64,000 nt of DNA. Source: Iodidimonas sp. SYSU 1G8 (GTDB lineage: Bacteria > Pseudomonadota > Alphaproteobacteria > SMXS01). This document shows, piece after piece, positions 1 through 64,000 of the stretch (within the stretch, counting starts at the first letter, position 1; every line of letters begins with the position of its first letter). The stretch covers positions 1,302,001 to 1,366,000 of the forward strand of contig NZ_JBBYXJ010000001.1 of assembly GCF_039655775.1 (NCBI RefSeq). Direction: 5' to 3'. The notes under the pieces are model-generated. The model was not told where the DNA came from. It saw only the letters and a program-made list of their open reading frames with translations, and searched no databases. The translations under genes were made by a program, and so were the position numbers.

Positions 1-332
1 TGATGGGGCACGCCGGGTGTGGCGGGATCCGTGCGGCCCTGACCGGCATCGGCGGCGAGACCGAGTTCATCGGTCCGTGGGTTTCGATGATCGGTCCGGT
101 CCGGGACGAGGTGGTCCAGGCCTGCGGCGGTCGTCCGGAAGCGGAACAACAGCGGATGCTGGAACAGCGTTCGATTGTCTCCTCGCTTCGCAATCTGGAC
201 AGTTTTCCATTCGTCGCGGAGGGCGTGAAGGCTGGCACGTTGTTCGTTCACGGCTGGTATTTCGATATCCACACGGGCGATCTGCTCGCCTACGATGCGG
301 AGAAGGACGCATTCGGTCCTTTGCCGTTCTGA
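1..332 (+). CDS. beta-carbonic anhydrase, C-terminal part (5' end outside window)
   Basis: Carbonic anhydrase interconverts CO2 and bicarbonate in the cytoplasm. The reading frame is open to the left edge, so only about the last 109 residues are visible. They begin with GHAGCGG, which matches the family motif in which His and Cys bind the catalytic zinc. The rest follows the beta-class pattern: a short segment after FIGPW, a SLxNLxxFPFV stretch, and the closing VHGWYFDIHTGDLLAYD block. The first zinc Cys and the Asp-Arg pair lie upstream and cannot be checked. It stops 169 bp before potF and seems a separate transcription unit. Confidence 0.9.
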   Translation, partial: MGHAGCGGIRAALTGIGGETEFIGPWVSMIGPVRDEVVQACGGRPEAEQQRMLEQRSIVSSLRNLDSFPFVAEGVKAGTLFVHGWYFDIHTGDLLAYDAEKDAFGPLPF

Positions 333-501
333 GCCATGCGGCCGTGTGGAGAAAACGCCGCCGGTGATGTCACATCCGTTTGACTGAGGCCGCCGATATC
401 CCCAGAGTTTCCCTCGCTCGGCATTGTTTAGCCGACTCGTGCTAATCGCCCGAGATCAATCCCAGGTCCGGTCGGCCTTTATACATGCATGGAGGACTTT
501 A

Positions 502-1599
502 ATGCGTTCATGGCTCGCTCTGTCGCTGATGCTTCTGGCCGGTGTCTCCGGCTCCGCCAAGGCCGCCGAGGACAAGGTCCTGAACGTATACAACTGGTCG
601 GACTACATCGCCGCCGACACGCTTGCCGCGTTCCAGAAGGAAACCGGGATCAAGGTCAACTACGACGTCTATGACTCAATGGCCATGCTCGAGGCCAAGT
701 TGCTCGCCGGCCGCTCGGGCTATGATGTGGTGTTCCCGACCCTGACGCCATTCCTCGCCCAGCAGATAAAGGCGAAGATCTATCAGCCGCTCGACAAATC
801 CAAGCTGCCCAACTACTCGGGCCTGTCGAAGACGATCCTCAAGACCATGTCGCATAACGATCCCCAGAATACCTACAGCGTGCCCTACATGGTCTCGCCG
901 TCGGGTATCGGCATCAATGTGGACAAGGTGAAGAAAATCCTGGGCTCGGTCCCCGAAGGCAGCGGCGACCTGCTGTTCAGCCCCGCGGTAACCGCCAAGC
1001 TGAAGTCGTGCGGGATCAGCCTTCTCGATGATCCGGTCGACGTGATTCCCGCCGTTCTCGCCTGGATGGGCCGGAATCCGATCAGCCAGGAGAAGGCCGA
1101 TCTGGACGCCGCGATGGCCGCGTTGCAGAAAATCCGCGGCAATCTGAAGTACATCCACTCCTCGTCCTACATCAACGACCTCGCCAATGGCGACCTGTGC
1201 GTGGCGCAGGGTTATGGCGGCGATCTCATCCAGGCGCGTGACCGGGCGCGCGACGCGAAGAACGGCGTGAATATCCTGGTGCTGCTGCCCAAGGAGGGAA
1301 CGGCCTTCGTGATCGACACCATGGCGATTCCGGCGGATGCCCCGCACCCGAACAACGCGCATGCTTTCATCAATTACATGATGCGCCCGGACGTGGTCGC
1401 GGCGATCACCAATGAAACCGGATACGCAAACGCGGTCCCCGCGTCGATGAGCAAGGTCGACGACGCCATCAAGAACGACAAGTTCATCTATCCGAGCGAC
1501 GCGGAGCGGGAGAAAGGATATTCGATCCCGCCGGCGCCGAAAGGCTACGAGCGCCTGCGCACGCGCGCCTGGAACTCGTTCAAGACCGGGGTGAAATAA
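502..1599 (+). CDS. potF: polyamine ABC transporter, periplasmic substrate-binding protein
   Basis: This 365-residue protein binds putrescine or spermidine in the periplasm and delivers it to the membrane permease. The ATG start at 502 is chosen over a TTG at 424 because GGAGG lies 7 bases upstream and the protein then opens with a normal signal peptide (MRSWLALSLMLLAGVSGSAKA). The mature N-terminus has LNVYNWSDYI, typical of PotD/PotF, followed by the ETGIKVNYDVYDS block. It is first in a tight four-gene operon with the ATPase and two permeases. Whether the ligand is putrescine (PotF) or spermidine (PotD) cannot be decided here. Confidence 0.93.
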   Translation: MRSWLALSLMLLAGVSGSAKAAEDKVLNVYNWSDYIAADTLAAFQKETGIKVNYDVYDSMAMLEAKLLAGRSGYDVVFPTLTPFLAQQIKAKIYQPLDKSKLPNYSGLSKTILKTMSHNDPQNTYSVPYMVSPSGIGINVDKVKKILGSVPEGSGDLLFSPAVTAKLKSCGISLLDDPVDVIPAVLAWMGRNPISQEKADLDAAMAALQKIRGNLKYIHSSSYINDLANGDLCVAQGYGGDLIQARDRARDAKNGVNILVLLPKEGTAFVIDTMAIPADAPHPNNAHAFINYMMRPDVVAAITNETGYANAVPASMSKVDDAIKNDKFIYPSDAEREKGYSIPPAPKGYERLRTRAWNSFKTGVK

Positions 1600-1603
1600 C
1601 CCC

Positions 1604-2746
1604 ATGGCCAATGGCGCGCCGGGGCTTCAGGATAAACCCTGGACCGATCCCTCGGCTCGGCCCTTCGTCCAGATCGAAAACGTCTCGAAGCTTTATGGTG
1701 ACGTGACGGCCGTCAACGGGGTCGACCTGAACATCTACCGCGGCGAGTTCTTCGCCCTGCTGGGGGCCTCCGGCTGCGGCAAGACGACGCTGCTCCGGAT
1801 GCTGGCGGGTTTCGAAACGCCCAATGCCGGCCGCATCTTCATCGACGGCGTCGACATGGCCAGTATTCCGCCCTATCGGCGGCCGGTGAACATGATGTTC
1901 CAGTCCTACGCGCTGTTTCCGCACATGACCGTGGGGCAGAACGTCGCGTTCGGCTTGCATCAGGAGCGGCTGCCGCGCAAGCAGATCGCCGAGCGTGTGG
2001 ACGAAATGCTGGACCTGGTTCAGATCGGCCCGCTGGCCAAGCGCAAGCCCGACCAGCTCTCGGGCGGCCAGCGCCAGCGCGTGGCGCTCGCCAGGGCATT
2101 GGTGAAACGCCCCAAACTCCTGTTGCTGGACGAACCGCTGGGCGCGCTCGACCGGAAGCTGCGCGAACAGACCCAGTTCGAACTGGTGAACATCCAGGAA
2201 GAACTGGGCATGACCTTCGTCATCGTCACCCATGACCAGGAGGAAGCCATGACCATGGCGAGCCGCGTCTGCGTGATGAACGCCGGCATGGTCGAGCAGG
2301 TAGGCACGCCTTCGGAAGTCTACGAATACCCCAACTCCCGATTCGTCGCCGACTTCATCGGCACGGCGAATATTTTCGACGGCATCGTGAGCGCCTCGTC
2401 CGCGGGCGAGGTGCGCGTGACGTCGCCCGATCTCGACGGCGCCATCCGGGTCGCCGGCGGCAGCGCCGCGCCCGTCGGTGCGAAGGTAAGCGTCATGGTG
2501 CGCCCGGAGAAGATCCAGGTGGTCGGCCCGGAAGGAGTGGCCGACGGCCACAACGAAGCATCGGGCATCGTGAAGGAGATCGGCTATCTGGGGGACATCT
2601 CCATCTATCACGTGGAGCTGCCGTCGGGGAAACGCATCCAGTTCTCGCGGCCCAACATGCTGCACACCGCCGATGCGCCCCTTTCCTGGGATGATCCTGT
2701 CAGCTTTCAGTGGCATCCCGCCAATGGGGTGCTTCTGCTGCTATGA
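1604..2746 (+). CDS. potG: polyamine ABC transporter, ATP-binding subunit
   Basis: This 380-residue subunit hydrolyses ATP to drive polyamine import. Walker A is GASGCGKTT (about 53-61), the ABC signature is LSGGQRQRVALARAL (about 150-164), and Walker B is LLLLDEPLGALD, followed by the switch His in VIVTHDQEE. After about residue 250 a TOBE-type regulatory domain contains VRPEKI. Length and domain order fit PotG/PotA. The ATG lies 4 bp after the potF stop, and its own stop overlaps the ATG of the first permease, indicating translational coupling. Confidence 0.94.
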   Translation: MANGAPGLQDKPWTDPSARPFVQIENVSKLYGDVTAVNGVDLNIYRGEFFALLGASGCGKTTLLRMLAGFETPNAGRIFIDGVDMASIPPYRRPVNMMFQSYALFPHMTVGQNVAFGLHQERLPRKQIAERVDEMLDLVQIGPLAKRKPDQLSGGQRQRVALARALVKRPKLLLLDEPLGALDRKLREQTQFELVNIQEELGMTFVIVTHDQEEAMTMASRVCVMNAGMVEQVGTPSEVYEYPNSRFVADFIGTANIFDGIVSASSAGEVRVTSPDLDGAIRVAGGSAAPVGAKVSVMVRPEKIQVVGPEGVADGHNEASGIVKEIGYLGDISIYHVELPSGKRIQFSRPNMLHTADAPLSWDDPVSFQWHPANGVLLLL

Positions 2747-3681
2747 ACACGCTGCGCGCCTGGTTCGTTCGGTCCGCGCGCTGGCTGCAGCGCCCCGCCA
2801 TGATCGGCCGCGGCGTCACACTGGCCATTCCCTATGGCTGGATGGCGCTGTTCTTCGCGCTGCCGCTGCTGATCGTCGCCAAGATCAGCCTGTCGGAAAG
2901 CGACATCGCCATTCCGCCCTACATGCCGCTGCTCGACTGGGTGGACGAAACCACCCTGCAGCTGCGCCTCAGCTTCGCCAATTTCGCGCTGCTGCTGGAC
3001 GATGATCTTTACGCCATCGCCTATCTCAACTCGGTGAAGATCGCCGCGGTGGCGACGTTCATCTCGGTCTTCATCGGCTATGGCATGGCCTATGGCATTG
3101 CCCGCAGTCCCGAGCGCTGGCGCTATCTGCTGTTGATGCTGATCATCATCCCTTTCTGGACCTCGTTCCTGATCCGGGTCTACGCCATGATTGGCTTCCT
3201 CAAGGACAATGGCCTGCTGAACAATCTGCTGCTGGCCATCGGCGTGATCGATCAGCCGCTGGAGATCATGTACACGCCGATGGCGGTCTATATCGGCATC
3301 GTCTATTCGTACCTGCCCTTCATGGTGCTGCCGATCTACGCCGCCCTGGACCGCATGGACCCGAGCCTGCTCGAAGCGGCAAGCGATCTGGGTGCCCGTC
3401 CCTGGAAAGCATTTCTGAAGGTCACGCTGCCCCTGTCCATGCCCGGCGTCGTCGCCGGCGCGCTGCTGGTGTTCATCCCCGCCGTGGGCGAGTTCGTCAT
3501 TCCCGAGCTGCTCGGCGGCCTGGGTTCTCCCATGATCGGCAAGGTTCTGTGGAGCGACTTCTTCAACAATCGTGACTGGCCGGTCGCGGCGGCGGTCGCC
3601 ATCGCCATGCTGTCTCTGCTGGTGGTGCCGGTGATGCTGTTCGACCGGTTCGCCAGCGGCTATTTCAAGGGACGCGCATGA
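2743..3681 (+). CDS. potH: polyamine ABC transporter, permease
   Basis: This inner-membrane permease (312 residues) forms half of the polyamine translocation channel. The ATG at 2743 overlaps the potG stop (ATGA) and is preferred over an in-frame ATG at 2710, which would sit deep inside potG. An N-terminal hydrophobic segment (about 22-45) is followed by a large periplasmic loop and a cluster of membrane helices. The cytoplasmic EAA loop reads LLEAASDLGARPWKAFLKVTLPL, which docks on the ATPase. The gene ends in another ATGA overlap with potI. Confidence 0.93.
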   Translation: MNTLRAWFVRSARWLQRPAMIGRGVTLAIPYGWMALFFALPLLIVAKISLSESDIAIPPYMPLLDWVDETTLQLRLSFANFALLLDDDLYAIAYLNSVKIAAVATFISVFIGYGMAYGIARSPERWRYLLLMLIIIPFWTSFLIRVYAMIGFLKDNGLLNNLLLAIGVIDQPLEIMYTPMAVYIGIVYSYLPFMVLPIYAALDRMDPSLLEAASDLGARPWKAFLKVTLPLSMPGVVAGALLVFIPAVGEFVIPELLGGLGSPMIGKVLWSDFFNNRDWPVAAAVAIAMLSLLVVPVMLFDRFASGYFKGRA

Positions 3682-4481
3682 CCGGCCGCAAACCCTGGTT
3701 CGCCATCACCGTCCTGATCCTGGGGTACCTGTTCCTTTACAGTCCGATCGTCGCGCTGATGGTTTATTCCTTCAATGAGTCCCGGCTGGTCACGGTGTGG
3801 GGCGGTTTCTCGACCAAGTGGTACGCGGCGCTCATGAGCAACGAGCAGTTGCTCAGTGCCGCGTGGCTGAGCGTGCGGATCGCATTCATGACGGCCAGCA
3901 TTGCCGTCGTGCTGGGCACGATGGCGTCGTTCGCCCTGGTCAGATTCGGGCGGTTCAGGGGCCGTACGCTGTTCACAGGCATGATAACGGCGCCGCTGGT
4001 CATGCCGGAAGTCATCACCGGCCTCTCCCTGCTGCTGCTGTTCGTCGCCATGGAGGGCGTGATCGGCTGGCCCGCCGGTCGCGGTGTCACCACGATCGTG
4101 ATCGCCCATGCGACCTTCGCGACCGCTTATGTGACCGTGGTCGTGCAGTCGAGGCTGAGCCAGATCGACATGAGCCTCGAAGAGGCCGCAATGGATCTGG
4201 GCGCCCGGCCGTTCAAGGTGGTGAGCGTTATCATTCTCCCGCTGATCTGGCCCGCCATGATGGCAGGCTGGCTGCTGGCGTTCACCCTCTCCTTCGACGA
4301 TTTGGTGGTCGCCAGCTTCACCTCGGGACCAGGCTCGACGACCCTGCCCATGGAGGTTTTCTCCAGCGTGCGGCTCGGCGTCAGCCCGCAGATCAACGCC
4401 TTGGCGACCATTTTCATCGTCGCGGTGACAAGCATGGTGGTGATCGGAAACCATCTGGCGTTCAGGCGCCGCCAGCGTTGA
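3678..4481 (+). CDS. potI: polyamine ABC transporter, permease
   Basis: This is the second permease subunit (267 residues) of the polyamine importer. Six hydrophobic segments are visible, the first at about 8-30. The EAA loop is SLEEAAMDLGARPFKVVSV, and the motif LSFDDLVVASFTSGPG is typical of PotC/PotI. Translation starts inside the potH stop codon (ATGA at 3678). It is the last gene of the operon and is followed at once by a GC-rich hairpin. Confidence 0.93.
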   Translation: MTGRKPWFAITVLILGYLFLYSPIVALMVYSFNESRLVTVWGGFSTKWYAALMSNEQLLSAAWLSVRIAFMTASIAVVLGTMASFALVRFGRFRGRTLFTGMITAPLVMPEVITGLSLLLLFVAMEGVIGWPAGRGVTTIVIAHATFATAYVTVVVQSRLSQIDMSLEEAAMDLGARPFKVVSVIILPLIWPAMMAGWLLAFTLSFDDLVVASFTSGPGSTTLPMEVFSSVRLGVSPQINALATIFIVAVTSMVVIGNHLAFRRRQR

Positions 4482-4503
4482 GCGGCGGCCGCCAGCCCGC
4501 CGC
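4482..4503 (+). terminator. hairpin after the pot operon
   Basis: GCGGCGG and CCGCCGC form a perfect 7-bp stem with an 8-base loop directly after the potI stop. Only a weak T-poor tail follows, so termination here may need Rho. Confidence 0.45.
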
Positions 4504-4774
4504 GCTTGAATAAATACCCGATTCGTATACATGTAGGAAATCGATGGTCGTTTTCGACCACGGTCAACCGCGCATCGGGCACAGCCCGGCGCCGTGCGAC
4601 CGCAGAGGCGGCTGAGCTTCCGCCTTCCGCGCTAGGTAGGGAATGGCGCTTCTTTTCGACCCAGCGATGACGACGCGTTTCCCGACGGTGACGCAACGCG
4701 CCTCCCTCCTCGCCGACACCGACGCGCCACCGCAGCGGCGAGTCACATCTTCTGGATATGCAAGGACAAGCCAT
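4504..4774. other. intergenic region before the small coiled-coil gene
   Basis: This 271-bp stretch holds no convincing gene. An in-frame ATG at 4643 would extend the next protein by 44 residues, but that extension is compositionally unlike the rest and is not believed. A mildly AT-rich spot lies at about 4508-4535. No clear promoter was identified. Confidence 0.5.
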
Positions 4775-4999
4775 ATGACCAACCCCATCCGTTCAAAGGC
4801 CGAGGAAAAATTCGCGAAAATCCGGCAGCAGGATGAGGACGCGATCAAGGAACGTGATCGAGCCCAGAAGGAACTGATGGACAAGACCGCCCGACTTCGC
4901 GCGTTGCGCATGGCCAAGGAAGCGGCCGACAAGGAAGCCGCTGATGCGGCGGCTATCGAGAAGGCAGACAAACTGGCCGCCAAGAAGGCCAAGGTCTGA
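4775..4999 (+). CDS. small charged coiled-coil protein of unknown function
   Basis: The product is 74 residues, almost entirely helical and highly charged. It is rich in Lys, Glu, Ala and Asp, with heptad-like spacing from KAEEKFAKIRQQDEDAIKERDRAQKE onward in two stretches, and ends KAKV. No signal peptide or membrane segment is present. The start at 4775 (MTNPIRSK) has AGGACAAG 5-13 bases upstream and fits better than the ATG at 4643. Similar small proteins are common in alphaproteobacteria, but I know no function for them. It ends 11 bp from the convergent synthetase gene. Confidence 0.7.
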   Translation: MTNPIRSKAEEKFAKIRQQDEDAIKERDRAQKELMDKTARLRALRMAKEAADKEAADAAAIEKADKLAAKKAKV

Positions 5000-5010
5000 C
5001 GAGGGCTCCA

Positions 5011-7596
5011 TCAACCGTCCGGCGTGTCGGCGATCTCCCGTAGAAGCCGCCGCACGCCCACTTCGGCGCTGATCCGCCGCTGGCGTTCGACCCGCAAGTC
5101 GCCCTGTATCCATCCACGCCACCCGCAGGACCGCCGGAACGCGCCCCTGCGCCAGCCGGTGTGTCTTGTCAGCAGGATGGTCGCGGAGGAGTCGAGACGA
5201 GCCGACGGCGTAAACCGGCTCCCCGCGACCTGACGCCAGGCCCAGCCCGGACTCTTGAGCCTCGGTGGGAGAATCCGGGAGACCATACTGCTGCCGGGCG
5301 CTTTGGATCCGGAGGCCAACGCGCGCACGGACCGCATCAGGCGGCCGGCGACGGCAAAGGAATGGTCGGGAAACTCCGGAACGCTTTTGTCCACCAGCGC
5401 GAGGCGCTCGACCCGTTCTCCCGAAGCAGCCAACGCGACCGCGATCTCATAGGCCGCGCAGGCGCCAAGGCAAAATCCACCGAGGAGATAAGGACCGTGC
5501 GGCTGGACCGTGCGAATGCGCTCCAGCATGTGACCGGCCAGATCGGCGAAGGTCTCCTTTGTATTCTCCATGCGATCCGTGGTCGCCAGGTAAACTGGCT
5601 GAGGCATATCGAGCCCGTCGAGCATGGGAAAATCGAGGAAACTCGGCATGATCCAGAAAATGGGCCGGCCCTGTCGCTCCCCGCCCAGCACCTCGAAGGA
5701 TTCCATGGGCGCCGCACGATAGCTTGCTTCGGCGATGGCGGCGATGCTCCAGCCCGTTTCGAGATCCGACGTCGATATCCGCGTTCCCAGGAGGTCTCCG
5801 AGACGCAACAGCAACTCCATTCCCATCAGGGAATCGCCGCCCACATCGAAGAAATCATCGCCCGGCCCGAACCGGTCATGGCCCAGCACGTCGCGCCATT
5901 CGCCCGCGATCACCGCCTCGCGCGCATCGAATCCCGGTGAACTTCCCACCGCCGGTGCCGGTGCCGGTGCCGGCGCGGGCAATGCGGCAAGGTCAGGCTT
6001 TCCGGTTACCGTGAGCGGAAATTCCGTCAGCACGTGGATGGAATGCGGCACCATGGCGGCTGGCAGGCGCAGGCGCACCAGTTCACGGATCGATACCGCA
6101 TCCGCGGCTACGCCGCCGGCAGGAATGACCCAAGCCAGCAACCGGCTGTCGCCTCGTCCGTCGGGCCGCAGGTCAACCAGAGCCCGCTCAATACCCGGCA
6201 ATGCGCCGATCATCCGCTCGACCGCATCCAGTTCCACCCGCATGCCTCGGATCTTCGCCTGCCTGTCGCGGCGGCCGTGAAATTCGAAGCGGCCATCCGG
6301 GAGCAAGGCGCCCAGGTCGCCGGAACGGTAGTATCGCCGCCTTTGGCCGTCGATGCCGGTCAGCTCGATGAAGGCGGCGGCGGTCAGATCCGGGCGTCCC
6401 CGATAGCCCCGCGCCAGGCCAATTCCGGCAATGCAGATTTCGCCGATGCTTCCAGGAGGGACGGGCTTCAGTGTCTCGTCGAACAACTCGACCCGCATGT
6501 TGGTGATGGGCTTGCCGATGATCCTGCCCTGATCCTGGTCGCCGCCCCACGCCATGACGTCGTTGCCCGTGCAGTAAATCGCCGCCTCGGTGGGTCCATA
6601 GGCGTTGACCGCCCGGCGAATGTCCGTCGTCGCCGTGAGATGACCGGCGAGCGCCGCGGGGCAGGCCTCGCCACCGAACATCACCGCACGAAGATTGGGC
6701 GGCAACGCACCGCCGGCCAGCAGGGTAGCGAGCATGGAGGGCGTCGCGCCAAAAGCGGTGAACGCATCGAAATGGACCGACGTCTTGAGCTGATCGAGGC
6801 CCGCGATAGGGACGAGGGTCCCACCGGCGCCGAGCGGCGCGAAAATCTGGTGGATACTAGCATCCGCCGCCGGAGAATCGATCCATGGCACAAGGGCGAG
6901 GTCGTCCGCTCCATAGACCGCGTCATGCGAATGCCGAACCGTATTGGCCGCGGCACGGTGTTCCAGTTCGACGATTTTCGGCTCGCCGGTAGTGCCCGAT
7001 GTGGCGATCAGATAGGCCAGTCCATCCGGACGGACCGTCGCGGATAGCGCAGGCGCGTGCGCCTCCAGCATATCGCGGGTCAGCGGGATAACGCGCTGGG
7101 CAATCAGGTCGGCGCGGCGGGCCAGCTGCGCGCCGGCCAGACAAAGCCGCGCCTTGGAGACGGACAGGATACGGGCCAGGTGAGGGTCTGGATGTGACGG
7201 ATCAAGCGGCAGGTAACACGCGCCTGCCTTCAGGATGGCCAGAAGAGCGACAAGGTGAACAGCCGAGCGTTCGGCAAGCACCGCGACCGGCTGTTCGGTC
7301 TCCAGCCCTTCCGCGCACAGCGCCAGCGCCAGCGCATTGGCCGCCTGATCCAGTTGCCGATAGGTCAGGCGCCCATCGGCCGCATCAACAGCCAGCCGGT
7401 CGGGATATCGCGCAGCACAGGTCTCGAACTGGGCATGCAGCACCAGATTTTCGGCTCCGGCGACCCGCGGCCCCAACGAGGCGTCGATCAGGAACCGCCG
7501 CTGCGCGGACGGCAGGCCTGAAGCCTCGCCGTCCGCGACGAACGAATCCGGACTTACCTCGGACATGGCGACAGGATGCAGTGGTGGCGGCGACAT
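5011..7596 (-). CDS. single-module NRPS-like synthetase, A-PCP-TE, with Cys thioesterase nucleophile
   Basis: This 861-residue multidomain enzyme should activate an acid as adenylate, load it on a phosphopantetheine arm and release it. The adenylation domain (about 45-535) has SGTTGEPK (200-207), GGEACP, NAYGPTEA (331-338), YRSGD (423-427), GRRDRQAKIRG and the catalytic Lys in TGKPDL. An Asp in the ADAS motif (245) suggests an alpha-amino acid substrate. An Ala-Pro linker leads to the carrier domain (about 555-625) with GGDSL (Ser589). The thioesterase (about 640-861) has GGFCLGA, so Cys709 replaces the usual Ser. Asp736 (LVDKS) is present, but the usual C-terminal catalytic His is not evident. 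There is no condensation domain. An alternative start, ATG at 7566, would reduce the overlap with the upstream methyltransferase gene from 43 to 13 bp. Confidence 0.88.
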   Translation of the reverse strand: MSPPPLHPVAMSEVSPDSFVADGEASGLPSAQRRFLIDASLGPRVAGAENLVLHAQFETCAARYPDRLAVDAADGRLTYRQLDQAANALALALCAEGLETEQPVAVLAERSAVHLVALLAILKAGACYLPLDPSHPDPHLARILSVSKARLCLAGAQLARRADLIAQRVIPLTRDMLEAHAPALSATVRPDGLAYLIATSGTTGEPKIVELEHRAAANTVRHSHDAVYGADDLALVPWIDSPAADASIHQIFAPLGAGGTLVPIAGLDQLKTSVHFDAFTAFGATPSMLATLLAGGALPPNLRAVMFGGEACPAALAGHLTATTDIRRAVNAYGPTEAAIYCTGNDVMAWGGDQDQGRIIGKPITNMRVELFDETLKPVPPGSIGEICIAGIGLARGYRGRPDLTAAAFIELTGIDGQRRRYYRSGDLGALLPDGRFEFHGRRDRQAKIRGMRVELDAVERMIGALPGIERALVDLRPDGRGDSRLLAWVIPAGGVAADAVSIRELVRLRLPAAMVPHSIHVLTEFPLTVTGKPDLAALPAPAPAPAPAVGSSPGFDAREAVIAGEWRDVLGHDRFGPGDDFFDVGGDSLMGMELLLRLGDLLGTRISTSDLETGWSIAAIAEASYRAAPMESFEVLGGERQGRPIFWIMPSFLDFPMLDGLDMPQPVYLATTDRMENTKETFADLAGHMLERIRTVQPHGPYLLGGFCLGACAAYEIAVALAASGERVERLALVDKSVPEFPDHSFAVAGRLMRSVRALASGSKAPGSSMVSRILPPRLKSPGWAWRQVAGSRFTPSARLDSSATILLTRHTGWRRGAFRRSCGWRGWIQGDLRVERQRRISAEVGVRRLLREIADTPDG
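5951..5974. repeat. GCCGGT hexamer repeat in the A-PCP linker
   Basis: Three perfect GCCGGT units and one GCCGGC unit lie in tandem. On the coding (minus) strand they encode the Ala-Pro linker between the adenylation and carrier domains (about residues 540-549). Changes in unit number would alter linker length by two residues without a frameshift. Confidence 0.85.
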
Positions 7597-8435
7597 GCCA
7601 ATCCGTTGGCGTCGGACGCATTGTGATCGAGGCCGCTGGTGATGCGAAGGTCACGGAATTCAAGACCCGCGGCTTGCAGACGCGCGGCGAAGTCCTGGAA
7701 AGGAATGAAATGCTCAAGATTGCCGAATGGCAATGTGACCGCGATGAAGCCCTCAGGCGTACGGATCAGGCGGTCGGCGTCAGAAAGGCTTTCGAGCGCC
7801 GCCTGACGGACAATCTCCGCCGTTCCCAACCGATAGTAAGCAAGGTCGGCACCGAGCCATTGCCGCAGGGGCTCGCCACTCGGCGTCGGAAATTCGCTGG
7901 GGTCGGTATAGTTCACCATCGCCAATCCGCCGACGCGCAGCACGCGGGTAATCTCGCCCATGATCGGTGCGTACTGGGTCACCGGAGCGCAGTTCATCAA
8001 ATGGTCATTCAGCAGAAAATCGATGGTGCCCGCCGCAAAGATCGGGTTCAGGTCAGCGGCATCCGCCTGATGGTAATGCGCTCTGGGGTCGTGCTGTCCC
8101 AACGCGCGCAAGTCGATCAGATCGATGACGTGGATTTCTGGCGAGGGGATGCCCTGTTCCGCCAGGAACTGGATCAGGGTATCCACATTGTTCGTGGAGG
8201 CGCAGCCCTGGATGAGGCACCGAGGTGACGGCCCAAGCTGCTGGGCAAGCCAGCCCGCTTCCAATTCAGCGCGCCACAGGTCAAGCGGCGGCTGCACCGA
8301 AAGCCTGCGCTGACGATCCCGGCTGTTCCGCTGTTCATAGGACAACAGATACTTGGCAGGCTCGGCATAACCCAAGGAAAGAACTGGCGCGGGTTTGACA
8401 CCCGAAGCGCCCATGGACAACGACATGACCACCAC
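7554..8435 (-). CDS. class I SAM-dependent methyltransferase-like protein
   Basis: This 293-residue protein probably methylates a small molecule. The fold order is visible: a glycine-loop position written CLIQGCASTNN (about 74-84), an acidic motif II in HVIDLIDL, a motif IV-like segment IDFLLNDHLMNCAP, and post-motif VLRVGGLAMVNY. The glycine loop lacks the usual GxGxG, so SAM binding needs proof. The C-terminus (SGLDHNASDANG) is unusual. Its stop overlaps the start of the synthetase gene on the same strand, so the two are probably co-translated and act on one product. ATG at 8426 is an alternative start. Confidence 0.75.
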   Translation of the reverse strand: MVVMSLSMGASGVKPAPVLSLGYAEPAKYLLSYEQRNSRDRQRRLSVQPPLDLWRAELEAGWLAQQLGPSPRCLIQGCASTNNVDTLIQFLAEQGIPSPEIHVIDLIDLRALGQHDPRAHYHQADAADLNPIFAAGTIDFLLNDHLMNCAPVTQYAPIMGEITRVLRVGGLAMVNYTDPSEFPTPSGEPLRQWLGADLAYYRLGTAEIVRQAALESLSDADRLIRTPEGFIAVTLPFGNLEHFIPFQDFAARLQAAGLEFRDLRITSGLDHNASDANGLACRRHHCILSPCPR

Positions 8436-8756
8436 TCCGCCCTCGCTGCATCGGCTCGACCGATTGCACGCATTCTGATCAGTTTGAGCGACGGGGCCGC
8501 CAGAAAATCGACGTCACTTAATGAACTCAGACCTTTGTGCACCCGCTCTGAAACCAGTCGGATGGCTTCAGCTGTCGAGTGCGATGCCTGATGATCAAAT
8601 GCTATGGGCCCCAAGCCTCGACATCATACTGGGCATGCCGCGCGGATTTTAACATAGCTATTTTATCATGGAGTTATGCGGCTATGAGCAGTGTGGCCAC
8701 CACTTACCAACTGACTCTTAGACGGGAAACCTTGTTGCCGCGATGGAGGGGACAGA
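8436..8756. other. 321-bp intergenic region between tRNA-Gln and the synthetase operon
   Basis: No gene is supported here. An AT-rich island lies at about 8645-8685 in otherwise GC-rich DNA and is the best place for the promoter of the methyltransferase-synthetase pair. I looked for a lux-box-like palindrome or a second copy of the tRNA 3' end and found neither. Confidence 0.5.
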
Positions 8757-8831
8757 TGGCTGGGGCGGCAGGGATCGAACCTGCGAATGACGGAATCAAA
8801 ATCCGTTGCCTTACCGCTTGGCGACGCCCCA
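8757..8831 (-). tRNA. tRNA-Gln (anticodon UUG)
   Basis: The minus strand folds as a complete cloverleaf. The acceptor stem pairs TGGGGCG with CGCCCCA. The anticodon stem ACGGA/TCCGT encloses the loop TTTTGAT with anticodon TTG, and the T arm is GCAGG-TTCGATC-CCTGC. The discriminator base is G and CCA is encoded (8757-8759). Confidence 0.97.
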
Positions 8832-8843
8832 CCAAGGCGGCGC

Positions 8844-8872
8844 ACAATAGTCGGATCGAATTGCGCGATCAA
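8844..8872 (-). promoter_or_regulatory. sigma70-type promoter of tRNA-Gln
   Basis: On the minus strand TTGATC (8867-8872) and TATTGT (8844-8849) are separated by exactly 17 bp and lie 12 bp upstream of the mature tRNA 5' end. Confidence 0.65.
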
Positions 8873-8889
8873 CGGTCCGTTACGCGTCG

Positions 8890-10137
8890 CTAGCGAAACA
8901 GGCCACGCGTATCGATCAGGACCTTGCGAGCCAGCTGTTCGTGTTCGATACCCTTGAAGCGTTCGTGATCCACGAGCACCAGCAGGATATCCGCGCGGCG
9001 CAGCGCCTCGTCGACGCCGACGAATTCTAGGTTGGCGAAACCGGCCAGTTTCTCCGGACATTCGCTGACGAAAGGCTCCACCGCCAGGACGGTCGCCACG
9101 TTCTGCCGCGCCAGCTCGGCGGTGATCGCCAGCGCCGGGCTCTCCCGCAGATCGTCAATGTTCGCCTTGAACGCAAGGCCAAGGCAGGCGACCACCGGGT
9201 CCTTGAAGCGGTCAGCCGCCGTTTTCACCTGGTCAATGACCCAGCGCGGCTTGCCGTCATTGACCTCGCGCGCGGTCTGGATCAGACGGCTCTCGCTCGG
9301 CGCGGAATGCACGATGAACCAGGGATCGACGGCGATGCAGTGCCCGCCGACGCCCGGGCCAGGCTGAAGGATGTTCACGCGCGGATGCCGGTTGGCCAGC
9401 GCGATCAGTTCCCAGACGTTGACGCCCAGCCGATCGCAGATCAGGGACAATTCATTGGCATAGGCGATATTGACGTCGCGAAAGGCGTTTTCCGCCAGCT
9501 TTGACAATTCGGCAGTGCGCGCCTTTGTGGTGAAGACGGTGCCGGTGGTGAAGGTCCGGTAGAAATCGGCGCCCACCTGCGCGGACTCGGAGTCGAGCCC
9601 GCCGACGATGCGGTCATTGATCACCAGCTCCTGCAGCACCTTGCCCGGCAACACCCGTTCCGGGGAATGGGCAAGGTAGAGGCGGTTCGGTCCCTTCGTG
9701 ATCTCGGGTCCGAGATCCGGACGCATTTCCGCGATCCATCCGGCGATCTGCTCGGTCGCGCCAACGGGACTGGTCGATTCCAGAATGACGAGATTGCCTG
9801 GACGCAGGTGCAGCGCCAGTGCCCGGGTGGCCGCTTCGACGTAGGACATGTCCGGCGCATGGCCTTCGGCGAAGGGTGTGGGCACGGCGATGATGAAGAT
9901 GTCGGCCGGCGCCGGTTCATAGGACGCGGTCAATTGTCCGCTGCCGACCGCGGACGCGACCAGGATATCGAGGTCCGGCTCGTGGAAATGCAGCGTGCCG
10001 GCCTGTACCGCGCCCACCACCTTTTCGCTGACGTCCACGCCCAGAACGCTGTACCCCCGGGTCGCCAGCAGACTGGCCGTCGGCAGGCCGATATAGCCCA
10101 GCCCCATTACGCAAACCGTCTTGTCGAAACGCGCCAT
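8890..10137 (-). CDS. wecC: UDP-N-acetyl-D-mannosamine dehydrogenase
   Basis: This 415-residue enzyme oxidises UDP-ManNAc to UDP-ManNAcA with two NAD+, supplying an acidic sugar for surface polysaccharide. The N-terminal Rossmann motif is GLGYIGLP (12-19). The middle domain contains ELSKLAENAFRDVNIAYANEL, and the catalytic Cys lies in GVGGHCIAVDPWF. The C-terminal domain has FKANIDDLRESP. The pattern fits WecC/CapL better than UDP-glucose dehydrogenase. The gene starts 3 bp after the epimerase stop, so the two consecutive steps are co-transcribed. Confidence 0.92.
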   Translation of the reverse strand: MARFDKTVCVMGLGYIGLPTASLLATRGYSVLGVDVSEKVVGAVQAGTLHFHEPDLDILVASAVGSGQLTASYEPAPADIFIIAVPTPFAEGHAPDMSYVEAATRALALHLRPGNLVILESTSPVGATEQIAGWIAEMRPDLGPEITKGPNRLYLAHSPERVLPGKVLQELVINDRIVGGLDSESAQVGADFYRTFTTGTVFTTKARTAELSKLAENAFRDVNIAYANELSLICDRLGVNVWELIALANRHPRVNILQPGPGVGGHCIAVDPWFIVHSAPSESRLIQTAREVNDGKPRWVIDQVKTAADRFKDPVVACLGLAFKANIDDLRESPALAITAELARQNVATVLAVEPFVSECPEKLAGFANLEFVGVDEALRRADILLVLVDHERFKGIEHEQLARKVLIDTRGLFR

Positions 10138-10140
10138 CGT

Positions 10141-11298
10141 TTAAGCCGCCATATCCGTCCATGGTTCAGGCATCACGCCGTGACCCGCCAGTGATTCAAG
10201 GTAGCCGACGATCCGGCCCGCCGCCCTGCCGTCGCCATAGGGATTGTGGGCCTGGCTCATGCGCCGGTAGCGCGCCGGCTCGTCGAGCAGGCGGGAAGCC
10301 TCGGCGACGATGCGGTCCCGGTCCGTCCCGGTCATGAGCACCGTTCCGGCATCGACCGCTTCCGGCCGTTCCGTGGTGTCGCGGGTGACCAGGACCGGTT
10401 TGCCCAGTGAAGGCGCCTCCTCCTGGATGCCGCCGGAATCCGTGATGATCAGCGCGCTGCGATTCATCAGGTAGACGAAGGGCAGATAATCCTCGGGCTC
10501 GACGAGATGGATGTCGGGCAAACCGCCCAGGATCTCGTGCACCGGTCCCTTGACATTGGGGTTGAGGTGAACCGGATAGAGCACCGTGACATCGCCGCGC
10601 GCGGCCAGATCCGCCAGCGCCTGACACATGTTGCGCAGCCCATCGCCGAAACTCTCGCGTCGGTGTCCGGTCACCAGGACAAGCCGCTTGTCGCCCAGAT
10701 AGCCGAAGCGCTCGTCATACCGCGCGATGGCGTCAGGGTCGGCCAGCAGCCGATCCCGCGTCAGATGGAGCGCGTCGATCACGGTATTGCCGGTGACGTA
10801 AATCGCGTCTTCGGGCGTGTTCTCCCGCAACAGATTGTCCCGGGCCCGGCTTGTCGGCGCGAAATGGCGGTCCGCGAGCGCGCCCGTCAGGCGCCGGTTC
10901 ATCTCTTCCGGCCAGGGACTGTATCGATTACCGGTTCGCAGGCCGGCCTCCACATGGCCGACGTCGATCTTGCGATAATAGGCCGCGAGCGAAGCGGCGA
11001 AGGTGGTGGTCGTGTCGCCGTGAACCAGGATGCGATCCGGCTGCCAGTCCTCGAACACGCGTGCCAGACCAGCCAGGACCCCAGATGTGATATCGGTCAG
11101 GGACTGCGCCGCTTTCATGATGTTGAGGTCGTAATGCGGTCGGATATCGAACAGATCGAGGACCTGATCCAGCATCTGCCGGTGCTGCGAGGTCACGCAG
11201 ACCCGTGCGTCTAGCACCGCGCTGCGCTCGAGCGCCTTGACCACGGGCGCCATCTTGATCGCCTCGGGCCGCGTTCCGAAAACAGTCAGAATCTTCAT
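10141..11298 (-). CDS. wecB: UDP-N-acetylglucosamine 2-epimerase (non-hydrolysing)
   Basis: This 385-residue cytoplasmic enzyme converts UDP-GlcNAc to UDP-ManNAc, the substrate of the adjacent dehydrogenase. The start at 11298 gives [18 protein letters not shown], the standard N-terminus; a start at 11319 would add seven odd residues. Further signatures are [56 protein letters not shown] and [18 protein letters not shown]. It is divergent from the sugar epimerase at 11468 with 169 bp between. Confidence 0.95.
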
Positions 11299-11467
11299 CG
11301 TCGGCGCCGCATCCCTCATTGCGCGTACCCCACGACCTTACGACGAAGCCGTGGATTTCACGACAGATTTACACGCTCAAGCCGTACCTGCCGATCCGGC
11401 ACATGAAAGCGCAACCTGTTTCCTGTATCGTCGCCCGATCTTCAACCAACGCGAGGGCGAACAGAGC

Positions 11468-12436
11468 ATGGCCGTATTGGTTACCGGCGTCGCCGGCTTC
11501 ATCGGCTTCCACGTCGCCCGCACCCTGCTGGCGCGCGGCGAGGAGGTTGTCGGCATCGATAACCTCAACGACTATTACAGCGTGGCCCTGAAGGAATCCC
11601 GGCTGGCCGAGTTGCGGCCCCACAACCGATTCAGTTTCCACAAACTGGATTTTTCCGACGATGTTACCCTGATGGAGACCCTGCGCGACGCCGGGATCGA
11701 CCGGATCGTTCACCTGGGCGCGCAACCGGGCGTGCGCTATTCCATCGAACATCCCATGGCTTACGCGAAGGCCAATCTGGTCGGTCACCTGTCCATGCTG
11801 GAACTGGCGCGGCATACGCCGGGTCTGAAGCATTTCGTCTATGCCAGCTCGAGCTCGGTCTATGGCGGCAATGCGAAGCAGCCTTTCGCCGAGACCGATC
11901 CCGTAGAGCACCCGGTTTCGCTCTATGCCGCGACAAAGCGGGCAGACGAGCTGATGAGCGTCTCCTATGCCCATCTCTACGGCTTCCCGCAGACCGGTTT
12001 GCGCTTCTTCACGGTCTACGGCCCGTCCGGTCGTCCCGATATGGCCGTCTGGCTTTTTACCGAGGCGCTATTCCAGAACAAGCCGATCAAGCTGTTCGAT
12101 GATGGCCGCCTGTTGCGCGACTTCACCTATGTGGACGACATCGTCGCAGGCGTCCTCGCCGTGCTGGATGGACCGCCGAACGGGGAACGGCCGCACCGCC
12201 TCTACAACATCGGCAACAACAAGCCCGAGCCTGTCACCAAGCTGTTGGAGATCATCGAGCAGGCCGCGGGACGCAAGGCGTCCGTGATCAGCGAACCCAT
12301 GCAGCCGGGCGACGTGCCAGCGACCTACGCCGACATCGACGCCATCAGGCGCGACCACGGGTTCGAGCCGACTACCCCGCTCGAGGTCGGCGTGCCGCGC
12401 TTCGTCGACTGGTACAGGCGCTGGCGCGGCCTCTGA
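11468..12436 (+). CDS. UDP-glucuronate 4-epimerase-like NAD-dependent epimerase
   Basis: This short-chain dehydrogenase-type epimerase (322 residues) probably interconverts UDP-glucuronate and UDP-galacturonate. The start MAVLVTGVAGFIGFHVA gives the NAD-binding TGxxGFIG motif at residues 6-13. The catalytic Ser/Tyr/Lys are seen in SSSSVYGGN and YAATKRADEL. RFFTVYGPSGRPDMAVWLF is the stretch typical of UDP-glucuronate epimerases. The frame is open further upstream, but only the ATG at 11468 starts directly at the Rossmann fold. It lies opposite wecB/wecC and forms a surface-polysaccharide precursor set with them. Confidence 0.88.
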   Translation: MAVLVTGVAGFIGFHVARTLLARGEEVVGIDNLNDYYSVALKESRLAELRPHNRFSFHKLDFSDDVTLMETLRDAGIDRIVHLGAQPGVRYSIEHPMAYAKANLVGHLSMLELARHTPGLKHFVYASSSSVYGGNAKQPFAETDPVEHPVSLYAATKRADELMSVSYAHLYGFPQTGLRFFTVYGPSGRPDMAVWLFTEALFQNKPIKLFDDGRLLRDFTYVDDIVAGVLAVLDGPPNGERPHRLYNIGNNKPEPVTKLLEIIEQAAGRKASVISEPMQPGDVPATYADIDAIRRDHGFEPTTPLEVGVPRFVDWYRRWRGL

Positions 12437-12442
12437 TCGCCC

Positions 12443-13210
12443 ATGCGCATGCTGTGGATCATCTTCCAGCCGAGCAACTCGCTGTTCATCATGGCCGTGC
12501 TGGGCGGCGTGTTATGGCTGACCGGATGGCACGCCACGGCTAAGTGGTTGCTCGCGCTGACCGGAATGGTCTTCGCCGCGATCATGCTGACGCCGCTGGC
12601 GTCCTACCTGACCGTTACCCTCGAGACCCGCTTTCCCCATCCCCCACTGCCCGCCAGGGTCGACGGCATCATCAGCCTGGGCGGCGCCGTCAACACCAAC
12701 ACCACGGAACGCTGGGGCCGACCGCAGCTGAACGACAGGGTCGAACGGCTGACCGAAGCGGCCGCCTTGTCGCGCCGCTATCCGGACGCCACGCTGCTGA
12801 TCTCGGGTGGACACTGGAACCCAAAGGACAAGCTGAGCGAAGCCGACGTGGCGCGCCGGCTGTTCGACGAGATCGGCCTGCCCCTCGAGAACGCGGTCTT
12901 CGAGGACCGGTCGACGACGACCTGGGAAAATGCGCTGATGAGCCGGGAACTGGTCAAGCCGCAGCCTGGGCAAACCTGGCTGCTGGTGACCTCGGCCTAC
13001 CACATGCCTCGCGCGGTCGGAATTTTCCGGCGACTGGGCTGGGATGTGGTGCCCTTCCCGGTCGACTACTACACCGACGGCACGATTTCCGGCGACAGCT
13101 TCAGCAGCATCGGATTCCGGCTCGCCGCGATGGACTTCATCGTTCGGGAATGGGCGGCGCTTGTCGCCTATCGCTTGCAGGACCGGACCAGCGCGCTGTT
13201 TCCGCGCTGA
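12443..13210 (+). CDS. DUF218 (SanA/YdcF/ElyC-type) membrane-anchored protein
   Basis: This 255-residue protein has two N-terminal hydrophobic segments (about 13-30 and 34-55) followed by a DUF218 domain. Signatures are DGIISLGGAVN, RLTEAAALSRRYPDATLLISGG, STTTWENALMSRELV and LLVTSAYHMPRAVGIFRRLGWDVVPFP. E. coli members (ElyC, SanA) influence envelope polysaccharide or peptidoglycan metabolism, though the chemistry is uncertain. It begins 6 bp after the epimerase, so it is probably in the same transcript. Confidence 0.87.
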   Translation: MRMLWIIFQPSNSLFIMAVLGGVLWLTGWHATAKWLLALTGMVFAAIMLTPLASYLTVTLETRFPHPPLPARVDGIISLGGAVNTNTTERWGRPQLNDRVERLTEAAALSRRYPDATLLISGGHWNPKDKLSEADVARRLFDEIGLPLENAVFEDRSTTTWENALMSRELVKPQPGQTWLLVTSAYHMPRAVGIFRRLGWDVVPFPVDYYTDGTISGDSFSSIGFRLAAMDFIVREWAALVAYRLQDRTSALFPR

Positions 13211-13213
13211 TGC

Positions 13214-14014
13214 CTATTTCCGGTTCCGGCCGAGAAAGCCGATGATCTCGGCGACGACGCCATCGTCGCCAATCACGGAATGGCTGGATCCGCGCTCCAG
13301 CACCAGCGATTTCGAACCTGGACGTTTGTCGCCGAAGAAGGCGCCGCAATCGCCCGCCTGCTTGCTGTTTTCGGCATCGTACCACGGGTCGTTCTTGCGC
13401 ACGACGGACAGGATCGGCGTCGTATCTGGCCCATCAATGCCGCGCACCCACGTCGAACCATGGCAGGTCCACTGGGTGATCACCCGCGCGCGGAAGATGT
13501 CGCCGCGGAAATGCGCGGCGGCGAGGCCGCCCTCGCTGACGCCGACAATGAACAGATTGTCCCAGTCGGCCCATTTGTTGCCGACCATTTCCTGCAGGGC
13601 GAAATTGATCTCGGCCTGACGAAAGTCGAAGACGAACAGGTTGACGCCGCCCTTCTTGTCCCACGACGAGCACTGCAGCGGGCGATACTTTCGCGCCATG
13701 CTGTCCGGCGCAACGACCACGTAACCGGCGGCGGCGATCTTGCGGATCAGCCCGCGATCCTCATCCGCGAAACCGGTACAGCCGTGCATGTAGACCACCA
13801 CGGGAAACTTGCGGTCCGCGATGTCCAGCTGCGCCTGACGCTTGGCGTCGGAAATCCGTGTGATCCCGCCCCCGCCGAGCGCCTCCGGCACCGCGCTGAG
13901 CGCATTGTGCCAAGTCAGTTCGATATCGGAGAGCGCGCTGGCCTGCCTGGCATCGGTCGCGCAGGCGGCGAACGACAAGGCAAGGGCGATGGTAACCAGA
14001 TGGAAAATTTTCAA
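13214..14014 (-). CDS. alpha/beta hydrolase, putative lipoprotein
   Basis: The 266-residue protein is a predicted exported hydrolase of the dienelactone-hydrolase-like type. The N-terminus (MKIFHLVTIALALSFAACA) is a signal peptide with a near-lipobox before Cys18. The fold markers are VVVYMHGCTGF (oxyanion region), the nucleophile elbow GVSEGG, DPWYD and a late His in ERGSSHSVIGDDG. The substrate is unknown. It converges with the DUF218 gene (3-bp gap) and lies 48 bp downstream of ispE on the same strand. Confidence 0.8.
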   Translation of the reverse strand: MKIFHLVTIALALSFAACATDARQASALSDIELTWHNALSAVPEALGGGGITRISDAKRQAQLDIADRKFPVVVYMHGCTGFADEDRGLIRKIAAAGYVVVAPDSMARKYRPLQCSSWDKKGGVNLFVFDFRQAEINFALQEMVGNKWADWDNLFIVGVSEGGLAAAHFRGDIFRARVITQWTCHGSTWVRGIDGPDTTPILSVVRKNDPWYDAENSKQAGDCGAFFGDKRPGSKSLVLERGSSHSVIGDDGVVAEIIGFLGRNRK

Positions 14015-14062
14015 GACATGTCCGACGGCTGTAAGGCTGGCGGCGCATGATACGCAGCGCGG

Positions 14063-14959
14063 TCAGCCGCCGCCACTCCGAAGCACGCCATGCGCCGTCC
14101 ACCACAACGCGTTTCGGGCTCCGAGTATCCCGGCGGCACGCGCGGCGGAGGACGAATCCGGAAAAAGACCGAAACAGGTGGCCCCGCTGCCGGACATTCG
14201 CGCCATCAGACAGCCGTCCTGCGTCTCCAGCGCGGCGAGCACGTCCAGAATGACGGGCGCCAGGGCAATGGCCGGTGGCTGGAGATCGTTGTGGCGCTCG
14301 CGCAAGGCGCCAGCCAGGGCCGAGGCGCGGTCCGCGGCGGGCAGCGGCGCCGGTGCACGAAACGCGGTGACATCGGCGTCGAAACGCCTGAAGACGGCCG
14401 GCGTGGCAACAGCGACGCCGGGATTCACCAGCACGACCCAGCAAGGCGGCAACGGCGCCGCGTCCGTGAGGATTTCGCCGATCCCGGACACCTGGGTCGG
14501 GATACTGCGCACGCAGGCGGGAATGTCGGCGCCCAGTCCTTCGCCGATCCGCTCCAGCGCTGGCGGAAGCAGACCCAGCCCCCAGACGCGGTTCAGCAAC
14601 CGCAAGGCAGCGGCCGCGTCCGCCGAGCCGCCGCCGATGCCTGAGGCAACGGGCAGGTTCTTGGTCAGGCGGATCAGCGCCCCCTGCCGCGCCGGACCGG
14701 CGATGTCCGATAATGCGCGTGCCGCGCGCAGCACCAGATTGTCGTCACTGGCCGGAATGTCACCTGCGAATGGACCGTCCAAGGCCAGCGACAGAGTATC
14801 GGCAGGCTCGACGCTCAAGCGGTCGCCGATATCCGTGAAGACGAACAGGCTGTCGAGCTCATGATAGCCATCATCGCGAATGCGGGTGACGTGGAGATAA
14901 AGGTTGAGCTTGGCCCATGCCGTTTCAGCCAGCACGGTGCCTGCGGATGCCGTGTCCAA
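14063..14959 (-). CDS. ispE: 4-diphosphocytidyl-2-C-methyl-D-erythritol kinase
   Basis: IspE phosphorylates CDP-methylerythritol in the MEP pathway to isoprenoids. The protein (298 residues) has AWAKLNLYLHV with the catalytic Lys near the N-terminus, RDDGYHELDSLF, and the GHMP ATP-binding loop LPVASGIGGGSADAAAAL (about 106-123). ADIPACVRSIPTQVSGIGE and MSGSGATCFGLF complete the family pattern. It starts 3 bp after the TPR gene stop, so it is the third gene of an ETF-QO, TPR, ispE transcript. Confidence 0.95.
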   Translation of the reverse strand: MDTASAGTVLAETAWAKLNLYLHVTRIRDDGYHELDSLFVFTDIGDRLSVEPADTLSLALDGPFAGDIPASDDNLVLRAARALSDIAGPARQGALIRLTKNLPVASGIGGGSADAAAALRLLNRVWGLGLLPPALERIGEGLGADIPACVRSIPTQVSGIGEILTDAAPLPPCWVVLVNPGVAVATPAVFRRFDADVTAFRAPAPLPAADRASALAGALRERHNDLQPPAIALAPVILDVLAALETQDGCLMARMSGSGATCFGLFPDSSSAARAAGILGARNALWWTAHGVLRSGGG

Positions 14960-14962
14960 GCG

Positions 14963-16744
14963 TTACTTCTCGCTGCGCTTTTCGGTGTCGAGGCCCGATT
15001 TGATCTTGGCCTCGATCTTCACCAGTTCCTCGGCCTCGGGTTTCATCGCCGCGGCATGACGCCACTGGAAGGTCGCATCGAGGCGGCGGCCAGCCTGCCA
15101 GTACGCATCGCCCAGATGATCGTTGATGGTCGGATCCTCCGGAATCAGCGCGGCGGCCTTCTCCAGCCATTCGACGGCTTCCGTATAGCGGCCCAGTCGA
15201 TACAGCGCCCACCCGAGGCTGTCGACGATGTACCCATCGTCAGGCCGCTGCTCGACCGCCTTCTGGATCATGACGAGCGCCTCGTCCAGCTTGACGCCCT
15301 GTTCGATCAGGCTGTAGCCCAGATAGTTGAGCACGAGCGGCTGATCGGGCGACAATTGCAGCGCCTTGCGGAAATCGGCCTCGGCCTCCTGCCACATTTC
15401 CATCCGTTCGAAAGTGATGCCACGCGCATAGAACAGCGCCCAGTGACGTTCCGCCGGGGTCCCGATCTTGGCCATGACCTTGTCATAGGCGGCACGCGCC
15501 TCGGGAAACCGCTCCTCGCTGCGCAGCGTATCGGCCAGCGACGTAAGAACGTTCAGGCTTTCGGGTCGCTCGGCGAGCATGCCCTGGAGCGCCTCGATCG
15601 ATTTCTCGGGCTTGTCCATCTGGTTATAGAGCAGTGCGGCCTCGAAGCGGGCGTCCCAGCCGAGAACCGGGTCATCCATGACGGCCTTATACGCGGCAAG
15701 CGCCTCGTCGTACTGTCCGTCCCGGTCGAACACGTCACCGAGCAGCAGATTCGCCACCGGGAAATGGGGCTTCAGCGCCAGCGCCAACTGAAGATACATG
15801 ACGGCGGAACCGCGCGAACGCTCCTGCGCCAATGCACGGCCGGTGCTGAAGAAGGCTTCGGCCGCGCCATCGGCTGCGGTCTTGATGACCGGATAGAGCG
15901 CGCCGTCATCGCGCACGCCCTGCTGGGCGGCTTCGATGAGAACGTTGCTCGGATAGGAATGCAGATAGGCGGCATAGACCGCCTTGGCCTGATCAGTCTT
16001 GCCGTGCCGCTCGAGGAAACGGCCATAGGCCAGCACAAGGCGCAGATCAGCGCCCTTCTGCAGCGCGATGGCCTCGTCATAGGCGGCCGTGGCCTCCTCG
16101 ACCCGACCGGCGAAATCGAGGATGTAGGCGCGGTGGGTCTTCATGAAAATCACGAAGCCCTTGTTCGCGGCAAGCTGGTCCAGATCCGCCAGCGCGTCGT
16201 CCGTCTTGCCTTCCGCCGCGTCGATCCAGGCGGAGATGACCGGGGCCATCAGCTCGACGATACCATTACGCGCCATACCGTCGATCCGCGTGCGCGCCTC
16301 GGCGAGCTTGTCGCGCTTCAGATCATCCGCCAGCAGGACCAGATCGGTCAGACCGGTGGGCTTTTCCTTCAGGTCCGCGAGACGCTGGGCCATGCGCACC
16401 GCGTCGTCGTGACGGCCGCCCGCGATGGCGATGGTGAAGGCCTGATGCACCAGTTCTGTGTTGTTGGGATCGCCCGCGACCGCCCGGATGTAGTAGTCAG
16501 CCGCCGCTTCCGTGTCGCGGTTGACGATGGCGAAGCGGCCGGAGAGGTAGTCGCCGAAAGCCTTGGCGTCCGCCGCTTCCGCGGCGTCAGCCGCTTTGCC
16601 GATCACCGAATTTTGCTGCGTCGCGAACGCCCCCGAAGGGACTACGGTCAACGCGCCGCCGATCAATACAACCCGGCCCAGGGCCTTGAGGCCTGGTAGC
16701 ACTCTGGAGGCTTTTCCGCGCCCCCGCCGGGATATTGCCGTCAT
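14963..16744 (-). CDS. exported tetratricopeptide-repeat protein
   Basis: The 593-residue product has an N-terminal basic and hydrophobic segment (VVLIGGALTVVPSGAFA) consistent with a signal peptide or anchor. A long array of TPR helices follows, with typical units such as AEADFRKALQLSPDQPLVLNY and DSLGWALYRLGRYTEAVEWL. TPR arrays serve as protein-binding scaffolds; the partner is unknown. ATG at 16744 is chosen over one at 16852 because it has a GGGG-type ribosome site just upstream and avoids a 100-bp overlap with the ETF-QO gene. Placement between ETF-QO and ispE is common in related bacteria, to my knowledge. Confidence 0.85.
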   Translation of the reverse strand: MTAISRRGRGKASRVLPGLKALGRVVLIGGALTVVPSGAFATQQNSVIGKAADAAEAADAKAFGDYLSGRFAIVNRDTEAAADYYIRAVAGDPNNTELVHQAFTIAIAGGRHDDAVRMAQRLADLKEKPTGLTDLVLLADDLKRDKLAEARTRIDGMARNGIVELMAPVISAWIDAAEGKTDDALADLDQLAANKGFVIFMKTHRAYILDFAGRVEEATAAYDEAIALQKGADLRLVLAYGRFLERHGKTDQAKAVYAAYLHSYPSNVLIEAAQQGVRDDGALYPVIKTAADGAAEAFFSTGRALAQERSRGSAVMYLQLALALKPHFPVANLLLGDVFDRDGQYDEALAAYKAVMDDPVLGWDARFEAALLYNQMDKPEKSIEALQGMLAERPESLNVLTSLADTLRSEERFPEARAAYDKVMAKIGTPAERHWALFYARGITFERMEMWQEAEADFRKALQLSPDQPLVLNYLGYSLIEQGVKLDEALVMIQKAVEQRPDDGYIVDSLGWALYRLGRYTEAVEWLEKAAALIPEDPTINDHLGDAYWQAGRRLDATFQWRHAAAMKPEAEELVKIEAKIKSGLDTEKRSEK

Positions 16745-16752
16745 TCCGCCCC

Positions 16753-18399
16753 TTACATGTTCGGGTAATTTGGTCCGCCGCCGCCTTCGGGCGTGACCCA
16801 CACAATATTTTGCGTGGGATCCTTGATATCGCAAGTCTTGCAGTGCACACAATTTTGCGCGTTGATCTGCAATCTCGGATTAGCCCCGCCATCATCGCGC
16901 ACGATTTCGTACACACCGGCCGGGCAATAACGCTGTTCCGGCGCGTCGTACTTGGCCAGATTGACCTCGATCGGAACGCTGGGATCCTTCAGCGTCAGGT
17001 GGATCGGCTGGTCTTCCTCGTGATTGGTGTTCGAAATGAACACCGAGGACAGCTTGTCGAAGGTCACGACGCCGTCCGGCTTGGGATAGGCGATGGGCTG
17101 GAATTCAGTCTTCGGGCGCAGACCTTCGTGGTCGGCCTTCTTGTGCTTCAGCGTGAAAGGCAGCTTACCGCCCAGCCAGCCGCCGATTCCGGTCATGAGC
17201 ACGCCGGGAATGAGGCCATAGGCGAACGCCGGCTTCACGTTACGGACCGCCTTCAGATCCTCGTAGACCCAGGAATTCTCATAGGCCGTCACATAGGAAC
17301 TCAGCGTATCGTGCCCTTCCGAGCCGCGCTTGAGCGCCTCGAACGCCGCCTCGGCGGCCAGCATGCCGGTCTTCATGGCATTGTTGGAGCCCTTGATCTT
17401 CGGCACGTTCATGAAACCGGCGGTGCAGCCGATCAGCAGGCCGCCCGGGAAGGCCAGTTTCGGCACGGACTGGAAACCGCCCGCGGTCAGGGCACGCGCG
17501 CCATAGGCGATGCGCTTGCCGCCCTCGAAGGTCGGCCGGATATCCGGATGGCTCTTGTAGCGCTGGAATTCGTCATAGGGAGACAGATAGGGATTGGCAT
17601 AGTCCAGGCCCATCACGAAGCCCACGGACACCAGGTTCTCGCCGAAATGGTAGAGAAACGAGCCGCCATAGGTGTTCATGTCCATCGGCCACCCGAAGGT
17701 GTGCTGGACGTAGCCGGGCTTGTGCTTGGAGGGATCGATCTCCCACAGTTCCTTGATGCCGATGCCGAACTTCTGCGGGCCGATGCCGTCGCGCAGGCCA
17801 AACTTGTCGGTCAGCTGCCGGGTCAGGGAGCCACGCGCGCCTTCCGCGAAGAAGGTGTACTTCGCATGCAGCTCGATGCCCTGGGTATAGTTCGGCCCGT
17901 GCGTGCCGTCGCGGTGGACGCCCATGTCGCCGGTCGCGACGCCCTTGATGCTGCCATCTTCGTGATAGAGCACCTCGGCGGCGGCGAAACCCGGATAGAT
18001 CTCGACGCCATGTTCCTCGGCCTGGGTCGCCAGCCAGCGGCAGACATTGGCGAGGGACACGATGTAATTGCCGTCATTGTGCAATACGGGCGGCATGATG
18101 AAGGTGGGGAAACTGACCGAGCCCTTTTCGGTCAGGTACATGAATTTGTCCTGCTTGCAGGGCGTCTCGAGCGGTGCGCCACGCTCTTTCCAATCGGGCA
18201 GCAACTCGCTGAGCGCGCGCGGCTCGAACACCGCGCCGGACAGGATATGCGCGCCGACTTCCGAACCCTTCTCGATGACGCAGACGCTGAAATCGACGTC
18301 GTTCTGTTGGCACAGCTGTTTCAACCGGATCGCCGCTGCCAGTCCCGCGGGACCGGCGCCGACGATGACCACGTCGAACTCCATCGATTCACGTTCCAT
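16753..18399 (-). CDS. electron transfer flavoprotein-ubiquinone oxidoreductase
   Basis: ETF-QO passes electrons from acyl-CoA dehydrogenases, via ETF, to ubiquinone at the inner membrane. The 548-residue protein starts with the FAD-binding motif [17 protein letters not shown] (about 10-26). A second flavin-contact segment is [13 protein letters not shown]. It ends with a 4Fe-4S ferredoxin-like domain: CPAGVYEIV and [16 protein letters not shown] supply four Cys. It is first in the operon leading into the TPR protein and IspE. An acyl-CoA dehydrogenase that could feed it lies at 56510, but the link is only functional inference. Confidence 0.96.
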
Positions 18400-18534
18400 T
18401 ACGCGCCCCTTGTGTTTTCGCTCCTGAGCAGCCCGCCTTATATGCGCCGCAGGGCGCAGGGGTCAACGTTCGGGGCATGGCCCCCGGCCGCGATTGCACC
18501 AATTCCTGGCCGCGGAGAGCAAGCCTAACCCGTT

Positions 18535-18825
18535 TCAGTGGTTGTGCGGCTGGAATCCAGCCAGCTTCTCCGGCGCTACCTCGGACTGGTGCTTGGCCTT
18601 CCATTCCTCATAGGGCATGCCGTAGACCACTTCACGCGCGGTGCCCTTGTCCATCGGCACGCCGCGTTCACTGGCAGCTTCCTGATACCAGTTGGACAGG
18701 CAGTTCCGGCAGAAACCGGCCAGGTTCATCAGGTCGATGTTTTGCACGTCTGTACGCTCGCGCAGATGTTCGACCAGGCGGCGGAAAGCGGCGGCTTCCA
18801 GTTCTGTCTGCGTGACGGCGTCCAT
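18535..18825 (-). CDS. DUF1244 family protein
   Basis: This small cytoplasmic protein (96 residues) matches the DUF1244 family by AAAFRRLVEHLRERTDVQNIDLMNLAGFCRNC in segments, then LSNWYQEAA and VVYGMPYEEWKAKHQ. Two Cys in FCRNCL may be metal ligands or redox-active; this is not known. It is divergent from the uracil-DNA glycosylase gene across 96 bp. The family is widespread in proteobacteria without an assigned biochemical role. Confidence 0.88.
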   Translation of the reverse strand: MDAVTQTELEAAAFRRLVEHLRERTDVQNIDLMNLAGFCRNCLSNWYQEAASERGVPMDKGTAREVVYGMPYEEWKAKHQSEVAPEKLAGFQPHNH

Positions 18826-18921
18826 ATCGGTGCTCCTCGATGTGGTTTTGTCATACTATATGCCCCGGATGATCATACAGCCAACACAGCGAGCCCTGAA
18901 ATTCACGGAACCGGCCAGACC

Positions 18922-19743
18922 ATGATGGAAGATCGAGACGCCCTGCTTGCCCTGCTGCGCTGGCAGGTCGAGATGGGCGCCGATGAAGCCATTGGCGACG
19001 CGCCGGTCAATCGCCTTGCCGAGCCCGTGAGCCGGGAACCGGCCGAACCGCGCTCGCCGACGCCTGCCGCTTCAGGTGGCATGCCGGAGCGCGCCCGCGC
19101 TCCGTCCTCGCTGCCCCTGGAACCCGTGCAGGAATCCGTCTCGGCGGCGCGACGCATCGCCGACGCCTGCGCCACGCTGGAGGATCTGCGCGCCGCGCTG
19201 GGTGAATTCGACCAATGCACGCTGAAGGCGACCGCCACCAATCTGGTTTTCGCCGACGGAAATCCGGCCAGCGGACTGATGTTCATCGGCGAGGCGCCGG
19301 GTGCCGACGAGGACCGCCAGGGCACACCCTTCGTGGGCCAGAGCGGCAAGCTGCTGGACAAGATGCTGGCCGCCATCGGCCGCGACCGCCGATCGGCCTA
19401 CATCACCAACATCACCTTCTGGCGACCGCCGGGGAACCGGGCGCCGACGACACTCGAGGCCGAACTGTGCCTTCCCTTTCTCGAGCGTCATATCCAGCTC
19501 GTACAGCCCCGGCTCATCGTTCTCCTGGGAAAATCTGCCGCCGCAACGATCCTTGAAACGCAGGAAGGGATCACTCGCATCCGGGGAAAATGGCGCAGTT
19601 ACGGCAAGAACGGGCTCGACGTACCGGTCCTGCCTACCTACCATCCAGCCTATCTGCTGCGTCAGCCTTCGGCGAAGCGCGACGCCTGGCAGGATTTCCT
19701 CAAGGTGAAAACCCGGCTGGAATCACTCGACACCCCTCAGTAA
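18922..19743 (+). CDS. family-4-like uracil-DNA glycosylase
   Basis: The 273-residue protein removes uracil from DNA in base excision repair. Motif 1 is GEAPGADEDRQGTPFVG (about 123-139), the central block is NITFWRPPGNR, and motif 2 is PTYHPAYLLRQP near the C-terminus. An N-terminal extension of about 75 residues is Pro/Ala-rich. The canonical 4Fe-4S ligands are incomplete: Cys99 and Cys183 are in place, but the second and third positions are Lys102 and Trp167. The ATG at 18922 is the first start outside the divergent DUF1244 gene. The Slt gene follows after 26 bp. Confidence 0.87.
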   Translation: MMEDRDALLALLRWQVEMGADEAIGDAPVNRLAEPVSREPAEPRSPTPAASGGMPERARAPSSLPLEPVQESVSAARRIADACATLEDLRAALGEFDQCTLKATATNLVFADGNPASGLMFIGEAPGADEDRQGTPFVGQSGKLLDKMLAAIGRDRRSAYITNITFWRPPGNRAPTTLEAELCLPFLERHIQLVQPRLIVLLGKSAAATILETQEGITRIRGKWRSYGKNGLDVPVLPTYHPAYLLRQPSAKRDAWQDFLKVKTRLESLDTPQ

Positions 19744-19769
19744 CGAGACCGACGGAACAGAACGAACGC

Positions 19770-21566
19770 ATGAAAGCACGGTTAGCAAACATCACCGCGG
19801 CAGGGCTCGCCCTGTTGATGACGACAACGGCAATCGGCCAAACGCCCGCCACGCAGAGCACCCAGACACCAGCCTCTGCCGCGGCGGCCAAGACCGTGCC
19901 GATGGGCATCGAGCCGCGTGTCCTGACCGCCAGCGACGCGGCGCTGTACCAGAAGGTGTTCGAGCTGCAGCGCGGCGGCAACTGGGCCGAGGCTGATAAG
20001 CAGATCAAGAAAATCCAGGACACGGCCCTGATGGGCCACGTGCTGCATCAGCGCTACATGCATCCGACCAAGTACCGCTCGAGCTATATCGAGCTGCGCG
20101 ACTGGATGACCCTGTACGCGGACTATCCCGAGGCGGACGAGATCTACGCGCTTGCCATGAAGCGCAAGCCGAGAAAGGAAGTCGCGCCGGTTCCGCCCGT
20201 GCCCCAGCGCTACGTTCCTCCCGTAACAACCAGCGACGCCCAGCCGCTAAGCCCGCAGGAGCAGGCGCGCCGAAACCGAGCGGCGCAAGTGCGCGCATCG
20301 ATCGCGTCGGCCCTGGCGGCGCGCGAACCGGAAAAGGCCGAAAGCCTGCTGAAGGCGGTGAAGGGCAAGGATGTTTTCGACGACGACGCCTATGGCACTC
20401 AACTGTCGCTGATCGCCAAGACCTATTACTTCAACCAGAAGTACAAGAAGGCGCTCGATCTGGGCGACGATGCGGTCGACAAGGGCAAGGGCGACATCGC
20501 CGAGGGCGCCTGGGTGGCCGGCCTTTCCGCCTGGCGCATGGGCAAGTACGGCAAAGCCGCCAAAATGTTCGAGAAAACCTGGGACGCCCCTGATTCGGGC
20601 ACGCAGCTGGGTGTGGCCGGCGCCTATTGGGCGGCGCGCGCGCACATCAAGGAGCGCGAGCCGGAAAAGGCCGTCGCGCTGTTGGAAAAGGCCGCCGAGG
20701 CGCGCCGGACCTTCTATGGCATCCTGGCGGCACGGCAGCTGGGTATCGTGCCGGCCTATGACTGGACGCCGCCGACGATCACCCAGGGCGACCTGAACGA
20801 GGCGCTGTACTATCCGGGTGCGCGCCGGGCCGTCGCCCTGGCGCAGATAGGCGATCAGATCACCGCCGATGAAGAGATGCGGCTGGCCATGCGCCGTCTG
20901 GGTCCGGACGTGCCCCGCGACGGACTGGTGAAGGTGGCGGCGCGGCTGGACTTCATCGGTGCCGCCGTGACCTTGGCACGGTTCACCGAACGCAAGGGCG
21001 GCGCGATCGTCGAACCGGCCCTGTTCCCCATGCCGTCTTGGCAGCCGGAGGACGGGTTCAAGCTGGACCGGGCGCTGCTTTATGCCTTCATGCGCCAGGA
21101 ATCAAATTTCATGGTCCGGGCCACCAGCTCGGCCGGCGCGCGCGGTCTGATGCAGCTGATGCCCGCCACCGCCGGCTACATCGCCGGCGACAACAGCCTG
21201 AAGGACCGCAATTCGGAACGGCTGTACGACCCCTCCTTCAACATGAAGCTGGGCCAGAAATACCTGATGTACCTGTTCGACAAGGGGGTGACCCAGAACA
21301 ACCTCATCCTGGTCGCGGCCTCGTACAATGCCGGTCCGGGCAATGTGGCCAAATGGCTGGCGCGGGACGATTCCGGCAATGACTGGCTGCTGTTCATGGA
21401 ATCCATCCCGATCTTCGAGACACGCGCCTACGTGGAACACGTTCTCGAGAACCTCTGGGTCTACAGGGCCCGGTTCGGTCAGCCATCCGCATCGCTGGAC
21501 GCCATGGTCGTCGGCGCCGCGCCGACCTATGACCGCCATGACAACCGGGAACTGGCATCGCAATGA
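19770..21566 (+). CDS. slt: soluble lytic murein transglycosylase
   Basis: This periplasmic enzyme cleaves peptidoglycan glycan strands to 1,6-anhydro products. The protein is 598 residues with a signal peptide ([23 protein letters not shown]). A long alpha-helical superhelical region (about 90-430) follows, and the catalytic domain starts near [14 protein letters not shown], where Glu is the catalytic acid. [17 protein letters not shown] and [16 protein letters not shown] are the classic motifs II and III. The start at 19770 gives the signal peptide; an upstream in-frame ATG lies within the glycosylase gene. The stop overlaps the moaB ATG. Confidence 0.93.
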
Positions 21567-22111
21567 GTGGGATCGACGAGAGCAGGAATTTCGTGCCGGT
21601 CAACATCGCGGTGCTGACCGTGTCGGATAGCCGGACGCTGGAGGATGACAAGTCGGGCCAGACGCTGGTCGATCGCTTGACCGCCGCCGGCCACCTGCTC
21701 GCAGCCCGTGCCATCGTGACCGACGACATCCCGGCCATCGTCGACCAGCTCCGCGCCTGGATTTCCGACCCGGATGTCGATGTGGTGATCTCCACCGGCG
21801 GCACGGGTGTAACCGGCCGGGATGTCACCCCCGAAGCGTTCGAGCAGGTCTACGAGAAGAAGATCGAGGGCTTTGGCGAGGTGTTCCGCATGCTCAGCTA
21901 CAAGCTGATCGGAACCTCGACCATCCAGTCGCGCGCCACCGGCGGCGTCGCCGGCGGCACCTATCTGTTCGCCCTGCCCGGCTCGCCCGGCGCGTGTCGC
22001 GACGGCTGGGACGGCATCCTGAAGGACCAGCTGGATTACCGGTTTCGGCCCTGCAATTTCGTCGAACTGATGCCCCGGCTGCAGGAACACGTGACCGGCC
22101 GCGGCAAGTGA
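21563..22111 (+). CDS. moaB: molybdenum cofactor biosynthesis protein B
   Basis: MoaB-type proteins take part in molybdopterin adenylylation or handling during molybdenum cofactor synthesis. The 182-residue sequence has [19 protein letters not shown] near the N-terminus, then [19 protein letters not shown], and [19 protein letters not shown]. It is translationally coupled to slt (ATGA at 21563), although no functional link between the two is obvious. Confidence 0.94.
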
Positions 22112-22202
22112 TGCTGGACCACTTTTGCGCTACCGCCTGAACTCTCACGCCAAACACTGACGATAGAAGACACGCAGGCATACGTGTTAGCACATCAAAA
22201 AT

Positions 22203-22217
22203 GTTCTTGTTTTGTTC
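22203..22217 (+). promoter_or_regulatory. LexA-type box GTTC-N7-GTTC
   Basis: The spaced repeat GTTC-TTGTTTT-GTTC is a perfect match to the alphaproteobacterial LexA operator (GTTC-N7-GTTC). It sits in an AT-rich stretch 26 bp upstream of the radical SAM start codon, where a repressor would block transcription. Confidence 0.6.
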
Positions 22218-22242
22218 TATTTTGCCGCTCTATTGTTTCGAG

Positions 22243-23349
22243 ATGTCACGCTCCTACAAACCGCCACGAACCGTCCACGACGTCCAGCCCGACGCCCGGA
22301 GGGGGCGCGGATCGGCGACGCGCACCACCGGGCGGTTCGAGCGCTTCCAGACCCAGGTCTTCGACGATGGCTGGGACACCATCGACGAGGAGCCGCCGCC
22401 CCTGCGGACCACGGTCCAGCCGGATACGGCGCGCACCGTCATCAGCTACAACCAGTCGCCGGATATCGCCTTCGACCGGTCCATCAACCCCTATCGGGGA
22501 TGCGAGCACGGCTGCGTCTACTGCTTCGCGCGTCCCAGCCATGCCTATCTGGGTCTGTCGCCGGGGCTCGACTTTGAGAGCAGGCTGTTCGCCAAGTTCG
22601 ACGCGCCCGAGGTGCTGGAGAGGGAACTGCGCCGGAAGGGGTACAAACCGGCCGTGATCGCGCTGGGCGTCAACACGGACTGCTATCAGCCCATCGAACG
22701 AATTCACGGCATCACCCGGCGTATTCTGGAGGTGCTGAGCGCCTTCAACCATCCGGTGACCATCATCACCAAATCCCAGCTGATCCAGCGCGACCTGGAC
22801 ATCCTGGCCGACATGGCGAGTCGCAATCTGGTCAGCGCGGCGGTCTCCCTCACCTCGCTGGACCGGGCCCTCGCACGGCGCATGGAGCCGCGGGCGGCGA
22901 CGCCGTCGCGGCGTCTCGCGACGCTGGAGGCGCTGAACAAGGCCAGCGTGCCGACCACCGTCATGACCGCGCCGCTGATCCCGGGGCTTAACGATCACGA
23001 GATCGATGCGCTGCTTCAGGCCGCGCGCGATGCCGGCACCGGGCGGGCCGGTTACGTGCTGCTGCGCATGCCCTACGAGATCAAGGATCTGTTCCGCGAC
23101 TGGCTGGAGGAGCACTATCCCGACCGCGCCCGGAAGGTGATCAACCTGGTCAGATCGACCCGTGGCGGCAAGGATTACGACGCCAGTTTCTTTACCAGGG
23201 GCAAGGGCGAAGGTCCCTATGCGGAGCTGATCGCCCAGCGGTTCCAGGCGGCGTGCCGCCGTCTCGGCATGGACCGGCCGCGGCATGCGCTCGATCTGTC
23301 CGCGTTCCAGCCGCCGCTCGCCGATGGTGACCAGTTCAGTCTTTTCTAG
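22243..23349 (+). CDS. PA0069-type radical SAM protein (SplB-related)
   Basis: This 368-residue radical SAM enzyme binds a 4Fe-4S cluster through CEHGCVYC (Cys87, Cys91, Cys94). It shows NPYRGCEHGC, ARPSHAYLGLSPGLDFE and ALGVNTDCYQPIE, all typical of the PA0069 family related to spore photoproduct lyase. Its substrate is not established. ATG at 22243 is preferred over 22201 because the extra 14 residues would be translated from the AT-rich control region. The LexA-type box directly upstream suggests DNA-damage control. Confidence 0.87.
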   Translation: MSRSYKPPRTVHDVQPDARRGRGSATRTTGRFERFQTQVFDDGWDTIDEEPPPLRTTVQPDTARTVISYNQSPDIAFDRSINPYRGCEHGCVYCFARPSHAYLGLSPGLDFESRLFAKFDAPEVLERELRRKGYKPAVIALGVNTDCYQPIERIHGITRRILEVLSAFNHPVTIITKSQLIQRDLDILADMASRNLVSAAVSLTSLDRALARRMEPRAATPSRRLATLEALNKASVPTTVMTAPLIPGLNDHEIDALLQAARDAGTGRAGYVLLRMPYEIKDLFRDWLEEHYPDRARKVINLVRSTRGGKDYDASFFTRGKGEGPYAELIAQRFQAACRRLGMDRPRHALDLSAFQPPLADGDQFSLF

Positions 23350-23375
23350 CCGGTTTCATGTGCTAAAGAATCCCC

Positions 23376-23990
23376 ATGCCGGATTTTTCCATCGAACTGG
23401 AGATCGGCGGCATTGTCGCCGGCGTGGATGAAGCGGGGCGCGGCCCGTGGGCCGGGCCTGTGGTGGCGTCGGCCGTCGTGCTGGACATCGCGCGTGTTCC
23501 AGACGGCATCGACGATTCCAAGAAACTGCCGCGCGACCGGCGTGAGCATCTGCACGGGCTGATCGTGGCGTCGGCCCATGTGGGTGTCGGCATTGCCACG
23601 GTCGAGGAGATCGACCGCATCAATATTCTACAGGCCACGTTCCTGGCCATGCTGCGCGCGGTGGAGGCCTTGCCCGTACGACCTCACCACCTTCTGATCG
23701 ACGGCAACCGCTGCCCCAAGGACGCACCGTGTCCGACACGCCCGGTCATCGGCGGTGACGCTACCAGCCTTTCCATCGCGGCGGCCTCGATTATCGCCAA
23801 GGTGACGCGCGACAGGATCATGGCGGAACTGGCCACCGCGCATCCCCACTACGGTTGGGAGCGGAACGCAGGATATGGTACGCCCGAGCATCAACGAGCA
23901 CTATCGATGGTGGGAATAACCCCTCATCATCGCAAAAGCTTCTCGCCCATATATCGACTCATGAATCAGGATTCACCAACAAGTGTTTGA
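23376..23990 (+). CDS. rnhB: ribonuclease HII
   Basis: RNase HII cuts RNA in RNA-DNA hybrids and single ribonucleotides in DNA. The 204-residue protein has GVDEAGRGPWAGPVVASAVVL (in two parts, Asp and Glu catalytic), DDSKKLPRDRRE, LLIDGNRCPK, ASIIAKVTRDRIM and HPHYGWERNAGYGTPEH. The C-terminal tail after HHRKSFSPIYRL adds about nine residues (to TSV), and its DNA carries three GANTC sites, with a fourth spanning the stop codon. Confidence 0.95.
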   Translation: MPDFSIELEIGGIVAGVDEAGRGPWAGPVVASAVVLDIARVPDGIDDSKKLPRDRREHLHGLIVASAHVGVGIATVEEIDRINILQATFLAMLRAVEALPVRPHHLLIDGNRCPKDAPCPTRPVIGGDATSLSIAAASIIAKVTRDRIMAELATAHPHYGWERNAGYGTPEHQRALSMVGITPHHRKSFSPIYRLMNQDSPTSV

Positions 23991-24059
23991 TTCAACACCG
24001 TGAATCGCCGAACTTAATAGTTGACGTGAAGAATCGCCTGACTCACCATGGCGCGAATC
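23956..24059. promoter_or_regulatory. cluster of eight GANTC methylation sites upstream of ccrM
   Basis: GANTC occurs at 23956, 23963, 23970, 23989, 24002, 24031, 24040 and 24055. From base composition about 0.35 sites would be expected in 104 bp. The cluster spans the rnhB 3' end and the ccrM leader, so CcrM probably reads its own methylation state here. Confidence 0.85.
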
Positions 24060-24085
24060 GGTCCCAAGGCCGAGCGACATAATGA

Positions 24086-26241
<2,156 letters not shown>

Positions 26242-26303
26242 GGGCGGGCGGTTCTCCGGGGAAAATCGTTGCCAGCCGGAAGGCGCGCTGTCAAAAGAGT
26301 CCC

Positions 26304-26789
26304 ATGAGCGCCAAACGCACGAGCACCGGAACACGCCGCTTCGGCGAGTTGGCCAGGCCGTTGCTGACGCCGGCGCTGCGCCGGCAGGGTTTTGCCCAGC
26401 ACGAAATCGTGACGCGCTGGCGCGACATCGTCGGCGCCTTGCTGGCGTCCCGCTCGCTGCCGGAGAAATTGCAGTTCCCCTCGGCCGAGCGCACCGGCGG
26501 CGCCCTTTTCATTCGCGTCGAAAGCAGCTTCGCGCTGGAGTTCCAGCATCTCACACCCCAAATCCTTGATCGGGTGAACACCTATTACGGATACCGGGCG
26601 GTGACGAAGCTGATTCTGAAGCAAGGTCCGATTCCACGCCCCGCGCCCCTGCGACGGCAACCGCCGGCGCCCCTGTCGCCCGAGGTGGAACGCGACCTGA
26701 ACGAAAGCCTCGACGCCCTGAAGCCCGGCCCGATGCGGGATGCGCTTGCCCGGCTTGGCCGGAAAGTGCTGGCAGACCCCTCACCCTAA
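26304..26789 (+). CDS. dciA: DciA-type replicative helicase loader (DUF721)
   Basis: This 161-residue protein matches the DUF721/DciA family, which loads the replicative helicase DnaB in bacteria lacking DnaC. The conserved segment is LLTPALRRQGFAQHEIVTRWRDIVG, split here as LTPALRRQG and ITRW-like TRWRDIVG, then GALFIRVESSFALEFQHLTPQIL-type strand order. The C-terminal third is Pro-rich and probably disordered. It is divergent from mutY, with 62 bp between start codons, and precedes the DsbA-like gene. Confidence 0.85.
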   Translation: MSAKRTSTGTRRFGELARPLLTPALRRQGFAQHEIVTRWRDIVGALLASRSLPEKLQFPSAERTGGALFIRVESSFALEFQHLTPQILDRVNTYYGYRAVTKLILKQGPIPRPAPLRRQPPAPLSPEVERDLNESLDALKPGPMRDALARLGRKVLADPSP

Positions 26790-26860
26790 AGGGCGCACCG
26801 CTCGGTTCTTGTCGATGCCCCCAGAAATCCGTATACTCACACAACATCTTGTGGATCGCC

Positions 26861-27604
26861 ATGACACAGCATCAAAATCGACTGTCTTCTGTTTTCCGCT
26901 TTCCCGCCGCCGCGCTGCTTGCGCTCGGCCTCTTCGTCGCCGGCTGCAACGACGGCGACGCCAGCGGGCCTGACGAAAAGGAAGAACAGACCGACGCCGC
27001 GCCTGCCGCCGCCGAGGAAACCGCGCCCGCCGACCTGCAGCCGATCGCCGGCGTCCCGCTGGGCGACATGGCCGAAGGCTCGGTGGATGCGCCGATCACG
27101 GTGATCGAATATGCCTCCATGACCTGCTCGCACTGCGCCAGCTTCCAGCAGACCACCTTTCCGCTGCTGAAGCGCGACTTCATCGACACCGGCAAGGTGC
27201 GCTTCATCGTGCGGGAGTTTCCGCTCGACCCTTATGCGGTGGACGCGTCCATCCTGGCCCGCTGCACCGGCGAGGAGAATTTCTTCGCCGTGGTCGACAA
27301 ACTGTTCGCCGAGCAGGGCAAGTGGATGCCGGCTCCGGGCCCGATCAACGAAGTCTCCCAGAACGCGACACGCGGCCGTCTGGCCGATTACGGCGAAGCG
27401 GTTGGCACCAGCGAGGAGCAGTTCCAGGCCTGTCTGCGCAACAAGCCGCTGAAGGAACAGATCGCCAACCGGATGGAAGAAGCCAAGTCGCGCTACAACG
27501 TGCATGCCACCCCGTCGATCGTTATCAACGGCACGCTGTACGAAGGCTCGCGCGCCTATGGCGATCTGGCCAAGTTCCTCAACGACCAGCTGCCCAAGCA
27601 ATAG
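26861..27604 (+). CDS. DsbA-family thiol:disulfide protein, lipoprotein
   Basis: This 247-residue protein probably acts in disulfide exchange in the periplasm. The N-terminal signal ends in a lipobox, FVAGC, so the mature protein should be lipid-anchored. A flexible acidic linker (about 30-60) leads to the thioredoxin-fold domain with redox motif CSHC in YASMTCSHCASF and cis-Pro in HATPSIVING. It lies 19 bp upstream of smc. A start at 26849 adds only four residues and cannot be excluded. Confidence 0.9.
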   Translation: MTQHQNRLSSVFRFPAAALLALGLFVAGCNDGDASGPDEKEEQTDAAPAAAEETAPADLQPIAGVPLGDMAEGSVDAPITVIEYASMTCSHCASFQQTTFPLLKRDFIDTGKVRFIVREFPLDPYAVDASILARCTGEENFFAVVDKLFAEQGKWMPAPGPINEVSQNATRGRLADYGEAVGTSEEQFQACLRNKPLKEQIANRMEEAKSRYNVHATPSIVINGTLYEGSRAYGDLAKFLNDQLPKQ

Positions 27605-27622
27605 GATCACCGGAGACAGGGC

Positions 27623-30600
27623 TTGCAGTTCCAGCGCCTCAGACTGACCGGGTTCAAGTCCTTCGTCGATCCGACGGAGCTGTACATCGAGCCCGGTCTG
27701 ACGGGGATCGTCGGACCGAACGGCTGCGGCAAATCCAATCTTCTGGAAGCCCTGCGCTGGGTCATGGGCGAGACCAAGCCGTCGAACATGCGCGGCGAAG
27801 GCATGGACGACGTGATCTTCGCCGGCACGGCGGTACGGGCGCCGCGCAACCTGGCCGAAGTCACCCTGATGATGGACAACACCGACCGGACCGCGCCGGT
27901 CGCGTTCAACGAACATGAGCAGATCGAAATCTCGCGCCGGATCGAACGCGAGAGCGGTTCGGTCTACCGGCTGAACGGCAAGGAGGTTCGCGCCCGCGAT
28001 GTCCAGCTGCTGTTCGCCGATCTGGCGACCGGCGCGCATTCCCCGTCGCTGGTGTCGCAGGGACGGATCAGCGGCATCATCAACGCCAAGGCCAAGGACC
28101 GTCGCGCGATTCTCGAGGAAGCTGCGGGCACCAGCGGCTTGCATTCGCGCCGGCACGAGGCCGAGCTGCGCCTCAAGGCCGCCCAGACCAATCTGGAGCG
28201 GCTGGCGGACGTGATGACCCAGATCGAGGCCCAGCTGGCCAGCCTGAAGCGGCAGGCCCGGCAGGCCGCGCGCTACAAGACACTGAGCGGACGGCTGCGC
28301 GCGACGGAAGCGCTGATGCTGCACCTTCGGTGGCTGCACGCCACGGGCGCGCTGGAGATGGCGCAAAAGGCCCTGAAGGAAGCCGAGGCGCTTGTCGCCG
28401 AGCGCACTCGGGTCGCGGCGACCGCGAGCACCGCTCAGGCCGAGGCAAGCGCGAGATTGCCGCCCCTGCGGGAGGCGGCCGCCGAGGCAGCCGCGGCGAC
28501 ACACCGGCTCAAGATCGAACAGGACAATCTCGATGCCGAAGCCCGGCGGCTGCGTGACGCCATCGCCGGCTTGCAATCGCGGCTGAGCCAGATCGTCGCC
28601 GACATAACCCGCGAGGAGACCCAGGCACGCGACGCCGCCGGTCATCTGGAACAGCTTGTCGCGGAACGCGCGGCGCTGGCCAAGGAAGAGGACGGGCATC
28701 CCGCGCGCATGGCGGCGGCCAACCTCGCCGTCGACCGGGTCGCGGCGGAAACCAGCGAAGCCGAAGCCGCGCTTGATGCCCTGAACGCCAAGGCGGCGGA
28801 AGCCTCGGCACGACGGCGCGGCCTGAGCGATCAGGCCGGCCAGCTGGGCCAACAAGTCAACCGGCTGCGCGAGCGCCTGCAGGCGACCGAATCCGAGAAA
28901 TCCCGGCTCATGGCGGGCAAGGCCGCCGACAACGCCGAGGAAGACGCGGCGAGGGCCGTCGACGCCGCACGTGCGCGGGTCGAGGACGCCCGGGCCGACG
29001 CCGAGGCCGCCAGCGCCGCCCGCGCCGCTGCGCAGGCAGAAGAAGCCGAGGCACGCGGCGCGTTCGATGAAATCCGCGGTCGAGTCCGCGAACTGCAGGC
29101 CGAGGAACGCGGACTGGCCGCCGTTACCGCCTCGTCATCGCGCGGCGGCTTCACGCCCATCCTGGACCGCATCAAGGTGAAGGCCGGCTACGAAGCGGCC
29201 CTGGCGGCGGCGTTTGGCGATGATCTCGACCTGTCCGATAGCAGCGAGGCCGCGACATTCTGGCAGACGCTGCCGCCGGCCGCCGACCAGCCTTTACCCG
29301 AAGGCGTCAAGGCGCTTGGCGGTTTCGTCACCGGTCCCGCCGCGCTCGATAGGGCCTTGGCGCAGATCGGCGTGATCGACGCGGCGGAAGGCGACCGGAT
29401 GCAGGCCGGGCTTCGTCCCGGACAGATCCTGGTCAGCCGCTCCGGCGATGCCTGGCGTTGGGACGGCAAGGTTGTCCGCGCCGGCGCGCCCAGCGCCGCG
29501 GCGACACGGCTGGAGCAGCGCAACCGGCTGGAGGCCGTGCGCCGCGACCTCGCGGAGGTGGAACAGAGCCTGACCGCCACGCAGCAGGGACTTTCCGTGC
29601 TGGTGGATGCTCTCGACACGGCGTCCACACGCGACCGGCAGGCCCAGAAGCTGGTACGCGAGAGCGAAGAAGCGCTGATCGCGGCCCGCAACGCGGAAAC
29701 CCGCGTCGCCAAGCAGCTGGCCGAACAGAACAGCCGCATCGCGGCGTTGCAGGACACCGAGGCGCGGCTGCGCGAGGAGCTGGCCGGCAACGAGGCACGG
29801 CTCGCCGAAATCCGCCAGTCGCTGGACGGGCTGCCGCCGGCCGACAGTTTCAACGAACCGGTGCAGCAGGCCCGCAAGGCGGTCGAGTCCGCGCGCAATG
29901 CCTTGGGCGAGGCCAAGGCCGCGCGCGACACCCTGACCCGCGAAGCCGGCTTTCGCGCCAACCGGGTCGCCGCCATTGGCCGGGACGAACTGGCCTGGAA
30001 GAACCGCGCCGCAGGCGCCGCCACCCAGTTGAGCCAGTTGACCGCGCGCAAGACCGAGGCCGAGGTCTCGCTCGAAGAACTGCGCGACCAGCCTGCCGGC
30101 ATTGAGGACAAGCGTGCCCGTCTCGCCGAACAGATCACCGCGTCGGAGGAACGCCGCCAGGCGTCCGCCGCCGACCTGGCCGCCGCCGAATCCGAGCTGT
30201 CCCGCCTGGATGCAGCGTCGCGGGCCGCCGAGCAGGATCTGTCTCGCTCCCGCGAGGCGCGCGTCCGCGCCGAGGCCGACGCCGAGCACGCGCAGGAGCG
30301 CTTCGACAACGTGGTTGCCCAGATCGCCGAGGATCTGGATTGCAGGCCCGACGAAACCCTGGGCCTCGCCGAACACGACGAAGAGACGCCTCTGCCCGAT
30401 ATCGAGGACGTGGCCCAGCGCCTGGATCGGCTGCGGCGCGAACGCGACACCATGGGACCAGTCAATTTGCGCGCCGACGACGAAGCCGTCGAGGTCGAGA
30501 CACAGCTCGCCACCATGATCCGCGAACGCGACGATCTCGACGCGGCGATCGGCAAGCTGCGGCACGCCATCGCCGCGCTGAACAAGGAGGGCCGCGAGCG

Positions 30601-31078
30601 GCTTCAGGCCGCGTTCGGCACGGTGAACGAACACTTCCGTGCCCTGTTCACCGATCTGTTTGGCGGCGGCGCCGCTCATCTGGAGTTGTCGGAATCGGAC
30701 GATCCGCTCGAAGCAGGGCTGGAGATCTACGCCAGTCCGCCCGGCAAGCGTCTCCAGCACCTGTCCTTGCTGTCGGGCGGCGAGCAGGCGCTGACCGCGC
30801 TAGCGCTGATCTTCGCCGTGTTCCTCACAAATCCCGCGCCCATCTGCATTCTCGACGAGGTGGACGCCCCTCTCGACGATGCCAATGTGGAGAGATTCTG
30901 CAACCTGTTGCATCATATTTCAGGAAAGACCGGCACCCGCTTCCTCGTGGTCACGCATCACGCACTCACCATGGCGAACCTTCACCGCTTGTTCGGTGTT
31001 ACAATGTCCGAGCGCGGCATCTCGCAACTGGTTTCCGTTGACCTGGGAGAAGCCGAGCAACTGGTGGCCGCCGAATAA
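27623..31078 (+). CDS. smc: chromosome partition protein SMC
   Basis: SMC forms the condensin-like ring that compacts and segregates the chromosome. The 1151-residue product starts with TTG (27623), preceded by GGAGACAGG. Walker A is GPNGCGKSN (about 32-40). Long Ala/Glu/Arg-rich coiled coils surround a hinge at roughly 500-630. The C-terminal head has the signature LLSGGEQALTALALIF and Walker B CILDEVDAPLDDAN. Length and domain order are normal. No scpA or scpB gene is adjacent in this window. Confidence 0.96.
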   Translation: MQFQRLRLTGFKSFVDPTELYIEPGLTGIVGPNGCGKSNLLEALRWVMGETKPSNMRGEGMDDVIFAGTAVRAPRNLAEVTLMMDNTDRTAPVAFNEHEQIEISRRIERESGSVYRLNGKEVRARDVQLLFADLATGAHSPSLVSQGRISGIINAKAKDRRAILEEAAGTSGLHSRRHEAELRLKAAQTNLERLADVMTQIEAQLASLKRQARQAARYKTLSGRLRATEALMLHLRWLHATGALEMAQKALKEAEALVAERTRVAATASTAQAEASARLPPLREAAAEAAAATHRLKIEQDNLDAEARRLRDAIAGLQSRLSQIVADITREETQARDAAGHLEQLVAERAALAKEEDGHPARMAAANLAVDRVAAETSEAEAALDALNAKAAEASARRRGLSDQAGQLGQQVNRLRERLQATESEKSRLMAGKAADNAEEDAARAVDAARARVEDARADAEAASAARAAAQAEEAEARGAFDEIRGRVRELQAEERGLAAVTASSSRGGFTPILDRIKVKAGYEAALAAAFGDDLDLSDSSEAATFWQTLPPAADQPLPEGVKALGGFVTGPAALDRALAQIGVIDAAEGDRMQAGLRPGQILVSRSGDAWRWDGKVVRAGAPSAAATRLEQRNRLEAVRRDLAEVEQSLTATQQGLSVLVDALDTASTRDRQAQKLVRESEEALIAARNAETRVAKQLAEQNSRIAALQDTEARLREELAGNEARLAEIRQSLDGLPPADSFNEPVQQARKAVESARNALGEAKAARDTLTREAGFRANRVAAIGRDELAWKNRAAGAATQLSQLTARKTEAEVSLEELRDQPAGIEDKRARLAEQITASEERRQASAADLAAAESELSRLDAASRAAEQDLSRSREARVRAEADAEHAQERFDNVVAQIAEDLDCRPDETLGLAEHDEETPLPDIEDVAQRLDRLRRERDTMGPVNLRADDEAVEVETQLATMIRERDDLDAAIGKLRHAIAALNKEGRERLQAAFGTVNEHFRALFTDLFGGGAAHLELSESDDPLEAGLEIYASPPGKRLQHLSLLSGGEQALTALALIFAVFLTNPAPICILDEVDAPLDDANVERFCNLLHHISGKTGTRFLVVTHHALTMANLHRLFGVTMSERGISQLVSVDLGEAEQLVAAE

Positions 31079-31156
31079 GTCCGCGTCGTTATTGGACTAT
31101 GTCGGCATGACGATTTTTGCATATCAGTCAATAACTTATGGCGTTCCCCCGTTTGC

Positions 31157-31185
31157 TTGACAGTCCAGGGGGTCCCGCCTATGGT
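31157..31185 (+). promoter_or_regulatory. sigma70-type promoter of the F0 ATP synthase operon
   Basis: TTGACA (31157-31162) and TATGGT (31180-31185) are separated by 17 bp, with the first coding start about 49 bp downstream. The perfect -35 and good spacing fit a strong housekeeping promoter. Confidence 0.7.
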
Positions 31186-31233
31186 GCCAGCGCCTTTGGG
31201 GAACCGAGTCGTGGTGCCCGGAAGGAGGTTTGC

Positions 31234-31551
31234 TTGGACGATCGTGACCCGCCAGTTGTGGCGCCGGACCTGCAAGCCCGCATCGACGAAGCCCGCCGCA
31301 AAGCGGCGGGGCCGCCACCCAAGCCACCGAGCGCGAAAGCCGCCGGTATGCGGGTAGCAGCCGAGTTGCTGGCGGGCGTTGTATTCGGCATCATCGCCGG
31401 TATCGCTCTGGACCGTTGGTTAGGCACTGCGCCCTGGCTGATGGTCACGATGATACTGCTTGGCATGACAGCGGGTATTCGTAACGTCATACGAGCAGGC
31501 AACGTGGAAAACAGGAAGGCCCGGGAAGAAGATTCCAAAACCGGGCCCTGA
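31234..31551 (+). CDS. atpI: ATP synthase protein I
   Basis: AtpI is a small membrane protein that assists assembly of the c-ring. The start is set to TTG at 31234 because AAGGAGG lies 5 bases before it; the ATG at 31138 lies upstream of the promoter and has no such site. The resulting 105 residues have a charged N-terminus, two membrane segments (AAELLAGVVFGIIAGIALDRW and LMVTMILLGMTAGIRNVI, overlapping the family pattern) and a charged tail. Its stop overlaps the atpB ATG by one base. Confidence 0.88.
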   Translation: MDDRDPPVVAPDLQARIDEARRKAAGPPPKPPSAKAAGMRVAAELLAGVVFGIIAGIALDRWLGTAPWLMVTMILLGMTAGIRNVIRAGNVENRKAREEDSKTGP

Positions 31552-32300
31552 TGCAGGGAACGCCCGTGGCCAATCCACTCGAACAGTTCCAAATCAAGAC
31601 GCTCGTCCCCCTGGAAGCAGGTGGCTACGACATCTCTTTCACGAACTCTTCCGCCTTCATGATCGTCGCCATCGTGTCGATCACGCTGTTCATGCTGATC
31701 GGCACGAGCAAGAAAGCTCTGGTGCCTGGCCGGTGGCAGTCGCTGACGGAATTGAGTTACGAGCTTGTCGCGACGATGTTGCGCGACACCGTGGGCTCCG
31801 GCGGGAAGAAATTCTTCCCGTTCGTGTTTACCCTTTTCATGTTCGTGCTGACCTGCAACCTGATCGGCATGATCCCCTACAGTTTCACCGTCACCAGCCA
31901 CATCGCCGTGACGTTCGCCCTGGCGGCCTTCGTCATCGTCGGCGTGACGATCCTCGGCTTCGTCAAGCATGGCTTCGGCTATCTGAAGCTTTTTGCCCCG
32001 AGCGGCGTGCCGATTCCGGTGCTGTTCATTCTGGTGCCGATCGAGATCATCTCCTACCTGATGCGTCCGATCAGCCTTTCCGTCCGACTGTTCGCCAACA
32101 TGATGGCGGGCCACGTGATGCTGAAGGTTTTCGCCGGTTTCGTGGTGTCGCTGGGTGCGATCCTGATCCCGCTGGGCATCTTTCCGCTCGCGTTCCTGGT
32201 CGCGCTGACCAGCCTTGAAATGCTGGTGGCCGTGCTGCAGGCGTACATCTTCTCGATTCTGACCTGCATCTATCTCAACGATGCAATCCACCTCCACTAA
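31551..32300 (+). CDS. atpB: ATP synthase F0 subunit a
   Basis: Subunit a forms the proton half-channels beside the c-ring. The 249-residue protein has five or six hydrophobic helices. The essential Arg lies in SLSVRLFANMMAGH, and the last helix contains LEMLVAVLQAYIFSIL. A GTG at 31566 (giving the family-like N-terminus MANPLEQF) with AGGGA upstream is an equally plausible start. The stop is followed by 45 bp before atpE. Confidence 0.94.
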   Translation: MQGTPVANPLEQFQIKTLVPLEAGGYDISFTNSSAFMIVAIVSITLFMLIGTSKKALVPGRWQSLTELSYELVATMLRDTVGSGGKKFFPFVFTLFMFVLTCNLIGMIPYSFTVTSHIAVTFALAAFVIVGVTILGFVKHGFGYLKLFAPSGVPIPVLFILVPIEIISYLMRPISLSVRLFANMMAGHVMLKVFAGFVVSLGAILIPLGIFPLAFLVALTSLEMLVAVLQAYIFSILTCIYLNDAIHLH

Positions 32301-32345
32301 GCTAACCACAAGAAAAACCACCAACTCAGACGTAAGGAACTGATC

Positions 32346-32573
32346 ATGGAAGCTGAAGCCGCAAAGTTCATCGGTGCCGGTATCGCCGCCACCGCCCTCA
32401 TCGGTGCCGGCATTGGCGTTGGCATGGTGTTCAGCAGCTACCTGCAGGGCGCTCTTCGCAACCCGGCGGCTGCCCCGAGCCAGACGACCAACATGTACCT
32501 GGGTTTCGCGCTTTGCGAAGCGACCGGCCTGTTCGGTCTGCTTGTGTCCATGATGATCCTGTTCGGTAACTAA
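32346..32573 (+). CDS. atpE: ATP synthase F0 subunit c
   Basis: Subunit c (75 residues) forms the rotating ring of the F0 motor. Two transmembrane helices flank the polar loop RNPAAAP. The proton-carrying carboxylate is Glu59 in GFALCEATGLF, in the second helix. A Cys sits immediately before this Glu, where Thr or Ala is more usual in relatives. The first helix has the glycine pattern GAGIGVG needed for tight packing. Confidence 0.95.
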   Translation: MEAEAAKFIGAGIAATALIGAGIGVGMVFSSYLQGALRNPAAAPSQTTNMYLGFALCEATGLFGLLVSMMILFGN

Positions 32574-32598
32574 CGGACAGCCTTCGGGACACAGAGCC

Positions 32599-33096
32599 AT
32601 GCCCCAGCTAGATATTTCGTCGTTTCCGCCGCAACTCTTCTGGCTCGCTATCTCGTTCGTGCTTCTCTATGTCGTGATGTCGCGGCTTGCCTTGCCGCGC
32701 GTCGGCGAGATCCTGCGCATTCGCGAGGAGCGGATCACGAGCGATCTGGACCGGGCCGAACGGCTGAACCGGGACGCGGAAGACGCGGTCAAGGCCTATG
32801 AGCAGGCCCTGGCCGAAGCTCGGGCCAAGGCGACCGACATCGCCACCAAGACCCGCGCCGCCGTCCAGGCCGAAGCCGAAGCCCGCCAGGCCGAAGCCGA
32901 AGCCCGGCTCACCGCGCAGCTTGAAGCCGCCGAAGCCCGTATTCGCGCGACCCGCGACGAGGCCATGAGCCACGTTCGCGAAATCGCGTCGGATACGGCG
33001 GTGGCTCTGGTGACGCGCCTGCTGGGCTCGGCCCCGGAAAGCGCCCGCCTGGACCAAGCCGTCGGCGAAGAACTCCAGCGTCGGGGAGCCAAGTAA
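32599..33096 (+). CDS. atpG: ATP synthase F0 subunit b'
   Basis: This is one of two different peripheral-stalk subunits, as found in alphaproteobacteria and cyanobacteria. The 165-residue protein has an N-terminal membrane helix (FWLAISFVLLYVVMSRLAL) and then a long charged coiled coil. Within it a 21-bp DNA period encodes a tandem heptad QAEAEAR. It abuts the b subunit gene with no gap (TAA then ATG). The symbol follows the b' convention used in some annotations. Confidence 0.88.
   Translation: MPQLDISSFPPQLFWLAISFVLLYVVMSRLALPRVGEILRIREERITSDLDRAERLNRDAEDAVKAYEQALAEARAKATDIATKTRAAVQAEAEARQAEAEARLTAQLEAAEARIRATRDEAMSHVREIASDTAVALVTRLLGSAPESARLDQAVGEELQRRGAK
32866..32906 (+). repeat. 21-bp tandem repeat inside the b' gene
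   Basis: Two 20-bp identical copies (32866-32885 and 32887-32906) begin 21 bp apart and encode two consecutive seven-residue units. The period equals one coiled-coil heptad, so gain or loss would keep the stalk in register. Confidence 0.8.
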
Positions 33097-33657
33097 ATGG
33101 ATGAAACCCTGCACGAAGGCGGCACGTCGACCGAAGTCGGTGTCGATCATGCCGCTCATCACGAGGGACCGCTCTACGCATCCCCCGAACTATGGGTCGC
33201 CGTTTCATTTCTGCTCTTCCTCGGCCTTCTCGCCTACGTCAAGGTGCCCCGGCTCATCGCCAGGTCCCTGGACAAGCGCTCGGAAGAAATCGCCCGGCAG
33301 ATCAACGAAGCCCGCCGGTTGCGCGAAGAAGCGGAAGCCCTGCTCGTCCAGTACCAGCGCAAGCAGCGCGAAGCTCTCGACGAGGCCGCTGAAATCGTCG
33401 CCCATGCCGAAAGCGAGTCCAAGCGTTTCGCCGTCGAAGCGCAGAAGGCTCTCGACGTGAGCATCGCCCGCCGCGAACAGCTCGCGGTCGAGAAGATCGC
33501 CCAGGCCGAGGCTTCGGCCGTCAAGGAAGTCCGGGCGGTGGCCGTGGAAGTCGCCACCGAGGCCGCCCGCAAGGTGATCGCCGAGACCATCGACAGCGGC
33601 AAGGCCAACGAACTGGTCGACGACGCCATCCGCGAGCTTCCCAAGCACCTGCACTGA
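33097..33657 (+). CDS. atpF: ATP synthase F0 subunit b
   Basis: This is the second stalk subunit, 186 residues. An N-terminal extension of about 28 residues, rich in His and acidic residues, precedes the membrane helix LWVAVSFLLFLGLLAYVKV. The remainder is a coiled coil. It is the last gene of the F0 operon; the F1 genes are not in this window, which is the usual separation in alphaproteobacteria. A strong hairpin follows. Confidence 0.93.
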   Translation: MDETLHEGGTSTEVGVDHAAHHEGPLYASPELWVAVSFLLFLGLLAYVKVPRLIARSLDKRSEEIARQINEARRLREEAEALLVQYQRKQREALDEAAEIVAHAESESKRFAVEAQKALDVSIARREQLAVEKIAQAEASAVKEVRAVAVEVATEAARKVIAETIDSGKANELVDDAIRELPKHLH

Positions 33658-33681
33658 GAGCCGGCGCCAGACCAAGACGAC

Positions 33682-33711
33682 AAGGCCCTCGTCCGCAAGG
33701 ACGGGGGCCTT
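33682..33711. terminator. bidirectional hairpin between atpF and GST genes
   Basis: A 13-bp stem (one G-T wobble) with a GCAA tetraloop lies between two convergent genes. A/T tracts are short, but the stem is very stable. Confidence 0.75.
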
Positions 33712-33717
33712 CGCTAT

Positions 33718-34347
33718 TCAGCCTTTGTCCATGACGGACCGGAGTGCCGCGGCGATGCGCATGGGGGCGCGGGGACTCTGGTACATGGCGCTCATGTAGG
33801 CATGCAGGTTGGGAAGACCCTCGAGCAGGCCGATTTCGTTGGCCCAGTCCAGCGTGTACGCCAGCACGAAATCAGCCGCCGTCGCCGTCTCTCCGACGAG
33901 GAAGTCGCGACTTGTGAGGTGCCGCTCCAGCACAGCCGCCATTTCCCGGAAATCCTCCCTCGCCAAGGCGACATCCGACTCCTGCCGTTTGTTCTCGGGA
34001 TAGAGCGAGGTGTTGCGCGCGATTCGCCACAGCGGCTGCTCGAGTTCGGTCGCCGTGAACATGACCCAGCTGTTGAAGCGCGCTCGCTCCGCCGGATCAG
34101 TGGGGATCAGGCCCTTCTCAGGATATTTCTCGCCGAGATACAGAACGATGGCCATGGATTCGCTGAGCACCAGATCACCATCGATCAAGGCGGGAAGCTT
34201 TCCCGCCGGATTGATCGCCAAAAACCACGGCGACTTGTGCTCGCCTCTCAGCATATCGACGGTGACCGCCTCGAATGGAACGTCCAGTTCCTGGAGCATC
34301 CAGCGGACCCGGATGGATCGCGTCGGGGCGAACTCGTAGAGTTTCAT
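33718..34347 (-). CDS. glutathione S-transferase
   Basis: The 209-residue protein has an N-terminal thioredoxin-fold domain starting MKLYEFAPTRSIRVRW, with NPAGKLPAL (cis-Pro) and LSESMAIVLYL (glutathione-binding Glu-Ser). A C-terminal helical domain contains LVGETATAADFVLAYTLDW. It should conjugate or reduce electrophiles with glutathione; the substrate is unknown. ATG at 34347 is preferred to the adjacent TTG at 34350. Confidence 0.92.
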   Translation of the reverse strand: MKLYEFAPTRSIRVRWMLQELDVPFEAVTVDMLRGEHKSPWFLAINPAGKLPALIDGDLVLSESMAIVLYLGEKYPEKGLIPTDPAERARFNSWVMFTATELEQPLWRIARNTSLYPENKRQESDVALAREDFREMAAVLERHLTSRDFLVGETATAADFVLAYTLDWANEIGLLEGLPNLHAYMSAMYQSPRAPMRIAAALRSVMDKG

Positions 34348-34478
34348 CAAATTGAGATCTTTCTCTCAGCCCGGCAGAGTATGAGACGCCCTTTGGGTGT
34401 TCGCAAGAGCCTGTCGGCCATTGACGAAGGGGCCCCACTGAGGTTGACGTTGGTAGAATCTTACCTATGTTCCTTTCA

Positions 34479-34503
34479 GGAACTGTTTCCGTGTCCCGAC
34501 GTT
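34479..34503 (+). promoter_or_regulatory. EcfG-type general stress promoter
   Basis: GGAAC (34479-34483), 16 bp, then CGTT (34500-34503) matches the alphaproteobacterial sigma-EcfG consensus exactly. It lies about 60 bp upstream of the DUF1328 gene. Confidence 0.75.
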
Positions 34504-34562
34504 AATGGCTTGAACGGGATGGCGAAAAAGCCGCTCGCCAAACCCGCAGAGGAGACGGAATC

Positions 34563-34733
34563 ATGTTATACTGGGCTCTGATCTTTTTGGTGTTGGCGCT
34601 GATAGCCGGTTTGTTCGGTTTTGGCGGAATTGCCACGACGGCGGCTGGTATTGCCAAGATCCTTTTCGTGGTTTTCTTGGTTTTGCTGGTAGCCAGCTTG
34701 CTCTTTAATGCGTTCGGACGCCGTGGTCCCTGA
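34563..34733 (+). CDS. DUF1328 small membrane protein
   Basis: This 56-residue protein is almost wholly two hydrophobic helices: [20 protein letters not shown] and a second one ending [11 protein letters not shown], then GRRGP. This is the DUF1328/YtjA pattern. GAGGAGACGG lies 6-15 bases upstream of the ATG. The function is unknown; the EcfG-type promoter upstream and the two following genes suggest a role in stress adaptation of the membrane. Confidence 0.88.
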
Positions 34734-34774
34734 ACAGCCCCGGTCTCTCGATCGACTGACTCAACGGAAAGGAT

Positions 34775-35095
34775 ATGGCGATGGTGGAAATACCGGCCGA
34801 TGAAGCGCAGACTTTGAAAGCTGATCTGCAGAAGCTGCAACAGGATTGGGACGCGCTGGTGTCATCGACACAGCAAATCCTTCGCGATGGAACGAGGACT
34901 GGTATGAACGAAGCACGAGCCGAAATCGAAGCTCTCCGCCGCCGGCTGGAGGAATTGGGTGTCATTCTGAACGATCGCAGCCAGCAGGCCGTGGACACCG
35001 TTCGCCTGAATGTCCAGAAGCAGCCCCTGACCAGCTTGGGCGTTGCGTTCAGTGTCGGCGCGATCCTGTCGCTGTTGCTCGCCGGACGTCGTTGA
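34775..35095 (+). CDS. DUF883 (ElaB/YqjD-like) membrane-anchored protein
   Basis: The 106-residue protein has a long amphipathic helical region (about 8-80), rich in Glu, Arg and Gln, and one C-terminal membrane segment, SLGVAFSVGAILSLLLAGRR. This is the ElaB/YqjD layout; in E. coli those proteins are stationary-phase, membrane-anchored and ribosome-associated. ATG at 34781 would have better spacing to AAGGA. The stop overlaps the next start (TGATG). Confidence 0.82.
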   Translation: MAMVEIPADEAQTLKADLQKLQQDWDALVSSTQQILRDGTRTGMNEARAEIEALRRRLEELGVILNDRSQQAVDTVRLNVQKQPLTSLGVAFSVGAILSLLLAGRR

Positions 35096-35544
35096 TGGGG
35101 GCGCTTGCCAAAGCCGTTCAACTACTCTTGTCACTGACGGCTGCGGCGCGCCCTACCGCATCGATACCTTGGACACGGATCCCCGCCGGGCTGTTTCTCG
35201 GCGGGACCTGTTTTGCATTGCTGATGACCGCGGCGGGCTTTCTGCTCGCCGCGGCTTATCTTTGGCTTGAGCCACACTGGGGCCCGGCGGGCGCCGCTTT
35301 CGGCGTCGGCTTCGCCCTGTTGCCCATCGCGGGTTTCGTCGGCTTTTCACTCTACCGTCTCATTACCCGGCCCATAGACCGGGGGCCAGGTCTCGATATT
35401 TTCGATCTGACCGACGAGGCCGCCCGGGGAGTCGCGGCTGCGGAAGACTGGGTGTCGCAGCGGCCGTTGACAGCCACGGGAGGCGCCGTGCTTCTTGGAG
35501 CCCTTACAGCCCTCATGCTTACCCAGCGCCGGCGACGCTACTAA
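35095..35544 (+). CDS. DUF1469-like (phage-holin superfamily) membrane protein
   Basis: This 149-residue protein starts inside the DUF883 stop codon. It has two central membrane segments (LFLGGTCFALLMTAAGFLLA and GVGFALLPIAGFVGFSLYRL) and a late hydrophobic segment GAVLLGALTALML before RRRRY. The arrangement after a YqjD-like protein resembles yqjD-yqjE of enterobacteria. The function is unknown. It is the third gene of the putative EcfG-controlled operon. Confidence 0.75.
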   Translation: MGALAKAVQLLLSLTAAARPTASIPWTRIPAGLFLGGTCFALLMTAAGFLLAAAYLWLEPHWGPAGAAFGVGFALLPIAGFVGFSLYRLITRPIDRGPGLDIFDLTDEAARGVAAAEDWVSQRPLTATGGAVLLGALTALMLTQRRRRY

Positions 35545-35574
35545 TCGCCTGACACCCGAATCGGTTCCCTGATC

Positions 35575-35602
35575 CCCACGCGAGTGGTAGGCTCCGCGTG
35601 GG
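35575..35602 (+). terminator. hairpin after the stress operon
   Basis: CCCACGCG and CGCGTGGG form a perfect 8-bp stem with a 12-base loop between the DUF1469 stop and the aminotransferase start. There is no T tract, so a terminator or a 5' leader structure is possible. Confidence 0.45.
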
Positions 35603-35634
35603 AGAGACACCATTCGCTTGGGAAGGCAACCGGC

Positions 35635-37023
35635 ATGACATTCGATCTCGCCCGGCTGATGGCCGGCGACGCAGACAAGTACGATCTGCACGACCGGTAC
35701 CTGAACACCCAGCTGGTCAAGGTCCTACGAACCATTGGCTTCGACCGCAACTATGTCCGGGGCAAGGGCCAGTATCTGTATGATCAGGACGGTCAGCGTC
35801 ATCTCGACCTCCTGAGCGGTTTTGGCACATTCGCGATCGGCCGGAACCACCCCACCGTCATCGCCGCGTTGCAGCAGGTACTGACGGGAGAGTTGCCTAA
35901 TCTGGTGCAGCTTGACGTATCCATGCTCGCGGGCCTTCTGGCGCAGCGCCTGCTGGGATACATGCCCGGTCTCGACAAGATGTTTTTCTGCAATTCCGGC
36001 GCCGAAGCTGTCGAGGCGGCGATCAAGTTCAGCCGGGCAGCCACTAGGCGTCCGCGCATCCTTTTCTGTGAGCACGCGTTCCACGGGCTGACCTATGGCG
36101 CGCTCTCGCTAAACGGCGACAAGATTTTCCGCACCGGTTTCGAGCCGTTGCTGCCCGATTGTACAGCCATTCCCTTCAATTCACTGGAGCGGCTGGAGCA
36201 GGAACTGAAGCGCGGCGACGTGGCGGCCCTGATCGTCGAGCCGATTCAGGGCAAGGGCGTGAACATGCCGTCGGACGACTACCTGCCCGAGGCGGCGCGC
36301 CTGTGCCACAAATACGGCGCGCTATTCGTGGCCGACGAGATTCAGACAGGCGTGGGCCGGACCGGCCGCTTCCTGGCCATCGAACACTGGGGCGTGGACG
36401 CCGACATGGTGCTGCTCGCCAAGGCGCTGTCCGGCGGCTTTATTCCCGTCGGCGCCGTCGCCGTCAAGAAATGGGTCTATGACAAGGTGTTCGACCGCAT
36501 GGACCGGGCGGTCGTGCACGGCTCCACCTTCGCCAAGAACGAGATGGCCATGGCCGCCGGCCTCGCGACCCTGGATGTTCTGGAAGACGAAAAGCTGATC
36601 GAGCACGCCGACGCCATCGGCACCGAGATCCTGGCCGACCTGAGCACCTTCATCCTGAAGCACGAATTCGTCAAGGACGTGCGGGGCAAGGGCCTGATGA
36701 TCGGCATCGAGTTCGGCACGCCGCGCAGCTTGTCGCTGAAGGCCGCGTGGGCGCTGCTGGAACAGGCGCGCAAGGGTCTGTTCTGCCAATTGATCACCAT
36801 TCCGCTGATGAAGGACCACCACGTCCTGTCGCAGGTGGCCGGCGACGCCATGAACGTCATCAAGCTCCTGCCTTCGCTCACCATTACCCAGGACGACCGC
36901 ACCTGGATCCGTGAAAGCTTCGACGCGGCCATCGCCGACAGTCACCGGGTCCCTGGCGCCGTCTGGGATCTTGGCAAGACCCTCGCCGGCCACAGCCTGC
37001 GCGCGAGGGCCGGCGCCGCCTGA
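35635..37023 (+). CDS. class III PLP-dependent aminotransferase
   Basis: The 462-residue protein belongs to the ornithine/acetylornithine aminotransferase group. Signs are NSGAEAVEAAIKFSRAATRR, EHAFHGLTYGALSLNG, VADEIQTGVGRTGRF and the PLP-binding Lys in LAKALSGGFIPVG. The N-terminal LHDRYLNTQLVKVLRTIGFD and LLSGFGTFAIGRNHP recall the subgroup that includes the hopanoid aminotransferase HpnO, from memory only. No hopanoid gene is nearby, so the substrate stays open. ATG at 35635 follows GGAAGG with normal spacing. Confidence 0.85.
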   Translation: MTFDLARLMAGDADKYDLHDRYLNTQLVKVLRTIGFDRNYVRGKGQYLYDQDGQRHLDLLSGFGTFAIGRNHPTVIAALQQVLTGELPNLVQLDVSMLAGLLAQRLLGYMPGLDKMFFCNSGAEAVEAAIKFSRAATRRPRILFCEHAFHGLTYGALSLNGDKIFRTGFEPLLPDCTAIPFNSLERLEQELKRGDVAALIVEPIQGKGVNMPSDDYLPEAARLCHKYGALFVADEIQTGVGRTGRFLAIEHWGVDADMVLLAKALSGGFIPVGAVAVKKWVYDKVFDRMDRAVVHGSTFAKNEMAMAAGLATLDVLEDEKLIEHADAIGTEILADLSTFILKHEFVKDVRGKGLMIGIEFGTPRSLSLKAAWALLEQARKGLFCQLITIPLMKDHHVLSQVAGDAMNVIKLLPSLTITQDDRTWIRESFDAAIADSHRVPGAVWDLGKTLAGHSLRARAGAA

Positions 37024-37026
37024 GGC

Positions 37027-37662
37027 TCAGCCCAGCAGCGAGGAAATTCCCCGTTCCGCCGCCATGGCGCCGTAGGCGAGGACGGTGAAATAGCCAACGG
37101 TCGCGAGTACCAGAAGGTGGCCCAGAAGCACGACGACCCCGTCCCGCTGCAGCATGCCTACCGACAGACACAGAATGCCGTAAGCAGGCAGCGTGTTGGT
37201 GAACGGGATCATGCCCAAGGGAAACGCGAGCAGAATGGCCGCGAAGGTCAGCGACAGACCGTTGAACCGGCTGGCGACGGGCCCGTCCGTGAGCCAGCGC
37301 AGCCGCGGCCGGATGAACCGGTCGAGGCGTCCGACGAGAGCTGCCCCCTTCCACAAGGTGGGACGCAACTTCTTGGTCCGCACCGGCCGGTCCATCAGGA
37401 AGCGCGGCAACCACGGAACCCTGTTGATGGTGATGCCGGTGCCGATGAGAATCATGGCGCCGCCGAACACCGTGCTGACGCCGGGAATGGACACCGGCAG
37501 CAGGAACGGAATGGTCAGCAGGGTGCACAGGATCAGCAACCCCTGCTCGCCGATGATCTCGAGGAGCTGACGCAGCGTAACGGTTTGCCCCTTGATGGTG
37601 CGCACGGCCTTGCGCAGCACGACGCTCAGGCTTTCGGTGGTATCACTGAATTCTATCGACAC
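37027..37662 (-). CDS. ExoD-family membrane protein
   Basis: This 211-residue integral membrane protein matches the exopolysaccharide synthesis ExoD family. The pattern is a charged N-terminus (TLRQLLEIIGEQGLLILCTLL), FLLPVSIPGVSTVFGGAMILIG, RPRLRWLTDG and several C-terminal helices. ExoD was linked to exopolysaccharide and alkali sensitivity in rhizobia; its molecular role is unclear. GTG at 37662 has AAGGAT upstream on the minus strand. It lies 31 bp downstream of the HerA-like gene. Confidence 0.86.
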   Translation of the reverse strand: MSIEFSDTTESLSVVLRKAVRTIKGQTVTLRQLLEIIGEQGLLILCTLLTIPFLLPVSIPGVSTVFGGAMILIGTGITINRVPWLPRFLMDRPVRTKKLRPTLWKGAALVGRLDRFIRPRLRWLTDGPVASRFNGLSLTFAAILLAFPLGMIPFTNTLPAYGILCLSVGMLQRDGVVVLLGHLLVLATVGYFTVLAYGAMAAERGISSLLG

Positions 37663-37693
37663 GAATGATCCTTGTTCGAGTGGCGCCCCCAGG

Positions 37694-39172
37694 CTATCGC
37701 CGCCGAAGCGACCCCATAAGCCCGCGCAGCAGCGCCCGGCCCAGTTCCCGTCCGACCGAGGAGGCGATGGACTTGGCGAAAGTCTCGCCCACGCCCTGAC
37801 GCTGGCGCCCGCCGGAGCGCGGCACGGAGGTGGTCCGTGTCTGGCCGGCCCCCTTGGAGTTGCCTGCCGCCCCGGCTTCTGGCGACCGGGCACGCCGGAC
37901 CAGCATCTCATAGGCCGAGTCCCGATCCCGTACGTTATCGTAGCGGCCGGCAACCGGACTGGCCATCATCGCCTGCTGGCGCTCCTGCGGTGTGGCCGGA
38001 CCGAGCCGGGATTGCGGTGGGCGGATCATGGTACGGTCCACCATGGTCGGAATGCCCTTGCCGTCGAGAGTGGATACCAGCGCCTCGCCCACGGCCAGCT
38101 CGGTAATGGCCGCCGCCGTGTCAAACGCCGGATTTTGGCGGAACGTCTGCGCCGCCGTGCGCACCGCCGCCGCGTCGCGCGGCGTGAAGGCGCGCAACGC
38201 ATGCTGCACACGGTTGCCCAGCTGTCCCAGCACATCGTCGGGAATATCATCCGGACTCTGCGTCACGAAATAGACGCCGATGCCTTTCGAGCGGACCAGC
38301 CGCACAACCTGGGCCACCTTATCGAGCAGAACCTTGGGCGCGTCCCGGAACAGCAGATGGGCTTCGTCGAAGAAGAAGACGAGCACCGGCTTGTCCGGGT
38401 CACCCACTTCCGGCAGCTCCTCGAACAGCTCGGACAGCAGCCAGAGCAAGAAGGTGGCATAGGTCTTTGGTGACTGGATCAATCGGTCCGCCGCCAGGAT
38501 GTTGATCAGGCCCCGCCCATCGGGGGCGCGCCCGATGAAATCATGAAGATCGAGCGCGGGTTCGCCAAAGAAACCTGCCGCCCCTTCGTTCTCCAGCGCG
38601 AGTAGCGCGCGCTGGATCGATCCGACCGACGCCTTGGAGACGTTCCCGTACTCGGTCGTGAGCGACGCGGCGTTCTCGCCGATATGGTTGAGGATGGCGC
38701 GCAGGTCCTTCAGATCGAGCAGCAGCAGTCCCTGCTCGTCAGCCAAGCGGAAAGCGATGTTCAGCACGCCTTCCTGGGTATCGTTGAGACCCAGCAGCTG
38801 GCTGAGCAGCAACGGTCCCATCTCGGACACGGTGGCGCGGATCGGATGCCCCTGCTCGGCGAAGAGATCCCAGTACACCGCCGGGAAGGCATCGAACTGA
38901 TAATCGTCAAGACCGATCTCTGTGGCCCGTCTCAGCAGGAAATCCTTGGGCGCGCCAGGCTGGCAGATACCGGAGAGGTCTCCCTTGGCGTCGGCCAGGA
39001 AAACCGGAACACCGGCCCGCGAAAAGCCCTCCGCCAAAATCTGCAGGGATACGGTCTTGCCCGTGCCCGTGGCGCCGGCGATCAGGCCATGGCGGTTGGC
39101 GCGTTTCAGCGACAGATATTGTGGCGCCTGCCCGGTGCCCAGATAAATGCTGTTGGCTCTTAGCAAACTCAT
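37694..39172 (-). CDS. HerA-like ATPase (DUF853, YjgR type)
   Basis: The 492-residue protein is a P-loop ATPase of the FtsK/HerA superfamily. Walker A is GATGTGKT (33-40) and Walker B is [13 protein letters not shown]. The family blocks [24 protein letters not shown] and [31 protein letters not shown] are present in order. The C-terminus is basic and disordered. Its cellular role is not established. ATG at 39172 has GAGGATG upstream and avoids overlap with mtgA. Confidence 0.9.
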
Positions 39173-39182
39173 GCGCGCATCC

Positions 39183-39926
39183 TCAATTGCAGACGCCATC
39201 GCGGGTATAAGGCACCGAGTTCATCCGCCCCTGAATCACCCCCGCGCGCGAAGACAGGTAGCCGGTTGGTTTGGCCGGGTTGCTACGCAGCGGACTGGGC
39301 AGCGACACGGCGAGCAAGGCCGACTGTCGGGCGGTAAGAGCAGACGCCGGGACGCCGAAATAGTGCCGGGCAGCGGCCTCCGCGCCATAGATGCCCTTGC
39401 CCCATTCCGCGATGTTCAAATAGACCTCGAGCGTGCGCTGCTTGGGCCACAGCAGTTCGATCCAAACCGTCAGATAGGCCTCGATGCCTTTCCTGATGAA
39501 CGAGCGGCCGGGCCACAGGAAAAGATTCTTGGCGGTTTGCATGGTGATGGTGCTGGCTCCCCGCGAGCGTTCGCCCTGCTCCAGCTTCTCCAGTGACTCC
39601 TTCAGCGAAACCCAGTCGAAACCATTATGATTGCAGAACTTCGCATCCTCCGACGCCAGAACCGCGCGCTGCAGGTTGGACGATATCCGCTCAATGCCAG
39701 TCCAGTCCTTGTCGATCCCATAGCCCTGGACGAGGCGGATGACCATCAGCGGCGTGCCCGGCGGCGGCACGAAGCGGTAGATCAGCAAGATCGCGGGCGG
39801 CACCAGCAGGACCATCAAGGCCAGCATGATGATAAAACGGGCTATCCGGCGGCCGAAGCCGCGTTTCGCTCTGGACTTGATGCGCCTGCCCTCCCGTCGA
39901 TCGCTCTGGTTACCCGCAGGGCACAT
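39183..39926 (-). CDS. mtgA: monofunctional biosynthetic peptidoglycan transglycosylase
   Basis: MtgA polymerises lipid II into glycan chains (GT51). The 247-residue protein has a basic N-terminus, one membrane anchor ([20 protein letters not shown]) and the catalytic domain. Catalytic Glu lies in [32 protein letters not shown] and [19 protein letters not shown] are the other hallmark motifs. No transpeptidase domain follows. Confidence 0.95.
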
Positions 39927-39977
39927 GATGCGTGCGGCCAGTCAGGCGCAGGATATAGGCAATACGATCGCCGGGCA

Positions 39978-41180
39978 CTAGCGGAGCGCGCGGAACAGGC
40001 ATCGAATGGCATCGACCACCGCGCCGGGTTCTTCGTAATGCCCGAAATGACCGCCAGTCGGATGGCTGGTCACCTGATGGAGATTGTACACCCGGGCCCG
40101 CTCGCTCGCCTGGAACGCCGCCACCGGGTCATCCACCGCGGGATCCCTCTCACCACCCAGGAACGTCAGACCCGTGGGCGCCTCGACGGCGGGCATCCGG
40201 TCGTGCGACGGCGTCCAGGGATGGCGCGCCGCCTCCGCGTAATAGCGCGCCGAGGTATGGAAGCTGCCGGTCAACCAGTAGAGCATGGTCGTGGTGATCA
40301 GATGTTCCTTCGGGAACCGTGCTTCGACATCACCATGGGTATCACCCCACGCGCGGCGCCGCTCGACCAGCCAGGACAGCAGACCCGCCGGGGAATCGTT
40401 GAGACCGTTCGCCAGGGTTTGCGGATCGAGCACCTGAACGGCGACATGGCTGGCGATCCGCCGCTGACGGGCATGCAACGCCTCGCGCAGTTCGCCGCGA
40501 ATGGCGGGCGGCACCAGCGCGCCGCCCGTGATGTCCCATGGCCGTTCGGTGTTGAACAGGGTGAGCGGAATGGCGTGCATCATGTGCACCCCGTAAAGGC
40601 TGGCGGCGTATTTATGGCCAAGCTGCGCCGTAACCAGTGCGCCCCAGTCACCGCCACTGGCGCCGTACCGCTCGTAGCCCAGCCCCTGCGTCATCAATTT
40701 TTGCCAGAGGTCGGCGGTGCGCCACCAGTTGATGCCCGGCGTGCGCAGCGGCGTCGAAAAGCCGAAACCCGGCAGCGACGGCACGATGACGTCGAAGGCA
40801 TCGGCGGGATCGCCGCCATGCGCCGCCGGATCGGTCAGCGGGCCGATGATGTGACGCATGTCCCAGAAGCACCAGGGCCAACCATGAGTGACGATCAGCG
40901 GGATCGCGCCCGACGCCTGGCTCTTCTGGTGGATGAAATGGACCGGCACGCCGTCGATATCGGCGCGAAAGTGCCGAAAACCGTTCATCTCTCGCTCGGC
41001 CGTGCGCCAGTCATAATCCCCGAGCCAATAGTCGACCAGGGTCTTCAAATAGGCCGTCGGGGTGCCATATCGCCAGTCGTCATTGCCGAAGTCGTCGGGG
41101 AAGCGGGTGGCTTCGAGCCGGCGTTTCAGGTCGGCGAGCGCCTGATCGGACACGGCAATGGAAAAGGATTCGATGTGCAT
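39978..41180 (-). CDS. epoxide hydrolase, EHN-domain alpha/beta hydrolase
   Basis: This 400-residue enzyme should open epoxides to diols. An N-terminal EHN region (to about 110) precedes the alpha/beta fold. The oxyanion motif is HGWPW, the nucleophile Asp is in GASGGDWGA, and the late His lies in GGHFGHYEEP. The substrate is unknown; this family includes juvenile-hormone-type and microsomal-type hydrolases. ATG at 41180 gives the normal N-terminus MHIESFSIAVS. Confidence 0.9.
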   Translation of the reverse strand: MHIESFSIAVSDQALADLKRRLEATRFPDDFGNDDWRYGTPTAYLKTLVDYWLGDYDWRTAEREMNGFRHFRADIDGVPVHFIHQKSQASGAIPLIVTHGWPWCFWDMRHIIGPLTDPAAHGGDPADAFDVIVPSLPGFGFSTPLRTPGINWWRTADLWQKLMTQGLGYERYGASGGDWGALVTAQLGHKYAASLYGVHMMHAIPLTLFNTERPWDITGGALVPPAIRGELREALHARQRRIASHVAVQVLDPQTLANGLNDSPAGLLSWLVERRRAWGDTHGDVEARFPKEHLITTTMLYWLTGSFHTSARYYAEAARHPWTPSHDRMPAVEAPTGLTFLGGERDPAVDDPVAAFQASERARVYNLHQVTSHPTGGHFGHYEEPGAVVDAIRCLFRALR

Positions 41181-41250
41181 CCGGCACCACTGCGAACGAG
41201 ATGGCCATCCCGCCCGAGGCGGAACGGCCACGCTATCCCGGAAGACCTGC

Positions 41251-41802
41251 TTAGGCCGTCAGTTCCTTTTCGATGGCGCCCGTCAGGACCGGATCGTCCG
41301 GCGTGATGTCGGGCGCGAAGCGACCGACGACCTTACCATCGCGGCTGACCAGGAACTTCTCGAAATTCCAGAGAACGTCGGTCTCGCTCTTGGGGCTGAG
41401 CCCACGCTCGTCGAGAACCTTCTTCAACGGGCTATCCGGCTTGTTGACCCGCTGCGGATGGGCCGAGATCAACTCCTGGTACAGCGGATGCCGATCCTCG
41501 CCCGCGACGCTGATCTTGGAGAACAACGGGAAGTCCACCTCGAACTTGGTGGTGCAGAATTCCTGAATCTCGGCATCGCTGCCCGGCTCCTGGCCCGCGA
41601 AATTGTTCGCCGGGAAGCCCAGAACCTCGAAACCCTTGGCATGATAGGTCTTGTAGACCTTTTCCAGGGCGTCGTATTGCGGCGTCAGGCCGCATTTGGA
41701 GGCGACATTGACGACCAGCAGGACAGAGCCCTGATAGTCGGCGAGCGAAGTATCCGTACCGTCGATCTTGCGGACGGGAACGCTGTAAAGTGGCGCGGTC
41801 AT
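41251..41802 (-). CDS. glutathione peroxidase
   Basis: The 183-residue protein reduces hydroperoxides. The peroxidatic Cys is in NVASKCGLTPQY (about residue 37). The partner residues appear in GFPANNFAGQEPG (Gln) and LWNFEKFLV (Trp, Asn). It is a Cys rather than selenocysteine form. Reductant could be glutathione or thioredoxin; the sequence alone does not decide. Confidence 0.93.
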   Translation of the reverse strand: MTAPLYSVPVRKIDGTDTSLADYQGSVLLVVNVASKCGLTPQYDALEKVYKTYHAKGFEVLGFPANNFAGQEPGSDAEIQEFCTTKFEVDFPLFSKISVAGEDRHPLYQELISAHPQRVNKPDSPLKKVLDERGLSPKSETDVLWNFEKFLVSRDGKVVGRFAPDITPDDPVLTGAIEKELTA

Positions 41803-41835
41803 GTGTCTTCCCCATGGTGAAACAGGCCGGGAAGC

Positions 41836-43524
41836 TTACGGTGCTTTTGCCTCGATGGGAACAGCAGCGGCGCGACTCTCCCCGGCCCGGTCGCGCGGTG
41901 TCCAGACGCAAACCCGGTTACGGCCGTTCTGCTTGGCCCGGTACAGGGCCTCGTCGGCCAGACTGTGAAGCACGGCGAACTTGCGCGCATGATGGGGGTA
42001 GCAGGCCACGCCCATGGACACAGTGACAGGCGGCAACTCGCCGCTATGCCAGCGGATGCGCAGATGCGACACGTCGTCGCGGAGCTTCTCCGCCATGGCG
42101 ATGGCGCCATCCAGATCCGTGTCCGGCAGCATGATGAGAAGCTCTTCCCCGCCGAGCCGGCACACCAGGTCGGTGGCGCGGCATCCTTCCATGAGATAAG
42201 CGCTGACGCGTTTCAGCACCTCGTCGCCGGCGGCGTGGCCGTGCTGATCGTTGAAGCGTTTGAAATGATCGATGTCGATGGCGATGATGCTGAGCGCGGT
42301 CTCCAGACGATCCGCCCGGTTCAACTCGCGCTCCGATGCCTCGTCAAGATACCGGCGGTTATAGAGATTGGTCAGCGTGTCGCGCAGCGCCTGGTTCTCG
42401 AGCCGTTCGCGCAGATCCAGATTGACCAGCGCGAGCGCGACCTGCTCGCTCAGCGTCACCGCGGTCCGCCGTGTCTCGCCATCCGCTTCAAGCGAGTCCG
42501 CCTCGCCGCCCGAAATGGCGAGCATCCCCACCGTCTGGCCGCGGGCGGTGATCGGCACGCACAGCGCCACGCCCGTATCCGGCAGGTGATCGCACCGGAC
42601 ACTGCGCCCGACATGATTGATCTGCGGCTTTCCCTTGCGGATCGCCCAGCAGTCCGCCGGAGGAAACATGGTGTCGAGGGCATCGCCGCCGCCCCAGGAC
42701 GTCGCGCGCCGCAGCTGGTCGCGCGAATGGTTGTAGACGAACAACTCGACCGTCACGTCCGGAAGCAGCCGGGCGCCGTGGTGGCTGATGATCCGGTAGG
42801 TTTCCCCGCGATCCGACGCCGCATGAAGCTCGTCGGCCATTTCGCTCAGCGCCGCGAGCTCTTCCCCTCGTCTCTCCGCCTGACGCTCGGCCCGCTGTGC
42901 GATGGTCAGCGTCCGGCGCATGGCGCGGGTCTGCAGCACCGCCAGCACCAGCATGACAAGGGTGAGAAGCGCGATGGCCGGCGCGATGAAGGTCAGCGAA
43001 AAATTCAGGCGCTGGCCGAGGCGTGCGTTCTCGGCCTCCACCGCGTCCTCGATGTCTCGGACCTGTCGGCGGATCTCGTCCATGATGAGCTTGCCTTCAT
43101 TGGCCGAGATATAGGCGTGCGCCTGTTCGGGTCCGATCTGACGAAGGTCGATGGTGCGCGCCAAAGTCTCCTGTCGGCGCGCGACAAGGCGGGACAGTCC
43201 GGCGGCATCGAAGTGAGTGCCGAGCTTGGGCGGGATCATCCGGAGTATCCTCGCCAGCAGGTCATCCGCCCGCGTGAAACTGGTGTGATAGGGCTCCAGA
43301 AAAGTTTCGTTGCCGGTGATGGCGTAACCTCGAACCGCCGTTTCCCCGTCCAGCATGGCGATCAGGAAGCGCTGCGCGGTATGGTCCAGTTCCATGTTGC
43401 GCTGCAGACGCTTGCCGACATCGGCGAGATAAAGACCGCCGAACATCAGGACGGCAAAGAGCACGCTGGCGACGCCGAACTGACCATATCGGGCACGCTG
43501 CTTCTGCAGGAAACGGGAAGGCAT
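41836..43524 (-). CDS. membrane-bound diguanylate cyclase, CHASE3-GAF-GGDEF
   Basis: This 562-residue protein should make cyclic di-GMP in response to two inputs. TM1 is at about 15-34; a periplasmic CHASE3-like helical domain follows (with GETAVRGYAITGNETFLEPY); TM2 is at about 180-200. A GAF domain (about 235-385) precedes the GGDEF domain. The active site reads RLGGEELLIML (GGEEL form), and RATD five residues upstream is an intact inhibitory I-site. ATG at 43524 is chosen; an in-frame start at 43638 adds a Cys/Arg-rich stretch not expected before TM1. Confidence 0.9.
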   Translation of the reverse strand: MPSRFLQKQRARYGQFGVASVLFAVLMFGGLYLADVGKRLQRNMELDHTAQRFLIAMLDGETAVRGYAITGNETFLEPYHTSFTRADDLLARILRMIPPKLGTHFDAAGLSRLVARRQETLARTIDLRQIGPEQAHAYISANEGKLIMDEIRRQVRDIEDAVEAENARLGQRLNFSLTFIAPAIALLTLVMLVLAVLQTRAMRRTLTIAQRAERQAERRGEELAALSEMADELHAASDRGETYRIISHHGARLLPDVTVELFVYNHSRDQLRRATSWGGGDALDTMFPPADCWAIRKGKPQINHVGRSVRCDHLPDTGVALCVPITARGQTVGMLAISGGEADSLEADGETRRTAVTLSEQVALALVNLDLRERLENQALRDTLTNLYNRRYLDEASERELNRADRLETALSIIAIDIDHFKRFNDQHGHAAGDEVLKRVSAYLMEGCRATDLVCRLGGEELLIMLPDTDLDGAIAMAEKLRDDVSHLRIRWHSGELPPVTVSMGVACYPHHARKFAVLHSLADEALYRAKQNGRNRVCVWTPRDRAGESRAAAVPIEAKAP

Positions 43525-43848
43525 TCCGCTGAATATCCGGGTTGTTGGAACATGGGCGTCTCGCGATGGCGGCACTCTGTTGCCGTCGCAAGAAACGCAC
43601 GCCGCCCTTGTCGCAACGGGCAGCGGCCGAAAGAGCACCTATACTCTAGAAACATCCCGCGTGATTTCAAGCGCAATATTCCTTCTAATTTGTTGTTTTT
43701 ATTAAATATTCAGCTCTTGCGGCCCCGTTGGAGCTACTTACATCCACGCCGTGGCCTACACAGAGAGGCCACGAAAACCAGTCAGGGACATGCGATTCAG
43801 GATGCATCTCGCGTCCACGCCACCCTTCTGCCCAGGAGAGGATTTTTC
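43525..43848. other. 324-bp divergent control region with AT-rich core
   Basis: No gene is supported here. A core at about 43665-43725 is strongly AT-rich compared with the surroundings and should hold the promoters of the divergent diguanylate cyclase and outer-membrane protein genes. The remaining leader of the outer-membrane protein is about 120 bp. I found no clean -35/-10 pair. Confidence 0.5.
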
Positions 43849-44526
43849 ATGAACAAGGCCCTTAGCACTGTGACCGTCGCCCTCGGCGTCCTCGTCGCCG
43901 GCACGGCGGTCGCCAACGCGCAGCAGTCCGCCAATCAGAACCCGTTCAGCGGTTTCTATGTCGGCGGCGTCCTCGGTTATGACAATTACAGCCTCAACAG
44001 CAGCGCGACCCTTCCCACCTATGGCGTCAGTGGCGCGATCAACGGCCTCGGCGCGGACGGCGTCGCGGGCGGCGCGATCGTCGGCTACAACATTCCGCTG
44101 GGACCTCAATTCATTGCCGGCATCGAGGGCTCGTTTCGCTACAGCGACGCCGACGTGAGCACCACCGTGACCGGACTGGGTTCCGCTGGCGCCAAAGCGC
44201 GCGAAAGCTGGGGCCTTGGCGCCCGCGTCGGTTTCGTGCCGGTCGATAACGTGATGCTGTACGCGTCGGGCGGCTGGACCCAGGGCCGCTTCAAGACCGA
44301 AGTCGCGAACGCCGCCGGCACCACCATCTACTCCGGCAAGGACAGTCAGGACGCCTGGCGCATCGGCGGCGGCGTCGAGGCCGCGCTGGGCAGCCAGTGG
44401 ACCGCCCGCATGGACTACACCTACGCCAACTATTCGAACTACGACATCGCGCTGTCCAATACGGACAGCGTCTTCATCAAGCCGACGAGCCATCAGGTGT
44501 CGCTGGCGATCTCCCGTTACTTTTGA
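43849..44526 (+). CDS. outer-membrane beta-barrel protein
   Basis: The 225-residue precursor has a signal peptide (MNKALSTVTVALGVLVAGTAVANA) and a barrel of alternating strands typical of small OmpA/Omp25-like porins: FSGFYVGGVLGYD, GGAIVGYNIPLG, ESWGLGARVGFVP and a final strand ending in Phe (LAISRYF), which is the BAM recognition signature. AGGAGAGG lies 7 bases before the ATG. The function is probably structural. A strong terminator follows. Confidence 0.9.
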   Translation: MNKALSTVTVALGVLVAGTAVANAQQSANQNPFSGFYVGGVLGYDNYSLNSSATLPTYGVSGAINGLGADGVAGGAIVGYNIPLGPQFIAGIEGSFRYSDADVSTTVTGLGSAGAKARESWGLGARVGFVPVDNVMLYASGGWTQGRFKTEVANAAGTTIYSGKDSQDAWRIGGGVEAALGSQWTARMDYTYANYSNYDIALSNTDSVFIKPTSHQVSLAISRYF

Positions 44527-44540
44527 CAAGCGGTAGACTG

Positions 44541-44571
44541 GGGCCCGGCGTTACAGCCGGGCCCTTTTTTT
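44541..44571 (+). terminator. intrinsic terminator of the beta-barrel gene
   Basis: GGGCCCGGC and GCCGGGCCC pair perfectly across a six-base loop and are followed by seven T residues. Confidence 0.93.
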
Positions 44572-44652
44572 GTGCGCCTGCCGTGCGTGAAGGGCCGACT
44601 CGGCGGGAACGCCCGTTGACAAGCGGCTTCTGAAAAGTCACTTGTTCGCGCC

Positions 44653-46548
44653 ATGCTGGCAATCCGGAACATCACCTTCACCATGGCGGGCAACCGCCTG
44701 TTCGATAATGCCTCGGCCGTGATCCCGACGGGACACAAGGTCGGCATGGTCGGTCGCAACGGCACGGGCAAGACGACCCTGTTCCGTCTCATCCGCGGCG
44801 AGCTGTCGCTGGACGATGGTGAGATCGAGGTGCCGCGCGCCTTCCGGATCGGCGGCGTCGCCCAGGAAGCGCCCGCGACCGATCATACGCTGCTTGAGAC
44901 CGTGCTGATGGCCGACATCGAACGCGCGGCCCTGCTCGATGAAGCCGAGACGGCGACCGAGCCGAACCGTATCGCGGAAATCCAGATCCGGCTGGCCGAC
45001 ATCGACGCCTATTCGGCGGAATCCCGGGCCGCCACCATTCTGTCCGGCCTGGGCTTCGACGCCGAGGCACAGCAGCGGCCGTGCCATGAGTTCTCCGGCG
45101 GCTGGCGCATGCGCGTGGCGCTGGGCGCGGTGCTTTTCTCGCAACCAGACCTGCTGCTGCTCGACGAACCGACCAACTATCTCGATCTCGAAGGCACGGT
45201 GTGGCTTGAAAGCTTCATCGCCAAATATCCTCACACCGCGCTGATCATCTCCCATGACCGGGAACTGCTGAACCGCTCCGTCGACGGCATCCTGCACCTG
45301 ACCGGCGAGAAGCTGACTTACTACACCGGCACTTACGACCAGTTCGACAACGAGCGCCGGTTGAAGCTGGAACAGCAGATCTCGATGAAGCGCAAGCAGG
45401 ATGCACAGCGCGCGCACATCCAGAGCTTCGTCGACCGGTTCAAGGCCAAGGCCTCGAAGGCCCGCCAGGCCCAGTCGCGGGTCAAGATGCTGGAGCGGAT
45501 GAAGCCGATCGCCGCCGTGTCGGAAAACGCCGTGGCGCCCTTCCACTTTCCCGCGCCGGACGAGCTGGCGCCGCCGCTGGTGACGTTCGAGAACGCCAGC
45601 GTGGGCTATGACGGCAACACCATCCTGCGCAACCTGAACCTGCGGCTGGACCAGGACGACCGCATCGCCCTGCTCGGCTCCAATGGCGAGGGCAAATCGA
45701 CCTTCGCCAAGCTGCTGGCCGGACGCCTGCCGCTGATGACCGGCAAGATCACCAAATCGTCCAAGCTGCGCATCGGCTTCTTCGCCCAGCACCAGCTCGA
45801 CGAACTGGTGGAAGGCGAGAACTCGCTCCAGCACCTGATGCGCAAACTGCCCAACGAGGGTCAGGCTCAGTTGCGCGCCCGCCTCGGCGCCGCCGGGATC
45901 GGCGCCGACATCGTGCTCAATCCCGTCGAAAAGCTCTCAGGCGGCCAGAAGGCGCGCCTGCTGATGGCGCTCGCCGCGCTCGAAGCGCCGCACATCATGA
46001 TCCTCGACGAACCGACCAACCATCTCGATATCGAAAGCCGGGAGGTGCTGGTTCACGCCCTGAACGAATATCCGGGCGCGGTGATCCTGGTCAGCCATGA
46101 TCCCCATCTGGTGGAGACGGTCGCCGATCAGCTGTGGCTGGTGAAGGACGGCAAGGTCGCGCCGTTCGATGGCGACATGGAAGATTACAAGCGCCTGCTG
46201 CTGTCGCAACGTGGCCCCAAGAAGGAGCCGGGCGCCAACCGCAAGGGCGAGAACAAGCCTTCCCCGCCGGTTCAGGCCGCCGCGCCAGCGCCGTCGAAAG
46301 CCCAGCGCGCCAACGCAGCGCCGCTCCGCAACAAGGTACGCGATCACGAGAAGCAGATCGCCAAGCTGGAGGCCGATCTGGCGAGGGCGGAAGCAACCCT
46401 CGCCGATCCCAAGCTTTACGCCTCGGGTGATAAGGCCAGGATCGAACGCCTGACGCGCGCCGTGGCCGATATCAAGGCCTCGCTCGCCCGTGAGGAAGAG
46501 GCCTGGATCGCCGCGCAGGACGCGCTGGAACAGGCCCTCACCGCCTGA
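44653..46548 (+). CDS. ABC-F family ATPase
   Basis: This 631-residue soluble protein has two ABC domains in tandem and no membrane part, so it belongs to ABC-F, whose members act on ribosomes. Walker A sites are GRNGTGKTT and GSNGEGKST; signatures are FSGGWRMRVALGA and LSGGQKARLLMAL; Walker B sites are LLLLDEPTNYLD and MILDEPTNHLD. The inter-domain linker contains the MKRKQDAQRAHIQSFVDRF-like helix. A C-terminal coiled coil (about 540-631) resembles Uup/YheS. Confidence 0.93.
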   Translation: MLAIRNITFTMAGNRLFDNASAVIPTGHKVGMVGRNGTGKTTLFRLIRGELSLDDGEIEVPRAFRIGGVAQEAPATDHTLLETVLMADIERAALLDEAETATEPNRIAEIQIRLADIDAYSAESRAATILSGLGFDAEAQQRPCHEFSGGWRMRVALGAVLFSQPDLLLLDEPTNYLDLEGTVWLESFIAKYPHTALIISHDRELLNRSVDGILHLTGEKLTYYTGTYDQFDNERRLKLEQQISMKRKQDAQRAHIQSFVDRFKAKASKARQAQSRVKMLERMKPIAAVSENAVAPFHFPAPDELAPPLVTFENASVGYDGNTILRNLNLRLDQDDRIALLGSNGEGKSTFAKLLAGRLPLMTGKITKSSKLRIGFFAQHQLDELVEGENSLQHLMRKLPNEGQAQLRARLGAAGIGADIVLNPVEKLSGGQKARLLMALAALEAPHIMILDEPTNHLDIESREVLVHALNEYPGAVILVSHDPHLVETVADQLWLVKDGKVAPFDGDMEDYKRLLLSQRGPKKEPGANRKGENKPSPPVQAAAPAPSKAQRANAAPLRNKVRDHEKQIAKLEADLARAEATLADPKLYASGDKARIERLTRAVADIKASLAREEEAWIAAQDALEQALTA

Positions 46549-46632
46549 CACCCTCCGCAAGACTCGCCGGGACAGACGCCGCGACGTGAGGTAGAATTCA
46601 CGGATTAGGGCGTCGGGGGCGTGGAGGGGAAA

Positions 46633-47457
46633 ATGCTGTCCATCGACACCATCCGGGTGCTCTATCCGCGCGCGCCGGACGCTCACGTGGCCGCCTTCGC
46701 CGCACAGGCCGCCACCGTTCTCAAATCCTTCGGCATCGATCAGACCACCAACCGCCTGCACTACTTCCTGGCGCAGATCGGCCACGAGTCGGGCGGCCTG
46801 ACCATCATGCAGGAAAACCTGAATTACCGTCCCGAACGGCTGCCACAGGTCTGGCCGAGCCGATTCCGGGACCCGGCCGTGGTCTCGCGATGCGCCGGCA
46901 GGCCCGAAGTCCTCGCCAATACGGTATATTGCGACCGCATGGGCAACGGACCTTTCGCCTCCGGCGACGGCTGGCGTTATCGGGGGCGCGGATATATCCA
47001 GATCACCGGCAAGGACGCCTACGGGCTGGTCGGGCAAAGCACCGGCATCGATCTGTTGCGTGATCCCGACCGCGCCTTCGCGCCCGAGCACGCACTCAAG
47101 GTCGCGTGCGGCGTCTGGGCCTGGAAGGGCGCGAACGCTGCCTGCGATGCGGCGGACTTCACCGCCCTGACCCGCAAGATCAATGGCGGCACCATCGGAC
47201 TGGCGGACCGCAAGGCGTGGCTGGACAAGGTGCGCCGCACGCTGGGCGCGCCCATCCCTGTCGAGGATCAGCCGGACGGACCGGACGTGGTTGCCATTCA
47301 GCGCAAGCTTCAGTCGCTGGGATATCGGGAACTGGGCGCGGCCGACGGGATCATCGGTCCGCGCACCCAGGCGGCCATCATACGTTTCCGGCAGGACCGC
47401 CGGCTGCCGGATGGCCTCATCGACGACATGCTGTTGCAGGCACTCGGCCTACGCTGA
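46633..47457 (+). CDS. GH19 chitinase/endolysin-like protein with peptidoglycan-binding domain
   Basis: The 274-residue protein has an N-terminal GH19-type lytic domain: HYFLAQIGHESGGL carries the catalytic Glu, followed by NYRPERLPQVWPSRF and GWRYRGRGYIQITGKDAY. The C-terminal 65 residues form a PG_binding_1 domain (VVAIQRKLQSLGY, DGIIGPRTQAAIIRFR). No signal peptide is seen. This architecture is common in phage endolysins, but no other phage gene is near. ATG at 46633 has GGAGGGG just upstream. Confidence 0.88.
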   Translation: MLSIDTIRVLYPRAPDAHVAAFAAQAATVLKSFGIDQTTNRLHYFLAQIGHESGGLTIMQENLNYRPERLPQVWPSRFRDPAVVSRCAGRPEVLANTVYCDRMGNGPFASGDGWRYRGRGYIQITGKDAYGLVGQSTGIDLLRDPDRAFAPEHALKVACGVWAWKGANAACDAADFTALTRKINGGTIGLADRKAWLDKVRRTLGAPIPVEDQPDGPDVVAIQRKLQSLGYRELGAADGIIGPRTQAAIIRFRQDRRLPDGLIDDMLLQALGLR

Positions 47458-47460
47458 CCG

Positions 47461-47922
47461 TCAGCGCCGGCCAAAGAGCAGGCGGAGCACGCTGCCCACG
47501 GTCCGGCGCTTGGCGGACGGACGGCGCTTGCGCGGCTCGGGCGGCACGCCGAGCAGCATCCAGAATTCGTGTCCATCTTCGGGGAGCTTTACCCGAGGAG
47601 CGCGGCGCTCCGCCCACAGCACGTAGGAGTGCAGCGACTTGGACATTTTCGCCTCCATGGAGGGCGTCCAGACGCCCGCCACTTCCTTGGCCCACTTCCA
47701 GGCGCCCGCCTCGGCGTAGAGACGGGGCTGCGACTGCCAAGGCCCCAGAACATGACCCAATTCGTGCAGCGCCACCGCGTAGGTGATCGCGCTCTTCACT
47801 GGCCGAATAGCGATGATGCGGGCTTCCTTGGACGCGCGGCCACCCCGCGAATGAGGCAAGACCCTGATGCCTTCGTTCCGGCAGATCGCGGCGACGTGCA
47901 GCCGCATGTCTTCGGGCGTCAT
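47461..47922 (-). CDS. small HELGH-motif protein, putative zinc metallopeptidase
   Basis: The 153-residue protein contains HELGH (53-57), a zinc-binding HExxH motif, in a hydrophobic-helix context (AVALHELGHVLGP). A conserved-looking EAGAWKWA (71-78) could supply the third ligand Glu71, as in gluzincin or ImmA/IrrE-like proteins. The C-terminus is strongly basic. No signal peptide is visible. ATG at 47922 is preferred to 48039, which would overlap the ferritin-like gene. I do not recognise a named family, and the substrate is unknown. Confidence 0.72.
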   Translation of the reverse strand: MTPEDMRLHVAAICRNEGIRVLPHSRGGRASKEARIIAIRPVKSAITYAVALHELGHVLGPWQSQPRLYAEAGAWKWAKEVAGVWTPSMEAKMSKSLHSYVLWAERRAPRVKLPEDGHEFWMLLGVPPEPRKRRPSAKRRTVGSVLRLLFGRR

Positions 47923-48013
47923 GGATAAACGTGCTGCATGGGACCTGTCGGAAGGCGATTCAAAGCTGTGCGTGAGACCCGTCGAAACGCCTACTCGGTC
48001 GCGGCGAGGATGG

Positions 48014-48325
48014 TCAACCTTCGTCGTCGTGGCCGCCATGATCGCCAGCGATGGGACCTTCCTTGAACAGGTTGCTTCTCAATTGATGGTCGAACTCCGG
48101 ACTGTTGCGGCGGATCCATTCCAGCACCATGGCGGCATGCTCCATTTCCTCGCGCATGTTGTGCAAAAGGATTTCCTTGAGCTGCGCGTCATCACAGTCA
48201 TCGGCGCGCTGCCTGTACCAGTCGACCGCCTCCATCTCTTCCATAAGGGAGACGATGGCGTGATGCAGGGAAATGGTCTCCTTGGTCAGCCGTTCACGGG
48301 GGGCGTGCAAACCTTCGCTCGACAT
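48014..48325 (-). CDS. encapsulated-ferritin-like protein (EncFtn)
   Basis: The 103-residue protein closely resembles EncFtn, a half-ferritin that oxidises Fe2+ as a decamer of dimers inside encapsulin shells. The ferroxidase positions are Glu30 in MEEMEAVDWY and Glu60 and His63 in REEMEHAAM, equivalent to Glu32, Glu62 and His65 of the Rhodospirillum rubrum protein. The C-terminus is acidic and His/Gly-rich (GDHGGHDDEG) and lacks an encapsulin-targeting peptide such as SLRG. No encapsulin gene is in the window. GAAGGAG precedes the ATG. Confidence 0.86.
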   Translation of the reverse strand: MSSEGLHAPRERLTKETISLHHAIVSLMEEMEAVDWYRQRADDCDDAQLKEILLHNMREEMEHAAMVLEWIRRNSPEFDHQLRSNLFKEGPIAGDHGGHDDEG

Positions 48326-48382
48326 CTGGTGCGCTCCTTCATCCTGTAGCGTGATCGTCAAGAGTCCAAGGCGCGACCGGTC

Positions 48383-49648
48383 TCAACGCGCCAGGGCTCC
48401 TGCGCTATCCTGCACAAGTTCGTGGGCGATGACGACCTCCGCGATGTCGGCTGGCAGCGACAGCCCGCCGCGCGCCCGTTCCAGGGCTTCGTCGGACATG
48501 CGCAGGGCCGCCGGACGCAGTGTCGGCGAGGCATGAGAGATGGAGGCGAGCCCCTTCTGGAGCCGAATTCCCACCTCCACAAGCGCCGCGCCGTCTCTCG
48601 ATATAGGGCGAAAGGCGTCCTCGATCATCTCGGCGCAGTCGATGGGCGCGGCATGAAGCCGGTCGTAAATCACCTCCGGATCGCTCTCGGCCAGATCGCG
48701 ATCGAACCGGATGAGCAGACGGACCATAGTGCCGATCACATCGATCGCCGTGCCAGGGTCGTTAATGGCCGGCGACAGGGCGCGCGAGGCGATTTCGGAC
48801 AGTGCGATGAGACCGAATCGGGGATCCTGCAGAAAGGTGCGGGTGTCTCCCAGCGTGAAAGCGGCGCGAATTCGGTCGCGCGTGGCGTCATCCACCTGCC
48901 GATCCAGGTAACAGAGAGCCCGACCCGGACTGATGAACACGCCGGACCGCACCGGATTATAGATTCGAACATCCGCTGTCTCCGCGCAGTTCTGCAACCG
49001 TCCCGCGTCCACATGCTGCACATAGGCGACGCGGTCCGTGTACAGCGGATACGCGTCCGCGGGAATCTGTGTCAGAGGATGGCCGCCCAGATGACGAGCC
49101 TTGGCATGTGAATTCAACGCCGCCTGCGTCACCTCCTCGACCTGATCGATGGTCTCGCCCACCCGCCCAAGGCGCGACAGCCGGTCGATCCAGCCCAGCA
49201 AGGTGACCACCACCAGCACGATCACCGCGATCGTGACGGCCAACAGAACAAGCCTGCCGCCCCCGCCGTAAACCCGGGTGCTCAACAGCACGATGCCGAC
49301 GATGCTGTAGAGAAACGCGCCGATGAACGTCGCCAGCGCATTGTGCGAGGTCGTGTCCTCTATGAGCAGGGTGGCGGCGCGGGGGGTCGTGCTGTTCGAG
49401 GCGGCGGCATAGGCCGAGACCATGGTCGTCAGCGAAAAGGTTGCCACCGCGAGCATGCTCGACGCCAGGATCGCCAGGATCGAATCAACCGATCCTGCGC
49501 CAATCCGGTCGGAATAGGCCTCTGGCACCATCGGACCAAGCGCGATAGCCACCATCGCCGTCGCGACGCCAAGCAGACAATACAGCGTGCTTCGAAACCA
49601 GGTCTGCCTGGTGATCCGCTGCAGGATGAACTGCCATTTCGTATCCAT
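48383..49648 (-). CDS. DUF2254 membrane protein
   Basis: This 421-residue protein has about four N-terminal membrane segments (residues 15-155) and a large soluble C-terminal region. The DUF2254 pattern is visible in SMLAVATFSLTTMVSAYAAASNSTTPRA and in RFGLIALSEIASRALSPAINDPGTAIDV (each read as overlapping shorter motifs). The function is unknown. It lies 57 bp upstream of the EncFtn-like gene on the same strand. Confidence 0.88.
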   Translation of the reverse strand: MDTKWQFILQRITRQTWFRSTLYCLLGVATAMVAIALGPMVPEAYSDRIGAGSVDSILAILASSMLAVATFSLTTMVSAYAAASNSTTPRAATLLIEDTTSHNALATFIGAFLYSIVGIVLLSTRVYGGGGRLVLLAVTIAVIVLVVVTLLGWIDRLSRLGRVGETIDQVEEVTQAALNSHAKARHLGGHPLTQIPADAYPLYTDRVAYVQHVDAGRLQNCAETADVRIYNPVRSGVFISPGRALCYLDRQVDDATRDRIRAAFTLGDTRTFLQDPRFGLIALSEIASRALSPAINDPGTAIDVIGTMVRLLIRFDRDLAESDPEVIYDRLHAAPIDCAEMIEDAFRPISRDGAALVEVGIRLQKGLASISHASPTLRPAALRMSDEALERARGGLSLPADIAEVVIAHELVQDSAGALAR

Positions 49649-49738
49649 CGGTCGGCCCCCTAGCGTTCGCCCCGCCGGGGCTGGTCCGGCGTGTAGGTGA
49701 TCCGCGAACGCCTCGGACCGCCGAAGGTGTCACGCATC

Positions 49739-49769
49739 TTGACATTCCGCCCTTGTTCGATAGTTATAT
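49739..49769 (+). promoter_or_regulatory. promoter of the leucine leader and leuA
   Basis: A perfect -35 TTGACA (49739-49744) is followed after 16-19 bp by the AT-rich TAGTTATAT (49761-49769). Transcription should begin at about 49774, at or next to the leader ATG. Confidence 0.6.
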
Positions 49770-49773
49770 CGCC

Positions 49774-49827
49774 ATGACCCGTCCGCAAAAATCGCTGTCG
49801 CTTCGACTTACCACGCTGTCCCTCTAA
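49774..49827 (+). CDS. leuL: leucine-rich leader peptide of leuA
   Basis: A 17-residue reading frame, MTRPQKSLSLRLTTLSL, carries five Leu (codons CTG, CTT, CTT, CTG, CTC), a composition typical of amino-acid attenuation leaders. It lies 284 bp before the leuA start. If transcription begins at about 49774 the leader is translated leaderless, as described for trpL in rhizobia. GTCCC-TCTAA-GGGAC (49818-49832) forms a hairpin with the stop codon in its loop. Confidence 0.75.
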   Translation: MTRPQKSLSLRLTTLSL

Positions 49828-51794
<1,967 letters not shown>

Positions 51795-51868
51795 TCCGGG
51801 ATACCATCGGGCGCTTCAGCGGTTGATATAGGGCTCGGATGCCGCCAGCGGGGCGGCATCCCTGCACG

Positions 51869-52315
51869 ATGGAGCGATCCGTGACATCCGACGATCTGAG
51901 CCTGTTCATCGCGGCGCAATCCCCCGTCTGGAACCAGGTCACCAGCGAGCTTGCCGCCGGGCGAAAGCAAAGCCACTGGATGTGGTTCGTGTTTCCCCAG
52001 ATCGAGGGGCTGGGGCATAGCGCCATGGCACGGCGCTATGCCCTTGGCAATCTCGATCACGCCCGGCGCTATCTGGCCGATCCCGCGCTGGGCGAGCGCC
52101 TGCGCGAGGCCACCCGACTGGTGCTGCGACACGCCGGAGCCCCGATCCGCCATATTCTGGGCACGCCGGACGATTTGAAGTTCCGCTCCAGTATGACCCT
52201 GTTCGAACAGGCCGCGACCGAACAGCAGGACCGCGATCTTTTCGGGAAGGCGCTCGCCGCGTTTCATGCCGGCGAGCCCGATCCGAAGACGCTGGAGCTG
52301 CTGCGCCAGCGTTAG
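51869..52315 (+). CDS. DUF1810 family protein
   Basis: The 148-residue soluble protein matches DUF1810: FIAAQSPVWNQVTSELAAGRKQSHWMWFVFPQ (as overlapping short motifs), GLGHSAMARRYAL, YLADPALGERLREATRLVL and KFRSSMTLFEQA. No function is established. It starts 74 bp after leuA and ends at a hairpin shared with the convergent ThuA gene. ATG at 51869 is favoured over 51839 because the latter adds an unlikely N-terminus. Confidence 0.85.
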   Translation: MERSVTSDDLSLFIAAQSPVWNQVTSELAAGRKQSHWMWFVFPQIEGLGHSAMARRYALGNLDHARRYLADPALGERLREATRLVLRHAGAPIRHILGTPDDLKFRSSMTLFEQAATEQQDRDLFGKALAAFHAGEPDPKTLELLRQR

Positions 52316-52317
52316 GC

Positions 52318-52345
52318 CGGAGCGCGGCGCGGATGCCGCGCTCCG
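52318..52345. terminator. bidirectional hairpin between DUF1810 and ThuA genes
   Basis: CGGAGCGCGGC and GCCGCGCTCCG form a perfect 11-bp stem with a six-base loop between convergent stop codons. Confidence 0.75.
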
Positions 52346-52351
52346 ATCTGC

Positions 52352-53170
52352 TTAGCGCTTTCGCGCCCAGGCTTTCGCTTCGTCCGAGGCAACCCATTTG
52401 ATCGCATCGGCGAGGAACTGGCGGAATGCCGGGTTGGAATAGGCTGCCGGACCGTCGCCGGCTTCGCTGGCCACCACCGGACTGTTGCCCGTGCGCTTGG
52501 CCCAGGCGATCAGATTGCTCCCCGGCGGATGATTCCAGCGGTCCTTCTCGGCCTGCGGCGCCAGCGGCGGCGGGTTGAAGTTGGACGGCGAGTAATCGTA
52601 GTCGCTGCGCAGCAGCGGCACGATGTCCGGATTGCTCTCGAACCCCGATGTCTTCAGGTAGATCTCGTCGGTCACGGTAAAGCCCTTGCCAAGGTTCTTC
52701 GTCACCGGATGGGACGGATCGACCACGGACAGGAAGTGGGTACCGTTGCGGTGCGGCTCGCCGCCGCCGCCGCGATAGCCGGATCCCGGCACCTTCTCGC
52801 CATAGACCTCGGATTCCGACAGGGCGAATGACGTGCCCGAGATGTCGCGCCACAGGCTCCAGCCCGGCCATTGCACCAGCGCATGGTTCAGCAGGACGAG
52901 GCCCTTGCCGCTGTCGAGCAGCTTTTCGATGGTCTCGACGTAATGCGCCGGCGGCGCCTTGAAGGCGGCCGCGCCGTCATGTTCCGTGCCCCACATGTCG
53001 TAAAACACGACCGCGTCGTAATCCTTGACGTATTCCGGACGCAGGATGATCTGGGCGGCCGGCTGTTCGACCACCGTCGTGTTCAGATCGGGATTTTCGT
53101 CGAAGATCGCGTAGAAGCCATTGTAATCGAACGGATGGCCCTTGGTGACCAGCAGAACATTGACGGTCAT
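52352..53170 (-). CDS. ThuA-like domain protein
   Basis: The 272-residue protein has a ThuA-like glutamine-amidotransferase fold: VLLVTKGHPFDYNGF at the N-terminus, DYDAVVFYDMWG, GKGLVLLNHALVQWPGW and FTVTDEIYLK. ThuA proteins were named for trehalose utilisation, but many act in other sugar or secondary pathways. Neighbouring genes suggest catabolism. No signal peptide is visible. Confidence 0.85.
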   Translation of the reverse strand: MTVNVLLVTKGHPFDYNGFYAIFDENPDLNTTVVEQPAAQIILRPEYVKDYDAVVFYDMWGTEHDGAAAFKAPPAHYVETIEKLLDSGKGLVLLNHALVQWPGWSLWRDISGTSFALSESEVYGEKVPGSGYRGGGGEPHRNGTHFLSVVDPSHPVTKNLGKGFTVTDEIYLKTSGFESNPDIVPLLRSDYDYSPSNFNPPPLAPQAEKDRWNHPPGSNLIAWAKRTGNSPVVASEAGDGPAAYSNPAFRQFLADAIKWVASDEAKAWARKR

Positions 53171-53321
53171 TGTTTACTTCCCCTGTTTTCGTTGCGGTCG
53201 CTACGATAGCCCTGTTACCGGCGGTCTTGCCACGGCGGAAATCGGCCGTTAGGAACCAGCCGGACGAACCTGCGCCTGTGCAGGTTATCATATCGGGCAG
53301 CGCCGACGAGGGAAGAGACGG

Positions 53322-55136
53322 ATGAGCAAAATCGTGAGGATCGGATCAGCAGGCGGCTTCCTGGGCGACAGTTCGGTGGCCGCGCCGCAACTGATCAAGG
53401 GCGGCAAGCTCGACTACCTGGTCCTCGACTATCTCGCCGAGGTGACCATGTCGCTGCTGGTGAAGTCCCGCGCCAAGAATCCGGACGGCGGCTACGCGCA
53501 CGACTTCACCGAATGGGTCTGGAAGGAAAACGTCGCCGAGATCGCCCGCCAGGGCATCAAGCTGGTAACCAATGCCGGTGGCATCAGCCCGCGCGCCTGC
53601 CGCGCCCGGATGGAAAAGATCGCCGCCGAAGCGGGCGTGAGCCTGAAGATCGCCATCGTCGAGGGCGACGACATCCGCGACCGCATCCCCGCGCTGGCCG
53701 CCGAGGGCGTGACCGAGATGTATTCAGGCGCCGCCATGCCCGCGCCGGAGCGGATCACCAGCGCCAACGCCTATCTGGGCGGCCGGCCCATCGCCGAGGC
53801 GCTGGCGCGCGGCGCGGACGTGGTCATCACCGGCCGCGTCGTCGATTCCGCGCTGGTGCTTGGGCCATTGATGCACGAGTTCGGCTGGGCCGATACCGAC
53901 TACGACATGATGTCCGCCGGCAGTCTGGCCGGCCACCTGTTGGAATGCGGCGCGCAGGCGACGGGCGGGCTGTTCACCGACTGGGAAGACGTGCCGGACT
54001 GGGCCCATATCGGCTATCCCATCGCCGAATGCCGCGCCGACGGCACGTTCGTCATGACCAAGGCGGAAGGCACCGGCGGCATCGTCACCGTCGGCACCAT
54101 CTCCGAGCAGACGCTCTATGAGGTCGGCGACCCGCAGGCCTATCTGCTGCCCGACGTGGCCTGCGACTGGTCGGACGTCATCATCGCGCAGGAGGGCAAG
54201 GACCGGGTCAGCGTGTCAGGCGCAAGAGGCCGCGCGCCCACCGCCACTTACAAGGTCTGCGCCACCTTCCAGGATGGCTACCGCGCCATCGGCATCCTGC
54301 CCATCGTCGGCATGAATGCCGCGGCGAAGGCCGAAAGACAGGCCGCCGCGCTCATCGAGCGGACCGAGGAGATGCTGCGCGGCCGCAACATGGGGCCCTA
54401 CCGCGCGGTCCATATCGAGAGCCTGGGCGCCGAGACGACCTATGGCGCGCATTCGCGCATGCGCGGCGCGCGGGAAGTAATTTCGAAGATCGGCGTCGAG
54501 CACGAAGACAAGGCCGCTTTGGAGATATTCTCGCGCGAGATCAGTGCCCCGATGACCTCCATGATGGTCGGCAACACCGGCTGGTATGCGGGCCGGCCCA
54601 ATGTCACGCCTGTCATCCGCCTGTTTTCCTTCGCCCTCGCCAAGGACCGTGTGCGCGTCACCATCGACCTCAACGGCAAGACCGAAACTGTCGCCATCAC
54701 GACAGCCGGCGGGTTCGATCCGGCCAAGATCACCCGGCCCGGCACCGAAAGCGCGAATCTCGGTCCAGACGCGGTGATGGTGAGGCTGGTCGATATCGCC
54801 TGGGGCCGCTCCGGCGACAAGGGCGACAAGTTCAACGTGGCCGTCATCGCCCGCCGTCCCGAATATCTGCCCTACATCCGCGCCGCCCTGAGCGTGGACG
54901 CGGTGCGCGACTGGTTCGCCCACGAGTTCGCGGGCGCCGCCCATCCGCGCGTCGAACGTTTCGACGTGCCGGGCATGCACGCCCTCAATTTCCTGTGCCA
55001 CGAGGCGCTGGGCGGCGGCGGCATGGCCACCATGCGCCTCGACCAGCTGGCCAAGGGCAAGGCACAGCAATTGCTGGAGATTGAAGTTCCCCTTCCCGCA
55101 TCGCTTGCGCAGAACCTGAAACGGGCTGCGGCGTGA
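53322..55136 (+). CDS. AtuA-family protein (acyclic terpene utilisation, DUF1446)
   Basis: The 604-residue protein has an N-terminal AtuA domain (about 1-450), with IGSAGGFLGDSSVAAPQLI, VTNAGGISPRACRA and VVITGRVVDSALVLGPL, fused to the C-terminal AtuA-like ferredoxin-fold domain (about 490-600; RSGDKGDKFNVAVIAR). In Pseudomonas the atu genes serve citronellol/geraniol breakdown; the reaction of AtuA is uncertain. It is divergent from the ThuA gene and followed by a VOC protein. Confidence 0.88.
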   Translation: MSKIVRIGSAGGFLGDSSVAAPQLIKGGKLDYLVLDYLAEVTMSLLVKSRAKNPDGGYAHDFTEWVWKENVAEIARQGIKLVTNAGGISPRACRARMEKIAAEAGVSLKIAIVEGDDIRDRIPALAAEGVTEMYSGAAMPAPERITSANAYLGGRPIAEALARGADVVITGRVVDSALVLGPLMHEFGWADTDYDMMSAGSLAGHLLECGAQATGGLFTDWEDVPDWAHIGYPIAECRADGTFVMTKAEGTGGIVTVGTISEQTLYEVGDPQAYLLPDVACDWSDVIIAQEGKDRVSVSGARGRAPTATYKVCATFQDGYRAIGILPIVGMNAAAKAERQAAALIERTEEMLRGRNMGPYRAVHIESLGAETTYGAHSRMRGAREVISKIGVEHEDKAALEIFSREISAPMTSMMVGNTGWYAGRPNVTPVIRLFSFALAKDRVRVTIDLNGKTETVAITTAGGFDPAKITRPGTESANLGPDAVMVRLVDIAWGRSGDKGDKFNVAVIARRPEYLPYIRAALSVDAVRDWFAHEFAGAAHPRVERFDVPGMHALNFLCHEALGGGGMATMRLDQLAKGKAQQLLEIEVPLPASLAQNLKRAAA

Positions 55137-55195
55137 CACCACGGGCGCACGCGTGTTATTGATTTTCCGAAACAATCTTTGGGGAGAGACGCATC

Positions 55196-55567
55196 ATGGC
55201 GAAGATCGGCTACTGCACCGTTGGATCGAACAGGCTGGAAGAGGCCAAGGTCTTCTATGATGCCCTGATGGCATCAATCGACATGAAGCCCCGGTTCGAG
55301 CATCCCTCGGGCGGACGTCTTTATGCTGGTGCCGCCGGCATGTTCGGCGTTCTCGGTCCGTATGACGGCAACCCCGCGACGGTGGGTAACGGCTCCATGA
55401 TCGGCTTCAGCTTCGACACGACCGATGAAGTCGCCGCGTTTCACGCCAAGGCGCTGGAGCTGGGCGGGACCACCGACGGCGACCCGGGCGAGCGTGCGCC
55501 AGGCGCTTACTTCGCCTACTTCCGAGACCTGGACGGCAACAAGCTCTGCGCCTTCAAGTTCGGCTGA
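55196..55567 (+). CDS. VOC (glyoxalase-like) family protein
   Basis: This 123-residue protein has one vicinal-oxygen-chelate domain: KIGYCTVGSNRLEEAKVFYDAL, PSGGRLYAGAAGMFGVL and YFAYFRDLDGNKLCAFKF. The last motif carries the usual C-terminal metal-region acidic residue in related proteins only in part. It could be an isomerase or dioxygenase-like enzyme; the reaction is not predictable. GGGGAGAGAC lies before the ATG. Confidence 0.82.
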   Translation: MAKIGYCTVGSNRLEEAKVFYDALMASIDMKPRFEHPSGGRLYAGAAGMFGVLGPYDGNPATVGNGSMIGFSFDTTDEVAAFHAKALELGGTTDGDPGERAPGAYFAYFRDLDGNKLCAFKFG

Positions 55568-55568
55568 T

Positions 55569-55593
55569 CGTTCCCGGACGCGGTCCGGGAACG
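55569..55593. terminator. bidirectional hairpin between VOC and DUF3313 genes
   Basis: An 11-bp perfect inverted repeat (CGTTCCCGGAC and its complement) with a three-base loop follows the VOC stop and faces the convergent gene. Confidence 0.75.
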
Positions 55594-55615
55594 TCTTGAT
55601 GAACCTGGCCGGCCC

Positions 55616-56296
55616 CTACTTGGTGTCGGCCGGTTCAGCGCTATCGAGCCGCTTGCGCAGCGCGCCGGCCCAGAACGCAATCGCCTTTTCGACTTCGCTC
55701 CAGGCATCGTCGCTCGTCACCGGCGCCGATGCTTCGTGGACCCGCCCGCCCTGACGATCGGCCACCACCATAAGAACCTGGTTGGAGACGGAATCGATCA
55801 GTTCGGCCTCGAGGCTCATGCGCACGGCATATTCCGCGAGCGTCGGCTGTCCGCCGGCTTCCGCGCCTTTCGGGAACGCCAGCCAGACATTGGCCAAGGC
55901 CGCGCGGATCGCCAGCACGCCTTCGCCGGGCTCGGTGACCACGCTGTACCGGCCGGCCAGCTGCGTCTCCAGCACACTCGTCGCCAGCGCCTGAAGCTTG
56001 GTCATGTCCGCACGGCTCAGCCGGTACATGCGCTTGTCGTCACGCAGATAATTGACCGTGATCGGCTCGAGCATGACCGCGCGGTATGCGCCCAGATTCA
56101 CGCCGGGTGCGGCGAACACCACGTCGAGCTGGCGGTCGCCGACAGGCTGGAGACCGGAAGCGACCGCGTCCGAAACGATGGGATCGGCGGGCTGTGCCGC
56201 GACGGGTGCCGCGAGAAACAGCGCCGGGATGAGGCAGACCGCCCGCAGGCGCAGCGATAAGCTGGCAAAAGCCGTGTGATTCAACAGTTCCTCCAT
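55616..56296 (-). CDS. DUF3313-like exported protein
   Basis: The 226-residue precursor has an N-terminal hydrophobic signal (AVCLIPALFLAAPVAA, cut before QPADP). The mature part is consistent with DUF3313: YRAVMLEPITVNYL, SVLETQLAGRYSVVTEPGEGVLAIRAAL in shorter motifs, and a C-terminal WSEVEKAIAFWAGALRKRL. Many DUF3313 members are lipoproteins, but this one shows no lipobox Cys. The function is unknown. Confidence 0.72.
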   Translation of the reverse strand: MEELLNHTAFASLSLRLRAVCLIPALFLAAPVAAQPADPIVSDAVASGLQPVGDRQLDVVFAAPGVNLGAYRAVMLEPITVNYLRDDKRMYRLSRADMTKLQALATSVLETQLAGRYSVVTEPGEGVLAIRAALANVWLAFPKGAEAGGQPTLAEYAVRMSLEAELIDSVSNQVLMVVADRQGGRVHEASAPVTSDDAWSEVEKAIAFWAGALRKRLDSAEPADTK

Positions 56297-56486
56297 TCAA
56301 AGCGCGAAGCCTAATGACAACCGCGGCGCGGCACCACAGGCCCGGCCGTCTTTCAGCGGCCTGATCGATCAGTTAAAGTAATGGCGTGCCGAGCGCGACG
56401 ACTTATATGGCGGACACCGGCGCGATGAATGCCCCGCCAACGCTCTGGCGGCCAGACCGCATCGGCGCTACGTTACAGCCACCAGC

Positions 56487-56504
56487 ACTATACCAGGATA
56501 TAGT
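56487..56504. promoter_or_regulatory. inverted repeat around the acyl-CoA dehydrogenase ribosome site
   Basis: ACTATA (56487-56492) and TATAGT (56499-56504) flank CCAGGA, which contains the likely ribosome-binding bases. The repeat ends six bases before the ATG and could be a DNA operator or an mRNA hairpin. Confidence 0.5.
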
Positions 56505-56509
56505 TCACC

Positions 56510-57712
56510 ATGGACCTTTCCTTCGATGCCGAAACCCGCGCCTTCCAGCAGGAGGTCCGCGCCTTCCTCGCCGAGCAGCTGACGCCGGATATCCGCGAAG
56601 CGACCGCCAGGACCACCACGGTCTGGGTGGAGAAGGACGTGGTCATGGAATGGCATCGCCGTCTCTACAAGAAGGGCTGGGTCGGCTATTTCTGGCCGAA
56701 GGAATATGGCGGCACCGGCTGGACCCCGACCCAGCAGTACATCTTCCTGCAGGAGTGCGCCCAGGCGGGCGCGCCGCGTCTCATTCCCATGAGCCTGCGT
56801 TATGTGGGGCCGGTGATCTTCACCTTCGGCACCCAGGAGCAGAAGGACTTCTTCCTGCCCCGGATCCTGTCGGGGGAGCATTACTGGTGCCAGGGCTATT
56901 CCGAACCGGGTGCCGGGTCTGACCTGGCGTCGCTGAAGATGCGGGCGGTGCGCGAGGGCGACGAATACGTCCTGAACGGCAGCAAGATCTGGACGACCAA
57001 CGCCCACGTCTCCGACTGGATCTTCTGCCTGGTGCGCACGGACAATACGGGCAAGAAGCAGGAGGGAATCAGCTTCGTGCTGGTCGACCTGAAGACACCC
57101 GGCATCAAGATCGATCCGATCATCACGCTCGGCCTCGATCACGAGGTAAACCAAGTGTTTTTCGACGATGTCCGCATCCCGGTCTCGAACCGGGTCGGCG
57201 CCGAGGGCCAGGGCTGGGACTACGGCAAGTTTCTGCTGGAATTCGAGCGGGCCGGCGGCGCGTCGGGCGAATACAAGGCGGCGATCCAGAAGCTGAAGGC
57301 CATGGGCGCGGCGCAGCGGAGCGACGGCGCGCCGCTGATCGCCGATCCCTATTTCCGGAGCGAGATCGCCAAGCTCGAGATCGGCGTCATGGGCCTGGAG
57401 ATGACGGAACGCCGCATCATGTCCTCGGTCGCGGCGGGCCAGCGCCCGGGTCCGGAAGGATCGGTGATGAGCGCGACCGGCGTGGAGATCAACCAGCGGA
57501 TCAGCGAACTCGCCATCGAGGCGATGGACTATTACGCCGCGCCACTACCGCCGCCGAGCCTGACCGGCATGGTGAATGACGACGAATATCCGGGGCCGTC
57601 CTATGGCGCGGCCGCCATGGGCAAGTACCTGAACAAGCGGGCCGCCTCGATCTATGGCGGCGCCAAGGAAATCCAGCGCGAGATCATCTCGAAGGCGGTG
57701 CTGCACCTCTGA
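56510..57712 (+). CDS. acyl-CoA dehydrogenase
   Basis: The 400-residue FAD enzyme oxidises an acyl-CoA at the alpha-beta bond and passes electrons to ETF. It has WPKEYGGTGWTP, the flavin-binding YSEPGAGSDLASL, LNGSKIWTTNAHVSDWIFC and a C-terminal IYGGAKEIQREIISKAV. This variant resembles enzymes of terpene, steroid or aromatic side-chain catabolism more than fatty-acid enzymes, which is inference. The ETF-QO at 16753 would be the downstream acceptor. Confidence 0.93.
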   Translation: MDLSFDAETRAFQQEVRAFLAEQLTPDIREATARTTTVWVEKDVVMEWHRRLYKKGWVGYFWPKEYGGTGWTPTQQYIFLQECAQAGAPRLIPMSLRYVGPVIFTFGTQEQKDFFLPRILSGEHYWCQGYSEPGAGSDLASLKMRAVREGDEYVLNGSKIWTTNAHVSDWIFCLVRTDNTGKKQEGISFVLVDLKTPGIKIDPIITLGLDHEVNQVFFDDVRIPVSNRVGAEGQGWDYGKFLLEFERAGGASGEYKAAIQKLKAMGAAQRSDGAPLIADPYFRSEIAKLEIGVMGLEMTERRIMSSVAAGQRPGPEGSVMSATGVEINQRISELAIEAMDYYAAPLPPPSLTGMVNDDEYPGPSYGAAAMGKYLNKRAASIYGGAKEIQREIISKAVLHL

Positions 57713-57780
57713 CCCTCGGGCGTTCCAGCGCTATTCGTGATGCCGGTGCCAGTCGGTCGTGACTCCGGACTACATTCCGA

Positions 57781-57819
57781 TATAATTGACATGACTGTCG
57801 GTATTGATCGACTGTCATG
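57781..57819 (+). promoter_or_regulatory. -10 TATAAT with overlapping repeats before the first Rieske gene
   Basis: A perfect TATAAT (57781-57786) is followed by GACTGTC twice (57793 and 57810, 17 bp apart) and by an inverted pair CATGAC/GTCATG (57790-57795 and 57814-57819). The repeats overlap the expected transcription start, a repressor-like position. No good -35 is seen, which fits an activator-dependent or regulated promoter. Confidence 0.55.
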
Positions 57820-57847
57820 GCGCTCGGCTGTCTGGGGAGAGACAAGA

Positions 57848-59224
57848 ATGAACGTGGAAGTGAAGCAGCTGGAGGGCCGTTGCCCCGGCCCGAGCTATCA
57901 GGACATCATTCGCGGCGACAGCGGCCCGGTCGCCGAAGTGCTGACCCGCCAGTCCAATCCGCCGCAGAGCACGGCCGACATACCGTTCCATCGCTATACC
58001 TCGCCCGAGTTCTTCGAACTGGAAATGCAGAAGATCTGGCGCAAGGTCTGGCAGTTCGCCTGCCGCGACGAGCACATCCGCGAGACCGGCGACTATTACG
58101 TCTATGATATCGGGCGGTATTCCGTCGTCATCGTGCGCACCGACGATGGTCTCAAGGCCTATCACAACTCCTGCCTCCATCGCGGCACCAAGCTGAAGCC
58201 GTCCGCATCCTCGGGCTATTCGCCCACTCTGCAATGCCCCTATCACGGATGGACCTGGAACCTGGACGGCACGCTGAACGAGGTGCCATGCTCATGGGAC
58301 TTCCCGCATCTGGACTACGAGGCCAACCGCCTGCCGGAAGTGCGGGTGGAAAGCTGGAACGGCTTCGTGTTCATCAACATGGACACGGAGGCGAAGCCCC
58401 TTCTCGATTATCTCGAAGTCGTGCCCGAGCACTTCAGGAACTGGGATTTCACCAACTGGTATCCCTACCTGCACATCCAGAAAGAGCTCAGCTGTAACTG
58501 GAAGACGGCGCAGGAGGCCTTCATGGAGGCCTATCACACGCCGCTGGTGCATCCTGAAATGACCCATGTGGTCGGCGACTGGAACATGCAGCACGACATC
58601 TTCGGCGATCATGTCAGCCGCGACCTGTGCCCGCTCGGCGTGTCCAGTCCGGCATCCAAGCTCGGCCTGAGTCAGCAGGACCTTCTGGACCGTTCTCTCC
58701 TGGGCGACCCGGAAATCGTTCCTGCGGAAAAACGCGTGAAGGTGCCCGAGGGCAAGACGGCGCGCGTGGTCATGGCCGAGGAGATGCGCAAGACGTTCAA
58801 GAGCACCTATGGCCTTGACATGTCGCATCTGACCGATGCGGAGATGATCGATTCACTGAAGTATAATATCTTTCCGAACCTGTTCATTTACGGCGGTCCC
58901 GGCCTGCCCCAGATTCAGCAGGTCCGGCCGCTCGGTACCGACGTGAACCGCTGCACGCTGGAGGTCATCGTCTTCCGCCCCGCCAAACCTGGGGAAGAGC
59001 CGGATCCGGCGCAAATCGTCCGGATCACCGAGAAGGACTCCTACAAGGATGTCCCGGGCGTCAGCGAGTTCATGGGCAGCGTGCTGGATCAGGACACCCA
59101 GATCCTGGCCTGGCAGCACGAAGGCATGCTGGCCAGCGAGAAAGGCGCCGAGACCCTGTCGCGCTACCAGGAATCGCGTATCCGATGGGTCCACGAGACC
59201 ATGGATAAATACCTCTCGCGCTAG
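57848..59224 (+). CDS. Rieske aromatic-ring-hydroxylating-type oxygenase, alpha subunit
   Basis: The 458-residue protein binds a Rieske 2Fe-2S cluster through CLHRG (Cys109, His111) and CPYHGW (Cys130, His133). The catalytic mononuclear iron site is in EAFMEAYHTPLVHPEM (two His) with an Asp/Glu further on. It should hydroxylate an aromatic or alicyclic ring, with electrons from a reductase not found nearby. GGGGAGAGAC precedes the ATG at 57848. The upstream -10 and repeats suggest inducible control. Confidence 0.92.
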   Translation: MNVEVKQLEGRCPGPSYQDIIRGDSGPVAEVLTRQSNPPQSTADIPFHRYTSPEFFELEMQKIWRKVWQFACRDEHIRETGDYYVYDIGRYSVVIVRTDDGLKAYHNSCLHRGTKLKPSASSGYSPTLQCPYHGWTWNLDGTLNEVPCSWDFPHLDYEANRLPEVRVESWNGFVFINMDTEAKPLLDYLEVVPEHFRNWDFTNWYPYLHIQKELSCNWKTAQEAFMEAYHTPLVHPEMTHVVGDWNMQHDIFGDHVSRDLCPLGVSSPASKLGLSQQDLLDRSLLGDPEIVPAEKRVKVPEGKTARVVMAEEMRKTFKSTYGLDMSHLTDAEMIDSLKYNIFPNLFIYGGPGLPQIQQVRPLGTDVNRCTLEVIVFRPAKPGEEPDPAQIVRITEKDSYKDVPGVSEFMGSVLDQDTQILAWQHEGMLASEKGAETLSRYQESRIRWVHETMDKYLSR

Positions 59225-59251
59225 GCAGAGAAGACCCTTCCACCTCATGAC

Positions 59252-59280
59252 GCGGCGGGCGGCATCAGCCGCGCCGCTTT
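59252..59280 (+). terminator. terminator after the first Rieske gene
   Basis: A GC-rich stem (GCGGCG...CGGC with GCCGC...CGC, one bulge) with an ATCA loop is followed by a short T run and further T-rich sequence. Confidence 0.65.
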
Positions 59281-59386
59281 ATGTGGTATTTTAGCCGCAC
59301 CGTAAGAATGTTTTCCGTCCTGTCGCATCCAATCACGCCGCCACGGCGTACAGCACCCGTTGGGGGCGCGATTGAAGGATGAAAGC

Positions 59387-60223
59387 ATGAAGAAAGTTCT
59401 GGTGACCCTCACAGCGCTGGCCGGTGCGGCCGCCGCCTCCCCAACCCTTGCACAGACTGCCGGAGACCAGTGGACTGGCTTCTATGCCGGCGGCTCCGTC
59501 GGCTATGCGTTCCAGGGCGGAGACAATGGCTCGAGCATCCTGTTCGACAATGATCTGGACGGCTCGTTTGGCGACACCGTCAGGACGGGTATGGGCGCTG
59601 ACGCCTTTTCCCCCGGCTTTTGCGGCGGCGCGGCGACCGGCCCGACCCCCGCATCCGGCTGCGACAGCGATGGCGACGGCATTGAATATTACGGCCACAT
59701 CGGTTTCGACCAGCAGATCAACGACAACTGGGTCATCGGCGTGATCGCCGAGTTCGGTCGTGCCGAGATCGATGACAGCGTGTCCGGCTTCAGCACCACG
59801 CCGGCGTTCTACACGATGACCCGCAAGCTCAAGCACAATGCGGGCCTGCGCGCGCGCATCGGCTACACGCCCAACGGCACCACGCTGATCTACGCCACGG
59901 GCGGCGGCGCCTACGGTAAGGTCAAGAACAGCTTCACCACCAGCAACGGCGCCAACAGCTTCACCGGCAACGGCAATTCCGATGCGTGGGGCCTGAGCGT
60001 CGGCGGCGGTGTCGAGCAGAAGCTGAGCCGAAATCTGTCCGTCGGCATCCAGTACCTCTATACCGACCTGAAGGACAATGACTACCGAGTCGCGGTCGGC
60101 CCCGGCACCGCGCCGTCCACCAATCCCTTTCTGCTGGTCAATCCGGCGGGGACGGATTTCCGACGCAGCGACACCAGCCTCAGCTACCACAGCGTCAGGC
60201 TGACGGCGTCGTACCGGTTCTAG
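59387..60223 (+). CDS. outer-membrane beta-barrel protein
   Basis: The 278-residue precursor starts with a signal peptide (MKKVLVTLTALAGAAAASPTLA). The mature part has alternating strands such as WTGFYAGGSVGYAF and LRARIGYTPNGTTLIYATG, ending in Phe (RLTASYRF). A Cys pair in the first long loop (GFCGG and GCDSDGD) could form a disulfide. It resembles the porin-like protein at 43849 in type but has longer loops. ATG at 59387 gives the signal peptide; an in-frame ATG at 59360 does not. Confidence 0.88.
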   Translation: MKKVLVTLTALAGAAAASPTLAQTAGDQWTGFYAGGSVGYAFQGGDNGSSILFDNDLDGSFGDTVRTGMGADAFSPGFCGGAATGPTPASGCDSDGDGIEYYGHIGFDQQINDNWVIGVIAEFGRAEIDDSVSGFSTTPAFYTMTRKLKHNAGLRARIGYTPNGTTLIYATGGGAYGKVKNSFTTSNGANSFTGNGNSDAWGLSVGGGVEQKLSRNLSVGIQYLYTDLKDNDYRVAVGPGTAPSTNPFLLVNPAGTDFRRSDTSLSYHSVRLTASYRF

Positions 60224-60305
60224 GCAGCTCTCGCCCGCCGTGTTTCCGTGCGACAAGGAGGCACGGCGGGCCATCATAAACGCGCCGTCCGACTTCACTG
60301 CCCTC

Positions 60306-60334
60306 TTGGCCCGCCCCGCTGAATGGCTTAAAAC
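60306..60334 (+). promoter_or_regulatory. possible promoter of the Nif11-like gene
   Basis: TTGGCC (60306-60311) and TAAAAC (60329-60334) are spaced 17 bp apart and lie 58 bp before the start codon. Confidence 0.4.
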
Positions 60335-60391
60335 ATTTACGCCTGCATGTACGCAGACCGAATCCAAGCGCGAAACAGGGGAATTCAAGAG

Positions 60392-60565
60392 ATGTCAGTC
60401 GAAAACGCCGAGCGGTTTATCCGTTTCATGAAGGACGATGAGTCCTTGCAGCAGAAGATCAAGGCGGCCGGCCCGGAGCAGTTCGAGCAGGTCAGCGCCG
60501 AAGCCGGCGCGTCCTGCACGGCCTATGATTTCGTCTGCGCCGTCGTGGACGGCCTGAAGAAGTAA
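60392..60565 (+). CDS. Nif11-domain-like small peptide
   Basis: The 57-residue product matches the Nif11 leader pattern: SVENAERFIRFMKDDESLQQKI, then a helical stretch and AEAGASCTAYDF. Nif11-type domains often form the leader of ribosomally made, modified peptides. Here almost nothing follows the domain, there is no Gly-Gly cleavage site, and two Cys (42 and 49) lie near the end. No maturation enzyme is adjacent. It may be a free-standing Nif11 protein instead of a precursor. Its transcript ends at a strong terminator. Confidence 0.75.
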   Translation: MSVENAERFIRFMKDDESLQQKIKAAGPEQFEQVSAEAGASCTAYDFVCAVVDGLKK

Positions 60566-60587
60566 ATCGGCCTGCATACCGAATAAA

Positions 60588-60614
60588 AAAACAGCGCCCA
60601 TCGGGCGCTGTTTT
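60588..60614. terminator. bidirectional terminator between Nif11 and TonB-receptor genes
   Basis: A 12-bp stem, AAA plus ACAGCGCCC pairing with GGGCGCTGT plus TTT, with an ATC loop, has A-rich and T-rich flanks suited to termination in both directions. Confidence 0.88.
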
Positions 60615-60634
60615 CCTATCTGCGGCCATGTGTC

Positions 60635-63097
60635 TCAGTAACGCAGGGTGAGCTGGACCTCGACCGTGCGCGGCATGTTGGTGCTGTTGCCCTGGTCCGC
60701 CGCGAAGCCGCCGCCGAGGCAGGACGGACGCGGATCGCCCACACCCGAGCAACCGGTATTGCCGCCGGACAGGGCGAGATCGAGTCCGGGATAGAACAGG
60801 TACTGATTGGTCAGGTTCTTGCCGATAATGGCCACCTGCCAGCTATCATCATCACCGCCGATCCGGATCGCCGCGTTGAGCAGGAAATAGCTTCCCTGCA
60901 CGTCGAACGGATTGGCGAAGACGGTCGCCCAGTATTTGCTGCTGTACTGCGCATCCACCGACAGCCCCAGCATCAATCCGTTCCCGATCGGCGTTTCGTA
61001 ATTGGCGCCGAGCCCGACGACGATCTTGGGCGCCATGGCGCGCGGCGCGCCACTCAGATCCTGCTGCGGGACGCTGGCGGGCGGCGCCGTGACCAGCGTG
61101 CAGCCCTGCGCCGGCGTCTGGCCGGCCCAGCATGGACCGATGAACTGCTTGTAGCGGGCATTGTTGTAGTTGAGGGACCCCCGCAGGGTCAGACCATCGA
61201 CCGACGGCGGCGCCCAATCCGCGCTGAATTCGAACCCTTCGCTCTTGGACTTGCCGGCATTGGTCGTGATGAAGGCGAAAGTCGGCGAATTGAAGAAGTC
61301 GATCTGCAGGTTCTTGATGGTGTAGCGATAGGCGTTCAGCTCCAGCCGCACCGTATCATCGGCCAGCGAGGCCTTGATGCCGCCCTCGAACCCTTCCACG
61401 TCCTCGGGCTCGAAGGCGAAATCCTCCACGGTGGAGAACACGCCGAGAATGCCGCTGTTCGAGAAGCCGCCTGACTTGAAGGCCTGCTTGTACGCGCCAT
61501 ACACCGTCAGGTTGGTGGTCGGGCGCCACGTCAGGGTCACCTCGGGCGAGACATCGTCGAACGACGCATCGTCGGTGATCGTGCCGAGAGCGAACAGGCC
61601 GACGAAGAACGGGTTCACATAGGGCTGGGTGAAGTAGGAATCCTTGCTCTCGTGCAGGTAGCGCGCGCCGCCCGTCAGTTCCCAGTTCTCCAGGAACTCC
61701 CAGATCAGCTGGCCATAGATCGAATAGGTCGATCCCTTGGTCGAAGAGACTTTTTCGTAGGCGGTGTAGACGTCGGTGGGATCGACCGCGGCGCTGTTCT
61801 CCGCGCCCGCGAAGATGACGTCCTGATCGAACTGGTTGCGCGTGGTCTGGTAGTAGCCGCCCAGGACGAAATTGATCGGGCCGTCGAAACTGCTCGACAC
61901 CCGCGATTCCGCTGAAAACGCCCGGTAAGTGTAGCGCTCGGCCGCCCACACCATCGGCAGAGCCGTCAGGTCGTTGTCGTTGGCCCAGCGGTTGCGCAGC
62001 CGGTGATAGTTGAGCACGGTGTTCCACGAGAACGTATCGGTTTCGTAATCGACAGTGCCGGTAAGGCCCCACCGGAAGTAGTTCTCGAACGTGTCGCCGT
62101 CACGGCGACCCACCAGCGGATTGGTGTCCGCGACGACCTGGGGAAAGGGATTGGAGGCGCCGGTCCAGTCGCCCTTGCACACCTCGCCCGACAGTTGCGA
62201 CACCCCGCCCAGCGGGCAGAATCGCGCCTCTGTCCCGTGCGTCATGGAGTGGGAGCTGTAGGACGCCACGTCCGGCTTCAGGGTGAGTGTCAGCCGATCG
62301 CTCGGCGTTGCCTTCATGGTCAGGCGCGCGAAGAAGTTCTCCTCGCCCGGCCACTTGCCCCAACGCGGCGCGTCGATCGGGTGCACGGTCGAGGCGAAGG
62401 TCGCGGCGTCGGTCGTGGTATAGGTGCTCGCGGTCGCCTCGTTGGTGATGTAACCGCCGAACATGTGCGAGGACTGGACGGCGAGGCGCATGCCCAGCTT
62501 GTCGCTGATCGGACCGGAAACGATCGCCTCGCCCTTGATGGTCTCGGTACGGAATTCATAGCCCAGCCGGCCGATGACCTCGAACTCGTCGGTCGGGTCG
62601 TTGGTCTCGATGGAAATCACGCCAGCCGTCGCGTTCTTGCCAAAGAACAGCGCCTGAGGACCTTTCAGGACCGCGACCTGGCTGGTATCGAACATGCCTT
62701 CGTTGATGACCCGGCCCTGACCGTAATAGACCCCGTCCACGATGACAGCCACCGACTGCTCGATGCCGATCGACGTCGATGGCGAGCCGATGCCTCGGAT
62801 GCTGATGGACGCGCCGCTGCCGCTTTCGGATCGCACGATCATCAGCGAGGGGGTAATGGACGCCACGTCCTTCAGATTCGTGATACTGAAGCGATCGATG
62901 ACCTCGCCTGGCAGCGCATCGACCGCGACGGGAATGTTTCTCACGTCCTCCTCGCCGCGCTTTCGCGCCGACACCGTCACCGTCTCCAACTGCGCGAGAG
63001 CCGCACCGGCATCCACCACGCAGATCGCCGCCACGCTGGCCAGCAACACAATCCTTCGGACGGACCTGTTCCCGGCCCGGGCCATGACGAAATTCAT
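60635..63097 (-). CDS. TonB-dependent outer-membrane receptor
   Basis: The 820-residue precursor has a signal peptide (IVLLASVAAICVVDAGAALA) and a TonB-box-like LETVTVSARKR just after cleavage. The plug domain (about 50-170) contains DVASITPSLMIV, ISIRGIGSPSTS and VAVLKGPQALFFGKNATAGVI. The rest forms the 22-strand barrel, ending VEVQLTLRY. This fold imports iron chelates or, often in alphaproteobacteria, organic substrates. Its divergence from a Rieske oxygenase gene suggests substrate uptake for catabolism. ATG at 63085 is a possible alternative start. Confidence 0.93.
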   Translation of the reverse strand: MNFVMARAGNRSVRRIVLLASVAAICVVDAGAALAQLETVTVSARKRGEEDVRNIPVAVDALPGEVIDRFSITNLKDVASITPSLMIVRSESGSGASISIRGIGSPSTSIGIEQSVAVIVDGVYYGQGRVINEGMFDTSQVAVLKGPQALFFGKNATAGVISIETNDPTDEFEVIGRLGYEFRTETIKGEAIVSGPISDKLGMRLAVQSSHMFGGYITNEATASTYTTTDAATFASTVHPIDAPRWGKWPGEENFFARLTMKATPSDRLTLTLKPDVASYSSHSMTHGTEARFCPLGGVSQLSGEVCKGDWTGASNPFPQVVADTNPLVGRRDGDTFENYFRWGLTGTVDYETDTFSWNTVLNYHRLRNRWANDNDLTALPMVWAAERYTYRAFSAESRVSSSFDGPINFVLGGYYQTTRNQFDQDVIFAGAENSAAVDPTDVYTAYEKVSSTKGSTYSIYGQLIWEFLENWELTGGARYLHESKDSYFTQPYVNPFFVGLFALGTITDDASFDDVSPEVTLTWRPTTNLTVYGAYKQAFKSGGFSNSGILGVFSTVEDFAFEPEDVEGFEGGIKASLADDTVRLELNAYRYTIKNLQIDFFNSPTFAFITTNAGKSKSEGFEFSADWAPPSVDGLTLRGSLNYNNARYKQFIGPCWAGQTPAQGCTLVTAPPASVPQQDLSGAPRAMAPKIVVGLGANYETPIGNGLMLGLSVDAQYSSKYWATVFANPFDVQGSYFLLNAAIRIGGDDDSWQVAIIGKNLTNQYLFYPGLDLALSGGNTGCSGVGDPRPSCLGGGFAADQGNSTNMPRTVEVQLTLRY

Positions 63098-63215
63098 CAG
63101 AAATGCTCCCCGCGTCTAGCCCCTGCCGAGGCGTTATCCCGTTCATGGGAAAAGGCTTCTGATGAGGCCTGCTCCCCGTTGCGCTGGTGCCGGTTGATCC
63201 GGCCTCTCGCGCCCC

Positions 63216-63259
63216 GCCCGACCTTTGTCGGGCAGTTAACGCTAACTGACGGTAATGAT
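63216..63259. promoter_or_regulatory. adjacent dyads in the TonB-receptor/Rieske divergent region
   Basis: GCCCGAC-CTTT-GTCGGGC (63216-63233) is directly followed by CAGTTA-ACGC-TAACTG (63233-63248). ACTGACGGTAATGAT (63245-63259) matches ACTGTCGGTATTGAT before the first Rieske gene in 13 of 15 positions. The 294-bp divergent region has no other obvious feature. Confidence 0.6.
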
Positions 63260-63391
63260 GAAAACAAGCAATCCATTTGGCTTTAGACGGTGACGACGTT
63301 TTTTTGACTGGTTTCCTTAGGCCTTTTCAGCAAGCATGCTTGGACCGAGCCACAGATGGTCGCCTCGTGCGCATACGTCAGGAGCAGGAAA

Positions 63392-64000
63392 ATGGGGAAA
63401 GACGAACTCGCCGGCGTGGCCGGCACCGCCGCCATCGAACCGGTTCTGCGCGGTGATCCCATCACCGGAGACCGGTATTATTCACGCGATTTCGCCCGCC
63501 GCGAATGGGATGCCATGTGGACCCGCATCTGGCATATCGCCGGGCGCGAAACCGACATCCCGGATGCAGGCGATTATATGCTGCACAACTTCCTGCAGGA
63601 GTCGGTGGTCGTCTTTCGCCAGCGGGACGGGGCGATCCGCGCCTTCTACAATTCGTGCCGGCACCGAGGGAACCGGCTGGCCTGGAGCGAACAGGGTAGC
63701 GGCGACGGGCTGACTTGTTCCTACCATGGTTGGAAGTGGGGCATCGACGGCGTGCTGGAACACGTCCAGGACCCGGACGACTTCGCGGACGGCAACCCGT
63801 GCGGCACACTCAAGCTGGTCGAGGTCGCCTGCGACACCTGGGGCGGCTTCGTCTGGTACACCATGGATCCCGAGCCCCGCCCGTTGCTCGACTATCTGGA
63901 CCCGATCCCGCGCCTGTTCGCCAACCGCGACCTGAAGAACATGGTCCGACCGGTGTGGCGCACCTTCGACGTGGACGCCAACTGGAAGTTTTCATCGGAC
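63392..64000 (+). CDS. Rieske oxygenase alpha subunit, N-terminal part (3' end outside window)
   Basis: The frame is open to the right edge, giving 203 residues of a second aromatic-ring-hydroxylating-type oxygenase. The Rieske cluster ligands are CRHRG (Cys89, His91) and CSYHGW (Cys109, His112). The region after DWG-type WGGFVWYTMD fits the start of the catalytic domain, whose iron ligands lie outside. GGAGCAGG precedes the ATG. It is only moderately similar to the protein at 57848 by eye, so it is not a recent duplicate. Confidence 0.9.
   Translation, partial: MGKDELAGVAGTAAIEPVLRGDPITGDRYYSRDFARREWDAMWTRIWHIAGRETDIPDAGDYMLHNFLQESVVVFRQRDGAIRAFYNSCRHRGNRLAWSEQGSGDGLTCSYHGWKWGIDGVLEHVQDPDDFADGNPCGTLKLVEVACDTWGGFVWYTMDPEPRPLLDYLDPIPRLFANRDLKNMVRPVWRTFDVDANWKFSSD

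Follow-up and report, generated by a model that had tools for sequence, protein, structure and literature searches.

A candidate methylation-sensitive ccrM promoter within a dense GANTC cluster of Iodidimonas sp. SYSU 1G8

The window, that is, the whole 64-kb stretch of DNA analysed here, comes from Iodidimonas sp. SYSU 1G8 and contains the genes rnhB and ccrM one after the other on the forward strand. Judged by full-length homology, the DPPY motif and a C-terminal RAMA domain, the ccrM product is CcrM. It matches the full length of the NCBIfam CcrM model (1e-188, 626 bits, below the model's cut-off of 830) and the solved Caulobacter CcrM structure 6pbd over 9-359 (4e-163), with FADPPY as its DPPY motif. 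Its Pfam domains are PF01555 (N6_N4_Mtase) and, at the C-terminus, PF18755 RAMA. In 137 of the 197 ccrM loci examined, an RnhB C-terminus could be recognised immediately upstream, and therefore the rnhB-ccrM neighbourhood is old. A MutY-like frame, identified by eye, lies convergently at 25180-26334 of the window on the reverse strand, sharing 4 bases with the end of ccrM. If the two contigs of the genome form one circle, the distance between dnaA and ccrM is about 1.1 or 1.4 Mb for the two ways of joining them; with the origin near dnaA, ccrM would lie roughly 55-72% along a replichore. The features of the junction are given below in window positions, the promoter elements being predicted and numbered from the predicted start.

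23376..23990, + strand: rnhB (ribonuclease HII), upstream neighbour of ccrM; Pfam RNase_HII, 1.1e-44
23956..23960, + strand: GANTC site 1, GACTC; in rnhB; found in 5/6 genus members
23963..23967, + strand: GANTC site 2, GAATC; in rnhB; lost in several genus members
23970..23974, + strand: GANTC site 3, GATTC; in the C-terminal codons of rnhB; in 9/9 family members as GATTC or GAGTC
23989..23993, + strand: GANTC site 4, GATTC; lies across the stop codon of rnhB; 8/9 family members
24002..24006, + strand: GANTC site 5, GAATC; at about -54; 9/9 family members
24014..24017, + strand: TTAA near -42, a possible half-site for CtrA; conservation limited to the genus
24021..24026, + strand: TTGACG, inferred -35 element of the ccrM promoter; TTGAC unchanged in 9/9 family members
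24031..24035, + strand: GANTC site 6, GAATC; in the spacer between the -35 and -10 elements, at +10 from TTGAC
24040..24044, + strand: GANTC site 7, GACTC; -16 to -12; in 9/9 family members
24044..24049, + strand: CACCAT, putative -10 element after a 17-bp spacer; class consensus CANNNT; A-11 at 24045, T-7 at 24049
24055..24059, + strand: GANTC site 8, GAATC; spans the predicted start (about 24056); 6/6 in the genus, absent in other genera of the family
24098..25183, + strand: ccrM, GANTC adenine methyltransferase, 361 aa; NCBIfam, Pfam and 6pbd matches

The initial annotation had placed eight GANTC sites in 104 bp just upstream of ccrM, and all eight were found, at 23956, 23963, 23970, 23989, 24002, 24031, 24040 and 24055, with the ccrM ATG at 24098. 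As it had also stated, the rnhB tail supplies part of the cluster: three sites lie in rnhB codons and a fourth over the stop codon, the other four being intergenic. Its expectation of 0.35 sites was about right, since we computed 0.21 per 104 bp from the window rate and 0.38 from local composition; the corresponding Poisson probabilities of at least eight sites are 8e-11 and 7e-9. The window as a whole is depleted of GANTC (135 observed versus 308 in dinucleotide shuffles), which is consistent with the predicted methylation of this motif by CcrM. The whole genome (3.92 Mb, 2 contigs) contains 42 GANTC triplets with gaps of at most 30 bp. When sites with such gaps are merged into chains, no chain exceeds four sites apart from the ccrM cluster, with eight, so that the cluster is unmatched in the genome. 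The next-densest chains, of four sites each, are at G000:C2:824383-824426, G000:C1:350930-350993 and G000:C1:727096-727167.

Comparison across 84 alphaproteobacterial families reveals a predicted sigma70-type ccrM promoter sitting inside the GANTC cluster. From the position of the -10 element, ccrM transcription is predicted to start near 24056, and the eight sites would lie at about -100, -93, -86, -67, -54, -25, -16 and -1. Three of them would thus fall inside the promoter itself, at about -25, at about -16 and across the predicted start. The site at 24040 shares its last base, a C, with the first base of the -10 element (24044), and it could be methylated on the adenines at -15 (top strand) and -13 (bottom strand). 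Methyl groups at these two positions would lie in the stretch of DNA that sigma regions 2.4/3.0 approach. Binding of CtrA at the TTAA of 24014-24017 is a guess. A full CtrA box (TTAA-N7-TTAA) near -35 was not found at the locus, either in the sequence or in the family alignment, which hold only the TTAA half-site.

Nine members of the family of the window were aligned, six from the genus and three from other genera. GANTC is retained in this alignment while the flanks and the central N change; the site at 24040, for example, goes from GACTC to GAATC in two of the nine. The position of the spacer site varies by 1-3 bases among relatives: in the three members from other genera the GANTC at +10 is missing, and each of them has one at +7. 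Within the genus, the fixed bases of GANTC are conserved in 28/32 columns, versus 35/64 of the other columns of the cluster (Fisher P=0.001). Such a pattern would be expected if the sites were selected to remain methylatable within a promoter.

The arrangement was then compared across the class by collecting ccrM upstream regions from 80 named loci and from genomes of 84 alphaproteobacterial families, and tabulating the distances from TTGAC to GANTC with one count per family. A GANTC starts exactly +19 from the start of TTGAC in 38/84 families. Secondary peaks appear at +8 to +10 and at -15, while the remaining offsets mostly occur in 0-8 families, the exceptions being -16 (10 families), +2 (12) and -5 (9); a GANTC at +2 overlaps TTGAC and one at -5 abuts it. 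When the 38 core families are aligned on TTGAC, an A at +24 and a T at +28 are invariant (38/38), although these were not selected for. They correspond to A-11 and T-7, so that the register matches a sigma70 -10 element preceded by a 17-bp spacer. The -10 element of the core families is CANNNT, its C closing the GANTC, whose central N is C in 29 families, A in 8 and T in 1. Most core families also have a spacer GANTC at +7 to +10, and many families have one at -15 from TTGAC, near -50. Among the named loci, 65/80 carry the strict pattern (Rhodobacterales, Rhodospirillales, Parvibaculum and others), which is absent from the Phyllobacterium and Pelagibacterium loci of this set. A weaker motif, e.g. 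TTAACCATTTGATTC or GTAAGTCATTGATTC, holds the -50 GANTC in many of the 38 families, at about -25 to -11 from TTGAC (near -60 to -46), and its TTAA part is possibly a CtrA half-site. Three loci of one genus (L016, L017 and L018) bear the conflicting titles Sphingomonadales, Rhizobium sp. and Candidatus Kuenenia, so the public labels of these assemblies are unreliable.

Upstream regions of ccrM hold on average 3.4 GANTC per 250 bp across families, versus 0.4-0.8 for seven scrambled motifs and a background of 0.37 in the named loci. Orthologous regions are therefore GANTC-rich throughout the class. This enrichment, together with the conserved columns of the genus, bears out the view of the initial annotation that the sites are part of ccrM control and under selection. 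It had also read the eight sites as a strong, graded readout of methylation, and this part found no support: between families a register of one to three promoter sites is kept while the total drifts from 0 to 10. The count is loose and the register tight, so that a readout graded by number lacks support, although it is still conceivable. Likewise, the conserved sites had been likened to leader sites, but they belong to the predicted promoter (near -25 and -16) and not to a transcribed leader. The cluster of the window is the density record of the ccrM set, with 8 GANTC in 104 bp. Four other families have seven sites upstream of ccrM, and one has ten in 250 bp; the latter case is locus L183 (family f108), from a genome without detectable GcrA.

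Within the Iodidimonas sp. SYSU 1G8 genome the promoter arrangement is essentially unique to ccrM. TTGAC-N14-GANTC occurs 9 times versus 6 for the control, and the relaxed form TTGNN..GANTCANNNT 8 times versus 4. The seven relaxed matches other than ccrM, near the number expected by chance, are all inside long open frames, and examination by eye gave no preferred TTGACG-to-GANTC spacing in this genome. A genome-wide class of such promoters was consequently rejected.

Several known systems resemble this locus in part. Methylation at the own site of the CfrBI system is reportedly involved in the control of its expression, a finding attributed to Beletskaya (2000), as cited in PMC3874152. Methyltransferases of CfrBI-type restriction-modification systems share with ccrM a link between the enzyme's own recognition site and the control of its gene, but CcrM is a solitary, cell-cycle methyltransferase with class-wide vertical conservation. 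In the IS10 transposase promoter a Dam site lies over the -10 element and methylation directly inhibits transcription in vitro, the hemimethylated form being intermediate (PMC3701705). Adenine methylation would fall inside a sigma70 -10 region in both cases; IS10, however, does not involve a methyltransferase gene, and its enzyme and motif are different (Dam, GATC). The MamA promoters of Mycobacterium tuberculosis also have a methylation site overlapping the -10 element in one fixed configuration, but there methylation at -10 can raise expression (PMC3701705), several unrelated genes are affected without autoregulation, and the positions are different. Closest is Caulobacter crescentus ccrM, the same gene with GANTC near its start, where methylation is said to couple ccrM to replication (PMC2217572, PMC10073500). 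Its promoter is said to contain two GANTC (PMC10073500), and its transcription to occur only on hemimethylated DNA (PMC2217572). As far as promoters can be compared by description, the locus of the window differs in its eight sites and in a -10-overlapping GANTC held in a fixed register. For the Caulobacterales, GcrA-type control of ccrM is predicted to have been lost (PMC7987155). Earlier work counted GANTC upstream of genes without regard to position (PMC7987155, PMC2877005): the prediction of ccrM as a GcrA target rested on motif scores and counts (PMC7987155), and GANTC was counted in promoters with no conclusion drawn (PMC2877005). We found no description of the register TTGAC-N14-GANTC-ANNNT in the open-access literature searched.

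We lean towards the proposal that the cluster is a self-limiting, methylation-sensitive ccrM promoter, repressed by methylation until the replication fork passes. RNA polymerase carrying the housekeeping sigma factor would use TTGACG (24021-24026) and CACCAT (24044-24049) to start near 24056, with one GANTC at the upstream edge of the -10 element, a second in the spacer, a third across the start and five further upstream. On fully methylated DNA, the major groove would carry N6-methyl groups at the edge of the -10 element and within the spacer; these would hinder polymerase binding or opening, perhaps with the help of a methylation-reading protein, and ccrM expression would be low. Passage of the replication fork would leave the sites hemimethylated, the promoter would fire and CcrM would accumulate. 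CcrM would then remethylate its own promoter sites and shut itself off, giving a replication-coupled, self-limiting pulse. The start site, methylation in vivo and pulse timing are here those that we infer. We favour methylation-repressed autoregulation because IS10 is inhibited by methylation and Caulobacter ccrM is active when hemimethylated; the sign of the effect is thus borrowed from these two systems. Some considerations speak against this proposal. About half of the families are without the strict core, so the core is not essential for having ccrM. Conservation of the weak -10 promoter could partly preserve GACTCA for another protein. Moreover, Caulobacter promoters with GANTC between -35 and -10 are activated in S phase whereas those with GANTC outside are at their minimum (PMC4287350); given these timing data, GANTC position alone would not fix the sign of the effect. 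A bolder hypothesis, which we regard as tentative, is that the promoter is an ancient device of epigenetic autoregulation shared by the whole class, with sigma70 RNA polymerase as the direct reader of methylation of the GANTC at -16/-12 and no need for a reader protein such as GcrA.

A role of GcrA has to be weighed in this respect. GcrA could read the methylated sites and activate ccrM together with sigma70 polymerase, methylation being needed for transcription or boosting it and the many sites recruiting GcrA. The genome of the window encodes GcrA and carries GANTC between and over the -35/-10 elements, a combination expected of a GcrA-dependent promoter; GcrA binding needs GANTC methylation, and its footprint at ctrA P1 covers -35 to -10 (PMC3667746). 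According to PMC7987155, ccrM is a predicted core GcrA target in many alphaproteobacterial orders, although not in Caulobacterales, but the register to the -10 element is stricter than the need of GcrA reported there, where upstream and downstream sites both work. We searched genomes of good completeness for GcrA with PF07750 and our own 12-sequence profile. The promoter core is present in 11/20 genomes without detectable GcrA versus 46/85 with it, so that, uncorrected for phylogeny, core and GcrA presence are not associated and GcrA alone does not explain the core. We therefore consider GcrA control rather unlikely. The lack of such an association hints that methylation may act directly on RNA polymerase. 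The reader would be either the polymerase, or another protein, or a GcrA that may have been lost after fixation of the promoter or be too divergent for detection. The 11 near-complete genomes with CcrM and the core but without detectable GcrA (G068, G260, G060, G218, G084, G075, G138, G204, G277, G083 and G051) run counter to the idea that GcrA and CcrM with its promoter core always form one module.

The opposite sign, methylation directly favouring opening of the ccrM promoter, would produce positive feedback and a self-sustaining methylated state; a direct effect of this sign has been proposed for the promoters affected by MamA. There, the methylation sites lie over the -10 element in a fixed configuration, and expression falls when methylation is lost (PMC3701705); moreover, in ccrM the GANTC forces a C at -12, giving a weak -10 element that could need help. 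However, a cell that had once become unmethylated would have no way back, the Caulobacter gene is described as active in the hemimethylated state (PMC2217572), and the methylated positions differ, being the last -10 base and three bases downstream for MamA and -15 and -13 for ccrM. Altogether, positive feedback seems improbable to us. There is a slimmer chance that CcrM, or another hemimethylation-binding protein, uses the cluster as a landing or titration site, the overlap with the promoter being incidental: the high local density of GANTC and the conservation in the family of the upstream sites at -54 to -100 would fit, but the register is fixed relative to -35/-10 across families while total site number varies from 0 to 10. 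Chance or composition can practically be dismissed, for although the stretch is AT-richer than the window (46% versus 64% GC), P stays below 1e-8 even on local composition, and the cluster is unique in the genome and conserved in relatives.

Outside Caulobacter, little is known about what restricts CcrM to a brief phase of the cell cycle, and methylation-controlled promoters have so far been described mostly one by one. Here one register, TTGAC-N14-GANTC-ANNNT, found in dozens of families, makes the proposal directly testable in many species and in vitro. If the promoter were read by the polymerase, the enzyme's own mark would directly time its synthesis to replication.

The initial annotation had further supposed that the C-terminal tail of RnhB was lengthened for DNA function. 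We rejected this idea: its 15 residues after HHRxSF are ordinary, tails ranging from 5 to 51 residues with a family median of about 11-12. Tail length correlates weakly with the number of GANTC sites inside the tail (rho 0.33, P 0.01), as expected because longer tails hold more sites. On the ccrM side, four genus relatives (L097-L100) carry an additional GANTC in ccrM codons 2-3 (ATGGCGAATCC or ATGGCGACTCC), which is absent in the window. D-S or E-S, the in-frame reading of GANTC, is common in RnhB C-terminal tails (23950-23990 in the window), and in the family of the window a D to E change in this tail (GATTC to GAGTC) retains the GANTC.
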